A stretch of 58,675 nucleotides of DNA, from assembly GCA_001563875.1 (NCBI GenBank), contig LKMN01000003.1, forward strand, positions 1 through 58,675, read 5' to 3'. The DNA is from Nanohaloarchaea archaeon B1-Br10_U2g1 (GTDB lineage: Archaea > Nanohalarchaeota > Nanosalinia > Nanosalinales > Nanosalinaceae). The notes beneath the pieces are model-generated. The model ran no database searches. It saw nothing but the letters and a program-made list of their open reading frames with translations, and was not told the origin of the DNA. A program made the translations under genes and the position numbers. This document shows, one piece after another, positions 1-58,675 of the stretch; the first letter of the stretch is position 1; each line of letters begins with the position of its first letter.

Positions 1-2
1 AG

Positions 3-815
3 GTTCAGAAAGTTTCAGATATTTACACTGAAGAGAAAGCCGAATCCTACGGACTTGAAGAAGATCAGATAGTAGTGATGATACATTCCGGCTCAAGAGG
101 TCTAGGACATGAAACCTGTACAAAGTACCTTAGAAAGTTTGAGAAGCAGTATCCGGAAATAGCTGAAGAGATACCTGAAAAAAATCTTATGTATGCCCCA
201 CTCAACGACAAGCTAGCGCAAGACTACAAGGAAGCCATGTATGCTGCAGCGAACTACGCTTGGGCAAACAGACAAGCACTAACACAGGCAGTAAGAGACT
301 GTCTAGACCGCATCTTTGATCAACCAGAGGTAGATCTGCTTTACGACGTATGCCATAATATCGCGAAAGAGGAGAGGCATATGGTTGACGGAGAGGAAAA
401 ACAGCTACTTGTACATAGAAAAGGCGCTACTAGAGCCTTCCCCTCAGGGAGGGAGGAGATACCTGAAACCTATAGAAAGATAGGTCAGCCAGTGCTCATA
501 CCTGGAAGCATGGGAACCTCAAGCTATATCCTCTCCGGAGGAAAGAAATCACTAGATATGTCGTTTGGATCGACAGCTCACGGCGCCGGTCGACTAAAAT
601 CCCGGACACAAGCCAAAAAGGACTACTGGGGAGAAGATGTACAGAAGGAGCTTGAACGAAAAGGTATTCTTGTGAAAGCAGCATCAGGATCAACAGTTGC
701 TGAAGAGGCTCCTGGAGTCTACAAAGATATTGATGAAGTAATAAAAGTCTCAGACAGATTAGGAATCGGCGAAAAAGTAGCTAAGACTCTCCCTTTGGTA
801 AACATTAAGGGATAG
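3..815 (+). CDS. rtcB: RNA-splicing ligase RtcB, 3' part (5' end outside window)
   Basis: C-terminal 270 residues of RtcB, the ligase that joins 2',3'-cyclic-phosphate (or 3'-phosphate) and 5'-hydroxyl RNA ends using GTP and Mn2+, mainly to rejoin tRNA exons. The frame is open from base 3, so the gene starts upstream of the window. Visible signatures are HSGSRGLGH (bases 81-107), part of the metal-binding centre, and FGSTAHGAGR, whose histidine (579-581) matches the family's guanylylated residue. It ends in an NIKG tail like the family's usual terminus, so the 3' end looks intact. A T tract and the promoter of the ribosomal cluster follow, so it is a separate transcription unit. Confidence 0.95.
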   Translation, partial: VQKVSDIYTEEKAESYGLEEDQIVVMIHSGSRGLGHETCTKYLRKFEKQYPEIAEEIPEKNLMYAPLNDKLAQDYKEAMYAAANYAWANRQALTQAVRDCLDRIFDQPEVDLLYDVCHNIAKEERHMVDGEEKQLLVHRKGATRAFPSGREEIPETYRKIGQPVLIPGSMGTSSYILSGGKKSLDMSFGSTAHGAGRLKSRTQAKKDYWGEDVQKELERKGILVKAASGSTVAEEAPGVYKDIDEVIKVSDRLGIGEKVAKTLPLVNIKG

Positions 816-834
816 ACTAAAGACAGCTCAGCCC

Positions 835-840
835 TTTTTT
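835..840 (+). terminator. T-tract terminator after rtcB
   Basis: Run of six T after a GC-rich GCTCAGCCC stretch, 20 bases past the rtcB stop and just before the next promoter. Archaeal RNA polymerase commonly terminates at such T tracts. No strong hairpin is evident. Confidence 0.45.
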
Positions 841-864
841 ATGACCCTACTTCACAGGACGCCT

Positions 865-891
865 TATTTATAAAAGTTAGTTTCGACTGTT
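865..891 (+). promoter_or_regulatory. Extended TATA promoter of the uL3 ribosomal cluster
   Basis: TATA box TTTATAAA at 867-874 followed directly by GTTAGTTTCGACTGTT. The 27-base block matches the block at 6652-6678 before uS17 at 23 positions, including GTTTCGA just downstream of the TATA box. Transcription would start near 897, giving a leader of about 75 nt before the uL3 start codon. The GTTTCGA half may be an initiator or operator element; that is inference. Confidence 0.7.
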
Positions 892-897
892 TTGATA

Positions 898-961
898 CTC
901 CCTTGGAATATACTTTTCTTGGGAGACAAGCCCTTTTCTAAACGAAAGGGCCTCTGGGAGG
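898..961 (+). promoter_or_regulatory. Structured leader of the uL3 transcript
   Basis: A hairpin pairs 930-937 (GCCCTTTT) with 944-951 (GAAAGGGC; one T-G pair) around a six-base loop, immediately before the ribosome-binding site GGGAGG (956-961; ATG at 974). A 5'-proximal CTCCC (898-902) can pair with GGGAG at 921-925 or with the GGGAG of the ribosome-binding site at 956-960. This mutually exclusive pairing suggests translational control of the cluster, perhaps by a ribosomal protein. The structure is read by eye; regulation is not shown. Confidence 0.4.
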
Positions 962-973
962 ACTGATAACACT

Positions 974-1945
974 ATGCCAAAGAAAAATAGACCAAGAAGC
1001 GGATCTTTACAGTTTAAGCCCAAGGTTAGAGCTGAAAGGATTTACCCAGACATCTCTAAATGGGAAGAAACAGACGAACAAAAACCGTTAGGCTTCGCAG
1101 GCTACAAAGTAGGAATGACCCGAGTCCTAATGATCGATGATCAAGAAGGCGCAACAAGAGGTCAAGAAGTAGCGGAAGCAGTAACAATACTAGAAGCACC
1201 GCCACTAAGAGTTTACGGAGCACGTTTCTACACAGAAGACCCTAACTCTGGTAAACAGGTCTTCACAGAAGCATGGACAGAAAGTCCTTCCAAAGAACTA
1301 CAAGAGGCAGTCGACATTCCAAAGGACGGAAACCTCGACAACTTCGAAAAAGCAGAAAAACACGCCGACAGACTAAGCGACGTAACACTTCTCGTACATA
1401 CACAGCCACAGCACACCGGACTGTCAACAAGCAAACCGGCAAACTTCGAACTAGGTATCGGAGGAGATATAGAAGACAAGCTTGAGTACGCAGAAGAAAT
1501 GATTGGAAAAGAAATCGAGTTCGGAGACGTATTTGAAGAAGGAGACTACTCCGACGTAATCGCAGTAACGAAAGGAAAAGGATTCGAAGGACCAATAAAG
1601 CGTTACGGAATCAAGAAACTAGACCACAAGACACAGAAGAAACGCCGTAAAGCAGGAAACGTCGGTCCATGGCATCCAGACACACTAAGCTGGAGAGTGC
1701 CATTACCAGGACAACAAGGATTCAACAACCGTACCGAGCTGAACAAGAGAATTCTAGAACACGGAGAAGAGCCAGAAGAAGTTCAGAGAGACGGCGGATT
1801 CAAAGGATACGGAGAAGTCCAGTCTAACTACATACTAATCAAGGGATCGGTTCCAGGACCATCAAAGAGAATAGTCCGATTAAGAACCGCTCTTAGAAAC
1901 GATGAAAACCCAGGCAAACCAGAGATAACACACATCGACCAGTGA
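974..1945 (+). CDS. rpl3: 50S ribosomal protein uL3
   Basis: Large-subunit protein that binds 23S rRNA near the peptidyl-transferase centre and early in assembly. The 323-residue length is usual for archaeal uL3. The start MPKKNRPRSGSLQFKPK is the archaeal N-terminus, and the central loop segment KGKGFEGPIKRYG and the RRKAGNVGPWHP segment reach towards the A-site. It is first in the S10-type operon, with GGGAGG 12 bases before the ATG. uL4 starts 7 bases after its stop. Regulation probably acts through the upstream promoter and leader hairpin, since all following genes are tightly packed. Confidence 0.97.
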   Translation: MPKKNRPRSGSLQFKPKVRAERIYPDISKWEETDEQKPLGFAGYKVGMTRVLMIDDQEGATRGQEVAEAVTILEAPPLRVYGARFYTEDPNSGKQVFTEAWTESPSKELQEAVDIPKDGNLDNFEKAEKHADRLSDVTLLVHTQPQHTGLSTSKPANFELGIGGDIEDKLEYAEEMIGKEIEFGDVFEEGDYSDVIAVTKGKGFEGPIKRYGIKKLDHKTQKKRRKAGNVGPWHPDTLSWRVPLPGQQGFNNRTELNKRILEHGEEPEEVQRDGGFKGYGEVQSNYILIKGSVPGPSKRIVRLRTALRNDENPGKPEITHIDQ

Positions 1946-1952
1946 GAAAAAA

Positions 1953-2711
1953 ATGACAGATCTACCTGAACAGTTCGAAGAAAGAGTAAGACCGGATATT
2001 ATCAAGAGAGCATTCCTCTCAATCCAGTCAAATAAAAGACAATCATACGGCCACGACAAAGAAGCAGGCCTGAAACACGTAACATACTGGAAAAACAGAA
2101 ACAACGCTTACAGAAGCCGTAAGGGAAGAGGAATGTCCCGAGTACCTAGGAAGATAAGCGTAAGAAGAGGAAGTCAGTTGTTCGGACCTGCAGCAGAATC
2201 CCCAGGAACAAGAGGCGGAAGAAGAGCACACGGACCGAAAGCTGAGAAAGAGTTCTCAGAAGACATAAACAACAAAGAGAGAAGAAAAGCAATCCGTTCA
2301 GCACTCGCAGCTTCAACCTATCAAGAAATCGTTTCAGAGAAACATAACTACAACGGAGAACTACCTCTTATAACAGGAGGTCTAGACAGTATCGAAAAGA
2401 CTTCTGAACTAAAAGAGACACTAGAAGAACTAGGACTAGAAGATGAACTAGAAAGAGTAACAGAGAAGAAAGTAAGAGCAGGAAAAGGAACAGGTAGAGG
2501 CAGAAAATACAGCAGGAAAGTAGGTCCTCTAGTAGTAGTTGCTGAAGACAACGGAATAGTTAACGGAGCAAACAACCTTCCCGGAGTAGAAGTCTCGTTA
2601 GTAGATCAGCTAAACGCAGAGAAACTAGCACCAGGAGCACACGCAGGAAGACTTATCGTCTGGGATCAAAAAGCATTAGAAAAACTTGAAGAGGAACAAC
2701 TTTACCTCTAG
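1953..2711 (+). CDS. rpl4: 50S ribosomal protein uL4 (archaeal/eukaryotic type)
   Basis: 252-residue uL4, which lines the peptide exit tunnel through its long internal loop. The loop region carries RKGRGMSRVPRKISVRRGSQ and RGGRRAHGPKAEKE, characteristic of L4e/L1e proteins. A conserved hydrophobic patch GPLVVVAEDNGIVNGANNLPG follows in the C-terminal half. In bacteria uL4 represses its own S10 operon, but nothing here shows that this archaeal protein does so. The end precedes uL23 by a 16-base gap containing the next ribosome-binding site. Confidence 0.96.
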   Translation: MTDLPEQFEERVRPDIIKRAFLSIQSNKRQSYGHDKEAGLKHVTYWKNRNNAYRSRKGRGMSRVPRKISVRRGSQLFGPAAESPGTRGGRRAHGPKAEKEFSEDINNKERRKAIRSALAASTYQEIVSEKHNYNGELPLITGGLDSIEKTSELKETLEELGLEDELERVTEKKVRAGKGTGRGRKYSRKVGPLVVVAEDNGIVNGANNLPGVEVSLVDQLNAEKLAPGAHAGRLIVWDQKALEKLEEEQLYL

Positions 2712-2727
2712 AAAGGTGAATAAAGAA

Positions 2728-2997
2728 ATGGAAGAACATAAGGCACTAAACATAATAGAGAACCCTCACATGACCGAACAAGCAATGGACATGGTAGACA
2801 GAGACAACAAACTAGTACTTATAGTAAATCTCGACGCAAATAAGAACCAAGTAGAAGACGCGGTTGAGAGCTTGTTCAATGTTACGGTTAAAAAAGTAAA
2901 CACCTCGATTACACCACAGGCGAAGAAGAAAGCTTACGTCCAGCTATCTGATTCGGACGATGCAATGGATATCGCCACGAAAATGGGTATGATGTAA
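2728..2997 (+). CDS. rpl23: 50S ribosomal protein uL23
   Basis: 89-residue uL23, located at the exit of the peptide tunnel where SRP and the Sec translocon dock. The usual archaeal core is visible: an N-terminal PHMTEQAMDMVDRDNKLV helix-strand, VDLDAN-like NLDANKNQVEDAVESLF, and KKVNTSITPQAKKKAYVQL. An in-frame upstream ATG (2686) lies inside uL4, but AGGTGA at 2714-2719 positions the ATG at 2728, which also gives the normal family length. The uL2 ATG begins one base after the stop. Confidence 0.95.
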   Translation: MEEHKALNIIENPHMTEQAMDMVDRDNKLVLIVNLDANKNQVEDAVESLFNVTVKKVNTSITPQAKKKAYVQLSDSDDAMDIATKMGMM

Positions 2998-2998
2998 A

Positions 2999-3703
2999 AT
3001 GGGAGGAAAAATACGTACACAAAGAAAGGGTAAAGGCTCTTCGAACTACAAAGCCTCATCTCACAAAGGCAAAGGAGCCGTAGAAACAAAGAACGCAGAA
3101 ATAACAGGAACAGTAGTAGATATAGGTCATGACCCAGCAAGAACAGCTCCTATAGCGAAAGTAGAATACGAAGATGGAGAGACCAGAAACATTCTCGCGC
3201 CAGAAAATCTTGCGGTAGGAGACGAGATACAGATAGGTGTATCAGCACCAATTGAAGAAGGTAATACCCTACCAGTAGGAGAAATCCCTGAAGGAGTACC
3301 AATACACAATATTGAATTACAGCCAGGAGACGGTGGAAGACTTGTTAGAAGTAGCGGAACATACGCATTCGTTGTAACACACGAAAACGATGGCGTAAGA
3401 ATCCGGTTACCAAGTAAAGATTTCAAGAAACTTAACACAAAGTGCAGAGCAACCGTAGGAAAAGTTGGAGCCGGAGGAAGACTAGAGAAACCGTTTGTAA
3501 AAGCAGGAAACAAGCATCACGCAATGAAAGCAAGAGGAAAACAGTATCCGAAAGTTTCAGGAGTAGCAATGAACGCTGTAGACCACCCATTCGGTGGATC
3601 AGCAAAACCAGGAAAAGCAAAAACCGTTTCACGTCACGAATCACCTGGGCGTAAAGTCGGTAACATAGCCGCAAAAAGAAGCGGTAAAAAGAAGAAAGAT
3701 TAG
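2999..3703 (+). CDS. rpl2: 50S ribosomal protein uL2
   Basis: 234-residue uL2, needed for subunit association and peptidyl-transferase structure. The N-terminal GGKIRTQRKGKGS, the SH3-like VEYEDGETRNILAPENL and the C-terminal RGVAMNAVDHPFGG-type segment (GVAMNAVDHPFGG) with its conserved histidine are present. The tail is rich in K and R (AAKRSGKKKKD). It begins one base after the uL23 stop, so the two are translationally coupled. No oddities. Confidence 0.97.
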   Translation: MGGKIRTQRKGKGSSNYKASSHKGKGAVETKNAEITGTVVDIGHDPARTAPIAKVEYEDGETRNILAPENLAVGDEIQIGVSAPIEEGNTLPVGEIPEGVPIHNIELQPGDGGRLVRSSGTYAFVVTHENDGVRIRLPSKDFKKLNTKCRATVGKVGAGGRLEKPFVKAGNKHHAMKARGKQYPKVSGVAMNAVDHPFGGSAKPGKAKTVSRHESPGRKVGNIAAKRSGKKKKD

Positions 3704-3716
3704 GTGAGCAGAAAAA

Positions 3717-4094
3717 ATGAGCGATGAATTCACATTCAGAGGAAAAACAATGGATGAACTGGAAGAGATGAACCTCAACCAGTTCGCAGATCTCCTCAAC
3801 GCAAGAGGAAGAAGAAAAATCAAGAGAGGTCTAAGAGAAAACGAGAAAAAGATTCTCAAAAATCTCAAAGAGAAAGACACAGTAAGAACCCATGAGAGAA
3901 ACATGATAATCGTCCCTGAGATGGTAGGAAAGACCGTTGAAGTATACAACGGCCAAGATTTCGTACCTGTAGAAATAAAAGAGAAAATGCTAGGACATTA
4001 CCTCGGAGAATTCGCAAAAACCCGTAAAAGAGTTTCACACAGCGCACCAGGACTCGGTGCTACAAGAAGCTCACAGCACGTACCTCTCAAGTGA
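3717..4094 (+). CDS. rps19: 30S ribosomal protein uS19
   Basis: 125-residue uS19 of the small-subunit head, contacting uS13 and the A-site tRNA region. The archaeal form has an N-terminal extension with FRGKTMDELEEM before the core. The core has VRTHERNMIIVPEMVGKTV and the signature MLGHYLGEFAKTRKRVSHS. AGGTGA (3702-3707), overlapping the uL2 stop, serves as ribosome-binding site. uL22 follows after five bases. Confidence 0.96.
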   Translation: MSDEFTFRGKTMDELEEMNLNQFADLLNARGRRKIKRGLRENEKKILKNLKEKDTVRTHERNMIIVPEMVGKTVEVYNGQDFVPVEIKEKMLGHYLGEFAKTRKRVSHSAPGLGATRSSQHVPLK

Positions 4095-4099
4095 TATAA

Positions 4100-4516
4100 A
4101 TGCCAGTACAGACAGAAGAACATCAGGCAAAAGCAGTTGGAAACAATCTCAGAGTTTCCTGGAAAGACTGTACAGAAATCGGTCGCTTTATCAAAGGCGA
4201 CTCTGTAGAAAAAGCAGAGGAAAAGCTAGAGAGAGTAATAGAAAAAGAGCTACCTGTACCATACACAAAGTTTGACTCGGATGCAGGACACAAATCAGGT
4301 GGAGGAGCAGGAGGATACCCTGTAAAAGCTTCAGAAGAAGTACTTGACCTTCTAAGAAGTGCGAAATCCAACGCAGAACACGAAGGACTGAATGTTGACA
4401 GCCTTGAAGTACAAAACGTAATAACAAACCAAGGATCAACATTTAGAACACCTAAGAGACACAGAGGCAGAAGCCCTAAAACCGCTCACGTAAACATAAT
4501 TGTAGGAGAACGATAA
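4100..4516 (+). CDS. rpl22: 50S ribosomal protein uL22
   Basis: 138-residue uL22, which has an extended beta hairpin reaching into the exit tunnel. The helical N-terminal part includes QAKAVGNNLRVSWKDCTEI, and the C-terminal hairpin includes TFRTPKRHRGRSPKTAHVNI. The archaeal insertion with a glycine-rich GHKSGGGAGGYP stretch (around residues 64-74) is present. The next ATG (uS3) starts one base after the stop. Confidence 0.95.
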   Translation: MPVQTEEHQAKAVGNNLRVSWKDCTEIGRFIKGDSVEKAEEKLERVIEKELPVPYTKFDSDAGHKSGGGAGGYPVKASEEVLDLLRSAKSNAEHEGLNVDSLEVQNVITNQGSTFRTPKRHRGRSPKTAHVNIIVGER

Positions 4517-4517
4517 T

Positions 4518-5528
4518 ATGCAGGAAAAACAGTTTATACAGGAAGGCGCAAGGAAAGTACGTCTACACGAGAGACTTCAAGAAGAGCTTGAAGGCGCAGG
4601 ATACTCAAACGCTGACATAGTAAGAACCCCTACATCCACAAAGATAGTTATATACGCACAGAGACCAGGACTTGTGATCGGTAGAGGAGGTTCCCGAATT
4701 AAAGAACTAACAAATACTATAGAAAACGTCTTTGACTTTGAGAATCCTCAGATCGAGGTAAACGAAATAGATAACCCTGACGCAAACGCACAGATAGTAG
4801 CACAGTCAATGGCCTCTTGGTTAGAGAAAGGAGGAAGAGCAAAAAGGGTAGGATACACATACCTTAGAAGAGTTAAAGAATCTGGAATTATCGGAGCAGA
4901 AATCGAAGTAACAGGTAAGATCAGCGGAAACCGTGGAAGAACAGAGAAGTTCTCATTCGGATACGTCAAAAGATGTGGGAACACATCAAAAGAGAACGTA
5001 GATAAAGGATACGCATTAGCAAGAACCAAGCCAGGAGCAATTGGAGTAAAGGTCCGGTTGATGAAAGAGATGCCTGATTTCATGCACAGAGACGTAGACG
5101 TGGAGAAAGAGCTGATGCATGAAACAATAAGTTCTGATGAGACACATGAGAAATCAGAGAAGATAGAAATGATTATCGCTGAAGCTGAAAACATGACAGC
5201 AGGAGAGATAGAAAGAGCTATAGAAGAGCTTGAGGGAATCGGTGAAGGAGATGTGTCAACTTCAGAGGTAAGAAAAGTATTCGAGAAAGGTGACCATGAT
5301 ACAGAAGAGAGTGAAGAAACTTCGGAAGAAGTTGAAGAAGAGGAAGTTGAAGAAGAAACAGAAGATACAGAAGCCGATTACGAAGAAATTGTTTCAGGAA
5401 CTATCAGCGATGCAAAAGATGCATTAAATGAACTGGAGAATCCTGACTATGCAGCAGCACTTGAAGCTGAAAAATCAAACAAAGACAGAAAAACTCTAAC
5501 CCAATGGTTAGAGAATAAGAAAGAATAA
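4518..5528 (+). CDS. rps3: 30S ribosomal protein uS3 with acidic linker and extra C-terminal module
   Basis: uS3 forms the mRNA entry channel. Residues 1-200 hold the KH domain (GLVIGRGGSRI, residues 51-61) and the S3 C-terminal domain ending near GVKVRLMKEMPDFMHRD. Beyond this, residues about 200-286 are charged and very acidic (SEETSEEVEEEEVEEE). Residues 287-336 form a compact basic/acidic helical-looking module containing ENPDYAAALEAEK and KDRKTLTQWLENKKE. The same module ends uL24, three ribosomal genes downstream (32 of 50 residues identical). At 336 residues it is much longer than typical uS3 (about 210-230 in bacteria and most archaea). The core call is certain; the tail's function is unknown. 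Confidence 0.96.
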   Translation: MQEKQFIQEGARKVRLHERLQEELEGAGYSNADIVRTPTSTKIVIYAQRPGLVIGRGGSRIKELTNTIENVFDFENPQIEVNEIDNPDANAQIVAQSMASWLEKGGRAKRVGYTYLRRVKESGIIGAEIEVTGKISGNRGRTEKFSFGYVKRCGNTSKENVDKGYALARTKPGAIGVKVRLMKEMPDFMHRDVDVEKELMHETISSDETHEKSEKIEMIIAEAENMTAGEIERAIEELEGIGEGDVSTSEVRKVFEKGDHDTEESEETSEEVEEEEVEEETEDTEADYEEIVSGTISDAKDALNELENPDYAAALEAEKSNKDRKTLTQWLENKKE

Positions 5529-5553
5529 AAACAGAACACTAGGTGTCATAGAT

Positions 5554-5757
5554 ATGGCGATTTTAAGAACAGACGAAGTAAGAAACATGAGCGAAGATGA
5601 ACTCAAAGAAAAAATAAGAGACCTCAAAACAGAGATAATGGAAGAACGAGGTCAGATTGAGACAGGAGGATTCGCTGACAACCCGGGAAGAATCAAAGAG
5701 ATGAAGAGAACAATCGCCCGTATAAAAACAATTCTTAACGAAAGAGGTTCTGAATAG
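5554..5757 (+). CDS. rpl29: 50S ribosomal protein uL29
   Basis: 67-residue two-helix uL29, which sits next to uL23 at the tunnel exit and contributes to the SRP docking site. Family features are MAILRTDEVRNMSEDELKEK at the start and the basic RIKEMKRTIARIKTILNER second helix. It follows uS3 after 25 bases with AGGTG (5542-5546) upstream, and the aIF1 gene begins 6 bases after its stop. Confidence 0.94.
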   Translation: MAILRTDEVRNMSEDELKEKIRDLKTEIMEERGQIETGGFADNPGRIKEMKRTIARIKTILNERGSE

Positions 5758-5763
5758 ATACTA

Positions 5764-6075
5764 ATGGCTGAAACTACTTGTCAAAAATGCGGAATGCCTG
5801 AAGACCTGTGCGTATGTGATGACATCGCACGGGACGAACAGAAGATAACAGTTAAAATCGATACAAGAACTTTCAACAAGGAAATGACCGTTATAGAAGG
5901 TCTTTCCGAGGACGTTGATATAGACACACTTTCTTCCACACTCAAGTCTAAACTTGCATGCGGCGGAACAGCTAAGAATGGCCAGATACAGCTCCAAGGA
6001 AACCATATCCGAAGGATCAAAGAAGTTCTGTCCGATGAAGGTTTCGACAGAAACCAGATAGAAGTAAAGAACTAA
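5764..6075 (+). CDS. Translation initiation factor aIF1 (SUI1 family)
   Basis: 103-residue aIF1, which binds the small subunit near the P site and monitors start-codon selection. The SUI1 fold is recognisable from KITVKIDTRTFNKEMTVIEGL, then KLACGGTAKNGQIQLQGNH, the conserved GG-rich turn. The N-terminus has CQKCGMPEDLCVCD, a CxxC/CxC metal-knuckle-like pattern common in archaeal aIF1. In many archaea the RNase P protein Rpp29 gene follows at this place; here an acetyltransferase gene does instead. Confidence 0.94.
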   Translation: MAETTCQKCGMPEDLCVCDDIARDEQKITVKIDTRTFNKEMTVIEGLSEDVDIDTLSSTLKSKLACGGTAKNGQIQLQGNHIRRIKEVLSDEGFDRNQIEVKN

Positions 6076-6114
6076 AGGAGAAAAATTAAACATCTCCCTT
6101 AGCTATCCTTTATT

Positions 6115-6648
6115 ATGCCAGGAGCATTATTTCTTGAAGACGACAAAGTCAATCTTAGAACTATTGAGGAGGAAGACTTAGAGTTTCTAAGAGATAATAT
6201 AAACAGTCCTAGAATTCGTACATTTCTAACTGTAAGAAAGCCTCAAAATATGAGCCAACAAAAAAGTTTTTACGAAGAGGTTATCAGCGGTGAAGAAGAT
6301 GTGCACCTGGCAGTATGTGATGACGAAGATATAGTAGGAATCATCTCTCTGGAAGAAGACAGGAAAGATGTCGGTGTAGCGAAAATAGGTATCTGGATAG
6401 GGAAAGATTACCAAGGAAACGGTTATGGTACAGAGGCAGCAGAACTCATAACAGATTACGGTTTCAGCACCTTAGACTATCACAGAGTTATGGCCCAGGC
6501 TTATGAATCCAATAAGGCGTCACAGAGAATATGGGAGAAGCTTGGATTCACCAAGGAAGGAGAGCTACGCGAACAGATCTACAGAAACGGTAACCGGGAG
6601 AACGCATATGTTTATGGAGTTCTAAAAAGAGAGTGGCTGGAAGAGTAA
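6115..6648 (+). CDS. GNAT-family N-acetyltransferase (RimJ/RimL type)
   Basis: 177-residue GNAT domain of the RimJ/RimL class, enzymes that transfer acetyl from acetyl-CoA to an amino group, often the N-terminus of ribosomal proteins. Family features are VNLRTIEEEDLEFLRD at the start, IGIWIGKDYQGNGYGTEAAE (residues 92-111; Q/GxGxG/A acetyl-CoA loop) and YHRVMAQAYESNKASQRIWEKLGF. It interrupts the ribosomal operon between aIF1 and uS17. An AAATTAAAC stretch about 27 bases before the ATG may be its own TATA box, giving a leaderless message. The substrate is unknown; modification of a ribosomal protein is an inference from position. Confidence 0.88.
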   Translation: MPGALFLEDDKVNLRTIEEEDLEFLRDNINSPRIRTFLTVRKPQNMSQQKSFYEEVISGEEDVHLAVCDDEDIVGIISLEEDRKDVGVAKIGIWIGKDYQGNGYGTEAAELITDYGFSTLDYHRVMAQAYESNKASQRIWEKLGFTKEGELREQIYRNGNRENAYVYGVLKREWLEE

Positions 6649-6651
6649 CCC

Positions 6652-6678
6652 TATTTATAAAACTTGGTTTCGATTATT
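6652..6678 (+). promoter_or_regulatory. Internal ribosomal promoter before uS17, copy of the uL3 promoter
   Basis: TATA box TTTATAAA (6654-6661) followed by GGTTTCGAT. The block is 23/27 identical to 865-891. It lies directly after the GNAT stop codon and would drive uS17 and the genes downstream, restarting the cluster after the inserted gene. The predicted start of transcription is near 6682. Confidence 0.7.
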
Positions 6679-6867
6679 GTCTTGTCCGCTTGAAGTCGGA
6701 CTTTGAGCCTGACAGCCTTTTGTCTTGGTTGTAGGTTAGAAGGGTTCGATACTTCAGGCATTGGAGAAAAACCTCGTATTAAGTCTGAGTTGTTTTTCCA
6801 TGTGCCTGTTGTCAAGTGGTTTAAAAGATTTACATACGATTTGAAGACTACGAAGAAGGTGTTGACC
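6679..6867 (+). promoter_or_regulatory. Long untranslated leader before uS17
   Basis: About 185 bases between the promoter and the uS17 start with no convincing gene. Small hairpins are visible: GTCCG (6684-6688) with CGGAC (6697-6701), and GAAG (6739-6742) with CTTC (6752-6755) around GGTTCGATA. The base composition is more T/G-rich than the surrounding A-rich coding strand, consistent with non-coding sequence. It could be a regulatory leader or contain a small RNA. I could not match it to tRNA, RNase P RNA or SRP RNA. Confidence 0.4.
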
Positions 6868-7170
6868 TTGGCAAAACAAGAACAAGAAGAGGAAAAAATT
6901 GAACAGTCGACAAGCATAGAGTTCCCGACTAGAGGCAGTACTTTCGTCGGAACCGTCGAATCAACAAAGATGGAGAAATCAGCAACGGTAAGATGGGAGT
7001 ACAGTCAGAAAGTACCGAAATACGAGAGATTCGAAAGAAGAAACACAAAAATAACCACTCACGTCCCTGAAGATCTAGAAGTGGAAGAAGGAGACAGAGT
7101 CAGAGTTGCCGAGACAAGACCTATCTCAAAAACCAAAAGCTCCGTAATAACAGAGGTTCTACAGAAATGA
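6868..7170 (+). CDS. rps17: 30S ribosomal protein uS17
   Basis: 100-residue uS17, a primary 16S rRNA binder of the OB fold. Core motifs are RGSTFVGTVESTKMEKSATVRWE and KITTHVPEDLEVEEGDRVRVAETRPISKTKSS. The frame is open back to 6703, but the upstream part has no resemblance to uS17. The TTG at 6868 is preceded by AAGGTG six bases upstream and gives the family's normal archaeal length, so I take TTG as start. The stop overlaps the uL14 start (ATGA). Confidence 0.92.
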   Translation: MAKQEQEEEKIEQSTSIEFPTRGSTFVGTVESTKMEKSATVRWEYSQKVPKYERFERRNTKITTHVPEDLEVEEGDRVRVAETRPISKTKSSVITEVLQK

Positions 7171-7565
7171 AGCCAATAGGTTCCAGCATTACAAGAACAC
7201 TGGATATCGGTGCAGAGCTAACATGCGCAGACAACTCCGGAGCAAAGAAGCTGAAAATCATCGGAGTAAAAGCACGGCAAGGAAGAAGAAGCCGCAGAAA
7301 CTCTGCAGGAATCGGAGACGTAGTAATGGTAAAAATACTTAGAGGAGATCAAGAAGTCAAAAACCAGGTCTTTGAAGCAGTAATCGTGAGACAAGCAAAG
7401 GAGTTCGAAAGACCGAACGGACTAAGAGTAAACTTCGAGGACAACGCAGCAGTGCTAGTAGAAGAAAACGGTCTTCCAAAAGGATCAGTAACACGAGGAC
7501 CAATTGCAAAAGAAGTAGTAGAAAGATACTCCCCAATCGGGAAAATCGCATCACAGGTGGTATAG
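7167..7565 (+). CDS. rpl14: 50S ribosomal protein uL14
   Basis: 132-residue uL14 at the subunit interface, binding 23S rRNA next to uL3 and eL24-like proteins. The strongly conserved LTCADNSGAKKLKIIGVK, the basic GRRSRRNSAGIGDVV, and NAAVLVEENGLPKGSVTRGPIAKE are all present. Its ATG overlaps the uS17 stop by four bases, which implies translational coupling. No unusual features. Confidence 0.97.
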   Translation: MKPIGSSITRTLDIGAELTCADNSGAKKLKIIGVKARQGRRSRRNSAGIGDVVMVKILRGDQEVKNQVFEAVIVRQAKEFERPNGLRVNFEDNAAVLVEENGLPKGSVTRGPIAKEVVERYSPIGKIASQVV

Positions 7566-7568
7566 AAA

Positions 7569-8285
7569 ATGGTAGACAAGACACAGAACTGGAGCAGCAA
7601 CTGGAAATCAAGCACCAACCCTTCCAAACAAAGAAAATACAGAGAAAATGCTCCACTACACGTTAAGGATAAACTTATTTCAGCAAACATGGATAAAGAA
7701 CTCAGAGAAGAACTTGACACAAGAAATATTACGATTAGGACCGGCGATAGAGCTAAAGTAATGAGAGGAGACCACAAAGGCCGCGAAGGAATAATCAATA
7801 GAATTGATAGAGACAAAGGAGTTGTGTTTATTGAAGGAATCCAAAATGAGAGACAGGACGGCTCTAAAAGCCAGTTACCGATAAGACCTTCCAACATCCA
7901 GCTTACAGCGCTAAATGTAGATGAGCTTACAAGAATCCAAAAATACGATGTTGACGATGTTGAATCAATCAAGGTTGATGAAGAAGAACTCGAAGTACTT
8001 GAAGAAGATGAAGAAAGTGAAATGATGCAGAGAATGCAAGAGCAGTCGGATACAGAACAAGATGACGAAGATGAAGAAGAGGAAGTACAGGAATCTGAAG
8101 AAAAAGAGGAACCAGAGGAACAAGAAGTAGAATACGAAGAAGTAGTATCTCAAAACATCGGAGAAGTCAAAGAAGAACTAAACAACCTTGAAGAACCTGA
8201 TTACGAAGCAGCACTTAAAGCTGAAAAAGCAGGTAAAGACAGGAAAACCCTTGTAGAATATCTAGAGAACAAGAAAGAGGATTAA
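7569..8285 (+). CDS. rpl24: 50S ribosomal protein uL24 with acidic linker and extra C-terminal module
   Basis: uL24 nucleates 23S rRNA folding and lies near the tunnel exit. Residues 1-125 are the archaeal protein: KQRKYRENAPLHVKDKLISA and the KOW motif IRTGDRAKVMRGDHKGREG (residues 56-74). From about 126 to 187 the chain is very acidic (QDDEDEEEEVQESEEKEEPE). Residues 188-238 form a module with EEPDYEAALKAEKAGKDRKT followed by LVEYLENKKE, closely matching the end of uS3. At 238 residues the protein is about twice the usual archaeal length of roughly 120. The core is certain; the tail's role is not known. Confidence 0.95.
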   Translation: MVDKTQNWSSNWKSSTNPSKQRKYRENAPLHVKDKLISANMDKELREELDTRNITIRTGDRAKVMRGDHKGREGIINRIDRDKGVVFIEGIQNERQDGSKSQLPIRPSNIQLTALNVDELTRIQKYDVDDVESIKVDEEELEVLEEDEESEMMQRMQEQSDTEQDDEDEEEEVQESEEKEEPEEQEVEYEEVVSQNIGEVKEELNNLEEPDYEAALKAEKAGKDRKTLVEYLENKKED

Positions 8286-8288
8286 ATA

Positions 8289-8939
8289 ATGACACATCAG
8301 AAAAGACTCTCAGCACCAAAACACTACCCAATAAAAAGAAAACAGAACACATACGTGTCGACAATCAAAGGATCAAGAAGTAGTGAAAACGCTATACCTG
8401 TTGTACTGTTCCTAAGAGACGTATTAGAATACGCAGACACAGAAAAGGAAGCAAAAGAAATAGTAAGAAAAGGACAGATCTTAAGGAACGGAGAACCTGT
8501 AGGAGATATTAAAGAAGGAGTAGGAATCCTCGACATCATTGAGATAAAAGAGACAGAGGAAATCTACAGAGGAATTAGAAGAGGAAAATACATAGAGTTT
8601 CTCCCTGTAGAAGACAAACGAGCATTCACAAAAATAGTAGGAAAAACCGTTCAAGACGAAGACTACGTATACAGACTTCACAACGGAGAAAACTACAGAA
8701 CTGGAGACGAATACAGCACCGGTAACACACTACTGTTCGAAGACGGAACAGTAAAAGAGCTAGAACTAGAAGAAGGATCAGAAGTACTAGTGATAAAAGG
8801 TAAACACGCCGGAAAAACCGGGGAACTTGAAGAAATCGAGAGAAGAGGGAACAACAAATCCGGAAAAGTCACTAACGGCGAAATGTTTGAAACCAAGATA
8901 GAGAACCTTGTAGCTATAGAAGAGATGGAGGTTGAATAA
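8289..8939 (+). CDS. rps4e: 30S ribosomal protein eS4
   Basis: 216-residue eS4, an archaeal/eukaryotic small-subunit protein with an S4-type RNA-binding domain, a central domain and a KOW domain. Visible are HQKRLSAPKHYPIKRK at the start, AKEIVRKGQILRNGEPVGDI (S4 domain) and VLVIKGKHAGKTGELEEIE (KOW, residues about 165-183). It sits at its usual archaeal position between uL24 and uL5, three bases after uL24. Confidence 0.95.
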   Translation: MTHQKRLSAPKHYPIKRKQNTYVSTIKGSRSSENAIPVVLFLRDVLEYADTEKEAKEIVRKGQILRNGEPVGDIKEGVGILDIIEIKETEEIYRGIRRGKYIEFLPVEDKRAFTKIVGKTVQDEDYVYRLHNGENYRTGDEYSTGNTLLFEDGTVKELELEEGSEVLVIKGKHAGKTGELEEIERRGNNKSGKVTNGEMFETKIENLVAIEEMEVE

Positions 8940-8941
8940 AA

Positions 8942-9454
8942 ATGTCAGAAAACGTAATGAAACAGATCTACGTCAGCAAAGTTACAGTAAACGTTGGTAT
9001 AGGACAAGTCGGAGAAGACGTAGAGAAAGCAGTAGATCTCCTAGAAAAACTAACAGGTAAACAACCTATCAGAGCCGAATCGAAAGAATCAGCAAAAACA
9101 TTCGGGCTCAGAAGTGGACTTAACATAGGAGCTACAGTAACACTAAGAGGAGAAGAAGCAAGAGATTTCGTTGAAAAGGTTGTACCTGCGGTACAAGAAA
9201 TCAATGCAGGATCATTCGACGGAAATGGAAACTTCTCTTTCGGAATATCAGAATATATCGATGTACCAGGAATCGACTACGATGCAGACATCGGTATGAT
9301 GGGATTCGAAGTAACAGTAAACCTAGAGAGACCAGGTTACCGTGTTAAAAGAAGAGACTACAAACCAACAGAGATAGGTAAAGAACATATTGTTTCAGAT
9401 GACGAAGCACAAGGGTTCGTTGAAGAAGAACTCGGAATAGAGGTGGTAGAGTGA
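8942..9454 (+). CDS. rpl5: 50S ribosomal protein uL5
   Basis: 170-residue uL5, which binds 5S rRNA and contacts the P-site tRNA. Typical segments are [43 protein letters not shown]-like (positions 35-55) and [20 protein letters not shown]. The C-terminal [17 protein letters not shown] is the archaeal form. The stop codon overlaps the GTG start of uS14. Confidence 0.96.
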
Positions 9455-9675
9455 GCTACGAAAAAGTACTTGAACAGATTAAACACAAGAAAGGAAAGAG
9501 AGAAAGATTTGAGAAACATAACGCGCCTAAAGACCGCGACTACGGAAAATCCAAGAAAGAATGCAGAAGATGCGGAAGAACAGGAAGAGGAGTAATCAGC
9601 GAATACAACCTCAACTACTGTAGACAGTGCTTCCGTGAAATCGCAGAAGACCTCGGTTTCGAACAACTAAAATAG
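9451..9675 (+). CDS. rps14: 30S ribosomal protein uS14 (zinc type)
   Basis: uS14 of the small-subunit head; 74 residues, slightly longer than the 50-60 usual for archaea because of a basic N-terminal extension. The zinc site is two cysteine pairs, [10 protein letters not shown] and YCRQCF, followed by the standard [13 protein letters not shown] ending. The start is GTG within the uL5 stop region (GTGA overlap). uS8 follows after 11 bases with an AGGTGA ribosome-binding site. Confidence 0.95.
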
Positions 9676-9686
9676 GTGAATAAAAG

Positions 9687-10076
9687 ATGCAGCATGATAC
9701 ACTAAGCGACGCATTATCCTCGATAAACAACGCAGCTAGGAATGATAAAGAATACGCAGAAGTCAGTCCTACATCCAATATAGTACAGAATGTCCTCCTG
9801 AAACTCCAGGAGGAAGGATACGTAGGAGTATTCGAACTAGTAGAAGATGGAAAAGGAGGCAAATTCAAAGTAGAGGTACAGAACACTGTAAACCAGTGTC
9901 AGCCCGTGAAACCGAACTTCTACGTAAAAAGCGACGAATACACAGAGTGGGCTAAAAGATACCTACCAGCAAGAAACTTCGGAAAACTCATCGTAACAAC
10001 TCCACGTGGAGTCCTAACACATGACGAAGCAGTGGAAGAAAACGTAGGAGGAAAACTCCTAGGATACGTCTACTAG
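9687..10076 (+). CDS. rps8: 30S ribosomal protein uS8
   Basis: 129-residue uS8, an assembly protein binding helix 21 of 16S rRNA. The archaeal start MQHDTLSDALSSINNAAR and the RYLPARNFGKLIVTTPRGVL and THDEAVEENVGGKLLGYVY segments are diagnostic. In bacteria uS8 represses the spc operon; nothing in the sequence here demonstrates that. uL6 begins 13 bases later, after GAGGGC. Confidence 0.96.
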   Translation: MQHDTLSDALSSINNAARNDKEYAEVSPTSNIVQNVLLKLQEEGYVGVFELVEDGKGGKFKVEVQNTVNQCQPVKPNFYVKSDEYTEWAKRYLPARNFGKLIVTTPRGVLTHDEAVEENVGGKLLGYVY

Positions 10077-10089
10077 CGAGGGCAAAAGA

Positions 10090-10617
10090 ATGAAACTTAT
10101 TACCGAACTACCAGAAGACGCAGAAGCAAGCTACAAAGAAGGGATTTTAACAGTAGAAAGATCAGGGAACTCTCTAGAAAGAAAACTAGATCACGCCCAA
10201 GTAGATGTGAAAGTAGAAGATGGAGAAGTAGCTTTCGAAGCACTAGAAGATCGTAAAAACATTACTAGTATAGCAAAAACCTTTCAGAGCCACTTAGAAA
10301 ACATGATTGAAGGTCTAGAAAACGAATACGTCTACAAGATGAAAGGTGTTTACGCACACTTCCCTATGACAATAAAGACAGAAAGCAACCAGATAGTAAT
10401 CGAAAACTTCATGGGAGAAAGATATCCAAGAAAAGTAGATATAGAAGAAGGCGTAGACGTACAAGTAAACGGAGAAGACGTAGAAATCAGCGGACCAGAC
10501 AAAGAAGCAGTAGGACTTACAGCAGGAAGACTAGAACAGTTATGCAAAAAAGGAAACAGAGATCCAAGAACCTTCCAAGACGGCGTATACATAACAAGTA
10601 AAGGTGATGAGGAATGA
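10090..10617 (+). CDS. rpl6: 50S ribosomal protein uL6
   Basis: 175-residue uL6 made of two duplicated beta-sheet domains near the factor-binding site. Recognisable segments are SHLENMIEGLENEYVYKMKG in the first domain and GERYPRKVDIEEGVDVQVNG and the ending NRDPRTFQDGVYITSKGDEE in the second. The ATG of eL32 overlaps its stop by four bases. Acidic surface residues are abundant, as in halophile homologues. Confidence 0.96.
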   Translation: MKLITELPEDAEASYKEGILTVERSGNSLERKLDHAQVDVKVEDGEVAFEALEDRKNITSIAKTFQSHLENMIEGLENEYVYKMKGVYAHFPMTIKTESNQIVIENFMGERYPRKVDIEEGVDVQVNGEDVEISGPDKEAVGLTAGRLEQLCKKGNRDPRTFQDGVYITSKGDEE

Positions 10618-10961
10618 GCAAGAAAAAGAAGAAATTCAAGAGAGAAGGATCACACAAGAAGAAACAGACACCAAGCTCCTGGAGAAAACCTAGAGGAAGA
10701 CACAGCAACGCAAGACTACAGAAAAAACACGCAGCGCCACTACCAAAGTCCGGATACAGAACATCCAAAGAAATAAGAGGAAAGCATCCTTCCGGATACG
10801 AAGAAGTAATGGTACACAACACATCAGACCTAGAAAAAATTGATCCAGAAACCGAGGCAGCAAGGATAGCATCCTCAGTAGGAGCAAAGAAAAAAGAACA
10901 GATAGTTGAAAAAGCTGACGAAGAAGATATCAAAGTACTGAACCCGGGTGAAGAACAATGA
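10614..10961 (+). CDS. rpl32e: 50S ribosomal protein eL32
   Basis: 115-residue eL32, an archaeal/eukaryotic large-subunit protein. The basic first half has the signature SSWRKPRGRHSNARLQKKH and PKSGYRTSKEIRGKHPSGYE. The C-terminal half follows VMVHNTSDLEKIDPETEAAR, with IASSVGAKKKEQIVEKA matching the family's conserved helix. It is coupled to uL6 upstream and eL19 downstream by ATGA overlaps. Confidence 0.95.
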   Translation: MSKKKKKFKREGSHKKKQTPSSWRKPRGRHSNARLQKKHAAPLPKSGYRTSKEIRGKHPSGYEEVMVHNTSDLEKIDPETEAARIASSVGAKKKEQIVEKADEEDIKVLNPGEEQ

Positions 10962-11398
10962 ACCTAAAGAGTCAGAAACGAATGGCAGCAGAAATACTAG
11001 ATGTAGGAGAAACCCGTGTATGGCTAGATCCTGAACAGAAAGACCGTATAGACGAAGCAATAACACGGCAAGATATCAGAAACCTGATAGAAGGAGGAGC
11101 AATAGAGAAGAAACCCAAAAAAGGCACCTCAAAAGGAAGAAGCAGAAAGAAGAAGAAACAGAAAAAGAAAGGAAGAAGAAAAGGCCACGGGAAGAGAAAA
11201 GGAAAGAAGACAGCAAGGAAAGGATCCAAAGAGAATTGGCAAGAACAGATCAGAGCTATCAGAAAACGGTTGAAGGAAATGAAAGAAAACGAAGATATCA
11301 GCAACGAAAAATACTGGAAGCTGTACGATATGGCTAACGGAGGCTTCTTCAGAGACGTTAAACACCTAGAAAACCACGCAGAAAACAAGATGGAGTGA
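10958..11398 (+). CDS. rpl19e: 50S ribosomal protein eL19
   Basis: 146-residue eL19, a long helical protein bridging the subunits. MNLKSQKRMAAEILDVGETRVW and the LIEGGAIEKKPKKGTSKGRS segment are strongly conserved. The middle is extremely lysine/arginine-rich (KKKKQKKKGRRKGHGKRKGK), unlike the acidic proteome around it, because it threads through rRNA. The start overlaps the eL32 stop. Confidence 0.96.
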   Translation: MNLKSQKRMAAEILDVGETRVWLDPEQKDRIDEAITRQDIRNLIEGGAIEKKPKKGTSKGRSRKKKKQKKKGRRKGHGKRKGKKTARKGSKENWQEQIRAIRKRLKEMKENEDISNEKYWKLYDMANGGFFRDVKHLENHAENKME

Positions 11399-11403
11399 TA
11401 AAA

Positions 11404-11913
11404 ATGGCAGATAACTCAAACTACGCACTACCTTTCCAGAGAAGAAGAGAACAGAAAACAAACTACAAACAGAGATTAAAACTACTGAAATCAGGTAAAC
11501 CACGTCTAGTAGTAAGAACATCAAACAACCATACACAGGTACATATATCCAAGTATGCAGACGATGGAGACCAAAACACATCACAGACAGTCAGCAAAGA
11601 ACTTGAAGAGTACGGATGGGAGAACCATACCGGAAACCTGCCAGCAGCATATCTAACAGGATTCCTAGCAGCAAAGAAAGCTGAAGTAGGTGAAGCAATA
11701 CTAGATACAGGACTAAAAGAGAAGAACAAAGGAGGAAGAATGTTTGCAGCTGTACAAGGAGCAATAGACGCCGGACTAGAAGTACCGGTAGGAGAAAAGA
11801 TGGTTCCCTCTGAAGGAAGACTTAGAGGCGAACATATAGAAGAAATAACTGGAGAAAACGTGACAGAAAACTTCGAAAACGTAAAAGAAGAGATAGAAGG
11901 TGAGTTCAAATGA
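11404..11913 (+). CDS. rpl18: 50S ribosomal protein uL18
   Basis: 169-residue uL18, part of the 5S rRNA particle with uL5. Hallmarks are QRRREQKTNYKQRLKLLKSG, KPRLVVRTSNNHTQVHI, the AAYLTGFLAAKKA helix and AVQGAIDAGLEVP. A GTG at 11395 is in frame and overlaps the eL19 stop, but GGAG (11392-11395) is correctly spaced for the ATG at 11404, and MADNSNYALPFQRRR matches the usual archaeal N-terminus, so I use 11404. Confidence 0.93.
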   Translation: MADNSNYALPFQRRREQKTNYKQRLKLLKSGKPRLVVRTSNNHTQVHISKYADDGDQNTSQTVSKELEEYGWENHTGNLPAAYLTGFLAAKKAEVGEAILDTGLKEKNKGGRMFAAVQGAIDAGLEVPVGEKMVPSEGRLRGEHIEEITGENVTENFENVKEEIEGEFK

Positions 11914-12572
11914 ATCAGGAAGAGACAGAAATATGGAAACCCAAGACCAAACTCGGTAAAAAAGTCGCTAACGGACAGATAACAGATATTAAAGAAGCGT
12001 TAAACTCCGGATACAAGATAATGGAGGAAGAGTTAGTGGATCAACTAACCAATCTAGAAGAAGAAGTAATCCTAATCGGTGGAACTCCAGGAAAAGGAGG
12101 AGGAATAAGAAGAACAGTCTCCAAAAGAACAGTAAGAATGCACAAATCCGGAGGAAGACACTCCTCAAACGCCATGGTAGTACTAGGAGACAGAAGAAAC
12201 GTTATAGGAATCGGCGAAGGAGAGTCAAGCGACACACGAGCAGCAATAGAAGACGCCACAAGGAACGCAAAACTCAACCTTATAGAGGTACAGAGAGGAC
12301 AAGGATCTTGGGAAGACCAAGGAGAAGACAACTCAAGCATCCCATTCAAAGTATCAGGGAAAAGCGGATCAGTAGAAGTAGAACTAATGCCTGCACCGAG
12401 AGGGACAGGACTAGCCTGCAGCGATGAAGTCAAGAAACTATTCGAACTGGCAGGGATAGAAAACATCTACATGAAAAGCCGTGGACAGACACAAACACGA
12501 GAAAACCTAATCAAAGCAACATTCAATGCTTTGAAAAAACTAAACGAATACGAAGTACCAGAGACTGAGTAG
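11910..12572 (+). CDS. rps5: 30S ribosomal protein uS5
   Basis: 220-residue uS5 at the mRNA entry channel, influencing decoding accuracy. The double-stranded-RNA-binding-like N-domain has SKRTVRMHKSGGRHSSNAMV and GDRRNVIGIGEGESSDTRAA. The C-domain has MPAPRGTGLACSDEVKKLF and the final SRGQTQTRENLIKATFNALK. It is coupled to uL18 by an ATGA overlap; uL30 starts one base after its stop. Confidence 0.96.
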   Translation: MNQEETEIWKPKTKLGKKVANGQITDIKEALNSGYKIMEEELVDQLTNLEEEVILIGGTPGKGGGIRRTVSKRTVRMHKSGGRHSSNAMVVLGDRRNVIGIGEGESSDTRAAIEDATRNAKLNLIEVQRGQGSWEDQGEDNSSIPFKVSGKSGSVEVELMPAPRGTGLACSDEVKKLFELAGIENIYMKSRGQTQTRENLIKATFNALKKLNEYEVPETE

Positions 12573-12573
12573 A

Positions 12574-12921
12574 ATGATAGCAGCAGTAAGAGTCAGAGGC
12601 GATGTAGACGTATCGCACAAAGTATCAAGAACACTACAAGATCTAAACCTAGAGAAAAAGAATAGTTGTGTAGTATTTGAAGATACTGAATCAGTAAGAG
12701 GAATGCTAAAAGTTGGAAAAGACTACATAGCCTATGGAGAAATTTCCGAAGATACAGTAGAGAAGTTATCAGAAAGAAACGGAGAAGAAGTAAAATCAGG
12801 TGACGTTATCAACCTTTCACCGCCTTCAGGAGGATACAGAGACACAAAAAGACAGGTACAGCAGGGCGGAGCACTCGGAAAAAGAGAAAACATGGACGAA
12901 CTAGTCCAAAAAATGGTTTAA
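12574..12921 (+). CDS. rpl30: 50S ribosomal protein uL30 (short form)
   Basis: uL30 is recognised by AAVRVRGDVDVSHKVSRTLQ, then LNLEKKNSCVVFEDTESVRG-type segments and VINLSPPSGGYRDTKRQVQQ. At 115 residues it is shorter than typical archaeal uL30 (about 150), lacking part of the C-terminal archaeal extension. Flanked by uS5 and uL15 in the standard order. Confidence 0.92.
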   Translation: MIAAVRVRGDVDVSHKVSRTLQDLNLEKKNSCVVFEDTESVRGMLKVGKDYIAYGEISEDTVEKLSERNGEEVKSGDVINLSPPSGGYRDTKRQVQQGGALGKRENMDELVQKMV

Positions 12922-12932
12922 GGTGATAAACA

Positions 12933-13361
12933 ATGGTTAAGAGACGTAAGAAGAAAAAGAAAAGCGGAAGTCACGGATACGGATCCTCTAAAAAGAACAG
13001 AGGCGCAGGAAGCCGTGGTGGAAGAGGTAAAGCTGGAAGAGGAAAAAAGGCAAAACACGAAAAGATGACCAAAGAAGGAATCCACAAACTTGGAGAGAAA
13101 GGATTCACATCAAGAAAGGATAGTCAAGAAGGCATCAACCTTAGAGACATCGATCAGAGAATCGAAGAATTCGTGGAAGAAGGCTTTGCAGAAGAAAAAA
13201 ATGATAGCTATGTATTCTATGCCAACAAAGCTGGGTACGACAAGGTACTTGGAAAAGGAAAACTTTACAAGGACATAGAGATTCATGCAGAGAACTTCTC
13301 AGATTCAGCTAAAGAAAAGATTGAAGAAACCGACTCAGAAATAGTTGAAATAGAAGAGTAA
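12933..13361 (+). CDS. rpl15: 50S ribosomal protein uL15
   Basis: 142-residue uL15. The N-terminal half is the basic glycine-rich arm (GSHGYGSSKKNRGAGSRGGR) that penetrates 23S rRNA. The C-terminal half is the globular domain (INLRDIDQRIEEFVEEGFAE), more acidic and ending in TDSEIVEIEE. AAGGTGATAA gives a good ribosome-binding site at 12920-12925. Last ribosomal gene of the spc segment; secY follows after 59 bases, the usual archaeal order. Confidence 0.95.
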   Translation: MVKRRKKKKKSGSHGYGSSKKNRGAGSRGGRGKAGRGKKAKHEKMTKEGIHKLGEKGFTSRKDSQEGINLRDIDQRIEEFVEEGFAEEKNDSYVFYANKAGYDKVLGKGKLYKDIEIHAENFSDSAKEKIEETDSEIVEIEE

Positions 13362-13420
13362 CATGAGGACTATTAAACAATCCTCTCAAAGAACATTGTA
13401 CGAAGGTGTTTTGAACTAGA

Positions 13421-14809
13421 ATGTCTAAACTTCTCCAAGTAGCAGAACTTCTACCAACAGTGAAGGAACCAAAGAAAGAGCAGTCACTAAAACAGATGCT
13501 TACTTGGACAGGGATTGTATTACTACTTTACTTCTTTTTAGTATCTATAGATGTCTACGGTGGAGACGCAGCCGCTGTAGAACAAGCACTTCAGCAGCTG
13601 GGAGAAGTACAGACTGTTATGGGTGCTGAAATAGGATCAATTGTAACACTTGGTATTGCACCTATCGTTACATCCTCCATTGTACTACAGATGATGGTAG
13701 GTTCAGAGATACTTCCTTGGGACACCAACACCCAGGAAGGAAAACGGAAGTTCCAGAGCACACAGAAACTGCTTGCCTATACTTTAGCACTTGTACAGGC
13801 GTCAGGTTTCGTTCTAGCAGGAACATTCGGAGACGTAACAGGAGATCCTGTACTGACAGGTCTACTAATTGGACAGATAACGTTGGGCGGATGGATAATA
13901 ATAATACTAGACGACTTAGTGCAGAAATGGGGATTCGGATCAGGAGTAGGACTGTTCATTGCCGCAGGAGTATCACAAGCAGTATATATGAGCATGTTGT
14001 CCCCATTAACCCAGACAGGACAGCTTTACTGGCTTGTAGACGGTAACCCTGAAGGAATGCTTATATCCTTCTTTACAACCTTAGAGTTCACACAGCTGCT
14101 ACCTCTTGTATCTACACTATTAGTTTTCGTAGTGGTTGTCTACCTACAGGCCATGAAGGTTGAGATACCTCTAACATTTGGAAACGTTAGAGGCTTTGGG
14201 CAAAAATGGCCGTTGAAATTCCTATACACCTCTGTTATGCCTGTCATCCTTATTGTAGCAGCACTGGCTAACGTAAACATAATGGCTACATTCTTGGCAG
14301 GTGACGATGGCTGTAGCATCCTAGGATGTTTCGATGCAAACAGTCAGCCTGAAAGCGGGCTTATATACTACTTAACACCGCCTGTAGACTTCTTCCAGCT
14401 ACTGTTTGTATCCGGACCTATGGCGGTTGCAGACCAGATACCTCACGTAATCTTCTATACAGGTGTATACGTTATCGGGTCTATAGTCTTCTCCATATTC
14501 TGGATGAAAACCACAGGCCAAGATTCAGACGCTGTGGCCGATCAAATCCAAAGAACCGGTATGAAGGTGCCAGGATTCAGAAAAGATAAGAGAGTAATAA
14601 AGAAGGTGTTAGACCGTTACATTCCTGGTCTAACAGTTCTGTCGGGAGCAGTTGTAGGATTCATCGCGGCAATGGCAGATATGACCCAGGCGGCAGGAGG
14701 AGGTATAGGTATCCTACTTACAGTTATGATACTTTACCGGCTGTATGAGCAGCTAGCTCAGAAACATATGGAAGAAATTCATCCAGCTATGAAAGAGTTC
14801 TTCCAGTGA
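13421..14809 (+). CDS. secY: Preprotein translocase subunit SecY
   Basis: 462-residue SecY, the channel of the Sec translocon. About ten hydrophobic segments are visible. The family's first helix (WTGIVLLLYFFLVSIDVYGG) is followed by the plug region, GIAPIVTSSIVLQMMVGSEI in helix 2, and the cytoplasmic loop before YIPGLTVLSGAVVGFIAAMA. It follows uL15 as in most archaea. An adenylate kinase gene, common next in archaea, is missing here; the YidC/EMC3-like gene comes directly after, which fits joint membrane-protein insertion. Confidence 0.96.
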   Translation: MSKLLQVAELLPTVKEPKKEQSLKQMLTWTGIVLLLYFFLVSIDVYGGDAAAVEQALQQLGEVQTVMGAEIGSIVTLGIAPIVTSSIVLQMMVGSEILPWDTNTQEGKRKFQSTQKLLAYTLALVQASGFVLAGTFGDVTGDPVLTGLLIGQITLGGWIIIILDDLVQKWGFGSGVGLFIAAGVSQAVYMSMLSPLTQTGQLYWLVDGNPEGMLISFFTTLEFTQLLPLVSTLLVFVVVVYLQAMKVEIPLTFGNVRGFGQKWPLKFLYTSVMPVILIVAALANVNIMATFLAGDDGCSILGCFDANSQPESGLIYYLTPPVDFFQLLFVSGPMAVADQIPHVIFYTGVYVIGSIVFSIFWMKTTGQDSDAVADQIQRTGMKVPGFRKDKRVIKKVLDRYIPGLTVLSGAVVGFIAAMADMTQAAGGGIGILLTVMILYRLYEQLAQKHMEEIHPAMKEFFQ

Positions 14810-14864
14810 CAGCCCTGAAGTCATAACATCTGGTTTAAAAGACTTCAAACTCTACCTTTAATTT

Positions 14865-15596
14865 ATGGTAGTTGATATTCAGACAGTTTTGACAGGGCTT
14901 TACGGCTTTTACGATGTACTTTTCCAACCTGTCTTAGCCTTAGGGCCTTATTACGCACTGGCATGCTTTTCAGCCGGTCTAGCCGCACTCTTCTCACTTA
15001 TTTACTGGTATCTTTTGGATATAGACAAGGCTGACAAGCTAAAGAAGAAAATAAAGGATAAACAGAGCGAAATGAAGAAGGCGCGTAAAAACGAAGAGTC
15101 CGATAAGGCGTCAGAGTTTATGCAAGAGACCATGCAGCTTAACCAGAAGCTGATGATGCTTAACTTCAAGCCTATGATAGCAACCATGGTATTTGTATCC
15201 CTTATCTTTCCTTGGTTAAGTATAACTTTCTCACCAGACATACCTATGGAGGAAGATAACGGTATCTACACAGGAAGCCTAGAGTACGCAGGTAACTCCA
15301 TACCTATAACAGTTGAAAACAACTCCGAAATGGTTCTAAGTACGGACAATCAGTCCGCAGAATTGGGTGAAGAGATAGAGGCTCATGGAATAACCTGGGA
15401 GTTCCATAGGTTTACAGAAGACAACGGAGGATTCTTCTCAGTATATGATGAGAACGTGGTAAACATGAGAGCCGGATTCGTTGATCTACCTTTCAGTCTA
15501 CCTTTCGCAGGAAGTACATTGAACTGGCTTGGTTTCTACATAATTATGGCCATGCCTTTAACGATTATCTTCCGTAAACTACTTGGAGTGAACTGA
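14865..15596 (+). CDS. YidC/EMC3-like membrane insertase (DUF106 family)
   Basis: 243 residues with hydrophobic segments near residues 22-47, 106-126 and 218-236 and a charged coiled-coil between the first two (DKADKLKKKIKDKQSEMKKA). This layout, plus MLNFKPMIATMVFVSLIFPW, fits the archaeal DUF106 family, distant relatives of YidC/Oxa1 and EMC3 that help insert membrane proteins. The usual place downstream of secY supports this. An extracellular-looking loop of about 90 acidic residues separates helices 2 and 3. The family call is confident; the biochemical role is inferred. Confidence 0.85.
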   Translation: MVVDIQTVLTGLYGFYDVLFQPVLALGPYYALACFSAGLAALFSLIYWYLLDIDKADKLKKKIKDKQSEMKKARKNEESDKASEFMQETMQLNQKLMMLNFKPMIATMVFVSLIFPWLSITFSPDIPMEEDNGIYTGSLEYAGNSIPITVENNSEMVLSTDNQSAELGEEIEAHGITWEFHRFTEDNGGFFSVYDENVVNMRAGFVDLPFSLPFAGSTLNWLGFYIIMAMPLTIIFRKLLGVN

Positions 15597-15599
15597 AAG

Positions 15600-16553
15600 A
15601 TGGAATGGTATACCCGGGAAGAGGCAGAAACTTCAGAGAAGTTCGGCTGCATACCCGAGAAAAGATCTGTAGAGGAACTGTTTGAGAAAGGCATAATAAT
15701 AGTAGACAAACCGTTCGGACCTACCAGTAACCAGGTCTCCACATGGCTAAAAAAAGAGCTGAACCTGAAGAAGACCGGACATTTCGGAACACTAGATCCG
15801 AACGCGACAGGAGTTCTACCTGTAGGAGTAAACAGCGGTACACGACTAAACCCTGCACTAGCTAAAACAGATAAAGAGTATATTTTTGAAGCGGAATTAA
15901 GAGAAAAAAGAACTGAAGAAAAGATAAGGCAGACTCTTAAAGGGTTTGAAGGAGTCAACAAACAGGTTCCTCCAGAGAAAAGTGCTGTCAAAAGACAGGA
16001 AAGAGAAAGGGACGTATACGAGACAGAGTTAATAGAGACCTATGAACAAAAAGTTTTAGGCCGAGTTAAATGCGAATCAGGTTTTTACGTAAGAGTGTTA
16101 ATCAGCCAGTTAGCTGAGAAACTGAGTACAGAGGCGGATATGACCGAGTTAAGAAGAACACAGCAAGGACAGATAACGGAGAACGACGCCAACACCCTAC
16201 AAGATATAGTAGATGCATACCATTTCTACAAAGAAGGAGACGAGAAACCCATAAGAAAGGTTTTACACCCTGTAGAGAAGGCAGTAAACCATCTGAAGAA
16301 GATTGCGGTAAAAGACTCTGCCGTAAACGCTGTATCGAACGGAGCTAACCTAGGTACATCGGGAATATCAAAGTTCCAAGACAAGATAAAGAGAGGAGAA
16401 ACCATCGCCATCACAACATTAAAGGGAGAGCTTGTGGCTCTGGCAGAGGCAGAGATGACCTCTGAAGAGCTTTATGACGAAGATGGTACCGCAGCCAAAC
16501 TCAAATCCGTACATATGAGTCCTGAAACCTATCCAAAGAGATGGAAACAGTGA
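15600..16553 (+). CDS. cbf5: H/ACA RNP pseudouridine synthase Cbf5 (TruB family)
   Basis: 317-residue Cbf5, which makes pseudouridine in rRNA guided by H/ACA RNAs and can act on tRNA U55. The TruB-type catalytic motif HFGTLDPNATGVLPVG holds the catalytic Asp66. ESGFYVRVLISQLAEKL and TELRRTQQGQIT are further family motifs. A PUA domain follows from about residue 240 (KKIAVKDSAVNAVSNGANL). The gene begins three bases after the insertase. Archaea usually have cmk and L14e genes around here; neither is present. Confidence 0.94.
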   Translation: MEWYTREEAETSEKFGCIPEKRSVEELFEKGIIIVDKPFGPTSNQVSTWLKKELNLKKTGHFGTLDPNATGVLPVGVNSGTRLNPALAKTDKEYIFEAELREKRTEEKIRQTLKGFEGVNKQVPPEKSAVKRQERERDVYETELIETYEQKVLGRVKCESGFYVRVLISQLAEKLSTEADMTELRRTQQGQITENDANTLQDIVDAYHFYKEGDEKPIRKVLHPVEKAVNHLKKIAVKDSAVNAVSNGANLGTSGISKFQDKIKRGETIAITTLKGELVALAEAEMTSEELYDEDGTAAKLKSVHMSPETYPKRWKQ

Positions 16554-16612
16554 TTGAAACTTCTTCCTCCTACAAGTTCTTAAGTCCTAGAAAAAATCTT
16601 TAGACAGGACCT

Positions 16613-17209
16613 ATGAAAGATAAGACAAGTATCAACCTTCTACTGAAGAGTTTGAACCTGAAAGATGAGAAAAGAACAGGCTGGGAGCTACGTGGTATAG
16701 AGGATCCTGAAAAAGTTGCAGCACACTCCTGGGGTGTAAGCCTTCTCACGCTAATCTACGGTAGCGAAGAAGATCTGAAAAAAGATAAAGCAGTCAAGAT
16801 GTCTATTATACACGATTTAGCTGAAGCAGAGGTTGGAGATATACCAAAAAGAGCTATAGATGTCCAAAAAGAAATATCTGCCAGTGAAAAGGAAGAACTG
16901 GAAGAGAAAGCTATGGAAAAGTTTTCCAAAGGCCTAGGAGAAGAACTTAACGACCTCTGGAACGAGTACGAGAACCGAGAGACATTAGAAGCGAAATTTG
17001 TGAAAGACATGGATCTGATAGATATGTGTCTAACGGCATTAAAGTACGAGAAGGAGAAGAGATACGATCCTTCAGAAGACAACCCTAACTTTGTGACCTA
17101 CAAAAATCTGGACGAATTCTTCATAACATCACAAAACAGGCTCAACACCGAAACAGGGAAGAAACTTTTCACAGAAATAAAAACAAGGTATGAAGAGACC
17201 AGACAGTAA
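16613..17209 (+). CDS. HD-domain phosphohydrolase (YfbR/HDDC2-like)
   Basis: 198-residue HD-superfamily hydrolase of the YfbR/HDDC2 type, relatives of which dephosphorylate deoxyribonucleoside 5'-monophosphates. The metal ligands are visible: AAHSWG (His38), SIIHDLAEAEVGD (His67-Asp68) and a later aspartate in KDMDLIDM (Asp132/134). It lies after cbf5 with a 59-base gap. Substrate cannot be told from sequence; nucleotide dephosphorylation is inferred from family. Confidence 0.85.
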   Translation: MKDKTSINLLLKSLNLKDEKRTGWELRGIEDPEKVAAHSWGVSLLTLIYGSEEDLKKDKAVKMSIIHDLAEAEVGDIPKRAIDVQKEISASEKEELEEKAMEKFSKGLGEELNDLWNEYENRETLEAKFVKDMDLIDMCLTALKYEKEKRYDPSEDNPNFVTYKNLDEFFITSQNRLNTETGKKLFTEIKTRYEETRQ

Positions 17210-17250
17210 TAGGTTATAAGATAGTTACGCGGAAAAATATTATCTACAGA

Positions 17251-17336
17251 GCCGGGATGACTGAGTGGCTAAAGGTGCCGGTCTTGAAAACCGGTGAGTC
17301 TCACGACTCTCCTGGGTTCAAATCCCAGTCCCGGCG
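17251..17336 (+). tRNA. tRNA-Ser(UGA)
   Basis: 86-base class II tRNA. Acceptor GCCGGGA (17251-17257) pairs with TCCCGGC (17329-17335), discriminator G. Anticodon stem CCGGT/ACCGG (17278-17282, 17290-17294) encloses CTTGAAA, anticodon TGA at 17285-17287, reading UCA. A long variable arm (GAGTCTCACGACTCTC region) is typical of serine tRNAs. No intron; CCA is not encoded. Confidence 0.96.
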
Positions 17337-17630
17337 TTCAACGTTTCGTTTTAATATAAAGACATACAAACCCTTTCTTAACAATTTTAGATAGTTTTTA
17401 CTTCCCAAATAAGCGTTTAACTTCATAAGCGTGGTTCTGCTCAAGCCGTCTTTACATGAAACATTTCACCGCGGATCCTGATACAAAATACCTCAACAAC
17501 ATCCTTGCACGTAAGAAGAGTAGTTTACAGCCAAGATTCTGATATCAAATCTGTTAAAATATACCCATACCTTTAAAATCCCTGTTTAAGGCTCGATACA
17601 CTTAAAAACAACTGTTTTAATTAGTTTTGT
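17337..17630. other. 294-base intergenic stretch
   Basis: AT-rich region between tRNA-Ser and the small lipoprotein gene. It contains one short open frame (17456-17542, 28 codons, MKHFTADPDTKYLNNILARK...) with no recognised relatives, no clear ribosome-binding site and no convincing promoter; it could be a gene remnant. TTAAAA at 17602-17607 is placed for a leaderless transcript of the lipoprotein gene. Nothing else is recognised. Confidence 0.4.
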
Positions 17631-17846
17631 ATGAGAAAATCATCATTAGTTCTTGTAGGACTTCTTGCAATGGCTGTAGTTGCATCCGGATGCTTAGACG
17701 GAGACGCAGAGACACCTGAGGAAGATCCGATCGAAGAACCGGAACAAGACCCAATAGAGGAGCCTGGAGACGATGACCTCGATGACGGTCTTGAAGACGA
17801 TCTAGACCAAGATCCTCTAGAACCTGACGACGGAGAACTACCTTAG
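17631..17846 (+). CDS. Small acidic lipoprotein
   Basis: 71 residues: a signal peptide (RKSSLVLVGLLAMAVVASGC) ending in a lipobox ASGC with Cys21, then a tail made almost only of D, E, P, G and L with EEPE/DPIEEP repeats and no lysine. Presumably anchored by lipid to the outer face of the membrane. No domain is recognisable; the tail looks disordered and may act as an acidic surface spacer. TTAAAA 24-29 bases upstream of the ATG suggests a leaderless message. Confidence 0.75.
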   Translation: MRKSSLVLVGLLAMAVVASGCLDGDAETPEEDPIEEPEQDPIEEPGDDDLDDGLEDDLDQDPLEPDDGELP

Positions 17847-17925
17847 TCTAGGTCCTAGAAACCAAACTTATTTCTTTATTTATTCTATATTAAAAAGCTT
17901 CTCTGACAAGTACTTACCAATAGAA

Positions 17926-18276
17926 ATGGTTTCGAAAGAAAACTATCTCAAAGCAGTCTATCGGCTTACAGAGAAAGGAGACTCCTCAACAACCACATCA
18001 GAAGTCGCATCGACACTAAAGGTATCTGATGCAAGCGCCTCAGAAGCCATCCAAAAGCTTGAAGACGAGAAACTTGTATGTCGAGCACCATATAAAGGCT
18101 TTACTCTTAGCCCGCCAGGAAAAAAAGAGGCAGAAACCATTACAAAAAAGTTTAAAGCAGTTAAAAACTTTCTATCTGAAAATCTGGAAGTTGAGAAAGC
18201 GGAAGAACAAGCAGAAGCCATTAAGCATCACATAACCGAAGAAACTGCTGAAGAACTTGAAAAATTAAACACATAG
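17926..18276 (+). CDS. DtxR/MntR-like winged-helix transcription regulator
   Basis: 116 residues resembling the N-terminal part of DtxR/MntR metal-dependent repressors: VSKENYLKAVYRLTEKGD, a helix-turn-helix with SEVASTLKVSDASASEAIQK, then LVCRAPYKGFTLSPPGKKEA. The C-terminal third has EEQAEAIKHHITEET, aligned with the metal-binding/dimerisation helix. It is shorter than full-length relatives (about 140-230) and lacks an SH3-like domain. ATATTAAAAAG at 17888-17898 is its likely TATA box. Targets are unknown; no metal transporter is adjacent. Confidence 0.8.
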   Translation: MVSKENYLKAVYRLTEKGDSSTTTSEVASTLKVSDASASEAIQKLEDEKLVCRAPYKGFTLSPPGKKEAETITKKFKAVKNFLSENLEVEKAEEQAEAIKHHITEETAEELEKLNT

Positions 18277-18356
18277 TAACTTCTATAGTTCCAGACGGTT
18301 TAGAGCAACCTCAAGATAACACTTCTTAAAAGTTTATCAACCGATACTTTACTGTA

Positions 18357-18429
18357 AGCCCCCTGGTGTAGCGGCCAATCATAGCGGCCTTTGGAGCCGC
18401 TGACCCTGGTTCGAATCCGGGGGGGGCTA
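18357..18429 (+). tRNA. tRNA-Gln(UUG)
   Basis: 73-base tRNA. Acceptor AGCCCCC pairs with GGGGGCT (18422-18428), discriminator A. The anticodon stem GCGGC/GCCGC encloses CTTTGGA, anticodon TTG, reading CAA. D-arm GTGTAGCGGCCAATCAT and T-arm CCTGGTTCGAATCCGGG are regular. TTAAAAGTTTAT about 25 bases upstream may be its promoter. No intron. Confidence 0.95.
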
Positions 18430-18563
18430 ATATCCTAATCTTATTTCTAGTTTGATCGTAGATAATCTTGTCTTTTTCTAACATCTATTCATTAAAGCCT
18501 CAAAGACCAGAGATAACTGGTTTCTACCGTATTGTTATTAGTAGAGATTAAAAAATCAAGTAT

Positions 18564-19712
18564 ATGAGTGATGGAAACCTGGATGAAGAGTTTGAGAAGC
18601 TAGAATCACAGGTAGAACAGGATCAACAAGAAGCGGAGAATATTGAGAAAGATGTGGAGCAGAAGGAAAAACAGGTTGAATCTGAAGAACAGTCTTCTGC
18701 CGCAGAGATTAAAGATGCCGAACAGAAAGGTGATCAAAGAGAAATTGTAGATGCTGAAGAAAAAGTAGAAAGAGAAATACAAGAAGAGTCTCAGATAGAA
18801 GAAAAGATAGAGCAGGCAGAACAAGATTTAATGGAAGAAATTAATCTGGAGGAGAAACAGGAGCAGCTTCTAGAAAAAATGCAGAAAGATACGAAATCTG
18901 AGTTGAAAGATGCTTTAAACAGGTTGAAGAAGGAAAAGAAAAAGTTGTTGAATGCTAAGAAAGGTGAAAATACACAGATACAACCTTCAGACTACGAAAA
19001 CATAGAAGAAGTCTTAAACGAATTTAGAGATGCTGCAGGTAACGCCCACAGATTCACTAGAGAACTGGAGGAGCTTCTACAGGAGATCAGTAGAACAGAG
19101 GATGAGGAAAATTATCTTGAAAACTTGACCTCTAGGCTGCCTCAAGAACTAGGTTTTATGGAGAATGAAGTTAAGGGACTTCTGACAGATTTTCAGAAAC
19201 TACAAGACTCCAAGCACGGCAAAATGGCTCAAAAAGAAGGAAAGCAACTTAAACAGATAGAGCAGGAAGAGCAGAAAATAGTACAGAAAGAACATAAGAT
19301 AGATCAAGAGATCCAGAAAGAGCTCCAGGAAGCAGAAAAGCTAGTTAGAGAAGACGAACAGATGATGGAAACAGTAGAGCTGTCAATTTCTGAACTTGAA
19401 GAGCTTTACAGAATATTAGAGGAAGAAAAGAGTATTTGGCGCTTCTCTTTGAACCAAAATCCTCCTCTAAACGATGTAGAGAGCACTGTAGAAATGTTGA
19501 GGAAAGTGATAGAGGAAGATAAATCAGAGCTACAGAGAGCAAGTAAGTTTACATCCAAGCTGATGCAGAAGGCTCCTAGCGGCCCATCTACAAGCTCAGC
19601 TGCAAGTGCCACAGCAAGAGCAAGTATAGGTATTACGAAATGGGTCGTTATTGTTGTGGTAGTTCTTGTTCTGACCGGGTTCTTATACACCGAAGTTTAC
19701 AGCCCTATTTGA
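18564..19712 (+). CDS. Long coiled-coil protein with C-terminal membrane anchor
   Basis: 382 residues, not a recognised family. Residues 1-335 are nearly all E, Q, K and D heptad-like helix (EEKIEQAEQDLMEEINLEEK, KQLKQIEQEEQKIVQKEHKI), predicting long coiled coils. A short S/A/P-rich linker leads to one hydrophobic segment near the end (ITKWVVIVVVVLVLTGFLYT), after which only seven residues remain. No signal peptide is seen, so it is probably tail-anchored with the coiled coil in the cytoplasm. Possible roles are membrane organisation or tethering; this is speculation. Confidence 0.8.
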   Translation: MSDGNLDEEFEKLESQVEQDQQEAENIEKDVEQKEKQVESEEQSSAAEIKDAEQKGDQREIVDAEEKVEREIQEESQIEEKIEQAEQDLMEEINLEEKQEQLLEKMQKDTKSELKDALNRLKKEKKKLLNAKKGENTQIQPSDYENIEEVLNEFRDAAGNAHRFTRELEELLQEISRTEDEENYLENLTSRLPQELGFMENEVKGLLTDFQKLQDSKHGKMAQKEGKQLKQIEQEEQKIVQKEHKIDQEIQKELQEAEKLVREDEQMMETVELSISELEELYRILEEEKSIWRFSLNQNPPLNDVESTVEMLRKVIEEDKSELQRASKFTSKLMQKAPSGPSTSSAASATARASIGITKWVVIVVVVLVLTGFLYTEVYSPI

Positions 19713-19714
19713 GG

Positions 19715-19740
19715 TGTGATATAAAACTTGGTCGAACTAT
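19715..19740 (+). promoter_or_regulatory. TATA promoter before parvulin, resembling the ribosomal promoters
   Basis: TATAAAACTTGGTCGAACTAT (19720-19740) contains a TATA box followed by CTTGGT and TCGA, a gapped version of the element at 6652-6678 (TATAAAACTTGGTTTCGATTAT). The parvulin ATG lies 28 bases after the TATA box, so the message is probably leaderless. Confidence 0.5.
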
Positions 19741-19747
19741 CTTTACT

Positions 19748-20029
19748 ATGGCATCAGAAGTTCGTGCATCACATATTTTGGTAGATGATAAGGAGAAAGC
19801 TGAGAACATTAAAAACCAGATTGATAACGGCAAAAGTTTCGAAAAACTGGCTAAAGAGACCAGTAATTGCCCTTCCTCCGAAAAAGGAGGAGATCTCGGG
19901 TTCTTCGGTAAAGGACAGATGGTGAAACCTTTCGAGAGAAAGGTTTTCAGTATGGACGTAAATGATATATCCAAACCCGTCAAGACAAAGTTCGGCTACC
20001 ACTTAATAAAGAAAACTGATGAAAGGTAG
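19748..20029 (+). CDS. Parvulin-type peptidyl-prolyl cis-trans isomerase
   Basis: 93-residue free-standing parvulin (PpiC/rotamase) domain, catalysing proline isomerisation during folding. Typical segments are VRASHILVDDKEKAENIKNQ, CPSSEKGGDLGFFGKGQMV, FERKVFSMDVND and VKTKFGYHLIKKTDER. The frame is open upstream to 19640, inside the preceding gene, but the ATG at 19748 gives the usual single-domain length and begins just before the conserved ASHIL. No signal peptide, so cytoplasmic. Confidence 0.92.
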   Translation: MASEVRASHILVDDKEKAENIKNQIDNGKSFEKLAKETSNCPSSEKGGDLGFFGKGQMVKPFERKVFSMDVNDISKPVKTKFGYHLIKKTDER

Positions 20030-20086
20030 TAACCTTTCTACACCTTTATAAGATTTAGCTGGGATTTACGAGTTACGGGTTAAATC

Positions 20087-20566
20087 ATGTCCGAGACACA
20101 AGAAGTTGTAAGAATTGCAAGAACAGGAGTAGACGGCACCAAACCTATCTCCGAAGCTCTTACAGGGCTTAAAGGAGTGGGTAGCAGATACGCTAACGCA
20201 GTAGAAAAAGAACTAGATCTAGAATCAGATACACGTTTAGGAGACCTATCGGAAGACCAGATAGATGAGATTGAGGAGATGATAAAAAACCCGGATCAGA
20301 TGGATCTACCGAAATGGCTTAGAAACCGAAGAAAGGACAGAGACGACGGAGACCACAACCATCTTATTGAGTCCGACTTAGAGCTTAAAGAAGAGTTCGA
20401 TATCAGAAGACTGAAAGAGATCGGATCCTACAGAGGATGGAGACACAAGATCGGTCTACCAGTGAGAGGTCAGAAGACCAAATCCTCATTCAGATCAGGA
20501 AGCAAGATCGGTGTTTCAAGAGCAAGACTACAAGAAGAAGCTTCAGGAGATGGAGGCGACGAATAA
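20087..20566 (+). CDS. rps13: 30S ribosomal protein uS13
   Basis: 159-residue uS13 of the small-subunit head, contacting uS19 and uL5. Features are RIARTGVDGTKPISEALTGL with the helix-hairpin-helix KGVGSRYANAVEKEL, and the basic C-terminal part RGWRHKIGLPVRGQKTKSSF. An acidic end (EEASGDGGDE) follows. First gene of the S13-S4-S11-Rpo3 unit; TTTATAAG at 20045-20052 is the probable TATA box, about 38 bases before the ATG. Confidence 0.96.
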   Translation: MSETQEVVRIARTGVDGTKPISEALTGLKGVGSRYANAVEKELDLESDTRLGDLSEDQIDEIEEMIKNPDQMDLPKWLRNRRKDRDDGDHNHLIESDLELKEEFDIRRLKEIGSYRGWRHKIGLPVRGQKTKSSFRSGSKIGVSRARLQEEASGDGGDE

Positions 20567-20569
20567 ACA

Positions 20570-21118
20570 ATGGTAAAGAAACTTAAGCAGCAGTACGAGA
20601 CCCCTAGCGAAGGATGGAGTAAAGAAAGAATCCAGAAAGAGGACGAACTAATAGAGTCATACGGCCTCAAAAACAAGAAAGAGGTCTACAAAGCGGAAAG
20701 CGAGCTAAGAAATCTTAGAAGAGAAGCTAGAAGATTGATTGCAGAAGAAGATGAGACACAGAAAAAAGATCTTATTGAAAGAGTTAACGGCCTAGGACTT
20801 GTTAGAAGTGACGCCGAACTAGAGGATATTCTAACACTTAATACTACAGACATACTAAATAGACGTCTTCAGACAGCTGTAGATAGAAGAGGTCACTCAG
20901 AAACAGTTAGAGAAGCAAGACAGCTTGTTACCCACGGACACGTCTACATAAACGGAGAAAAAGTAAACATTCCCGGATACCTTCTAACACAGGAGGAAGA
21001 AGAAGAACTGGAAGTACGAAAGCCAGAGCCTTCAGAGACCGAAGAACAAGAAGAAACTGAAGAAGAGGAAGAAGTAGAAGGGTCTGAAGAAGAAAACGAA
21101 GAAGGTGATGAAGAATGA
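20570..21118 (+). CDS. rps4: 30S ribosomal protein uS4 with acidic tail
   Basis: 182-residue uS4, a primary 16S rRNA binder. The S4 domain is seen at [20 protein letters not shown] and [20 protein letters not shown]. The last 40 residues are almost pure E with few S and G ([19 protein letters not shown]), a halophile-type extension. Unlike uS3 and uL24, this tail does not end in the shared DRKT module. It is coupled to uS11 by an ATGA overlap. Confidence 0.95.
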
Positions 21119-21498
21119 CTAAAAAAGGAATAGTAAACATTTACTCAAGCTTCAACAACACAATAATTCACATAACTGATGCGACAGGCGCAGAAACTAT
21201 TTCACGCGTAAGTGCAGGAATGGTGACAGATAAAGGAAGACTACAAGGATCTCCTTTCCCTGCGATGAAAGCAGCTAAGAAAGCATCAGAAGAAGCACTT
21301 GAGAAAGGAATTGAAAAAGTAGATATACAGGTTAGAGCTCCAGGCGGAAGCAAGATGAAGATGCCTGGTAAAGGAGCACAGCCAGCTATCAGAGCTATCT
21401 CAAGAAGCGATCTTGACGTAGGAAATATCGAAGACGTAACCCCTGTACCGCACGACGGCGTAAGAGCTAAAGGCGGAAAGAGAGGAAGAAGAGTCTAA
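21115..21498 (+). CDS. rps11: 30S ribosomal protein uS11
   Basis: 127-residue uS11 of the small-subunit platform. [59 protein letters not shown] and the final KGGKRGRRV are all characteristic. Its ATG overlaps the uS4 stop codon. Rpo3 follows after 14 bases, the standard archaeal order. Confidence 0.97.
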
Positions 21499-21512
21499 GG
21501 GTGTAATTTTTA

Positions 21513-22085
21513 ATGGATATCGAGACTGTGGAGGAGACAGACGACGTACTAAAACTGAGAGTCGAAGGGATAAACGAAGCTATAGCTAACTCTCTAAGAC
21601 GTTCAATGATTGTAAAAGTTCCGACACTAGCAGTGAAAGAGCTCCATATCAATAAAAACGAATCAGGACTTCTTGACGAAATTCTAGCAAACAGGGTTGG
21701 ACAGATACCGTTCACAGTACCGAAAAATGTTGGAGAAGAAGACGAAGTAAATATCGCGCTGAAACAGGAAGGTCCTGGAACAGTGCTTGCAGAAGATCTC
21801 AAGGCAGACAACGATGAAGCCGAGCCTGTGAACCCAGAAGCAGTAATAGTAAAGCTGAAAGAAGACCAGGAGCTTGAATTTGAGGGTGTAGCTGTACTTG
21901 GAAGAGGAGAAGAACACGCTAAGCATCAGGGAGGAACCGTTGGATATGAACAGGAGGAAGAAGATACATTCCTATTCAGAGTTGAGTCTACCTCAGGCTA
22001 TAGCAATGAAGAGCTCTTTAGTCAAGCAGTCGACGAACTTAGAAGAGAGCTTAACGAGTTTGAAGAAGCTGTAGAAGAGATTTAA
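21513..22085 (+). CDS. rpo3: RNA polymerase subunit Rpo3 (RpoD), without iron-sulfur domain
   Basis: 190-residue Rpo3, the alpha-like assembly subunit that dimerises with Rpo11. IANSLRRSMIVKVPTLAVKE and LANRVGQIPFT are in the dimerisation domain, and GRGEEHAKHQGGTVGYE matches the archaeal HAKW/HAKH region. The cysteine-rich domain 3 that binds an Fe-S cluster in some archaea is absent: no cysteines are present, and the length is well below the 250-265 typical of many archaea. A GGTG site lies upstream of the ATG. Confidence 0.94.
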   Translation: MDIETVEETDDVLKLRVEGINEAIANSLRRSMIVKVPTLAVKELHINKNESGLLDEILANRVGQIPFTVPKNVGEEDEVNIALKQEGPGTVLAEDLKADNDEAEPVNPEAVIVKLKEDQELEFEGVAVLGRGEEHAKHQGGTVGYEQEEEDTFLFRVESTSGYSNEELFSQAVDELRRELNEFEEAVEEI

Positions 22086-22150
22086 CTTCAATAAGCTTCT
22101 AAACTCTTTTACACCCAATTTTTATACTTTAGCAATTTTTAGATTAATTA

Positions 22151-22696
22151 ATGAGAGGTCCTGAAAAACCTCAGACACCTGGGAAGACTAATTTTAGGCC
22201 TACAAATACATTCATAGATTTTGAGTCTCTAAAATCTATAGAAAAAGAACTGGAAGAATTTGGTCAACATTATAACAACTTTAAGGATATAGTTAACAGT
22301 CTGGATACTGCAGTAAAATCTCATCCTGATACATCAAACGGAGCTGAGAGCGGCAAATATTTTTACGGCCAAACAGTTGAAAAAACAGATATAGAGACCG
22401 ATATAGCTGTGATGATAGGTATAGCGTCTCAAAAATGGTCTTATATAAGAGGGATGCACAACAACCTGTACAAAGAGTTTAAAGAGTATGAACAAACCTA
22501 TAGAGAGCATTTAGACAACTCTAAATACTACGAAAGATTGTGGAGAGAGTATAGAGAACATGGAAAAGAGCTGGAAAGTAAAGAACAGCTTCTAGAAAAC
22601 ATATCCGTGGAAACTTACAGACTGTTAGGAGAGCAGCCATCACCACAGACCAAAGTGTTGAGACCTAACTCCTCCCAACTTGTAAGCAGCGACTAA
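22151..22696 (+). CDS. Hypothetical protein
   Basis: 181-residue protein not recognised. It has a proline-rich N-terminus (PEKPQTPGKTNFRPTN), helical charged segments (KSIEKELEEFGQHYNNFKDI, YEQTYREHLDNSKYYERLW) and a tyrosine-rich middle. No signal peptide or membrane segment. It is more basic/neutral than the surrounding proteome. It stands alone between rpo3 and tRNA-Leu; an AT-rich stretch TTTTTATACTTTAGC (22119-22133) may be its promoter. Confidence 0.7.
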   Translation: MRGPEKPQTPGKTNFRPTNTFIDFESLKSIEKELEEFGQHYNNFKDIVNSLDTAVKSHPDTSNGAESGKYFYGQTVEKTDIETDIAVMIGIASQKWSYIRGMHNNLYKEFKEYEQTYREHLDNSKYYERLWREYREHGKELESKEQLLENISVETYRLLGEQPSPQTKVLRPNSSQLVSSD

Positions 22697-22742
22697 GACC
22701 GGTCCCTCTTTAAAGGATTAGAGATCTTTCTGTATAATACTT

Positions 22743-22825
22743 GCCGGGTTAGCCAAGTGGTCAAAGGCGACGGACTCAAGATCCGTTCCCGCAGGGGTTC
22801 GCAGGTTCGAGTCCTGCACCCGGCA
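22743..22825 (+). tRNA. tRNA-Leu(CAA)
   Basis: 83-base class II tRNA. Acceptor GCCGGGT (22743-22749) pairs with ACCCGGC (22818-22824), discriminator A. Anticodon stem ACGGA/TCCGT encloses CTCAAGA, anticodon CAA, reading UUG. Long variable arm TCCCGCAGGGG region and T-arm GCAGGTTCGAGTCCTGC are regular. No intron. Confidence 0.95.
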
Positions 22826-22904
22826 TTTGCTGCCCTAGTTTATAGTAAAAAAGAGAACATTTGCGTTGCGGTACGCGGTGAACTTAAAGAAAGTCTAAAA
22901 GAAT

Positions 22905-23258
22905 TTACTGGTCTCCAAGACCAGAAAGTTCACTTTGAAGACTCTCAAGCTCCGAATGAAGTTCCTGTACCGAATCATCAATCCTATCTGTCTGACTGTC
23001 GTCTTCAGGAGGATTATATGTGGCGACAGCACCTTCAACTTCCGGCATCTCTATCTCTATGTCCTCCAGTTTCTCGTTTAGACGATCAACGTTTTCATAG
23101 ATAGTGTCTATAGATTTCTCCTTAACTTCTCTCACTTGTGAAAGAACTTCTGAGGCCTCGTTAATGTTCTGTATAATCTGTCTTACGGCTTCAAGGTCCT
23201 GTAACAGAACTTTATATCCATCCACTCTAACGTATAGCTGTTCGTCTTCCGCTGCCAT
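22905..23258 (-). CDS. Hypothetical coiled-coil protein
   Basis: 117 residues, no family recognised. A short opening (AEDEQLYVRVDGYKVLLQDL) leads into two helical, coiled-coil-like parts (VRQIIQNINEASEVLSQVRE and RIDDSVQELHSELESLQSEL) separated by VEGAVATYNPPEDD. Strongly acidic, soluble. Encoded opposite to its neighbours. The consistent acidic composition and good ATG start support a real gene. Confidence 0.7.
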   Translation of the reverse strand: MAAEDEQLYVRVDGYKVLLQDLEAVRQIIQNINEASEVLSQVREVKEKSIDTIYENVDRLNEKLEDIEIEMPEVEGAVATYNPPEDDSQTDRIDDSVQELHSELESLQSELSGLGDQ

Positions 23259-23627
23259 TTGTTTACAAGAACTGTTTCTTGCCGCCTCTTATTAAAAATA
23301 ACTTTTCAAAAGGGAAAAACAGATTTCTCAGAGGTGTTCAAGTTGTCATCATCCCTCTTTAGCGGTCGAGGATCAGACGATGTCATATACCTCATCATCG
23401 AAAAAAATACTGACAAGTCTCTAAACAAAACTCTAGCAGCAAACGCTTAAACAAGTAGCCCCCAAGAATTTAGGACTGTTTCAGAGATTAAAATTTTATT
23501 AAAAGTTTTCAAGTGGTCTCCAGAACAATAAAAAACCATATAAATAAGAAAGAAGTCTGAAAACTGTTCTAGAGTATATTATATCCGTTAGGAATATTAA
23601 AACTGGCTCCTATACAACGTTGTGACC
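23259..23627. other. 369-base intergenic stretch
   Basis: Divergent region between the coiled-coil gene and the secreted acidic protein. It holds the promoter at 23536-23547 and a T/A-rich stretch (ATTAAAAATAAC near 23291) that could serve the leftward gene. A 63-codon rightward frame at 23259-23450 has no protein-like acidic composition and no ribosome-binding site, so I do not call it. Confidence 0.5.
23536..23547 (+). promoter_or_regulatory. TATA promoter region of the secreted acidic protein
   Basis: CCATATAAATAA TATA-like box; a second box, TATATTATAT, lies at 23575-23584, about 45 bases before the start codon. The first box is flanked by AGAACA (23522-23527) and TGTTCT (23565-23570), a perfect six-base inverted repeat that might be an operator. 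Which box is used cannot be decided from sequence. Confidence 0.4.
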
Positions 23628-24491
23628 ATGAGATGGATTGCCGCACTACTAATGTCACTGGCTTTAGTCTCAGGGGTCGCGGTAGCACAAGCTCAAGAAG
23701 AGCCTGAAGAAATGGAAGCTCCTGTCTTACTTACAGCACAGGACGCAGACTTCTTGATTGCTTCCTCAGTAGCTGAAAATTTCGACGCAGACTTACTGAT
23801 GACCGACTCCGAACAACTCTCTGAAGAGGTAGTAATGCAGATGGAAGAGTTACAGCCTACAGAAGTTGTGATAATCGGAGGTCCGGAAGCAATCTCTGAC
23901 GATGTAGTCAACCAGGTTGAAGAGTTTGAAACCGTTGAAGAAGTAAACCAGATCTACGGCGAAACAGCTATGGAAACCTCTCTACAGGTCTCCGAAATGT
24001 TCTGGATGGAAGCTGAAGAAGCAGCAATAGCACCTCCAATGCCTAACGAAGCAGCAGTCATGGACATTACAGAAAGACAGATCCAAGGACCTATCTTAAT
24101 GACCGCCGACGAACCAGAGGAAGAAATGCCTGAAAACGAAACAGAACCAGAAGAGATACCAGAGGATGAAGCTGTACCTGAAGAGGAGCCAATGCCCGAA
24201 GAAGAGATGAACGATGGAGAAGCTCCTGCTCAAGAACAGCCTGAAGAGAACGAGACACAACAAGAAGCTTTAGATCAGGAACTTGTCAGCGAACTTGAAC
24301 GCCTAGGTGTTCAGAACGTAGTACTCTACACAGAAGATGAAGAGATGGCTGCCCAGCTGGAGGAAATGGGTATTACTGTAGAGATGGAAGAACTAGAGGA
24401 AATACCTGAAGAAGAGGAAAACGGGATTCTGGATGATCTAGAAGAAGAGTTCGACGATCTGTTCAACGGTGAAGAAGAACCTGCAGAGTAA
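23628..24491 (+). CDS. Secreted acidic protein with CWB2-like repeats
   Basis: 287 residues, exported: MRWIAALLMSLALVSGVAVAQA is a signal peptide. Residues about 35-125 resemble a cell-wall-binding repeat 2 (CWB2) domain: VVIIGGPEAISDDVVNQVEE and IYGETAMETSLQVSEMF match that family's VGG..AIS and R.E.T..A patterns. A P/E-rich linker and a second half-repeat (LGVQNVVLYTEDEEMAAQLE) follow. It has no lysine, histidine or cysteine and only three arginines. A GTG six bases upstream could also start it. Likely a cell-surface protein; its partner is unknown. Confidence 0.7.
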   Translation: MRWIAALLMSLALVSGVAVAQAQEEPEEMEAPVLLTAQDADFLIASSVAENFDADLLMTDSEQLSEEVVMQMEELQPTEVVIIGGPEAISDDVVNQVEEFETVEEVNQIYGETAMETSLQVSEMFWMEAEEAAIAPPMPNEAAVMDITERQIQGPILMTADEPEEEMPENETEPEEIPEDEAVPEEEPMPEEEMNDGEAPAQEQPEENETQQEALDQELVSELERLGVQNVVLYTEDEEMAAQLEEMGITVEMEELEEIPEEEENGILDDLEEEFDDLFNGEEEPAE

Positions 24492-24546
24492 AGTTTGAAG
24501 AACTGCTCTACCGGATCACTGAAGAAAACAACATTTCCATTCCCTC

Positions 24547-24553
24547 TTTTTTT
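24547..24553 (+). terminator. T-tract terminator
   Basis: Seven consecutive T after CCCTC, 56 bases past the stop of the acidic secreted protein and before aspS. Typical archaeal termination signal; no hairpin needed. Confidence 0.4.
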
Positions 24554-24607
24554 CTCGAAGTCCATAAAAAAATAGATGTTGAAATCCTTAAACTGTGAAG
24601 AATCCTT

Positions 24608-25918
24608 ATGATGGAAAGAAAGTATACACATGATATTACAGCCGAAGACGAAGGCGAAAAAGTTTCAGTAGCCGGATGGGCTCACGAAATAAGAGATCTT
24701 GGAGGCCTAAGCTTTGTAATCCTTCGAGACCGTGAAGGCGAAATACAGGTAATATTCAAAGAAGACGAAGACGAAGAACTGTTTGAAAAAGCTCAAGAAA
24801 TCGGTAAAGAAGACGTTATCCACGTAACCGGTACTGTAAAGGAAAACGATCAGGCGCCAGACAATAGAGAGATTGTGCCTGAAAGTTTGGAAATAATAGG
24901 CGAAGCGGAAAGCCCTCTACCTATGGACGTATCAAAAGAGATAAAGTCAGACCTCTCAACAAGACTAGACAACCGTTTCATCGACCTTAGAAAACCAAGG
25001 CTACACGCCATATTCTCCTTAAGAAGCCATATGATAGAGTCTATGGAGGAATGGTTCGATAAAAACAACTACATTAACATCCAGACACCTACAATAGCCA
25101 AGATGGGTGCCGAAGGAGGAGCCGAACTCTTCCCTGTAATCTATTATGGGGAAGAGGCCTTCCTATCTCAGAGCCCTCAGCTCTACAAACAAATGTTGAT
25201 GGCTGCCGGTTTCGATAAAGTATATGAGACAGGAACAGCTTTCAGAGCAGAAGAGTTCGCTACATCAAGACATGTATCTGAAATCTCAATGTTTGATGTA
25301 GAACTAGCATTCATTGAGGACCAGCATGACGTAATGGATGTATTAGAGGAATCTCTGATTTATACTCTGGAAAACGTGGAGAAAAGAGCTGCTGACGACT
25401 TAGATATTTTAGGAGTGGATTTAGAGATTCCTGAAGAGAATTTCCCACGAATAAAGTTTGAAGAGGCCCGTGAAATCTTAGAGGAAGAGTTTGATCATGT
25501 ACCTGATGATGAACACGATCTGGATACGAAAGGCGAAAAGCTTCTTGGAGAGTATTTCGAAGAACAGGGACATCCTGCTTTCTTCGTTATAGGTTACCCT
25601 CAAGAAAAGTTCTATTACATGGAAGCAAGAGAAGGTGATGAGTACCAGTCAAGAAGATTCGACCTAATTTACAAAGGCTTAGAGCTGGCTTCCGGAGGCC
25701 AGAGAGAACATGACCTAGATAGATTAATGGCTGCAGTAGATGATGAAGGCATTGAACCGAAAGATATCAGCTTCTACCTAGAAAGCTTCAAGTTTGGTAT
25801 GCCTCCACACGGCGGATATGGACTAGGAATCGACAGACTGCTAAAACAGATAGCAGAGCTAGACAACGTCAAAGAAGGAATCCTGTTCCCAAGAACTCCA
25901 GACAGGCTAACACCTTAA
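24608..25918 (+). CDS. aspS: Aspartyl-tRNA synthetase, probably non-discriminating
   Basis: 436-residue archaeal-type AspRS. N-terminal OB fold (VAGWAHEIRDLGG) and class II catalytic domain: motif 2 TGTAFRAEEFATSRH, motif 3 GGYGLGIDRLLKQ. With the first ATG as residue 1, residues 26 and 84 are His and Pro. These positions are known to distinguish non-discriminating AspRS (His26/Pro84, as in Halobacterium) from discriminating enzymes (Trp/Lys). It therefore probably also charges tRNA-Asn, which would require an Asp-tRNA-Asn amidotransferase elsewhere. A second ATG is the next codon. Confidence 0.96.
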   Translation: MMERKYTHDITAEDEGEKVSVAGWAHEIRDLGGLSFVILRDREGEIQVIFKEDEDEELFEKAQEIGKEDVIHVTGTVKENDQAPDNREIVPESLEIIGEAESPLPMDVSKEIKSDLSTRLDNRFIDLRKPRLHAIFSLRSHMIESMEEWFDKNNYINIQTPTIAKMGAEGGAELFPVIYYGEEAFLSQSPQLYKQMLMAAGFDKVYETGTAFRAEEFATSRHVSEISMFDVELAFIEDQHDVMDVLEESLIYTLENVEKRAADDLDILGVDLEIPEENFPRIKFEEAREILEEEFDHVPDDEHDLDTKGEKLLGEYFEEQGHPAFFVIGYPQEKFYYMEAREGDEYQSRRFDLIYKGLELASGGQREHDLDRLMAAVDDEGIEPKDISFYLESFKFGMPPHGGYGLGIDRLLKQIAELDNVKEGILFPRTPDRLTP

Positions 25919-25978
25919 CCTTTCCTTTCTCCTTCTTGTCATAGTCTTTTTATTCAGTAGGCCGTAAACTGTTTTTAC

Positions 25979-28504
25979 ATGGCAGAGACCGTTCAGAAAC
26001 AAGAGACAGAGACCTCTACTAAGATTAACAAGGTTACTTCTAAAGGATTCAAGTCCTTTCAACAAAAAACCGCTGTACCTTTCTTCGAAGGACTTACAGC
26101 GATCGTAGGCGAGAATGGCAACGGTAAAAGCAATATTCTTGACGCCATGAGCTTTGTGTTCGGTCGTAGAAGCTCTAAGATCAGGGCCGAGAAGATGACA
26201 CAGCTTATCTTTAACGGTGGAGAGAACCGTAAAGCCGCCGACTACGCACATGTGACTATCTACCTAGACAACTCTAGCGGTATTTTCGACGAGTTTCTGG
26301 AAGAAGGTGAAGAAGCTGATGAGATAACCGTAGGCCGTAAGATTACGCGTGCAGGAAGCTCTATGTACAAGTTTCAAGGAACCAACTGTAAAAAATCGGT
26401 TATAGAGGATATTAAACGTAAGGCGAACATAGATCCTGACGGATACCACTTTGTAAGACAGGGAAAAGTAACAGAGATTGTTGAACAAAGCGATGTAGCG
26501 AGAAGGAAAGTGGTAGATGAGCTTTCAGGAGTATCGAAGTTTGATGAAAAAAAAGACGAGGCCGAAGAAGAGCTTGAAGAAGTGGAAACAAAACTTCAGG
26601 AGCAGGAAATACTTCTAGAAGAGAAGAGAGAATACCTGGAAAAATTAAAGGAGCAGAAAGAACTCGCATTAAAATATAGAGAACTTGAACAACGTAAAGA
26701 AAAGCTAGAAGCTTCAATACTTATAGTACGTAAAAGAGCCCTATCCAATCAGTTGGCAAATATCAATACTGATGTATCCGACAAAAGAGAGCGTATAGAA
26801 GAGCTTGAAGAAGAGCTAGAGGAGTTGGATGAAGAAATAGACCGGAAACAGGACAGAATTGACGAGATCGATGAACAGCAGTCCTCCGGAATGACCGACG
26901 TACAGCATTTAGAAAACCGTATAGAGAAGAAAAAAGGTCAGATAGAGAACAAGAGGGACAAGGTAGAAGATCTTGAGGAGACCATCCAAGAGCTAGAAAA
27001 GATGCAGAACCGCCGGAACACAGGCTCTAGAGCGGTTGACGCCGTTCTATCCATGAACAACAGTAAGATTTTAGGAGCGTTCCAAGACCTTATATCTGCG
27101 GACAACCGTTACGCGGTAGCCATAGAGACTGCTGCAGGAGGACATATGAAAGACGTTGTTGTTGAAGATAAGGATACTGCTTTAGATGCTATAAACTACT
27201 TAAAGAGAGAAAGTATAGGCAGAGCGCGGATGCTACCTTTGGACAAGATAAGCACTCGGTCAAAAAGCGCTAAGTCACAAATGGCTAAGAAGAAGAAAGG
27301 CGTAATAGGATATGCCTCAGAAATAGTCAACTACGATCAGAAGTACGCAAAAGCAGTTAACCACGTCTTTTCAGATACATTGATTGCAGAAGACCTTGAG
27401 TCAGTTAAAAATATCGATGGTATCCGTGTCGTGACACTTGATGGAGACGTTATGTCCCGTGGAGGAGCTATGAGCGGAGGTAAGAAAAAAAGGCGTAGAG
27501 GGAAAAACAAAAAGCTCTCTCAAAGCCTTGACCCTGAGAAAAAGAAGGAGGAGAAGAAGGAAGTTGAGAAAGAGATAGAGAAACTTCAGAAAGATATCGC
27601 CGAACTAAAACAGATGAAGGAAAGGAAGGAAGGTGAACAGGAAACAGACGAAGACCTGGTTGAAGAGAAAAAACAGATAAGAAAGGACCTGAGGTCTCTG
27701 AGAGACAAAAGACAAGACCTTTACTCAGAAAAACAGAGGATGAAAACCAAAGTTGACGACGTCGGCGGGAAGAAGGCACGGCTCAAAGCAGAACTAAGTA
27801 ACACAGAAGACGATTTAGAAGACTATGACTACAACGAAGATGAACTACCAGGACTAGACTCGTCTCCTGAAGACCTCAAGAAGAAAAAGAAGAAGCTACT
27901 ACGCAAACAGAACTCAATGGGGCCCGTAAACATGAGAGCCATAGACGAGTATAAACAGCAGAAAGAAGAGTTCGATGAGTTTAATGATAAGATCTCGCAA
28001 ATCAGACAGGAGAAACTCGAAATTGAAGACATGATTAACGAAATTGAAAAGAAGAAACGATCCTGCTTCATGGAAACCCTGAAACAGCTGCAGGAAAGTT
28101 TTTCCCGTATATTTACGCAACTGTTCGACGGAGGTAATGCCGAACTAGTTCTAGAAGACGATGATATAGAAAAAGGATTGAAAATAAGGGCAGCCCCTCC
28201 AAAGAAAGATCCTCATATAATACAAGCCTTATCAGGCGGAGAAAAAACCCTAACAGCAATTGCTTTTGTATTCGCAATCTTAGAATATGAAGAAAGTCCT
28301 TTCTACATAATGGACGAGATAGATGCTGCGTTAGACAAGAAAAACTCAAAGAAGCTTTCAGAGCTGCTGAAAGACTATGCCGATGACAACCAGTTCATAG
28401 TTATCAGCCACAACGAGATAACGGTTAGACATGCTGAAAGAGCCTACGGAGTATCTATGAAAGAAGGTGTATCTCGTATGAGAAGTATAGAACTAGATGC
28501 TTAA
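25979..28504 (+). CDS. smc: Chromosome segregation ATPase SMC, short-armed
   Basis: 841-residue SMC, the ATPase of the condensin that organises the chromosome. Walker A GENGNGKSN (44-52), hinge about 355-500 (ILGAFQDLISADNRYAVAIE, ending SRGGAMSGG), signature LSGGEK (751-756) and Walker B FYIMDEIDAALD (775-786). Coiled-coil arms are only about 160 and 185 residues, roughly half the normal length, as bacterial and most archaeal SMCs have about 1150-1200 residues. All catalytic motifs are intact, so this looks like natural shortening. It is followed by scpA and scpB. Confidence 0.96.
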   Translation: MAETVQKQETETSTKINKVTSKGFKSFQQKTAVPFFEGLTAIVGENGNGKSNILDAMSFVFGRRSSKIRAEKMTQLIFNGGENRKAADYAHVTIYLDNSSGIFDEFLEEGEEADEITVGRKITRAGSSMYKFQGTNCKKSVIEDIKRKANIDPDGYHFVRQGKVTEIVEQSDVARRKVVDELSGVSKFDEKKDEAEEELEEVETKLQEQEILLEEKREYLEKLKEQKELALKYRELEQRKEKLEASILIVRKRALSNQLANINTDVSDKRERIEELEEELEELDEEIDRKQDRIDEIDEQQSSGMTDVQHLENRIEKKKGQIENKRDKVEDLEETIQELEKMQNRRNTGSRAVDAVLSMNNSKILGAFQDLISADNRYAVAIETAAGGHMKDVVVEDKDTALDAINYLKRESIGRARMLPLDKISTRSKSAKSQMAKKKKGVIGYASEIVNYDQKYAKAVNHVFSDTLIAEDLESVKNIDGIRVVTLDGDVMSRGGAMSGGKKKRRRGKNKKLSQSLDPEKKKEEKKEVEKEIEKLQKDIAELKQMKERKEGEQETDEDLVEEKKQIRKDLRSLRDKRQDLYSEKQRMKTKVDDVGGKKARLKAELSNTEDDLEDYDYNEDELPGLDSSPEDLKKKKKKLLRKQNSMGPVNMRAIDEYKQQKEEFDEFNDKISQIRQEKLEIEDMINEIEKKKRSCFMETLKQLQESFSRIFTQLFDGGNAELVLEDDDIEKGLKIRAAPPKKDPHIIQALSGGEKTLTAIAFVFAILEYEESPFYIMDEIDAALDKKNSKKLSELLKDYADDNQFIVISHNEITVRHAERAYGVSMKEGVSRMRSIELDA

Positions 28505-28606
28505 ACCGCAATATTAGGGCAGAAAACCCCTTAACGTTAAATATTGGCCTTCTTAACTTTTCAACATTAGAGGGGTTAAGAAGAGGGAGACTTAAGAGAT
28601 GAGAGA

Positions 28607-29329
28607 ATGGACAATTACGAGATTGATGAATTAGCGGAGCAGCCTTGGGAAGAGACCTTAGAAGTCTTAACTGCAGACATGGATCCTCATAGTATCGATA
28701 TCTGCCTTCTTACAGAAAGATACCGTGAATACATACAAGAACTTCAAGACTTCAACCTAGAAGTACCTGCCAGAGCTGTTAGACTGTGCTCAGCTCTTCT
28801 AAGAATAAAGACTCTCGCACTTACGGGAGAGCAGGTGATTGAAGAGGAAGAGCCAGAAAATCCTATGGACTTTGAGGAACAGGAAATTATAGAAGAGGAG
28901 TTCGTGGACGACGACCCAGATTTAGAGGCTGGTCCCGATCTAGAGATACCTGTAAAACCCCGTCCCCGAAGAAGAATGAGTCTAAAAGAGCTTAAAGAAG
29001 CACTGAATGATGCGCTTGAGGTTAAAGAAAGACGTGAAGAACGTCAAGAGCTTAGAGAGCAGATAGAAGATCCTGTTGATATAGATGAGAAGAGTTTAGA
29101 AGAAAAAGTCAACTCGCTATTCTCTAAAGTAACATCGCTTGTCACATCGAAAAGCAGAGAAAAAATATCTTTCAACAGCCTTATTGAAGAAAACGACAGC
29201 GAAGAGAAGATAGAGAAATTTCTGCACGTTCTCCACCTTGAAAACGAGGAGAAGGTACAGTGTATACAAGACGAATGGTTAGGAGAGCTTGAAGTCAAGC
29301 CTGAAAAAGAGTCGGAAATACCTAATTAA
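28607..29329 (+). CDS. scpA: Segregation and condensation protein A (kleisin ScpA)
   Basis: 240-residue kleisin, which bridges the SMC heads. The N-terminal part shows the family's LLTERYREYIQELQDFNLEV and RLCSALLRIKTLALTGEQ. The middle is acidic, and the C-terminal winged-helix part is SREKISFNSLIEENDSEEKI. The order smc-scpA-scpB mirrors the bacterial complex subunits. It begins about 100 bases after smc and may share its transcript. Confidence 0.88.
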   Translation: MDNYEIDELAEQPWEETLEVLTADMDPHSIDICLLTERYREYIQELQDFNLEVPARAVRLCSALLRIKTLALTGEQVIEEEEPENPMDFEEQEIIEEEFVDDDPDLEAGPDLEIPVKPRPRRRMSLKELKEALNDALEVKERREERQELREQIEDPVDIDEKSLEEKVNSLFSKVTSLVTSKSREKISFNSLIEENDSEEKIEKFLHVLHLENEEKVQCIQDEWLGELEVKPEKESEIPN

Positions 29330-29379
29330 ACTCATCATCAGATCCATCTTTTTCAATACAGAGATTCTAAACACTTGAT

Positions 29380-29916
29380 ATGGAGGAGAAAAAGTCACGT
29401 CTTGAGGCAGCATTTTTTCTGAGCGAAGAACCTCTAGACAATGAAGAAATTGCAGACATACTTGACCTTGGAAGTATAGGATACGTAGACATGCTTATAG
29501 AAGAGTTTCAGGATGATCTAAAGTCAGAAGAACGAGGACTGGAACTTGTTAAGACTCCTGAAGGATATGAGCTAAAGGTGAAAAAAACCCATCTAGAACA
29601 CGTCTCACATCTAGCACCGCACCAAGATCTCAACCAGGGAGAGCTCAGGACACTTTCCTTGATAGCATACAACTCTCCGGTCGAACAGGCAGATATCATC
29701 GATATAAGAGGGAACAGGGCTTACCAACACGTTAAAGAACTGGTTAAAAGAGGCTTCCTGTCAAAAGAGAAAGATGGAAGGACAGCTATACTTGAGGTCA
29801 CAGACCATTTCCTAGACTACTTCGAGATTGATGATGTAGACGAGTTCAAGAGACAGTACGACAACCAGCAAGCAGGAAGAGATTCTGCACAAGACGGTAT
29901 AGATGCCTTCAAATGA
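29380..29916 (+). CDS. scpB: Segregation and condensation protein B (ScpB)
   Basis: 178-residue ScpB, a dimeric double winged-helix protein binding the ScpA kleisin. Family features are SRLEAAFFLSEEPLDNEEIA, the GYELKVKKTHLEHV strand-helix and LRTLSLIAYNSPVEQADIID, then IRGNRAYQHVKELVKRGFL. The last 30 residues are polar and probably disordered. It completes a full SMC-ScpAB complex in one locus. Confidence 0.9.
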   Translation: MEEKKSRLEAAFFLSEEPLDNEEIADILDLGSIGYVDMLIEEFQDDLKSEERGLELVKTPEGYELKVKKTHLEHVSHLAPHQDLNQGELRTLSLIAYNSPVEQADIIDIRGNRAYQHVKELVKRGFLSKEKDGRTAILEVTDHFLDYFEIDDVDEFKRQYDNQQAGRDSAQDGIDAFK

Positions 29917-29956
29917 AGGACATGGCTTTTTGTAACTCACCTATCCAACAGACCCT

Positions 29957-31852
29957 ATGGAGCTAACCAGTCTGGACCTCTCACTTCTAATGGACGACTT
30001 CAAGGAGCTTGAAGAAGGCCATGTACAGAAAGTTTATCAGAGAAAAGACGAACTAACTATAGAGGTCTATGTCGGCGGAGAAGGAAAGAAAAGGATTATC
30101 ATAGGACCTAATTACGCCTTTCTATCTAAATATAAACGAGATAACCCTACAAGACCGCCAGGTTTCGCTATGGAGCTTAGGAAACACTTAGGAAAAGTAA
30201 ATTCTATAAAACAGAGAGGTTTCGACCGTATACTTGAGATAGAAAGCGGAGACACTCGACTCGTATGCGAAATTTTCGGAAGAGGAAACTTCATACTCCT
30301 AAAGGACGACAAGATAATCGGAGCTCTAAGAGAGGAAGAATGGGCCGACCGCACCATAAGAGTCGGCGAGAAATACGTTTATCCTGATCCAACACACGAT
30401 CCACGTGACGGAAAGGATTACACCAACACTTTAAGCAGCGGAGAAGTAGTAAGAAGTATAGCTTCCGATCTAAGTCTTGGAGGGACCTATGCCGAAGAAA
30501 TATGTGAACGCACCGAAGTAGACAAACACACAAAGCTAGAAAACCTCTCAGAAGCCGAAAGAGAAAAGTTGAACCAGGAGATAAATGAAATGGTTGAAGG
30601 AAGCTTGTCTCCACGCATATACCTAGAAGAAAAAGACCCTGTAAGAGCTTCGCCATTTAAACTAGAGACGTATACTCAATACAGCGAAAAAGAAACAGAA
30701 AGCTTCTCAGAAGCACTGGACAGCTACTTCTATATTAAAGAGAAAAGAAAAGAGGAGAAAAAAGTAAACGAAGCATACAGAGAAAGAAAAGAAGGTCTAG
30801 AAAGACAGTTAGAACAACAGAATAGAAAGATACAGGGACTTGAAAAATCCTCAGAACAGAACCGAGAGACCGCCGAAAAGATATACACCAACTACCAAGA
30901 ACTCTCAGAAATCAAAAAACTAATAGAAGATGCCTTAGAAAACCATGGCTGGAAAGAAACAGAGAAAAAGATCAGAGAATCTGAAACAGAGCTAGCAGAA
31001 CGTGTAAAAGGTTTCAACGAGCAAGAGGAGTTCTTCACCATCTCTCTAAAAGACCAGACAGTAAAACTGAAGCCAGAAGAAAACCTTGAAGCGGCAGCAT
31101 CCCGATACTACGACAAAGCCAAAGACTCAGAATCAAAGATAGAGAAAGTAAAGAAGGCCAGAGAAGAGACTCAGAGAGATCTCGACAACCTTGAAAAAGA
31201 AGAGATAGAGCTCGAAGACGTTTTAGAAGACAAATCCGATAAACGTGAGAAGAAATGGTTCGAGAAATACCGCTGGTTTAAGTCCTCAGAAGGATTTCTG
31301 GTATTATGTGGTAGAGATTCCCAGACAAACGATATGCTTGTGAAAAAGCATATGGAGAACAATGACCTCTACTTCCATGCAGACTTCGACGGCGCACCCA
31401 GCGTTGTTGTAAAGGAAGGTCAAGAGGCAGGAGAGGAAACACTTCAAGAGGCAGCGAAGGCAGCAGTAACCTTTACGAAAACATGGAAAGCAGGTATCGG
31501 CTCCGATAACGTTTACTACGTTGAGCCCGACCAGGTTTCACAAGATCCGGAGCCCGGAGAGTATCTGCCGAAAGGCGCTTTCATAGTACGCGGAGACAGA
31601 AACTATATACGTAATGTTAAAGTGGAAGCGGCCGTAGGAACTCATGAAATTGAGGAAGATGTCTATATCCCAATCTGCGGACCCGTAAGCTCTATTGAAG
31701 AGAACTGTAACGATTACGTAGAGCTGGAGCCGGGAAGAAAAAAGAAGTCAGAGATCGCAAAGGAGATAAATTCAAGATTTAAAGACTATGATCTAGATCT
31801 CGACTACATAATACGTGTTCTGCCTCCCGGCAAATCAAGTATAAAGTCCTAG
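29957..31852 (+). CDS. rqcH: Ribosome quality-control factor RqcH (NFACT family)
   Basis: 631-residue NFACT protein, homologue of eukaryotic NEMF/Rqc2, which binds split large subunits carrying stalled peptidyl-tRNA and directs tail addition. NFACT-N is at residues about 1-230 (TSLDLSLLMDDFKELEEGHV, CEIFGRGNFILL). Coiled coils follow around 260-430, then the NFACT-R domain (KYRWFKSSEGFLVLCGRDSQ, NDLYFHADFDGAPSVVVKE). The stop codon shares a CTAG palindrome with the stop of the convergent tfb gene. Confidence 0.92.
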   Translation: MELTSLDLSLLMDDFKELEEGHVQKVYQRKDELTIEVYVGGEGKKRIIIGPNYAFLSKYKRDNPTRPPGFAMELRKHLGKVNSIKQRGFDRILEIESGDTRLVCEIFGRGNFILLKDDKIIGALREEEWADRTIRVGEKYVYPDPTHDPRDGKDYTNTLSSGEVVRSIASDLSLGGTYAEEICERTEVDKHTKLENLSEAEREKLNQEINEMVEGSLSPRIYLEEKDPVRASPFKLETYTQYSEKETESFSEALDSYFYIKEKRKEEKKVNEAYRERKEGLERQLEQQNRKIQGLEKSSEQNRETAEKIYTNYQELSEIKKLIEDALENHGWKETEKKIRESETELAERVKGFNEQEEFFTISLKDQTVKLKPEENLEAAASRYYDKAKDSESKIEKVKKAREETQRDLDNLEKEEIELEDVLEDKSDKREKKWFEKYRWFKSSEGFLVLCGRDSQTNDMLVKKHMENNDLYFHADFDGAPSVVVKEGQEAGEETLQEAAKAAVTFTKTWKAGIGSDNVYYVEPDQVSQDPEPGEYLPKGAFIVRGDRNYIRNVKVEAAVGTHEIEEDVYIPICGPVSSIEENCNDYVELEPGRKKKSEIAKEINSRFKDYDLDLDYIIRVLPPGKSSIKS

Positions 31853-32787
31853 ATTTCTCTTCTCTCTTCAAGCTCTTCTAAGAGCCCTAGCTCTTCTGCA
31901 AACTCTCTATAACCCTTCCTTATAGTAACTTCTGTAACCCCTACTGCTTCCGCAATCTCTTTCTGAGAACGTTTTTCGTCTTCAAGTACAGCTGAGATAT
32001 ACAGCGAGGATGCTACAACTCCTTCAGGACTTCTACCAGCCATAAGACTTTTTTCTCGTATCTGCTTTATTATCCTATGTGCTCTACCTCTTACTGTGCC
32101 TGAAAGATCGAGATAAGACGCGAAACGAGGTAGAAAGTCTTCAGGTCTTGCAGGAATAACTCTTTTATCAAGTTCTCTAGCTAAGTAACGGTAGTTTCTA
32201 CCCACTTCCGTTCTTTCTATCTCGGCAGCATCAGATATTTCGTCTAACGTCCTTGGTATGTTCTGCATTCTGCATACTAGGAATACCGAGGCAGCCACGA
32301 TATCTTCAACCCGTCTTCCTTTGACTACTTCTTTTTCCCAAGCTTTTTCATAGAGTCTAGCAGCCTCTTCATGCACTTTTGAAGGCAGTTTCAGATCGTC
32401 TATAATTCTCTGCATCTCTGAAAGCGCTAGCCTCATGTTTCGAGGTTTTGAGCCGGAAAGACGTCTATCCCATTTCTTCATGCGGTGGTAACGCCCTCTC
32501 TTGTCCGCAGACATCTTATCCATATTCTTTGTTCCTATACGTGTCACTATACCTCTATGATGTTTGGTATATGTTATAGGAGAGCCGGTACGTTTTTTTC
32601 GCTGTCTTTCTTCGAAATTAAAGGCTCTTCTGGAGGCAGATTGCTCCACTAAGTCTTCTTCTATAACACCTCCACACTGATTACATACTAGTTCACCAGT
32701 GTTGCTGTTCTCTAAAATATTTTGTGAACTGCAGAATGTGCAGCGACGTTTTTCAACAGTTTCAGGACTCTTTAACTTGTTCTCCAT
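31849..32787 (-). CDS. tfb: Transcription initiation factor TFB
   Basis: 312-residue TFB (TFIIB homologue), which recruits RNA polymerase to TBP-bound promoters and reads the BRE. Zinc ribbon RRCTFCSSQNIL...VCNQCGGVI (residues about 15-41), B-reader/linker with GSPITYTKHHRGIVTRIG, and two cyclin folds (AARLYEKAWEKEVVKGRRVE; SPEGVVASSLYISAVLEDEK), the second ending in the helix-turn-helix SQKEIAEAVGVTEVTIRKGY. A CTTTAAAAT box lies about 25 bases upstream of the ATG on this strand. Confidence 0.96.
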   Translation of the reverse strand: MENKLKSPETVEKRRCTFCSSQNILENSNTGELVCNQCGGVIEEDLVEQSASRRAFNFEERQRKKRTGSPITYTKHHRGIVTRIGTKNMDKMSADKRGRYHRMKKWDRRLSGSKPRNMRLALSEMQRIIDDLKLPSKVHEEAARLYEKAWEKEVVKGRRVEDIVAASVFLVCRMQNIPRTLDEISDAAEIERTEVGRNYRYLARELDKRVIPARPEDFLPRFASYLDLSGTVRGRAHRIIKQIREKSLMAGRSPEGVVASSLYISAVLEDEKRSQKEIAEAVGVTEVTIRKGYREFAEELGLLEELEERREI

Positions 32788-32970
32788 AGAAAAATCCCCT
32801 CCCAGATTTTAAAGCTTCTCTCTCACCATTGAAAACCTTTCATGCAGTCGAACAGATTATATCCATCATATACCTTGAAGCCGGTTCTTCTACCGCCTTT
32901 TCATATCTGTTCTATTCTATCCGAACAAAGCTACTAGGTTATAAAAGAAAACTAGGTTTAAAGAGTTTAT

Positions 32971-34077
32971 ATGGTTAAGAGAAAGCATATCCTCCCTCTA
33001 ATTATTCTGCTACTAGCCTCCACATCACTAGCAGGAAACATGGAAAAGACCAACATCACACTCCAGATGGAGGAAGAAGTAGAGGTAGGAGAGTACGTTA
33101 TAGAATACTATCAAGCCTCTCATGTCGACAACGAACAACGCCTGAAAATAGGTTACGATACCGGCACCACCCTTCAAGTGCTTGAAAATCTGAGAGGTGA
33201 GAATCTGTTTGAAATGGAGGGCGAAACCCTGAATGTATCGGAAGAGATAGGTATCAAGATCAACGAGCTAGGCAACTCAAGAGACGGCCTTTATATCGAT
33301 CTAAACGTAAGATCTGAGGAAGATGTTCTCAGCTCTGCACAGATGGAACTAGACACACCTTCAAGCATAAATGTCGGACAGGGAGAAGACACAACGATAC
33401 CTATAAAGCTATCAAACAACGGTTTAACAAATCAGACCTTCCAGCTTAACGCATCAGAATCCGATACAGTACAAACAGTATTTAGAAACGATGGCTTTAC
33501 AGTATCAGAAGTATTTGTAGAGGCAGGAGAGACCGAAACGGTAGATGCGGATATAAGTATCTCTCAACAGGCCGAACCGGAAACCCGTATAATGGAGTTC
33601 CAGGCAGAAAACATTTCATCTCTAACAGAGACAGTTAATATAGAGGTTGACGGCGCAGAGCGCCACGAAAGCATGAACCTTAACATAGGAGACCGTTTCA
33701 TAAGAGCAGAACCCGGAGAAACAATAGCAACAAGCCTAAGAGTAAGAAATAACGGAGAAGTGACACTGAACAATGTAGAGATAGATATTGAAGGACCTGA
33801 AGACTGGGAGCCAGATATGCAGCCAGAAGGTGTAGACACGATAGGGCCTTTCGAATCAGAAAATATCGATATAGATATAGATCTCCCGGCCAACGCAGAT
33901 ATAGGAGATGAATTTGTAGAAATCTCAGCCACCTCTGATGAATACACCCCTGAAGAAGCTGAGGAAGTGAGAATTAATGTTACAGAAGAAAGCAATATGA
34001 GCATAGTCGGGCTAGCCCTAATGGCTTTCAGTCTAATAATGCTTCTAGCTGTCTACAGAAAGTTTGGCCGGAGGTAA
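32971..34077 (+). CDS. Surface-anchored protein with NEW3/CARDB-like domains
   Basis: 368 residues: an N-terminal signal peptide (KRKHILPLIILLLASTSLAG), a large beta-rich acidic extracellular part, and a C-terminal membrane helix (MSIVGLALMAFSLIMLLAVY) ending FGRR. Two tandem immunoglobulin-like stretches (IPIKLSNNGLTNQTFQLNAS; SLRVRNNGEVTLNNVEIDIE with GPEDW) resemble NEW3/CARDB domains of archaeal surface proteins. It lies 6 bases before an ABC ATPase and its permease, so it likely works with that transporter, perhaps as a partner or cargo-binding subunit. Confidence 0.75.
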   Translation: MVKRKHILPLIILLLASTSLAGNMEKTNITLQMEEEVEVGEYVIEYYQASHVDNEQRLKIGYDTGTTLQVLENLRGENLFEMEGETLNVSEEIGIKINELGNSRDGLYIDLNVRSEEDVLSSAQMELDTPSSINVGQGEDTTIPIKLSNNGLTNQTFQLNASESDTVQTVFRNDGFTVSEVFVEAGETETVDADISISQQAEPETRIMEFQAENISSLTETVNIEVDGAERHESMNLNIGDRFIRAEPGETIATSLRVRNNGEVTLNNVEIDIEGPEDWEPDMQPEGVDTIGPFESENIDIDIDLPANADIGDEFVEISATSDEYTPEEAEEVRINVTEESNMSIVGLALMAFSLIMLLAVYRKFGRR

Positions 34078-34083
34078 AACTTA

Positions 34084-34980
34084 ATGACAGTTATAGAACT
34101 TGAAGGAGTAGAAAAAAGTTATGGAGATCTCAAAGTCTTGAAAGGAATCGATCTGGAAGTTGGGAGCGGAGAAATATTCGGAATACTCGGACCTAATGGA
34201 GTAGGGAAAACAACACTTTTCCAGACCATTATAGGGCTTTTAAAACAGGACTCGGGAAAAATAAAGATAAACGGCGAACTAAATGACCACAGCAAGGAAC
34301 TGAAGAGGAAGATAGGTTATCTGCCCTCCGATGTAAGTTTCTACGAAGACCGTTCCGCTAGAAAAAATCTGGAGTTTTTCTCTGATTTAGCGGATACAGA
34401 TCCCGATATTGACAGCCTTCTAGAAATGGCAGGTCTTGAAAACGATGCCTCAAGGAAGGTAGGAGAGTTCTCAACAGGTATGAAGAAAAGATTAGGTATC
34501 GCCCAGTCGCTGATAAAGGATCCTGAAATCATAATCTACGATGAACCTACGACAGGTTTAGATCCCGAAGGGAAAAAGGAGTTCAAAGACCTAGTGAGAA
34601 AAATTAACAGTGAAGGAGAAAAAACTATTGTAATCTCTTCACATATAACTACAGAGATAGATTCTCTCTGCGACAGATTCGCCATACTAAAGGACGGCAA
34701 AGTTGTTGCGAGCGGAACTAAAGAAGAGCTAGGTGATATATCGGATACCGATTACAGAATACTAATTGAAACCAGAGAACCAGAAAAAGTTGAAGAAATT
34801 CTAGAAGAAGATAAAAGAGACTTTGAGAGAAACAAAGACCGTCTCACCGTAAGGACCCGGGAAGATATACGCAACCAGCTTTTCCAAAAGTTTACAGAAG
34901 AAGAGATTGATATAAAGAAAATCGAGCTAAAAGAGGAAACCCTCGAAACAACATATCTAAGACTTACAAGTGGTAACTGA
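34084..34980 (+). CDS. ABC transporter ATP-binding protein
   Basis: 298-residue ABC-2-type ATPase. Walker A GPNGVGKTT, Q-loop region near DHSKELKRKIGYLPSD, signature FSTGMKKRLGIAQS, Walker B EIIIYDEPTTGLDPEG and H-loop VISSHITTEIDSL are present. The C-terminal 70 residues (ILIETREPEKVEEILEEDKR) form the extra domain common in exporters of this type. One base overlaps the permease gene (TGATG). Cargo unknown. Confidence 0.92.
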   Translation: MTVIELEGVEKSYGDLKVLKGIDLEVGSGEIFGILGPNGVGKTTLFQTIIGLLKQDSGKIKINGELNDHSKELKRKIGYLPSDVSFYEDRSARKNLEFFSDLADTDPDIDSLLEMAGLENDASRKVGEFSTGMKKRLGIAQSLIKDPEIIIYDEPTTGLDPEGKKEFKDLVRKINSEGEKTIVISSHITTEIDSLCDRFAILKDGKVVASGTKEELGDISDTDYRILIETREPEKVEEILEEDKRDFERNKDRLTVRTREDIRNQLFQKFTEEEIDIKKIELKEETLETTYLRLTSGN

Positions 34981-35972
34981 TGGGATCTAAATGGGATATA
35001 GGTCGGAAACAGCTTGAAGACACCTTTTCCAGCAAAAAGTTTCTGCTAATCTTCGGTCTATTCCTACTCCTATCACTTGGATCCGTACATATAGGTGTTG
35101 GAGAGTACGAGGACGAAATGGAAAGATACGAGTCAGGAGACACAGGTATAGGAAACCAGGTCCCTGAACCACCCTCACTAGTCGAAACCTTTCAGCTTAT
35201 GGTAGGTTTCAATCTTCCTCTAGCCGCCGCGATATTGGCCCTACTTTTAAGCTATAATTCGATATCCAAAGAAAGAGAAGAGGGCACTATCGAACTTCTT
35301 TTATCCTATCCTGTATATAGAGATGAAGTTATTAATGGGAAATTTTTATCAGGACTATTCACAGTCGCAATCGCGCTACTCGTTGCATTCATCGCTTCTT
35401 CAGGATATGCAGTTTACAGGACCGGTGTAGCTCCCAACTTAACCGAGGTAGCAAGAATAGGCTACATGTGGTTAGGTAGTGTAGTATACATGGCTTTCTT
35501 CTACGGACTAGGAATCTTTCTTTCTACAGTGTTCCGATCAAGCAGAAGAGCGCTCATAACAGGGATGATAATTCTAGGTATTTTCCTTGCAACACCTTTC
35601 ATCGCCGGAATAGCCTCTGATTATATCTACCCTTACGAAGACGAACCTCAACCACGTGAAGAAGTCGAGTTTGTGGAAGGAGGGGCGACAACAGAAGTAG
35701 AAACATTTCCCGGAGAAACCTCAGATAGAACAGATAGAGCTGCCGTAAGAGCTGAGCGTGATCGCTTCGTGGACCAAGTATCTCGTTTCTCGCCTTCCAC
35801 CAGCTACACCAACTACATGGGAATAATAATAGGTAACGATTACGATACAGAGTTCCCGCCTACATTGGGAGAGAGCTTAGAACAGTCTTTTGGCTATATA
35901 GTATTTCTGTTTAGCCAGACTATGTTAGTGTTTGCAGCCTCATACGCCGTATTTATGAGACAGGACCTCTAG
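34980..35972 (+). CDS. ABC-2 type transporter permease
   Basis: 330-residue integral membrane protein with about six hydrophobic segments. An N-terminal helix (LLIFGLFLLLSLGSVHIGVG) is followed by an outer loop and then SYNSISKEREEGTIELLLSYP, the conserved ABC-2 permease motif after helix 2. A large extracellular acidic loop (about residues 215-275) precedes the last helix. Its ATPase is directly upstream; NosY- and GldF-like permeases have this layout. Substrate unknown. Confidence 0.88.
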   Translation: MGSKWDIGRKQLEDTFSSKKFLLIFGLFLLLSLGSVHIGVGEYEDEMERYESGDTGIGNQVPEPPSLVETFQLMVGFNLPLAAAILALLLSYNSISKEREEGTIELLLSYPVYRDEVINGKFLSGLFTVAIALLVAFIASSGYAVYRTGVAPNLTEVARIGYMWLGSVVYMAFFYGLGIFLSTVFRSSRRALITGMIILGIFLATPFIAGIASDYIYPYEDEPQPREEVEFVEGGATTEVETFPGETSDRTDRAAVRAERDRFVDQVSRFSPSTSYTNYMGIIIGNDYDTEFPPTLGESLEQSFGYIVFLFSQTMLVFAASYAVFMRQDL

Positions 35973-36010
35973 ACAAGACTATATAGGTTTAATCGATGAA
36001 GAAATTGATA

Positions 36011-36083
36011 GGCGGGGTAGTGTAGCGGACTATCATCGTACCCCGGGGCGGTACGGACGGGGGTTCAAATCCTCCCCCTGCCA
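36011..36083 (+). tRNA. tRNA-Pro(GGG) with C33
   Basis: 73-base tRNA. Acceptor GGCGGGG pairs with CCCTGCC (36076-36082, one G-T pair), discriminator A. Anticodon stem GTACC/GGTAC (36038-36042, 36050-36054) encloses CCGGGGC; anticodon GGG at 36045-36047. Position 33 is C (36044) where U is almost universal. T-arm GGGGGTTCAAATCCTCC is regular. A D-arm like that of tRNA-Gln confirms the alignment. No intron. Confidence 0.88.
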
Positions 36084-36164
36084 ACCCTAGTTCAGCTTAA
36101 CAACTAATTCTCTGTAATAATTCTTCTATTAACAGACAGCTGTTTTGTTTTTAGTGAGTGCTTA

Positions 36165-36776
36165 ATGACAGAAAAATACAGTAGACGGCATATCATCGGT
36201 TTAGGCAGTATAATATCTGTCTCTGGCTGCTTGAACTGGGTCCCGGGAACAGAAGATAACGACACAAATGATCCGGAGACACATCCCGAAATTGCCGCAC
36301 TCTCTGAAGAAGCAGAAAACCAGATCCGTGATGAAGAGATACTAATTCCTTATGAAGAAGCAGATAATAGGATATTAGCAGACACTGTAGAAGTAGAACC
36401 AAGCATGATTAGAGAAGTCGGGATAGGAGATGCACAGGAGTACAGAGTCAGTGCCGAACTCGAACTAGGCCGCAATGCAGATGATTTAGTCGGATACGTT
36501 GATGAAGATAGAGAAACTCTAATTGAAAAGGTAAGCGAACCCTCATACGATATGACCACAGTAGTTTTTGAGAACCTAGAGGAGTACGATGCAGAAGAAA
36601 GAAACGTACACCAAACAAGGATAACACAGTACCAAACACGGTTCCATGGGAGAGACGACAACTTTGTACATTATCGGCTAAGTAACGAAGAACTAAGAGA
36701 GCTGGAAGACGAGGAAGAATACCTCGAAAACTTTAGAAACAATGCAGATGTCTATATAGACAGTGAAACCTATTAA
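36165..36776 (+). CDS. Tat-exported lipoprotein of unknown function
   Basis: 203 residues with a twin-arginine signal: YSRRHIIGLGSIISVSGC, in which the RR is followed by a hydrophobic stretch and a lipobox VSGC (Cys24), the form haloarchaea use for Tat lipoproteins. The mature part is acidic, with no recognised domain; it is mixed helix/strand (EYRVSAELELGRNADDLVGY). Its stop codon shares a TTAA palindrome with the convergent phosphate transporter gene. Probably anchored to the outer membrane face, folded before export. Confidence 0.75.
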   Translation: MTEKYSRRHIIGLGSIISVSGCLNWVPGTEDNDTNDPETHPEIAALSEEAENQIRDEEILIPYEEADNRILADTVEVEPSMIREVGIGDAQEYRVSAELELGRNADDLVGYVDEDRETLIEKVSEPSYDMTTVVFENLEEYDAEERNVHQTRITQYQTRFHGRDDNFVHYRLSNEELRELEDEEEYLENFRNNADVYIDSETY

Positions 36777-37708
36777 TAGACCAAATAACCTATTCCTGCT
36801 GTCAATGCAACCGCCAAGAAAAAAGCGCTAATCCATGCTAAAACCGTAAACCCTATTTTTGACATGTCGTTGTTTGACTTGCCTTCAACCATCCCGCTGC
36901 CGATGACCGCTGCAATAATAGCTAGATTGGCTGATATAGGTGCACCTATCATAACACCTGCCTGTGCCGTTATACCCCCTGCTGCAAGAGCTGCTATCGA
37001 ACGCCTAGGACCTATATTCGAATAATCATAAGAAACAGCTTTTATTATACGTGGAGAATACATCCAAGTACCTAAAAGTATGGAAACAGCTCCAAAAGAC
37101 AATAAAAATATTTTAGAGTAATCCAAAGCAGCCATAGGGCCAGATACAAGACCTACTGAACCCGCACCCGTAGTATAAGCCATGTAGGAGGCCGAAATAA
37201 CTAGTAGATACCTTATAGGTTTTTTGGCATCTTTAGGTATATACCTTTGCAAGACTATTGCTGTCACATACGCAATTATCAGAGAGGCCACAGGAACCGC
37301 AAACCAGTAGGCAACAATATCAAAGAGTTCCGACCAGTTTACAGCACCTCCAAAACCATATGCACTACCCACAACTGCTCCAGTTGTTGTAAAGGCTGTA
37401 GGCATAGGATAATCTGTTAAAACACTTACAATGACTAATAAACCTGCAACAAAGAGTATTGTTGCTGCCTGAGCCACCTGTATCTCAGTTGTTAGTAATC
37501 CGGAACCCATGGTCTCAGCCACGTTATGGCCCTGTAAAATCGATCCTAGAAATGCAAAGACTCCTGCAACCAAAGCAGCTCTAAGAACATTCATTGCTCC
37601 GGAAGAACTTACAGGCCCAAAAGTCGCAGCAACACTTGATGCTCCTATGGATATACCCATAAAGAGAGCTGCAACCATAGTTACTAGCGTTATAAGCTCT
37701 ATCATCAA
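36773..37708 (-). CDS. pit: Inorganic phosphate transporter, PiT family
   Basis: 311-residue membrane protein with roughly eight to ten hydrophobic segments. The paired PiT-type motifs are GISIGASSVAATFGPV near the N-terminus and GGITAQAGVMIGAPISANLA in the second half, corresponding to the GANDVANA-like repeats in variant form. It likely imports phosphate with Na+ or H+. In many genomes a PhoU-like DUF47 protein accompanies PiT; here a DUF5828-like gene is directly upstream with a 4-base overlap instead. Confidence 0.88.
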   Translation of the reverse strand: MMIELITLVTMVAALFMGISIGASSVAATFGPVSSSGAMNVLRAALVAGVFAFLGSILQGHNVAETMGSGLLTTEIQVAQAATILFVAGLLVIVSVLTDYPMPTAFTTTGAVVGSAYGFGGAVNWSELFDIVAYWFAVPVASLIIAYVTAIVLQRYIPKDAKKPIRYLLVISASYMAYTTGAGSVGLVSGPMAALDYSKIFLLSFGAVSILLGTWMYSPRIIKAVSYDYSNIGPRRSIAALAAGGITAQAGVMIGAPISANLAIIAAVIGSGMVEGKSNNDMSKIGFTVLAWISAFFLAVALTAGIGYLVY

Positions 37709-38175
37709 TTATATTCCCTAAATCTGTCTTTCAATTGTCTTCTACTGTCCTCATCCGGAACATTGACACCAAAGCGATAGACGCCATCTTTATGGCTACG
37801 CATATCCACCGAGAAGTCTTCTGTATCGAAGAAAAATGGATTAAATCTCAACATCATGTCTGAGTAGACAGCCTCCTCAACTTTACGGACTGAAATAATC
37901 GTTTTTGAGGCAACAAAGTTGGAAACTTCTTCAGATGCGTCTTTGAGCTTTCTATTCGGGTTTTCATTATTACCTATTTTTTTACCGGCTTCTACAACTC
38001 TTTTGGTCGCTTTTACCAAGTCTTTAGATCCATCAGACTTTTTCTCCGATTTCTTAAGATCTATAGAGGCGTGCTCAACCGTCTTCTCCCTCAGTTCTTC
38101 GAATCCTTCTTCAGTACGAGGCCTCCATTTTCTGTAACGTCTTAAAGATTTATCTTGTATTGAAGTGTCCTTCAT
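37705..38175 (-). pseudogene. DUF5828-like protein, C-terminal part of a frameshifted gene
   Basis: 156 residues matching the haloarchaeal DUF5828 family as I recall it: KWRPRTEEGFEELREKTVEH and AVYSDMMLRFNPFFFDTEDF, plus a C-terminal YRFGVNVPDEDSRRQLKDRF. The N-terminal part is in another frame just upstream (38172-38273). Joined by a one-base insertion, the two reading frames align without gaps to the paralogue at 38390-38974 across this joint. It may be a frameshifted gene, a sequencing error, or two coupled frames (ATGA overlap). It sits beside the PiT gene. Confidence 0.6.
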
Positions 38176-38273
38176 ACCTCCTCGACTTCTTCAGCGAATT
38201 CGGTTATTTCGTCCCACTCTCCTTCTTTTTCTATTCCTGAATTAGTGTGCGTAACATTCTCGGGATTGGACAT
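38172..38273 (-). pseudogene. N-terminal fragment of the split DUF5828-like gene
   Basis: 33-codon frame MSNPENVTHTNSGIEKEGEW followed by DEITEFAEEVEEV and TGA. TNSGIEKEGEWDEITEFAEE matches TNSGVEKEGDIEEVAEFAED of the paralogue (38390-38974). Its TGA overlaps the ATG of the downstream part, one frame off. It is too short to be called by length but clearly homologous. Confidence 0.65.
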
Positions 38274-38389
38274 TCTATATCTACCCATAAGATACCCTGG
38301 TTAAAAAGCGTATCCTTACCCCCAACTCTCTTCAAACTCAGAGACTAAGAAAAACAGTTCTCTTTATAGGTTATAGTAAAGAAGCTTCT

Positions 38390-38974
38390 CTAGTTATCAG
38401 GATTTTTTACATCTTCCTTGAGACTGTCTCTCTTTTCATCGTCTTTAATACTTATATTCAGATCGTATTTTCCAGATCTTTTTCTCCTAAGATCGGCAAA
38501 AACCTCTTCCGAACTGAAGTAAAGGTCGTTAAACTTCAGCATCAGACGTTTGTAGATATTTATCTCAACAAACTCTAGAGCCTTAGTGAGAACATATAGT
38601 AACGGACTGAAAACTCCTTTCACCATATTTTCCAGTTCCCTACCCGGAGGCCTCTTCTGATCAACTATCTTTCTCTCTGCCTTCTCTGCCTCCTTTTCAA
38701 CCTCATTTATACCTTCTTTAACTCCAGGAAGATCTTCTTCAAGCTCTTTCTCTTTCCTAACTGCTGAATCAACAGTTTTATCTTCCATATCTGTTATACT
38801 ATCTTCTTTTCTTGGACGCCATTTATCGAACTCCTCAACTGTCTTCTCGTCAACGTCCTCTTCTTTGAGAGCATCTTCTACATCTTCTGCAAACTCGGCG
38901 ACCTCCTCAATGTCTCCTTCCTTTTCTACACCCGAATTTGTCTCTTTCAGCTTCTCATCTTCAGAATCTGCCAT
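38390..38974 (-). CDS. DUF5828-like protein, intact paralogue
   Basis: 194 residues, acidic. N-terminal helix pair (VAEFAEDVEDALKEEDVDEK), the EEFDKWRPRKEDSITDMED signature, long helices (LPGVKEGINEVEKEAEKAER) and a C-terminal beta part KRLMLKFNDLYFSSEEVFAD, NLSIKDDEKR-like end. The layout fits the haloarchaeal DUF5828 family; function unknown, no membrane segment. It is intact, unlike its neighbour. Confidence 0.65.
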   Translation of the reverse strand: MADSEDEKLKETNSGVEKEGDIEEVAEFAEDVEDALKEEDVDEKTVEEFDKWRPRKEDSITDMEDKTVDSAVRKEKELEEDLPGVKEGINEVEKEAEKAERKIVDQKRPPGRELENMVKGVFSPLLYVLTKALEFVEINIYKRLMLKFNDLYFSSEEVFADLRRKRSGKYDLNISIKDDEKRDSLKEDVKNPDN

Positions 38975-39014
38975 GCCCGGTAAGAAATAGGATGCTACGA
39001 CATAAAAAGCCCCG

Positions 39015-39614
39015 CTAAATCATTTTCTTGCGCTTGAGTTCTTCATGAACTCTGTCAAAGACTTCTTGTTTCGTCATCGATGCATCAATTAGCACGATTT
39101 CTTCCTCAAGCTCTTCAACAAGATTACTATACTTTAGAACCACTTCTTCTTGAAAATCAAGCTCTTCAAATATATTACCATCTTTTCCTCTGTTCTCTAC
39201 CCTTGACATACCTTCCTCAGCAGAAACATCCAGAATTATAGTCAAGTCCGGTTTCAAAGCAGATCTGTTCAGCTCTTCAACCCATTCTCTTTTGGCCCCC
39301 ATAACAGGTTGGTAGACGAGAGATGAGTGATAGTATCTATCACATACAACAGTTTCTCCGTTTTTGAGTCGAGGTATTATCTCTTCTTCAAGATGAACCA
39401 TCCTGTCCGCCGCAAAGCCTAATGCCACTGTTTCCGGAGAGTAATCTTCAGAAGATATAAGTCGGTCTACTTTTTCACCTATCTTGTTTCCTGAGGGCTC
39501 ATAAGTCCAGTGAGCATCTAAATCCTCTGCTAGCTTCTCTGACTGTGTTGTGGTTCCTGCACCGTCGGCGCCTTCAATTACGATAAATTTACCAGAGTAA
39601 GAGTTCTCGTCCAT
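39015..39614 (-). CDS. tmk: Thymidylate kinase
   Basis: 199-residue dTMP kinase, making dTDP for DNA synthesis. P-loop GADGAGTTTQ (the usual lysine of GxxGxGKT is T here), DR(Y/F)-type CDRYYHSSLVYQPVMGA, and LIDLDVSAEEGMSRVENRGK-like lid ILDVSAEEGMSRVENRGK are all recognised. I recall similar GAGTTTQ P-loops in some other Tmks, so activity is likely. It forms a thymidylate set with glyA, thyA and folA nearby. Confidence 0.92.
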   Translation of the reverse strand: MDENSYSGKFIVIEGADGAGTTTQSEKLAEDLDAHWTYEPSGNKIGEKVDRLISSEDYSPETVALGFAADRMVHLEEEIIPRLKNGETVVCDRYYHSSLVYQPVMGAKREWVEELNRSALKPDLTIILDVSAEEGMSRVENRGKDGNIFEELDFQEEVVLKYSNLVEELEEEIVLIDASMTKQEVFDRVHEELKRKKMI

Positions 39615-39673
39615 TACAGAATGTAGTCATAGAGCCGAGCTATTTAAAATGAGATGAGTATACTTCTTACATT

Positions 39674-40327
39674 ATGCTGGCGAAGCATGAGCTCAAGAGT
39701 CTGGGAATAGGCTCAGCATTGGTACTAGTAAACATTGCTTTAATGCTTGTATTTGCCAGAACATTCTTAGTAGATGTCTTCAACTATGTGTGGAGTTTAG
39801 GCGCTATAATAGGAATTATTGCTTATGCAGTACCTCTAATTGCAGGAAGCTGGCTAGGAAGAAAAGGTATCGAGCAAGAAAACCTTGGTCTGGCCGGTAT
39901 TGGCATCTCCCTTTTAATGCTTGCATATGGATCATTCGGCGCAGGAGTAATAGGAGCAATAGAAACTATTGAAACACAGGTACTGGTTTTAGCTGTAACA
40001 GCGTTGATAACAACATTAATAACAACTTTAGCTGGGCTATACGTCTACTGGACAGATAGAAATCTCAATAGAACTGGTTACTACTCAAATATCGCGTTCC
40101 TAGGCGTTTTCCTTACAGGATTTATAGGTACCTTCTTCCTACCGCTACTAATTCTGACCTTCCTGCTCGCATTTACAGGATTCCTTCTATACCTAATATA
40201 TGAAGTCTGGAGAATGAAAACTGAGGCAGTGAGCCCCGAGCTTACAGGCTTAGGACTTTACATCGCTTACGCAGGTGTCTTCATCCACGTGCTTCAGATT
40301 GTAGCCCGGTACTATATAGAAGATTAA
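39674..40327 (+). CDS. Multi-pass membrane protein, possibly BI-1 (Bax inhibitor-1) family
   Basis: 217 residues with seven hydrophobic segments and little soluble sequence. The end (GFLLYLIYEVWRMKT, then LYIAYAGVFIHVLQIVARYY) and TLAGLYVYWTDRNLNRTGYY resemble the BI-1/YccA family's conserved last helices and loop. The overall seven-helix layout agrees. The match is by eye and partial. BI-1 proteins are proposed to be proton- or calcium-leak channels. It is divergent from tmk. Confidence 0.6.
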   Translation: MLAKHELKSLGIGSALVLVNIALMLVFARTFLVDVFNYVWSLGAIIGIIAYAVPLIAGSWLGRKGIEQENLGLAGIGISLLMLAYGSFGAGVIGAIETIETQVLVLAVTALITTLITTLAGLYVYWTDRNLNRTGYYSNIAFLGVFLTGFIGTFFLPLLILTFLLAFTGFLLYLIYEVWRMKTEAVSPELTGLGLYIAYAGVFIHVLQIVARYYIED

Positions 40328-40363
40328 AAACGAGTTAAACGCACCACCTCAAGTTGTTGTTCT

Positions 40364-40795
40364 ATGAAGTACTCCTTGAGAAAAGCTGTTACACGCATAG
40401 AAAGACGCATACTGCCTTTGATTGGAAAAATACTGTGGCCTCCTACAGGAGCGAACGTGGTATGCTGGACCAGTAAAGACAGAGAAGAGCTTATCCTACT
40501 TGATATAGATGGAAATTACAACCTTCCTGCCGGCATGATAGAACAAGGAGAACATCCGAGAGAAGCTTCCGAACGAGAGTTCAAGGAAGAAACAGGACTT
40601 AATCTAGAGATTGAAAACTTTTTAGGTGTTAAGACCGCTTGGAACGGAATATCTGGCCTCCACTTCTTCTACGAAGCTATTTTGACCGACGATTTCGAGA
40701 AGAAGACGTCAGGATGGGAAGGAGAGCCCAAGATAATTGATAAAGAAGAAATCAGCGGGATGCTGGAGAAACTTCCTTCTCCGAAAGAAACATAG
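40364..40795 (+). CDS. Nudix hydrolase
   Basis: 143 residues with an intact Nudix box GMIEQGEHPREASEREFKEE followed by TGL (residues 57-79; GX5EX7REXXEEXG), which binds Mg2+ and hydrolyses nucleoside diphosphate-linked substrates. N-terminal basic helix (RIERRILPLIGKILW) precedes. Substrate cannot be told. Between a membrane protein and glyA. Confidence 0.88.
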   Translation: MKYSLRKAVTRIERRILPLIGKILWPPTGANVVCWTSKDREELILLDIDGNYNLPAGMIEQGEHPREASEREFKEETGLNLEIENFLGVKTAWNGISGLHFFYEAILTDDFEKKTSGWEGEPKIIDKEEISGMLEKLPSPKET

Positions 40796-40822
40796 TGACC
40801 GAACACCAAAACAAATCTTAGT

Positions 40823-42085
40823 ATGGAGCACCGAAATCTTTCTGAAGCAGATCCTGAAGTATACGAAGCACTGAAAAAAGAAATAAGCCGACAAGAGTCA
40901 GAAAGTCTAGAGATGATTGCGTCGGAAAACTTCGTGCCAAGACAGATATTAGAGGCTCAAGGCAGCGTTTTAACCAATAAATACTGTGAAGGCTACCCAG
41001 GAAAACGTTACTATGCTGGCTGCGAACACCACGACAAGATTGAAAACCTGGCTCGTGAAAGAGCCTGCAAGATCTTTAACGCAGAACACGCCAATGTACA
41101 GCCACACTCCGGTTCAACCGCAAACTTTGCAGCTTACTTCGCAGTTCTAGAAGCTGGAGACAAGATTTTAGGCCCTAAACTTTCGCACGGAGGACACTTG
41201 ACACACGGACACGATGTAAACTTCTCAGGAGATCTATTCGACTTCGAAGCTTACTACATCAATGAGAAAACAGAGATATTTGAAAAGGAAGATATCATAG
41301 AGGCAGCAGAAAAGCATAACCCCGACTTAATTGTATGCGGCTACTCAGCCTACCCTCGTGAGATAGACTTCGAGGCGTTTAGAGAGGCTGCTGACAGGGC
41401 AGACGCACTTCTTATGTGCGACATAGCTCACATATCAGGTCTTGTTGCAGCAGGAGAGCATCCCTCTCCTTTCCCCGAATGCGATATCGTTACAACAACC
41501 ACCCATAAATCTATCAGAGGTGCTCGCGGAGGAATGATACTCTGTAAGGACAAATATGCAGAAGCCGTAGATAAAGCAGTGTTTCCTTACAGCCAGGGCG
41601 GACCACTAATGCACCAGATAGCTGGTAAAGCCGTATGCTTCAACGAGGCTCTGAAACCTGAGTTCAAGGACTATTCAAGACAAATTAAAAAGAACGCCCA
41701 AGCTTTAGCTAGGTCTCTTACTGAAAACGATGTTCGACTGGTTTCAGACGGAACAGACAACCACTTGGTTCTAGCAGATCTTAGAGACGAAGAAATAACT
41801 GGTAAAAGAGCCGAGAAAGCGCTGGAGGAAGTGAACATCGTGGTTAATAAAAACACGGTTCCTTACGACCCCGAATCTCCTTTTGTAACCTCCGGGATAA
41901 GAATTGGAGCTCCAGCATTAACAACCAGAGGTATGGAAGAAGAAGAGTTCAAGTTAATCGGAGAGATGATCGCAGAAAGATTGAAGAACCCTGAAGATAC
42001 GGAAGTAGAGGAGAAGATTAAAGAAAACGTCTCCAAGCTTCTGGAGGACTACCCTCTTTACAGCGATTCCGGTGTAAAGTTCTAG
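40823..42085 (+). CDS. glyA: Serine hydroxymethyltransferase
   Basis: 420-residue PLP enzyme that converts serine and tetrahydrofolate to glycine and methylenetetrahydrofolate, the one-carbon donor for ThyA. Visible are NKYCEGYPGKRYYAGCEHHD and the PLP-lysine motif TTTTHKSIRGARGGMIL with Lys229. Length fits the family (about 415-420). The stop shares CTAG with the convergent histidine kinase. Adjacent thyA and folA support the folate-thymidylate role. Confidence 0.97.
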   Translation: MEHRNLSEADPEVYEALKKEISRQESESLEMIASENFVPRQILEAQGSVLTNKYCEGYPGKRYYAGCEHHDKIENLARERACKIFNAEHANVQPHSGSTANFAAYFAVLEAGDKILGPKLSHGGHLTHGHDVNFSGDLFDFEAYYINEKTEIFEKEDIIEAAEKHNPDLIVCGYSAYPREIDFEAFREAADRADALLMCDIAHISGLVAAGEHPSPFPECDIVTTTTHKSIRGARGGMILCKDKYAEAVDKAVFPYSQGGPLMHQIAGKAVCFNEALKPEFKDYSRQIKKNAQALARSLTENDVRLVSDGTDNHLVLADLRDEEITGKRAEKALEEVNIVVNKNTVPYDPESPFVTSGIRIGAPALTTRGMEEEEFKLIGEMIAERLKNPEDTEVEEKIKENVSKLLEDYPLYSDSGVKF

Positions 42086-42909
42086 ACTTTTTCCAATCTA
42101 AACTTGCAGCCGAATCCTTCTTCATTTAAAGCAGTATCTTGACAGTACTCAATATCGCCATCGAAACAGTCTAGTATCTCTTTTCCAAGATAAAGACCGA
42201 ATCCTGTGCCGCTGCCTTTATCTTTTTCAAATATTTCCTCGCAGTCTCTATCCTCTAAACCAGGACCGTTGTCTCCTATGCCGAAAACTATATTCCCCTG
42301 ATCTTGGTACAATTTTACTCTAAGCTCTGCTTCGTCGCATTGTAGCGAATTCCCTGTTTCAGAACCGTATTTGACCCAGTTTTCCCCTACTGTTCTTGAA
42401 ACTATCTTGGCTGCTTTGTTCGCTCTTACTTCTACCTGATCCGGTAGTTCGCTTTCTATTCTGGCCCCGTAATCCTCTTCCAGCATCGATACTAATTCTT
42501 TCGCAGAGATTGAGCAGTCAACATACGATAAACCTTGTACTTCCTGATAGTCTTTTAGGCACGAGATCATTTCGACTACATCGTCAACTTTCTTACCTAG
42601 CTTTCCGTCAAACATGTCCCGGTAATCATAGATTTCTTCCGCTTTCACTGGTGGAACCCAGTTCTCTTCTTCAAGTAGATTAACTATTTTCTCTGTTTCT
42701 TCTACAAACTCTCTGACTTCTTCATCATTTTCCTCTATATCTTTCATAAGAGGGTTATCAACTGTTTCCTCATACTCCATCATTTCCAAGTATCCCGATA
42801 TAACTGATAGAGGGTTACCCATTTCATGTCTAAAAGTTCTGTATAGACAGACGTTTCTGTCCTCAAAAATCATTCTGTAGCCTTGTATAGAATTTTCACC
42901 CCAGTTCAT
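42082..42909 (-). CDS. Sensor histidine kinase, soluble
   Basis: 275 residues. A dimerisation/phosphoacceptor helix FRHEMGNPLSVISGYLEM has the phospho-accepting His28, and a C-terminal ATPase domain has the G boxes FGIGDNGPGLED and GTGFGLYLGKEILDC. The N box is weak (SRTVGENWVKYG). There is no membrane segment or sensing domain, only an acidic central part, and no response regulator is adjacent. It resembles haloarchaeal cytoplasmic histidine kinases. Its signal is unknown. Confidence 0.85.
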   Translation of the reverse strand: MNWGENSIQGYRMIFEDRNVCLYRTFRHEMGNPLSVISGYLEMMEYEETVDNPLMKDIEENDEEVREFVEETEKIVNLLEEENWVPPVKAEEIYDYRDMFDGKLGKKVDDVVEMISCLKDYQEVQGLSYVDCSISAKELVSMLEEDYGARIESELPDQVEVRANKAAKIVSRTVGENWVKYGSETGNSLQCDEAELRVKLYQDQGNIVFGIGDNGPGLEDRDCEEIFEKDKGSGTGFGLYLGKEILDCFDGDIEYCQDTALNEEGFGCKFRLEKV

Positions 42910-42993
42910 CTTGTTTACTCATAGCGTCAACTCTCAATTTTACTCGAATTATTAAATTGTTGTAAGCTAAACTACTTAACAGGGGGACCTTTT

Positions 42994-44004
42994 TTGCAAC
43001 AGTATCTAAACTTAGTCGAGAACATTCTAACAGAAGGAAACTACAAACCTAACAGGACTTCAGTAGACACCATATCTACTTTCGGACAGTTCTACAAGAT
43101 AGATTTATCGGAAGGATTTCCTTTACTTACAACAAAAGATCTTTCCGGATACCGTTGGAACTCGCTGATCCACGAACTACTATGGTACTTTTCGGGTGAG
43201 GAACATATCAAGAACCTTAGGGAAGAGACTAAGATATGGGATGCCTGGGCCGACGAAGAAGGACTCCTAGAAACTGCTTATGGACGTTTCTGGCGACGTT
43301 ACCCTATACCGGACGGAGATGCGCAGCTTGAAGGAGAAGCTTGGCCTGACAAAGACCATAAATGGGTCAACGAGGAAGAAGACGGAAGACTGACTTTTGA
43401 TCAGATCCAGTATGTTATCGATCAGCTGAAAGAGAACCCTAAGTCCCGTAGAATAATTGTAAATGCGTGGCATCCCGCGAACGCCACTGTTTCTAAACTG
43501 CCGCCTTGCCACTACAGCTTTGTCTTTAACGTACAGGACGGGAAACTGAACACTCATTTAACGCAGAGAAGTGCAGATACTGCTCTCGGAGTACCGTTCA
43601 ATATCGCGGCTTACTCGATAATCACGAGGCTGATAGCTAAAGAGGTAGGTCTTGACCTAGGAGAGTTTGGACACACCTTAGTTGATGCTCACCTCTACTG
43701 TGGAGAGGACGAGAGAGGTGAATGGTACGGAGAAAATATTGAAGAACTACAGCAAAAGATGAAAAATGTGGAAGAGAAGGAAGATTATCTTGAGATCCGT
43801 GAATGGATACTTGAGAACGCTCCTGAAGAGGAAAACGAAGGTAAAGACCATATACCCGGCATGCTCAAGCAGCTCTCCAGAGAGCCTCGTAAAAGACCTG
43901 AACTAGATATAGCTGACAAACCTCTAAACGAACTGGAATACAAGGACTTCGAACTGAAAGATTACAGTCCGCATCCAGGACTCAAGTTTGGTATAGCAGA
44001 GTAA
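42994..44004 (+). CDS. thyA: Thymidylate synthase ThyA
   Basis: 336-residue ThyA, methylating dUMP to dTMP with methylenetetrahydrofolate. LPPCHYSFVFNVQDGKLNTH holds catalytic Cys172, followed by QRSADTALGVPFNIAAYSII and the GHTLVDAHLYC segment. Longer than the bacterial 264 residues by an acidic insertion around 230-290, as in haloarchaeal ThyA. The start is TTG, supported by AGGGGG seven bases before. Methylenetetrahydrofolate becomes dihydrofolate, which FolA (45677) recycles. Confidence 0.95.
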   Translation: MQQYLNLVENILTEGNYKPNRTSVDTISTFGQFYKIDLSEGFPLLTTKDLSGYRWNSLIHELLWYFSGEEHIKNLREETKIWDAWADEEGLLETAYGRFWRRYPIPDGDAQLEGEAWPDKDHKWVNEEEDGRLTFDQIQYVIDQLKENPKSRRIIVNAWHPANATVSKLPPCHYSFVFNVQDGKLNTHLTQRSADTALGVPFNIAAYSIITRLIAKEVGLDLGEFGHTLVDAHLYCGEDERGEWYGENIEELQQKMKNVEEKEDYLEIREWILENAPEEENEGKDHIPGMLKQLSREPRKRPELDIADKPLNELEYKDFELKDYSPHPGLKFGIAE

Positions 44005-44079
44005 AACCTCAGAAAAGTTTAGGTAAGCCAAAAAACTCTTGTAAACCTTTAAATTAAAGTCGAAGCTATTTTTTTGATA

Positions 44080-44628
44080 ATGGCAAGGCAAGAACTGAGT
44101 TTAGAGTTGTTTGGCAAGAAAGCCAGTCTAGAATACTCTGAAAGATGGATTGGACAGTCTATCCTTGGTCTTCGAGTTCTGATGGCCTGGGTATTTATTC
44201 AGGCAGGACTTGAAAAGATTCTTGATCCTGAATGGACAGCAGTACATTTCCTTGAAGGAGTTGAATCTGCGAACCCTTTCATGTTCTTATTTGAATGGTT
44301 CGCGGCCTATCCCGGACTAGTTGATCCGCTGGTAATGTGGACCCAGTTACTGATTGGTCTCGCACTACTACTAGGTGTTTTCTTCCGTTTCGCAGCGCTT
44401 GGAGGAGCTATCCAGATGCTTATGTTCTGGCTAGCATCTTTTGAAGCAGGTTTAATGGCAGGATTCCCTGTTGCCCACGGATATCTCGTGAACGACACAC
44501 TTGTTTACGCAGTCCTACTTTTTGGGCTGGGAGCGCTCGGAGCAGGAAGACTTCACGGACTGGACTCGAAGCTTGAGGAAACTGATCTAGTTAAGGAGAA
44601 CAACTGGATTAGATACCTTCTAGGCTAG
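44080..44628 (+). CDS. DoxX-family membrane protein
   Basis: 182 residues, four hydrophobic helices. LRVLMAWVFIQAGLEKILDP, LVMWTQLLIGLALLLGVFFR and GAIQMLMFWLASF match the DoxX/DoxD family, which occurs in quinone-related or thiol redox systems in other organisms. A TTG two codons upstream is in frame, but the ATG is preferred. The N-terminus has an acidic cytosolic patch. Function not established. Confidence 0.75.
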   Translation: MARQELSLELFGKKASLEYSERWIGQSILGLRVLMAWVFIQAGLEKILDPEWTAVHFLEGVESANPFMFLFEWFAAYPGLVDPLVMWTQLLIGLALLLGVFFRFAALGGAIQMLMFWLASFEAGLMAGFPVAHGYLVNDTLVYAVLLFGLGALGAGRLHGLDSKLEETDLVKENNWIRYLLG

Positions 44629-44663
44629 ACCTTTTTATCCCTTCCTTTTTACTTTCCTTTTTT
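44629..44663 (+). terminator. T-rich terminator region before the dehydrogenase
   Basis: Three T runs (CCTTTTTATCCC, CCTTTTTAC, CCTTTTTTATG) in the 35 bases between the DoxX stop and the next ATG. They are consistent with archaeal T-tract termination; the last runs into the downstream start. Confidence 0.35.
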
Positions 44664-45626
44664 ATGAAACTAGGATGGTTTAACGCCGAGGACTGGGAGA
44701 GACAGGAACTGGAAAATAGGGATATAAAGCCTATCTTTCACCCCGAGCCTTTGGGACCAGACTGTGAGGATCTCCAGTACGATGCCGTAACTGTTTTTGC
44801 GTCTTCCCGGTTAACAGCAGAAGTTCTTGAAAATATACAGCCTAAAGCAGTTTTCACACGTTCAACCGGTTTCGACCATATAGACCTAGATAAAGCAGAA
44901 GAGTTAGGCGTCAAAGTTTACAACGTACCAGAGTACGGCTCTTATACTGTTGCAGAACATGCTTTCGCGCTTCTTCTTTCTCTTTCAAGAAATATTTTAG
45001 AGGGCTCAAACAAGACTAAAGAAAGCTTTGAAAACGAAGGTTTAACCGGTTTCGAGCTTAGAGCTAAGAAGATAGGTATAATAGGTACAGGAAGAATAGG
45101 TTGTGAAATGATAAAGATGTGTAAAAGCTTTGGAATGGATGTAATCGCATACGATCCCTACGAGGACAGAGAGCTTGAGGAAGAGCTTGGATTCATGTAT
45201 GTCAGCTTTGAGGACTTAGTCAGGCATTCAGATATTATCTCACTACACTGTCCTCTTACAGACGAAAACCACCACCTGTTCTCCGATGATGAGTTCAAAA
45301 AGATGGATGAGACCGTCTTCATCAATACAGCGAGAGGAGAGCTAGTCAATTCACAAGCACTGCTTAACGCCTTAAAACAGGACCATGTATCAAAAGCCGG
45401 TCTAGACGTCTTAGAAAACGAGAACAGTCTGGAAGAAATAGAAAATCTGACGGATACTGAAGAATTCTGCTGTGAGGAGACAGAGGCTAACTGCGAACTA
45501 ATTGAACGCAGAGACGTCACAGTAACACCTCACAACGGTTTCAACACGGAAGAAGCTAAAAAAAGGATTCTAGACACAACAATAGAAAACATTATAGATA
45601 GGCCCGAAGAGAACCGGATTATCTAA
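44664..45626 (+). CDS. D-2-hydroxyacid dehydrogenase (D-lactate dehydrogenase-like)
   Basis: 320-residue NAD-dependent D-isomer-specific dehydrogenase. Rossmann motif GIIGTGRIGCEMIKMCKSFG, RSTGFDHIDLDKAEELGVKV in the substrate domain, FINTARGELVNSQALLNALK and the final PHNGFNTEEA with the catalytic histidine fit LdhA-type enzymes. Before that histidine is a cysteine-rich stretch (EEFCCEETEANCELIERRD) with three cysteines, unusual in an otherwise cysteine-poor proteome. Probably reduces pyruvate to D-lactate or a similar 2-oxoacid; inference from family. Confidence 0.85.
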   Translation: MKLGWFNAEDWERQELENRDIKPIFHPEPLGPDCEDLQYDAVTVFASSRLTAEVLENIQPKAVFTRSTGFDHIDLDKAEELGVKVYNVPEYGSYTVAEHAFALLLSLSRNILEGSNKTKESFENEGLTGFELRAKKIGIIGTGRIGCEMIKMCKSFGMDVIAYDPYEDRELEEELGFMYVSFEDLVRHSDIISLHCPLTDENHHLFSDDEFKKMDETVFINTARGELVNSQALLNALKQDHVSKAGLDVLENENSLEEIENLTDTEEFCCEETEANCELIERRDVTVTPHNGFNTEEAKKRILDTTIENIIDRPEENRII

Positions 45627-45676
45627 ATACATCGTACCGAAGAAGGTTTATAGTAAAACCAACCGGATTTAATTTT

Positions 45677-46159
45677 ATGGAGAAGGTTGTTATTGCGGCA
45701 GTTTCTGAAAACGGAGTCATAGGTAAAAACGGAGATATTCCTTGGTACTTTCCTGAAGACCTGAAACATTTCAAAGAGAAGACATTGGGACACCCTGTTG
45801 TCATGGGCCGGAAAACCTATGAGTCGCTTCCTGAAGATTACAAGCCTTTACCGGATAGGACCAATATCGTTCTGACCCGTTCCGAACCTGAACTTGACGA
45901 GAGTGTAGAAACAGCGAACAGTCTCGAGGAAGCATGGAAGAAAGCAAGGAGGACAGGTAAAGACAAACTGTTTATCGCCGGAGGCTCCAAAGTCTATGAA
46001 CAGACCTTAGATGACGCCGATAAAATAGTTCTGACACGGATACATGACCATTATGAAGGAGACTCTTTCTTCCCAGAGTTTGACAGAGAGGACTATGAAC
46101 TAGTATCTGAAGATGATCAAGGAGAAATGTCCTTCTTAGAGTACGTAAGGAAAGACTGA
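45677..46159 (+). CDS. folA: Dihydrofolate reductase
   Basis: 160-residue DHFR reducing dihydrofolate made by ThyA. VIAAVSENGVIGKNGDIPWY, the FPEDLKHFKEKTLGHPVVMG helix with MGRKTYESLP, TNIVLTRSEPEL and FIAGGSKVYEQTLDDAD are all standard. Length fits the family. Its presence with thyA and glyA completes the thymidylate cycle. Confidence 0.95.
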   Translation: MEKVVIAAVSENGVIGKNGDIPWYFPEDLKHFKEKTLGHPVVMGRKTYESLPEDYKPLPDRTNIVLTRSEPELDESVETANSLEEAWKKARRTGKDKLFIAGGSKVYEQTLDDADKIVLTRIHDHYEGDSFFPEFDREDYELVSEDDQGEMSFLEYVRKD

Positions 46160-46161
46160 TA

Positions 46162-46665
46162 TTGATCCTTGCTCTACCAAAGTATATGAAGGAATCCGAT
46201 AGAGATGCATTAATCGTAATGGTTTCAAGCGTTGTGATAGGGCTATCTCTATACAGTTTCAGTCTCGCGGAAACCGTGGCTCCTTTCTCCGAAGTACACC
46301 AGATAAGTACAGAGGACAACAGTTTGAAGCTTCATACCGGCTGCCACGAACTTGAGATGTATACCTCTGAAGGACAGTTGAACGCGATAGAAACCGGTTT
46401 ACAGGAAGTTGATACCGTTAGACCAACAACACATCAGCTGACAGAATCACTTATAGAGGGCTCCGGATCCAACGTAGATACGGTTGAGATCTACGGTTTC
46501 GAAGACGGCGCTTACCTGTCAGAAGTAGTTCTTGAGAACGGTGAAAGGGTTGATGCCCGGCCTTCAGACGGTGTAGCTTTAGCAGTTGAGGCCAACTCCT
46601 CTATAAGAATAGATAGAGGTCTTCTACACCAGCAAGGAGAATTTTTCTGCGACCACTACCTGTAA
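46162..46665 (+). CDS. Bifunctional-nuclease-domain (DUF151) protein with N-terminal membrane helix
   Basis: 167 residues: a hydrophobic N-terminal segment (ALIVMVSSVVIGLSLYSFSL) then a BFN/DUF151 domain with CHELEMYTSEGQLNAIETGL, RPTTHQLTESLI and DARPSDGVALAVEANSSI, the family signature. BFN proteins were named from a plant nuclease; archaeal roles are unclear. The membrane anchor would put the domain outside the cell. A TTG at 46162 or an in-frame ATG at 46186 could start it; GGAAAG before 46162 is the better ribosome-binding site. It is 2 bases after folA. Confidence 0.75.
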   Translation: MILALPKYMKESDRDALIVMVSSVVIGLSLYSFSLAETVAPFSEVHQISTEDNSLKLHTGCHELEMYTSEGQLNAIETGLQEVDTVRPTTHQLTESLIEGSGSNVDTVEIYGFEDGAYLSEVVLENGERVDARPSDGVALAVEANSSIRIDRGLLHQQGEFFCDHYL

Positions 46666-46699
46666 ACTGTCAAAAGGTTTCTGTACCAAACAGTTAGAC

Positions 46700-49600
46700 G
46701 TGAAAGTTGAAGACCTCGAGATACCTTCGCGGATAAAGAAAAAGTATCTCAGCTCCGGAATAAAGAAACTTAATCCTCCTCAGAAAAAGGCAGTTGAGAA
46801 CGGTTTAATGGCTGACGAAGATCTTATAATCGCTTCTCCAACCGCTTCAGGAAAAACATTTATCGCAGAACTAGGTATAGTGAATCAGGTTGTCAAGAAC
46901 CGGAAGAAAGCGGTTTACATCGTTCCTTTGAAGGCTTTAGCCTCCGAGAAATACGACGATTTTTCAGAGAGGTACGAGGAGCTGAACGTCATGATGTCAG
47001 TCGGAGACAAAGACGAGTCCGGAGACTACCTAGAGAACGCAGATATTGTAATCGTAACTTCTGAAAAACTGGACTCGATGCTGAGACACAACCCCTCGTG
47101 GATACATGATATAGGACTTGTTATAACAGATGAAATACATCTCCTGACCTCACCTAACCGAGGTCCAACACTAGAGATAACCCTGACAAGGCTGAGAGAC
47201 ATACTAGACTTCCAGATGCTTGGTCTATCCGCAACTATAAGCAACTCCAACGAACTAGCGGACTGGCTCGACGCAACACTCGTAGAGTCTGATTATAGGC
47301 CTGTAGAACTTGAAGAAGGGATAATACACGGCAACGAAATAAAGTTTTATCCTGAAGACTATCAGCCCGAGCAGGAGGAAGAGAAAAACGATTCACCGAC
47401 AAGCTTCAAAACAGGCTCCGAAATAAGAAGTAAAAAAACACCTGAAAACTCAGATAAAGCAATAATAAAAGACGGACACGGCAAGCCGACATTAAACATA
47501 CTAGAAGACACAATAAACAAAGAAAAACAGTGCATAATATTCTGTAACTCTCGCAAAGGATCAGAAAAAAGTTCAGACAGATGTGGAGAAGTTTCTGAAG
47601 AAGATTTAGATAGGGAAGAAGAACTAAAGCTAGAAGAGTACGCTGAAATAATAGAAAACACTCTAGGAACACCAACCAGCCAATGCAAACGATTAGCAGA
47701 AAACGTTCGGAAAGGCGCTGCATTTCACCACGCCGGTCTCTGTCTTTCAGGAGATTCCTTGATTCTTCATGCAGATGGAAGTTTTTCACGTATGGAAAAT
47801 CTGGTTAAAAACAGTAAGGAGACTGCTATCGGACTTTCTGAACATAAGATGGTCGAGTGCAATATAAAAGAAAAGTATGAATTAGATGAGAAACCTATTC
47901 TCAAGATTAAAACCAACAAAGGACGTGTAATCAAAGTTTCGAAGAATCACAGGTTGCCCATATTAGGAGAGGAGGGAATTATTTGGAGGAAATCAAAGAA
48001 TCTGAACGAAGAAGATAGAGTAGCCACACCAAGAAAAATTGATATAGACACCAAGATACCGGATCTGCGCGAGATGCTTAGAGAAAACGTTAGGACATAC
48101 AGAAAGCACGAAGAATTGGAGAACTTGGTCAAAGACCTAGATACAAATAAAATTGAAGGGTTTAGCACTAGGTATACTATAGACCGAAATATAACAGTAG
48201 GCGACCTTAGAACGATATGTAACAGGAAAAATGAATCGGCAAGCAAATATCTGAATACCGTGATGTCGAAAGGAGGTCGAAAACCTGTAGACATACCCGC
48301 AAGACTTGACAAAGATATTTCATGGGCTATAGGGGCTGTTGCAGGTGACGGGTATATTGATAATCACTCAGTAGTTTTAACCGGGAGCTGTGAAGAAATA
48401 ATAAACCGATTCCAGAAAATATGTAGTGAAAAATTCTCCAGGAAAGTCTCTTCTTCAGAGAGAGATGACGGAGTCCGGACAGTAGCTCTTAATGCCAAAG
48501 TTGTTGCAGATATTTTGAAAGACTTCTTTGGAATTCCAGAAGGCGAAAAGGCAAAAAATCTTCGGATGCCTGAAGTAGGTCTTCCCAACGAACTTCTAGC
48601 ATCATACATTAGAGGATTATTTGATACAGATGGATCGGTCAGCTGTAGAGATAACGCAGATGGCTCTCCCTGTATAGAGTTTTACACTGCAAGCAAAGAA
48701 CTGGCTACAGAGCTTCATACCTCCCTGCTCAGATTCGGGATAACCGCCTACAGGGACAAAAAAAAGACGGAGAGTAGAATAACAAAGCTAGGAGAACGTC
48801 AAATAAACACAAACGGGGATATACACAGACTCACAATTTATGGATCAGAACAGCTAAGAGAATATAGAGATACAATCGGATTTACGCATCCTAGGAAGAA
48901 ATCTAGGCTCGATGAGGCAATTAAAAACAATCCTAATGGCGGAAGAAATCAGAACGACATAATACCTAAACCAATAGGCACAAAAGTAAGAAAAATTCGT
49001 GGAAGCAAAAATCTCAGCCTTTCAAATCTTGAACCAGAAATCCCAAAATCAACATTATCGCGATTTGAAAATCATAAGACGCCGATAAAAAGAAAGACGT
49101 TCCAAAAACTAGCTAAAAAACTGGAAGACAAAGAGCTACAGAAAATAGCAAACTCCGACATCTACTGGGAGAAGATTACAGAGATAAAAGAGAAAGAACC
49201 AGAAAAACTCTACGATATAAGTACCTCAACAGAAAACTTTATAGCAAATGGTGTAATAGCACATAATACTACAGAACAACGTAAGGCTGTTGAAAAAGGT
49301 TTTAAAGAAGGATTTATCCGTTCAGTCTCTGCAACACCTACTTTGGCGGCAGGAGTGAATCTACCGGCTTATAGAGTAATTATGCGTGATTTAAAACGTT
49401 ATACAGGCAGAGGAATGGAATACATTCCTGTATTAGAGTATGAGCAGATGTCGGGGCGCGCAGGACGGCCAAAATACGATAATACAGGTCAGGCGATCAG
49501 TGTTGCGAAGAATCCTGGTATGACAGATGAAGTATTGGACCGTTACATTCTGGGTGAGCCAGAGCGTATACAGTCTAAGCTTGCTGCGGAACCGGTTCTG

Positions 49601-50485
49601 AGGATGCATACGTTAGCGCTTGTGGCCTCTAAGTTCTGTACTTCTATGGACGGTCTGCTTAGCTTTTACAGAAAAACGTTTTACGCCTATCAGTACGGCG
49701 ATATGAGCCAGGTAGAGTCAAAGATCGAAAAGGTTGTTAGACAGCTGCAGAAATACGGGTTTCTTGAAGAGACCGGTTTAGAAGCCACTAAGATCGGTAA
49801 ACGGGTTTCAGAGCTTTACATCGATCCGGACTCAGCCAATCTTATTATAGAGTCGCTACAAGAAGCAGAGGAAAAAGATGTGAAGCCGATATCCTATCTC
49901 TTTATGCTTTCAAGAACAACTGAGATGCAGCCTCGGCCACGTGTAAGAGACAAGGAGGCTTCCGATATCGAGGAAGCGCTTTTTGATGCGGAGAAGTACC
50001 TGCTTGAAGAATTGCCTAAAGAATGGAGTACTGACTACGAGCACTTCCTAGAGTGTATGAAAAACTCTTTGATGATGCAGGCATGGATCTCCGAGGTCGA
50101 TGAGGAAAGGATAATGGACAAGTACAATGTGGCACCGGGCGGTATAAGAGCTAAGATGCAGAACGCGGACTGGCTTGTATACGGATCTCAGGAACTGTCT
50201 CGTATGAAAGGTATAGATATTGGAAAGGACCTTGAGAAGCTTCGTCTAAGACTGAAACACGGCATAAGTGAAGAACTGCTATCTCTTATTAAGTATGACC
50301 AGATTGGTCGTGTAAGAGCTCGGAAACTGTACGATCACGGGATACGAGACAGAGAAACTATCCGAGAAACAGGTTTTGAGAAGCTGAAAAGGCTTATAGG
50401 GGAGAAAACTGCTCGGAAACTGAAGAAACAGGTGGGCCAAGAAAATATTTTTGATAGAGAGAACATAATGGATTATTTCGATTAG
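46700..50485 (+). CDS. hel308: Hel308-type superfamily 2 helicase interrupted by an intein
   Basis: Extein of 752 residues after removing the intein: a Hel308 (Ski2-like) 3'-5' DNA helicase that acts on stalled forks. Walker A ASPTASGKTF (45-54), DEIH (VITDEIHLL), SAT (GLSATIS), then after the intein SATPTLAAGVNLPAYRVIMR and QMSGRAGRPKYD, and C-terminal winged-helix and ratchet parts. The intein lies between HHAGL and TTEQRKAVEKGF. The start is GTG. The acidic Q/E-rich stretch 210-240 (PEQEEEKNDSPTSFKTGSE) is probably a flexible linker. Confidence 0.93.
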   Translation: MKVEDLEIPSRIKKKYLSSGIKKLNPPQKKAVENGLMADEDLIIASPTASGKTFIAELGIVNQVVKNRKKAVYIVPLKALASEKYDDFSERYEELNVMMSVGDKDESGDYLENADIVIVTSEKLDSMLRHNPSWIHDIGLVITDEIHLLTSPNRGPTLEITLTRLRDILDFQMLGLSATISNSNELADWLDATLVESDYRPVELEEGIIHGNEIKFYPEDYQPEQEEEKNDSPTSFKTGSEIRSKKTPENSDKAIIKDGHGKPTLNILEDTINKEKQCIIFCNSRKGSEKSSDRCGEVSEEDLDREEELKLEEYAEIIENTLGTPTSQCKRLAENVRKGAAFHHAGLCLSGDSLILHADGSFSRMENLVKNSKETAIGLSEHKMVECNIKEKYELDEKPILKIKTNKGRVIKVSKNHRLPILGEEGIIWRKSKNLNEEDRVATPRKIDIDTKIPDLREMLRENVRTYRKHEELENLVKDLDTNKIEGFSTRYTIDRNITVGDLRTICNRKNESASKYLNTVMSKGGRKPVDIPARLDKDISWAIGAVAGDGYIDNHSVVLTGSCEEIINRFQKICSEKFSRKVSSSERDDGVRTVALNAKVVADILKDFFGIPEGEKAKNLRMPEVGLPNELLASYIRGLFDTDGSVSCRDNADGSPCIEFYTASKELATELHTSLLRFGITAYRDKKKTESRITKLGERQINTNGDIHRLTIYGSEQLREYRDTIGFTHPRKKSRLDEAIKNNPNGGRNQNDIIPKPIGTKVRKIRGSKNLSLSNLEPEIPKSTLSRFENHKTPIKRKTFQKLAKKLEDKELQKIANSDIYWEKITEIKEKEPEKLYDISTSTENFIANGVIAHNTTEQRKAVEKGFKEGFIRSVSATPTLAAGVNLPAYRVIMRDLKRYTGRGMEYIPVLEYEQMSGRAGRPKYDNTGQAISVAKNPGMTDEVLDRYILGEPERIQSKLAAEPVLRMHTLALVASKFCTSMDGLLSFYRKTFYAYQYGDMSQVESKIEKVVRQLQKYGFLEETGLEATKIGKRVSELYIDPDSANLIIESLQEAEEKDVKPISYLFMLSRTTEMQPRPRVRDKEASDIEEALFDAEKYLLEELPKEWSTDYEHFLECMKNSLMMQAWISEVDEERIMDKYNVAPGGIRAKMQNADWLVYGSQELSRMKGIDIGKDLEKLRLRLKHGISEELLSLIKYDQIGRVRARKLYDHGIRDRETIRETGFEKLKRLIGEKTARKLKKQVGQENIFDRENIMDYFD
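47741..49267 (+). mobile_element. Intein with LAGLIDADG homing endonuclease
   Basis: 509-residue intein (protein residues 348-856) in the hel308 frame. It begins with Cys (CLSGDSLIL, block A) and ends NGVIAHN followed by Thr. Block B GRVIKVSKNH holds its splicing histidine. Homing endonuclease repeats are IGAVAGDGYID and SYIRGLFDTDGSV, each with the catalytic aspartate. A helix-turn-helix-like part lies at about 48964-49140. All splicing residues appear intact, so it should self-excise. Inserted next to conserved motif IV/V sequence HHAGL, a common kind of intein site. Confidence 0.9.
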
Positions 50486-50543
50486 TGGTCTCGGAGCTAC
50501 AAGTCTTTGAGATTAAGACTTAGTTCTTTTTGCTTTTAGAGGA

Positions 50544-50915
50544 CTATTCCGAAGGCTCTAAGAAGTTGGAAATATCTGTGAAGTCCTCTAATGTACCTAC
50601 AAGTTCTGCTCTGTTCCTCTCTTCTAACCTAGAATCTCCATAATCCAGTATTATTCTAAGCCTATAGACTGAGTTTCCATCCCGGAATTCGGAGATTATT
50701 TCGGCGTGCTCTTGTTCTAGCTCAAGATTGTGGTAGTTACTGTCAGGAAGAGTCTCTCTTATATTCTCTTTTTCTAGGCTGTAGCCGTGCTCTCTCACCA
50801 GTTCTACGGCCTTTTGGTACAGTTCATCTCCATTATACTGTTCTGAGAGTTTATTGTTTATCTCGTTAGCTATATCGTATATATCCTTGGACAAGTCGGC
50901 CCCTCTCCCTACCAA
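50544..50915 (-). CDS. Hypothetical protein
   Basis: 123 residues, acidic, soluble, not recognised. The N-terminal half is helical (KDIYDIANEINNKLSEQYNG, AVELVREHGYSLEKENIRET) and the second half is more beta-like with LELEQEHAEIISEFRDGNSV and RLRIILDYGDSRLEERNRAE. No cysteines or signal. It is upstream of and in the same direction as fbp; the function is unknown. Confidence 0.65.
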   Translation of the reverse strand: MVGRGADLSKDIYDIANEINNKLSEQYNGDELYQKAVELVREHGYSLEKENIRETLPDSNYHNLELEQEHAEIISEFRDGNSVYRLRIILDYGDSRLEERNRAELVGTLEDFTDISNFLEPSE

Positions 50916-50964
50916 CTACTGTTATGTAAAAATAATAAAAACATATCGAGATACAGCTTGCTTT

Positions 50965-51822
50965 TCAGTTCTTAAGTTCTTCTTCCAGTCTATTGATCAG
51001 TTCCGTGTTTCCGGCGTGGAACGGAACACGTTGATGTAAATCTTCGGCCTCGACATCTAAGATAGATTTTTCTCCATCTGTAGACGCTCCTCCAGCCATC
51101 TCTGCTATATAAGCCATGGGATTTCCCTCAAAGAGTAGTCTATACTTACCGTTCTCAGCATCCTTACAACTTGGGTAAGCAAAGATTCCTCCGTAATGCA
51201 GAATCTGATTGAAGTCGCCCACCAAAGCTCCTCCGTACCTAAGCTTGTACTGTTCCGAGATCTTGTTTTCAAACTTACAGAAGTTTTCAGTCCAGTTATT
51301 GTTACCTCCAAAACCATAAAGTTTGGGCTCCGGTAGTTTTAGACCTTCAGAAGCCAAATAAATTTCTATACCGTTGCTTTTCTTCCCTTCAACTACGTAT
51401 TCGTTTACCTCCCCGTTTTCCGCTCTTACTATACTTATTAAAGGGCCAAAGACTACGTAAAACGCCGAAACTATGTTTCTTCCACTGCAAGGAAGCTTTT
51501 CATCATATACAGCCACTATCGTCCCCACGATATTGTTGGTCGGTATATTTGAAGAACCGTCCAAAGGATCTACTGCAACTGATAGGCCTTCCCCACAGTC
51601 AGTTACCTCGCGCTCTTCTTCTGATGCATACTCCCCTACACCATCTATACAGGTTATTTTCTCTTTTAGAAGTTCGTTAGCCCATATATCGGCTTCTAAC
51701 TGGTCTTCTGAACTAGGATTTTCCGTCTGGATATACTCTCTTCTGTGAAGTAGACCAGAGTATATATGTGGAGCGGTTTCTGCGACCGCTTCAAAGATTT
51801 TCTCTACAGCCTCTTGAGTCAT
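50965..51822 (-). CDS. fbp: Fructose-1,6-bisphosphatase, class I
   Basis: 285-residue type I FBPase, the gluconeogenic phosphatase. SVAVDPLDGSSNIPTNNIVG holds the metal-binding Asp85 and Asp88, and LKYGGALVGDFNQILHYGGI-type (LRYGGALVGDFNQILHYGGI) plus PSCKDAENGKYRLLFEGNPM and AYIAEMAGGASTDG are family segments. Most archaea use bifunctional or type IV enzymes; class I occurs in haloarchaea and some others. Its ATG overlaps the stop of the aldolase gene (ATGA). Confidence 0.93.
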   Translation of the reverse strand: MTQEAVEKIFEAVAETAPHIYSGLLHRREYIQTENPSSEDQLEADIWANELLKEKITCIDGVGEYASEEEREVTDCGEGLSVAVDPLDGSSNIPTNNIVGTIVAVYDEKLPCSGRNIVSAFYVVFGPLISIVRAENGEVNEYVVEGKKSNGIEIYLASEGLKLPEPKLYGFGGNNNWTENFCKFENKISEQYKLRYGGALVGDFNQILHYGGIFAYPSCKDAENGKYRLLFEGNPMAYIAEMAGGASTDGEKSILDVEAEDLHQRVPFHAGNTELINRLEEELKN

Positions 51823-52604
51823 CTTTTGAAGATTACTTCTTCGAGCCTATCCAGGATTTCTTCAGGATTTTCTCTCTGAAAGACATTCCTTCCTACAGCT
51901 AGACCGTTTGCTCCTGCGTCTATAGTTGTTTGTACATCTTTTATGAATTCATCATCGCTTCTTTTGCTTCCCCCGCTCATCACTACTTTGGTCTTACCTG
52001 TTACGTTCACTACATGCCCCATATTTCCTTCCGATCCAGGATACTTTACCTTTACCATATCTGCTCCTAGTTCTAGTCCTAGTCTTGCGGCATAAGCGAT
52101 TACATCAGGATCTGTTGATCCGCCATAGTCTGAGTTCCCTTCTATACCTTTTCCACGAGGATAAGCCCACATTACAACAGGTACATCATATTTACGTGCT
52201 TCTTCCTGTACCTCACGGAAATCTTCCCACATCTTATCTTCGTATTTAGAACCAGCATACATTGTGTAGCCGACGGCTTCCGCTCCTAACTCCTCCACAG
52301 CATACCTTACAGTACACTGTTTCGGACTGTAGTAGTCTTCGCGTTCAGATAGATCAGAGTTTCCGTTAAGTTTTACCATCAAGTTTACATCATCCTTATA
52401 ATCAGGATAGTATGTTTCCGCTATACCTTTTTGAACAGCTAAACACGTAACAGCGTCGTGTTTAGCGACTTCGAATACATGTCTAGGATCTATGCTCTCA
52501 GGATTTGGCTTGAAATCGACAGGTCCGTGCTCTGTACCGTGATCGTAAGCTACTATTAGTGAGTTTCCGTTTCGTAGAATTGGGGAATCCGAGAAGTCTC
52601 TCAT
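51819..52604 (-). CDS. fba: Fructose-bisphosphate aldolase, archaeal class I (DhnA-type)
   Basis: 261-residue archaeal class I aldolase. LIVAYDHGTEHGP at the start, VVMWAYPRGKGIEGNS, and MVKVKYPGSEGNMGHVV with the Schiff-base lysine (185/187), then GANGLAVGRNVFQRENPEEI at the phosphate site. It makes or cleaves fructose-1,6-bisphosphate; with fbp immediately downstream the pair favours gluconeogenesis. Operon with fbp by a four-base overlap. Confidence 0.94.
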   Translation of the reverse strand: MRDFSDSPILRNGNSLIVAYDHGTEHGPVDFKPNPESIDPRHVFEVAKHDAVTCLAVQKGIAETYYPDYKDDVNLMVKLNGNSDLSEREDYYSPKQCTVRYAVEELGAEAVGYTMYAGSKYEDKMWEDFREVQEEARKYDVPVVMWAYPRGKGIEGNSDYGGSTDPDVIAYAARLGLELGADMVKVKYPGSEGNMGHVVNVTGKTKVVMSGGSKRSDDEFIKDVQTTIDAGANGLAVGRNVFQRENPEEILDRLEEVIFKR

Positions 52605-52658
52605 AATAACATATTGTATGACTCGGCACCGATTTTAAACTACCGGAATATAGACCGT

Positions 52659-52874
52659 TTAGTTGTGGTTGTAGGCGTCGTATATCTGCCACAGGTAAAT
52701 TATAGGTGTTGTAATTAATCCTATTACAGCGAAAGCTAGCAAACCGGATACAGTGAGAGCTATGACTATTCCTATAGCCTTGAAAATTTCTCCCTTAACA
52801 AGCTGTCCTAGCCCAGGTATTAGAAGCGACAGCAATGCAGGCACACCATGTTTCTGTTCGACATCTTTAGACAT
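52659..52874 (-). CDS. Small two-helix membrane protein
   Basis: 71 residues: a short acidic start (MSKDVEQKHGVPALLS), a proline/glycine-containing stretch LLIPGLGQLVKGEIFKAIG, and two hydrophobic helices separated by GLLAFAVIGLITTPIIYLWQ. The pattern PGLGQL and the closing IYDAYNHN resemble small TM2-like proteins. Function unknown. Confidence 0.7.
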   Translation of the reverse strand: MSKDVEQKHGVPALLSLLIPGLGQLVKGEIFKAIGIVIALTVSGLLAFAVIGLITTPIIYLWQIYDAYNHN

Positions 52875-53054
52875 CGAAGAATGGTTCTACAGCCACTATT
52901 TTAACCATTTCGCCTGCCGTGTCTTTTCACTTGTCTCCACAGGTTTGGGGAAGGAGGAAGAGAACTACCGATATAGCTGATACAAGTCTTTTGCTGAGAG
53001 AGGTCAAATACTAAGACATGTACCGTATTAAACCTCAGGATAAAATAGGTCTAT

Positions 53055-53612
53055 ATGACACTGAAACAATCGGATCCTGATATATCTGTCGGCGAAACAG
53101 CTCCTAACTTTGAATTAGAATCTTACAATGGAGAAAAGGTAAGTTTAACCGATTTAGATAATTTTGACGGCGTACTAGTTATTTTCATGTGCAACCACTG
53201 TCCTTACGTTAAGACCCAAACAGATGAACTTCGTAAGCTAACCGAAGAGTTCCCAAGTATAGCTTTTGTAGGTGTTAATCCTAACACCGAGACGCATGAA
53301 GACGACAGTGTTGAAAAGATGGAGAAGTTTGTTGGTGAAAACAGTCTAAGCTCCAGCAACTTCTACTACCTTGTTGACAAAGACCAAGAAGTTGCAGAAC
53401 AGTATGGAGCTGTCTGCACACCTGATCCCTTCCTACTGGACTGGAGACACCGTCTGCACTACCAAGGACGTTTAAACGATAAGACGTCTCCTGAAGAAGA
53501 CGTGACTGAAAGGGAGATGAAGAATGTAATCGAAGACATGTTAAAGAGGAAAGACTCTCCCAAGGAGCAGAAACCAAGCCAAGGCTGCTCAATAAAGTGG
53601 AGAAACCAGTGA
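53055..53612 (+). CDS. Thioredoxin-fold redoxin (AhpC/TSA-like)
   Basis: 185 residues in the redoxin superfamily: VGETAPNFELESYNGEKVSL, the active-site segment VIFMCNHCPYVKTQTDEL with CxxC, and FVGVNPNTETHEDDSVEKME. It resembles thioredoxin-fold proteins with the CNHCPY motif, which transfer electrons to reduce peroxides or disulfides. No signal peptide. The C-terminal tail is charged (KRKDSPKEQKPSQGCSIKWR). The following gene begins 6 bases later. Confidence 0.85.
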   Translation: MTLKQSDPDISVGETAPNFELESYNGEKVSLTDLDNFDGVLVIFMCNHCPYVKTQTDELRKLTEEFPSIAFVGVNPNTETHEDDSVEKMEKFVGENSLSSSNFYYLVDKDQEVAEQYGAVCTPDPFLLDWRHRLHYQGRLNDKTSPEEDVTEREMKNVIEDMLKRKDSPKEQKPSQGCSIKWRNQ

Positions 53613-53618
53613 TACAAA

Positions 53619-54188
53619 ATGAGCTACACTATAAGACCGTCGAACCAAGACCTGAACAAGATTAAAGACATGGTTGATAGAGCCGTAAGCTCTTACCTCC
53701 ATTCTGTCAGTGTAGAAAACTTTGAAGTCTTAATTTCCTGGCAGGACTTCGATAGAGGCACAAGCGTCATAGATGCGGGTGAGGACAAGATTTCGCTCGC
53801 AGTTAACAAAGATATATCAAAGATCGAGTACGAGGAGCTTGAAGACTCTGTACTCACGGCTTTACTTGAATTAGAGTTTCTTAACTATTCAGAGCATAGT
53901 TTAGAGTTCAAATGGCAGGAAGTTCTCAAGTTTGCTTACGTAAAGATGAGGAAGTCGGAACTGACAGACTTCGAACCTGTAACTGATCATGAGCTTGAAG
54001 AGTACTGGAGCGGCGTGATTGAACAGCTTTCCAAAGATATCTCCGAGTACGACGAGTTCTTCTACACCAATACCGGATCTATAGGAGAGGCATTTGCAGA
54101 CTATCTAAAAGATGATTATAGCGCTGAAGAGGTTACAAAACTCAGGATGTCAGATGTTAAAAAGGCTGGAAAACAGGTTTTCAACTAA
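53619..54188 (+). CDS. Hypothetical protein
   Basis: 189 residues, not recognised. Strand-rich start (TIRPSNQDLNKIKDMVDRAV, EVLISWQDFDRGTSVID) with SLAVNKDISKIEYEELEDSV, then mainly helical (LLELEFLNYSEHSLEFKWQE; YWSGVIEQLSKDISEYDEFF). It overlaps nadM by one base (TAATG) and follows a redoxin, so the three may share a transcript. Function unknown. Confidence 0.65.
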   Translation: MSYTIRPSNQDLNKIKDMVDRAVSSYLHSVSVENFEVLISWQDFDRGTSVIDAGEDKISLAVNKDISKIEYEELEDSVLTALLELEFLNYSEHSLEFKWQEVLKFAYVKMRKSELTDFEPVTDHELEEYWSGVIEQLSKDISEYDEFFYTNTGSIGEAFADYLKDDYSAEEVTKLRMSDVKKAGKQVFN

Positions 54189-54724
54189 TGAAAGCGGTCT
54201 TCCTAGGACGTTTCCAGCCTCTGCATAACGGCCATCATCAAGCCATCCAATCGGCTTTAGCTGAATATGACGGTCTAGAGATAGTTATAGGTTCAGCTGA
54301 TAAATCTGAAACCGAGAAAAACCCTTTAACGAGCAAGGAAAGGGAGGACATAATTAAGCAGTGTTTTCCCGAGATAGAGGTTCACCGGCTCGATGACTGT
54401 GAAAGCGACAAGGCCTGGGCAGAAAATCTGGCAGCACTTGAGCCAGAAGTCGTGCTAACAGGCAACCCTAACGTACAGGACATACTGGAGGAGTTCTCTA
54501 GTCTAGAATTCAAAAGACCTGAGATGTTTCATCCAGATATATATTCAGGCAGTGAAGTTAGAAGACGGATCAAATCAGATGAAGAGTGGAGATACCTGGT
54601 CCCAGAATGTGCTAAAGAGAAGATAGAACAGTATAAAGAAAAGATAAAGAGATCCGGTATCCAGTACAGCTTCGAACCAGGATGGAAAAGAGAGAACTCT
54701 AAACACGGCAAAGTAAAAAAGTAG
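54188..54724 (+). CDS. nadM: Nicotinamide-mononucleotide adenylyltransferase
   Basis: 178-residue archaeal NMN adenylyltransferase, joining NMN and ATP to make NAD. Nucleotidyltransferase motif FLGRFQPLHNGHHQA (HxGH, residues 17-20 region) and SGSEVRRRIKSDEEW (the ISGTxxR-like motif) are clear. A basic C-terminal tail (GWKRENSKHGKVKK) extends beyond the family core. It provides NAD for GAPDH and other dehydrogenases nearby. Confidence 0.94.
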   Translation: MKAVFLGRFQPLHNGHHQAIQSALAEYDGLEIVIGSADKSETEKNPLTSKEREDIIKQCFPEIEVHRLDDCESDKAWAENLAALEPEVVLTGNPNVQDILEEFSSLEFKRPEMFHPDIYSGSEVRRRIKSDEEWRYLVPECAKEKIEQYKEKIKRSGIQYSFEPGWKRENSKHGKVKK

Positions 54725-54837
54725 ACGTTTAAACAGACACCGAAACAGATTTGGTCTAAACTGTGAAGAACCCGACTAACCTTTCTCATATGTTAGAAGT
54801 ACTAGTTTTTTATTCGGCTCTCTGAAAACCAGTATCT

Positions 54838-55863
54838 ATGGTAAACGTTGTCGTAAACGGAGTTGGGACAATAGGCAAAAGAGTGGCAGAAGCCGTTAAA
54901 AAACAGGATGACATGCATTTGTACGGTATCTCAGACGTTGCACAGGCAGGAGGTATCAGGACAGTCCTGATGGAAAATGCTCCGCTTCACGGCACCGATC
55001 TCTATGCATCAGACTCTAAAGGAAAACAGAACTTGGAGGAGCAAGGCTTCCATGTCAACGACATTCTTGAAAATATTTTACACGAAGTCGACATTGTAGT
55101 TGACTGTACGCCTCCCGGTATCGATAAAAGAAATAAAGAGAAACTTTACGAGCCGAACAATGTTAAAGCTATCTTCCAAGGAGGCGCACCTGACAGTGTC
55201 GGACCTGTAGCGTTTAACGCTCTAGCTAACTATGAAGAGGCGAAAGGAGAAGACTACGTAAAAGTAGTCTCCTGTAACACAACATCTCTTTCCAGAACAC
55301 TTGATGCTCTTGATAAAAGATTTTCTGTAGATAATATTGTTGCTAACCTTGTTAGGCGTGGAGGAGATATACCTCAAGACTCTCGAGGACCTATAAACTC
55401 TACGATACCTGTAACAGATGTTCCTTCACACCATGGACCAGATGTAAAGGCGGTTATGCCTCAGCTGGATATCAAAACCTTGGCTGTGAAAGTACCTGTA
55501 ACCTTTGGACACGTACACATGGTCAACGCCGATATAGAAGAAGACGTCTCGGAGGAAGATATTAAACAAGCATTCAGAGATCAACCCCGAGTAAAACTGA
55601 TCAAAGCCGGACACGGATACGACTCAACAGGGAAGATCCACGAGATGATGAGAGATCTAGAAAGACCTAGAAGCGATATGCCCGAAGTAGGTATCTGGGA
55701 GGAAACAGTAACCGTAGAGGACGGAACCGTCTACTGGATACATATGGTTCACCAGGAGTCCATAGTTGTCCCAAGCAATATCGATGCTATCCGCGCAATG
55801 TTCGAGACCGAGGACAGCGAAACATCTATCGAGAAAACCAACCAGACATTGGAAATAAGCTAG
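54838..55863 (+). CDS. gap: Type II glyceraldehyde-3-phosphate dehydrogenase (archaeal)
   Basis: 341-residue archaeal phosphorylating GAPDH. The Rossmann motif NGVGTIGKRVAEAVKKQDDM, VVSCNTTSLSRTLDALD with catalytic Cys146, and ISTVPVTDVPSHHGPDV-like STIPVTDVPSHHGPDVKAVM are family signatures. In archaea with a modified Embden-Meyerhof path it often runs in the gluconeogenic direction. Start ATG follows the T/A-rich GTTTTTTATTCGG region. Confidence 0.95.
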   Translation: MVNVVVNGVGTIGKRVAEAVKKQDDMHLYGISDVAQAGGIRTVLMENAPLHGTDLYASDSKGKQNLEEQGFHVNDILENILHEVDIVVDCTPPGIDKRNKEKLYEPNNVKAIFQGGAPDSVGPVAFNALANYEEAKGEDYVKVVSCNTTSLSRTLDALDKRFSVDNIVANLVRRGGDIPQDSRGPINSTIPVTDVPSHHGPDVKAVMPQLDIKTLAVKVPVTFGHVHMVNADIEEDVSEEDIKQAFRDQPRVKLIKAGHGYDSTGKIHEMMRDLERPRSDMPEVGIWEETVTVEDGTVYWIHMVHQESIVVPSNIDAIRAMFETEDSETSIEKTNQTLEIS

Positions 55864-55934
55864 TACTCTCCACAGGGCGTACAGAGTCTGAACAATTCAG
55901 AAGAAATAAAGTTAACCGGATTAAACGGTACTCT

Positions 55935-56975
55935 GTGAAACCTAAAATCTTGATTGTTGGATGGGGATTCCCTCCCAAGATAGACGGAGGTCTTGACATA
56001 CACGTACACCATCTGTTCAAAGAACTGGAGAAACAGGAATTAGATGTTAGTCTTGCTTTACCTGCGGAGAGAGCTCCTGAAAGACCCAAAATTATTTCTT
56101 TAGAAACCGGGGAAGGGGACATGGTAGAGAGATCGCGGAGAATGAGCCAGAAGGTCGCTGAAATAGCGGGAGACTTTGATATTATCCACACACATGACTG
56201 GTTTGGAGCAGAAGCAGGGTTCAAATCCAAAAAATACAGCGATGTAAAATGGGTCTCGACAGTTCACTCCTTAGCAGGAGGTAGAACAAGAAAACCTGAT
56301 GAACGTCTTGAGAAACTTGAGAAAGTAGCTATAGAACATTCAGATCTTTCTATAACAGTTAGTAGAAAACTACAGAAAGAAATAAGTGAAAAGTACGGTA
56401 AAGAGCCAGAAATAGTTTACAACGGCTTTTCAAAGCCAGCATCTTCAGGCATAGATATCAAGAAACGCTACGGAATAGAAGACGAGATGTTTTTCTATGT
56501 TGGACGCCATGCAGAGCAGAAGGGTCTTGAACATCTTATATACGGCTTTAGAAAGGTATTAGAGGAACGGGAAAACGCCAAACTAGTTCTTGGTGGCGAA
56601 GGCCATCTTACAGGCTCTCTGAAAAAGTTTGTTGAGATACTTGGCATACAGAATAACGTAGTTTTCACAGGCTTTATACCTAGAGAAGAGTTAGGAGACT
56701 ACTATAGCGCAGCAGACGTTTTCGTATCTCCGTCCGTCAATGAACCATTTGGTTTAACTATAACAGAAGCGCTGGAATCAAATACTCCTGTAGTAGCGAC
56801 TAAAAATGGCGTGGAAGAAATTACAGACTCAGGCATTGTTTCTGTAAGACCTAACTCTGATTCTATAAAAAAGGGTGTTTTAGAAGCGCTGAAAAACGGT
56901 TCTGTGGAGAATTTAGAGTCTAGAGGCTGGGAAGAGATGACTGAAGAGCTGCTGAATTATTATAACAGTTTATGA
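55935..56975 (+). CDS. Glycosyltransferase family 4 (GT-B fold)
   Basis: 346-residue GT4 enzyme. N-terminal KILIVGWGFPPKIDGGLDIH, HTHDWFGAEAGFKSKKYSDV, and a GT-B C-terminal domain: FFYVGRHAEQKGLEHLIYGF, LVLGGEGHL, VFTGFIPREELGDYYSAADV and FVSPSVNEPFGLTITEALES with the EPFGLxxxEA nucleotide-sugar motif. Related enzymes include archaeal glycogen synthases, but substrate is not determined. Start is GTG with AATAAAGTTAAC about 25 bases upstream, leaderless. Its neighbour GH57 suggests alpha-glucan metabolism. Confidence 0.88.
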   Translation: MKPKILIVGWGFPPKIDGGLDIHVHHLFKELEKQELDVSLALPAERAPERPKIISLETGEGDMVERSRRMSQKVAEIAGDFDIIHTHDWFGAEAGFKSKKYSDVKWVSTVHSLAGGRTRKPDERLEKLEKVAIEHSDLSITVSRKLQKEISEKYGKEPEIVYNGFSKPASSGIDIKKRYGIEDEMFFYVGRHAEQKGLEHLIYGFRKVLEERENAKLVLGGEGHLTGSLKKFVEILGIQNNVVFTGFIPREELGDYYSAADVFVSPSVNEPFGLTITEALESNTPVVATKNGVEEITDSGIVSVRPNSDSIKKGVLEALKNGSVENLESRGWEEMTEELLNYYNSL

Positions 56976-57200
56976 CAGAACTTCTATCTTTTCTATACTT
57001 CCTGTGTGGACAACGCCGTATCCTTCCGTAGTTTTCTCTAGAGCCTCTGTTTTCTCAACATAATAAGAACTATCGCTTCCGGCAGAACCAGGTAAATAAA
57101 TTCTTTCGGTTTCAGGTCCTTTTACAACCAAAGCAATTTCTTTATTAGTTCTAACCTTTATTTCTGTTCCCTTTTCTGTTTCTTGGGTCTCTACGTCCAC
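56970..57200 (-). CDS. Small hypothetical protein
   Basis: 76 residues, soluble and beta-rich (KVRTNKEIALVVKGPETERI; YLPGSAGSDSSYYVEKTEAL). It overlaps the glycosyltransferase gene tail to tail by six bases. No domain recognised. Between two carbohydrate enzymes it may be related to them, but nothing shows this. Confidence 0.55.
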   Translation of the reverse strand: MDVETQETEKGTEIKVRTNKEIALVVKGPETERIYLPGSAGSDSSYYVEKTEALEKTTEGYGVVHTGSIEKIEVLS

Positions 57201-57238
57201 AGAACAGTTTTAGTCTCGAGACGTTTTTAATGACCGCG

Positions 57239-57250
57239 GTCAATTTAAAC
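57239..57250 (+). promoter_or_regulatory. TATA box of the GH57 gene (leaderless)
   Basis: CAATTTAAACGA places TTTAAA about 25 bases before the ATG at 57272, matching a leaderless archaeal promoter. This supports 57272 over the upstream in-frame ATG at 57230, which lies before this box. Confidence 0.5.
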
Positions 57251-57271
57251 GACCTGTCCTCAAATTGTTGT

Positions 57272-58489
57272 ATGTTACCTGTAACCCTTTCATTCGAGGT
57301 CCATCAGCCTCATAGACTAAGAATAGACGGAGTAAACGAGGACGCGAACAGTTTGTATGACCGTTATTTTGACGATGAAATGAACGAGCATTTCTTCAAA
57401 GACGTGGCAGAGAACTGTTACTTCCCTGCGACTGAAAGACTTCTTCGTGAGGCTAAAAAGTTTGAAGGGGAAGACAGAGAGTTCGTTGTAAACTTTTCTA
57501 TCTCAAGCTCGTGGGTCAACCAAGCTAAACAGTATCATCCTGAGCTTATTGACATGATTAACCGGTTTCCTGACTCCACGGTCGACTTTATCGGTCAGGC
57601 GCATTACCACTCTTTAGCAGGACTCTTTAACAACAAGGAGGAGTTCCGTTGGCAGTTGAAGAAACATAGAAACATAATTGAAGATAATTTCGGCGTAAGA
57701 CCTCAGGTAATGACTAATACAGAGTTAATCTACCATAACGAGGTTGGTAAAATTGCAGCTGAGGAAGGTTACAAAGGTATTTTTACTGAAGGCGCCGACC
57801 GGATACTTGGTTGGAGAAGCCCTAACCACGCCTATACACAGCCAGACTTTGTTACTGAAGACGGCACCAGCATACTTTTACGTAACAGAAAGCTTACGGA
57901 CGATGTCGGATACCGTTTTTCGGCCGAGTGGTGGGACGAATATCCTTTGAGCGCTGAAAAATATGCTTCTTGGCTCAATGCAGCACAAGGAGATATGTTG
58001 AACCTTTTCATGGACTACGAAACATTCGGAGAACACCACTGGGAAGGAACAGGAATATTATGGTTCCTAGAAGATCTCCCTACACAGGTTCTGAAGCACG
58101 ACAACCTGACTTTTGCTAAGGTGCGTGACGTCGCAGAGAACAACAGGCCTGTAGGAACTTTTGATGCTTTCGAGTATAATACAGTTTCTTGGGCGGACCA
58201 AGAGATGGATGCCTCTGCTTGGCTCGGGAACCCTATGCAGAAAATGCTTTTTGAAAAGATTCAGAAACTAGAGTCTAAGGTTAAGAGACTGGACGATCCA
58301 GAAGTACTTGATGTCTGGAGAAAGTTCATAACCTCAGACCATTTACATCATATCGCAACCAAGACCTACGAAGACGGGAATGTACACAACTATTTCTCAT
58401 ACTTTGATCACCCACACCAAGGATTTGCGGTGATAACCGACCATCTGATGGATTTCCAGGAGCAGGTAGAAAAAAGGCTGCGTAGTTAA
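57272..58489 (+). CDS. GH57 family alpha-amylase
   Basis: 405-residue glycoside hydrolase family 57 enzyme, hydrolysing or transferring alpha-glucans. Conserved regions: EVHQPHRL (9-16), GQAHYHSL (108-115), VMTNTELIYHNEVG with candidate nucleophile Glu151, and FMDYETFGEHHW with acid/base candidate Asp248. No signal peptide, so intracellular. The upstream ATG (57230) would add 14 residues unlike the family; the start chosen puts the HQP strand at the usual position. Nanohaloarchaea are known to use such amylases on host or environmental glucans. Confidence 0.93.
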   Translation: MLPVTLSFEVHQPHRLRIDGVNEDANSLYDRYFDDEMNEHFFKDVAENCYFPATERLLREAKKFEGEDREFVVNFSISSSWVNQAKQYHPELIDMINRFPDSTVDFIGQAHYHSLAGLFNNKEEFRWQLKKHRNIIEDNFGVRPQVMTNTELIYHNEVGKIAAEEGYKGIFTEGADRILGWRSPNHAYTQPDFVTEDGTSILLRNRKLTDDVGYRFSAEWWDEYPLSAEKYASWLNAAQGDMLNLFMDYETFGEHHWEGTGILWFLEDLPTQVLKHDNLTFAKVRDVAENNRPVGTFDAFEYNTVSWADQEMDASAWLGNPMQKMLFEKIQKLESKVKRLDDPEVLDVWRKFITSDHLHHIATKTYEDGNVHNYFSYFDHPHQGFAVITDHLMDFQEQVEKRLRS

Positions 58490-58631
58490 TCTTTCATAGT
58501 TTCCAAGCCTCATATTCTTCTTTAACTGAGACGTGTCGATTCACATATAAAGTTTAGTGTGTAATTCCTGTGTAGTAACACCATAATTTAGTATCGTGGT
58601 ACAACCTTAACCTAACAACAAGTGATAAAAA

Positions 58632-58675
58632 ATGGAAAACTACACACGAAGAGAGCTTCTTGCAGGAGGCGGAGC
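58632..58675 (+). CDS. Start of a Tat-signal protein (cut by window end)
   Basis: First 14 residues: MENYTRRELLAGGGA, a twin-arginine signal with RR followed by a leucine and glycine run. The rest is outside the window. ACATATAAAG at 58541-58550 may be its TATA box. Identity cannot be told. Confidence 0.6.
   Translation, partial: MENYTRRELLAGGG

Follow-up and report, generated by a model that had tools for sequence, protein, structure and literature searches.

A small helical module shared by ribosomal proteins of both subunits, RNA polymerase and membrane proteins in Nanohaloarchaeota: a putative docking tag

Two unrelated ribosomal proteins of Nanohaloarchaea archaeon B1-Br10_U2g1, uS3 and uL24, end in copies of one small module that recurs at the termini of other ribosomal proteins, RNA polymerase and membrane proteins throughout the Nanohaloarchaeota. 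We read this module as a docking tag on a flexible leash, cytosolic and protein-binding, whose partner would be shared by its carriers, and we give this reading a probability of about 0.5. Both genes lie in the 58,675-nucleotide stretch of DNA that was analysed (contig LKMN01000003.1, positions 1 to 58,675; hereafter the window), and their features are as follows.

4518..5528, + strand: uS3 gene, 336 amino acids (NCBIfam uS3_euk_arch, 213 bits; Pfam Ribosomal_S3_C)
5118..5375, + strand: uS3 linker, 86 amino acids from the core end, acidic and of low complexity
5376..5525, + strand: uS3 copy of the module, residues 287-336 (profile E 8.7e-27; four helices by AlphaFold2, pLDDT 93.8)
7569..8285, + strand: uL24 gene, 238 amino acids (NCBIfam rplX_A_E, 106 bits; Pfam Ribosomal_L26, 68 bits)
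7944..8129, + strand: uL24 linker, 62 amino acids from the core end, acidic
8130..8279, + strand: uL24 copy of the module, residues 188-237 (profile E 1.3e-24)

In uS3 a core of approximately residues 1-200 is followed by the acidic linker and the C-terminal module, and in uL24 the same order follows the KOW core. The two modules align without gaps at 32/50 identical residues, exactly where a sequence-only reading of the window had placed them. They reach a BLOSUM62 local score of 170, whereas 5000 shuffles averaged 27 (s.d. 5) and never exceeded 57. At the DNA level 106/150 positions are identical, and the codons agree at just 18 of the 32 identical residues, so neither module is a recent DNA copy of the other. 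The linkers had been described as long and very acidic, and measurement bears this out (86 and 62 residues, lengths which depend on the core ends that we set). Profile searches also confirmed that the acidic tail of uS4 (20570-21118) lacks the module, and they found no third copy in the window beyond those of uS3 and uL24.

AlphaFold2 predicts four helices for the module (H2-7, H10-19, H25-34 and H39-49; pLDDT 93.8, pTM 0.72), rather than the two-helix hairpin that had been proposed. As modelled, it is a small independently folding domain of ~48-50 residues, previously without a name. A natural tandem pair was predicted as beads on a string, and nothing in that model (pTM 0.45, from a shallow alignment) indicates that the two modules pack in cis. 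Scans of 91 copies against Pfam, of the uS3 and uL24 copies with their parent proteins against NCBIfam, and of the module against PHROGs gave no family above cut-off for the module. The uL24 copy scores 18.6 bits to AAA_lid_12 (PF21396), short of the cut-off of 27, and 3/91 copies match that model at E up to 0.1 (best E 0.00045). A single weak match to PF22798 was rejected; the PF22798 matches in the source genome are not the module. Foldseek against the PDB returned a best E of 4.3, for a 50-residue helical query of low power, and the module profile against PDB sequences returned fragments only (best E 0.021), neither result being significant. The module is thus covered by neither a Pfam nor an NCBIfam model, and the unrecognised family should be useful for annotation.

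The uS3 and uL24 pair does carry the module, as first read, and it belongs to a larger set: the source genome, a member of the Nanohaloarchaeota, holds seven copies across six genes. The further carriers are eS24 (Pfam Ribosomal_S24e), a one-helix membrane protein with the module at its N-terminus, a winged-helix/coiled-coil protein with the module at its C-terminus, whose gene adjoins that of a secretion-type ATPase, and a 487-residue acidic protein with two copies at its N-terminus, encoded beside a vWA-like gene; the function names given for these last three are our own readings. A ribosomal share of three in six carriers has a chance of ~0.005, assuming 58 ribosomal genes among 850, both totals being estimates.

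Across 42 genomes we catalogued 175 carrier genes, 95 of them for ribosomal proteins of eight families (uS3 31, eS24 25, uL24 17, eL31 16, uL10 2, eL32 2, eS6 1 and uS4 1). Pfam confirmed the identity of representatives through the L31e, L32e, L10, S6e and S4 domains. The module stands at a protein terminus in 165/175 carriers, and in one of the two eL32 proteins this is the N-terminus. RNA polymerase Rpo1C carries it in several lineages (Pfam RNA_pol_Rpb1_5). Membrane carriers comprise several families together with a PH-domain/zinc-ribbon membrane protein, and by the positive-inside rule 31/39 have more Lys and Arg on the module's side, with five ties and three contrary cases, which predicts that the module is cytosolic. 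Further carriers are a thioredoxin-like protein, an MCP-like signalling protein, a KaiC-like ATPase, a tyrosine recombinase and a pyruvate dehydrogenase E2, the last retaining its own E3-binding domain.

The tails are present in close relatives. Within the Nanohaloarchaeota the module was matched in 27/28 genomes at E up to 1e-5, and in the single exception (G021) the uS3 tail resembles a degenerate module by eye. Relatives were placed in the phylum by named contigs, including SG9, M3_22, J07AB56 and J07AB43, and the profile for the contig scan was built from a closer subset of copies, the 91-sequence alignment being too diverse for that purpose. Among the 27 module-bearing genomes, a ribosomal carrier occurs in 25, carriers in both subunits in 22 and a membrane carrier in 26; a single genome can have as many as four ribosomal proteins with the module. 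Beyond the phylum it is sparse (6/366 other archaeal genomes, 11/156 genomes of one other phylum and 2/19 of a third), and one of the outside carriers is an Altiarchaeales genome.

On the small subunit, uS3 has the module in 21 of the 24 genes readable in the phylum; G021, G024 and G027 lack it by profile, and the uS3 gene of G002, which runs past its contig edge, was left out. On the large subunit, uL24 has it in 17/27, and in five genomes (G009, G015, G022, G024 and G026) eL31 has it while uL24 does not. Large-subunit copies are nearly always on one of these two proteins, and yeast work locates both on the tunnel-exit rim (PMC11014269). Since eL31 bears the module where uL24 does not, the large-subunit copy follows a place rather than one gene, and this points to a role at the tunnel exit. 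The earlier view that a shared tail is not explained by position is therefore wrong in part, namely for the large subunit. In the complete SG9 genome (G003) no large-subunit copy was found, the ribosomal copies being on the small subunit only, which counts against the docking reading. In bacterial expressomes the transcript is led to the helicase at the mRNA entry, formed by uS3 and uS4 (PMC8116511).

Within the window's family, conservation is stronger in the module than in the linker that bears it. Mean pairwise identity is 0.64 for the module and 0.43 for the linker in uS3 (16 genomes), 0.62 against 0.31 in eS24 and, a small difference, 0.55 against 0.50 in uL24. E32 and R38 are invariant in 91/91 copies, and K14 (86/91), K36 (84/91) and T40 (83/91) are nearly so. 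Such conserved basic residues may equally mark a contact with RNA or DNA. Net charge is not conserved; it averages -7.6 for copies of the window's family and ranges from -13 to +7 across lineages, with neutral or basic copies in Altiarchaeales and elsewhere and basic ends on some eL31 copies. The leashes differ in length and composition, that of L108 being Pro/Ala-rich and non-acidic, as would be expected of a leash. Passive adaptation to high salt, with the acidic tail serving solubility or tuning ribosomal charge, would agree with the very acidic linkers and with the unusual acidity of halophile ribosomal proteins (PMC8672879). We find it very doubtful in view of the stronger conservation of the module in all three proteins, its invariant basic residues, its neutral or basic copies elsewhere and the relatives whose plain acidic tails lack it. 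Similar tails on two genes of one operon could also suggest a local gene duplication or an assembly artefact, which we regard as refuted: the phylum-wide occurrence comes from independent assemblies, complete genomes among them, 14 of the 32 shared residues are encoded by different codons, and identity is higher for the same host protein across genomes (0.58) than for different hosts within one genome (0.46). The latter comparison fits fusions that predate the radiation of the family and were inherited with their genes. A duplication between ribosomal genes, as had been suggested, is thus only half right; instead of a local duplication we see a mobile domain of old standing.

The module is folded and conserved, hangs on a variable leash and occupies free ends in many large assemblies, and the best reading of this combination is a docking tag with a shared partner. 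Its strongest competitor, suggested by the conserved basic residues and by a weak match to SAP, is a nucleic-acid-binding helix-extension-helix domain, which would hold mRNA, rRNA or DNA near the ribosome, polymerase, recombinase and winged-helix carriers. SAP domains are likewise small, all-helical and mobile; one copy of the 91 (L083) scores 18.2 bits to Pfam SAP (PF02037), K14, K36 and R38 are retained despite the acidity of halophile proteins, some eL31 copies have basic ends, and carriers that handle nucleic acids do exist (ribosomal proteins, Rpo1C, the tyrosine recombinase and the winged-helix protein). Yet this score, the best of any copy, falls short of the cut-off of 23.9, and the SAP layout of two helices joined by an extended stretch differs from the four helices predicted here. 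The acidic mean charge in the window's family, its variation across lineages and the many carriers that are membrane proteins, chemotaxis-like proteins or pyruvate dehydrogenase E2 also speak against it, and we consider nucleic-acid binding unlikely, if worth keeping in view. Improbable, in our judgement, is a mark for turnover or for quality control during assembly, by which a proteasome, chaperone or ribosome-assembly factor would recognise orphan ribosomal proteins and exposed subunits. Recognition sites are typically found at flexibly leashed termini, and the carriers are often subunits of large assemblies, but a compact fold predicted with high confidence is atypical for a degron, the tag stays on permanent and abundant parts of the ribosome, and no unfoldase or proteasome protein was found among the catalogued carriers.

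As a docking tag, the module would be displayed by its leash from uS3 and eS24 on the small subunit, from uL24 or eL31 around the tunnel exit and, in certain lineages, also from Rpo1C. It would be bound by a partner common to all carriers, whether a single receptor or further module copies, and ribosomes may in this way be gathered near each other, near RNA polymerase and near membrane proteins tagged on their cytosolic side. The sequence-only reading had proposed a mobile tether that recruits one common partner to both subunits; this fits, and is strengthened by the spread over ribosomal proteins, Rpo1C and membrane proteins. Far more tentatively, phylum-wide tags at the mRNA entry, the peptide exit, Rpo1C and the cytosolic side of membrane proteins might physically organise transcription, translation and the membrane in these reduced, host-dependent cells.

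By analogy, the closest precedent is the ribosomal stalk, with the module representing a new family at new sites. In archaea and eukaryotes, uL10 and P1/P2 (aP1) share a common C-terminal tail that recruits partners in common, translational GTPases and Gcn2 among them (PMC11624264). In both cases one element is borne by different ribosomal proteins after a flexible acidic linker; the stalk tail, however, is a short peptide that occurs on the stalk alone, whereas the module is a predicted four-helix domain found on both subunits, RNA polymerase and membrane proteins. We saw no sequence relation between the two, and the module is without the stalk-type ending, a hydrophobic GTPase-binding motif. 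uL10 carries the module in 2/27 genes, from two species of one genus, the main carriers being uS3, eS24, uL24 and eL31. A stand-in for the uL10 stalk tail was considered and rejected, the module being on uL10 in these two sister species only. A flexible C-terminal extension of Mycoplasma pneumoniae NusA contacts the ribosome and links it to RNA polymerase (PMC8116511); that extension belongs to a single protein, while the module repeats on both machines, where a link is only a hypothesis.

Folded domains are rarely gained by ribosomal proteins, and we know of no other domain that is shared by several unrelated ribosomal proteins, from the small as well as the large subunit, and in addition by RNA polymerase and membrane proteins. 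We found no description of ribosomal tails in DPANN archaea or Nanohaloarchaeota in open-licence PMC text, in line with the sequence-only reading, which knew of none. Nanohalobium constans was among the species in a study of how charged halophile ribosomal proteins are (PMC8672879), and a term search of its text turned up no mention of tails or extensions. The module offers a testable case of a ribosome-organising adaptor in DPANN archaea. These archaea are poorly understood and rely on host cells. Some members are available in co-culture, and ribosome structures from them could reveal the tails directly.

Related tails may also occur in viruses. Six IMG/VR viral contigs encode distinct proteins with a short terminal tail that scores 30-35 bits to the module profile, and these differ from the archaeal carriers in their virus context. 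The tail of a small uncharacterised phage protein (L183, L184, L185 and L188) is 40-47% identical to the module over ~44 residues and retains an E..K.DRKT pattern; it probably shares common descent with the module. A tblastn search of the module against phage records gave no match at E up to 1, and structure comparison with phage and haloarchaeal virus proteins gave weak matches (TM 0.73 and below, E above 1). Together with the six viral contig tails, these weak matches suggest a wider family without a name.

The uL24 of J07AB56 (genome G005; loci L025 and L291) is unusually long, at about 406-429 residues, because a linker of 231 residues separates the ribosomal protein core from the module. 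In other DPANN lineages the tails carry another addition, seen by eye: C2H2-type zinc-finger motifs precede the module on eL31 or uS3 (loci L086, L100, L103, L108 and L109).

At the end of eL31 in two families we observed a separate form of the module, LLNFEEAHQNRKGMKKFLRSNM, which is strongly conserved and has a basic end (loci L092, L097, L230, L237 and L244), and some of these proteins hold a second, ordinary copy of the module upstream. The basic-ended form may bind the ribosome itself. The eL31 gene was not detected, at E-values up to 0.01, in around half of the Nanohaloarchaeota genomes (G000-G005, G007, G010, G012-G014 and G017 among them), a result that does not distinguish loss from divergence or incomplete assembly.

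In other archaea, uL10 has a hydrophobic ending that binds GTPases. This ending is absent from the uL10 of Nanohaloarchaeota (loci L314-L340), which finishes instead in a plain acidic stretch.

A module-like tail, scoring 30-35 bits against the module profile, also ends a small viral protein on IMG/VR contigs (loci L183, L184, L185 and L188), hinting that the domain has also been spread by or among viruses.

Within the ribosomal protein operon, flanked by a SUI1-like gene and uS17, lies one further gene:

6115-6648, GNAT-like acetyltransferase, identified by reading

Ribosomal proteins could be the substrates of this putative enzyme.
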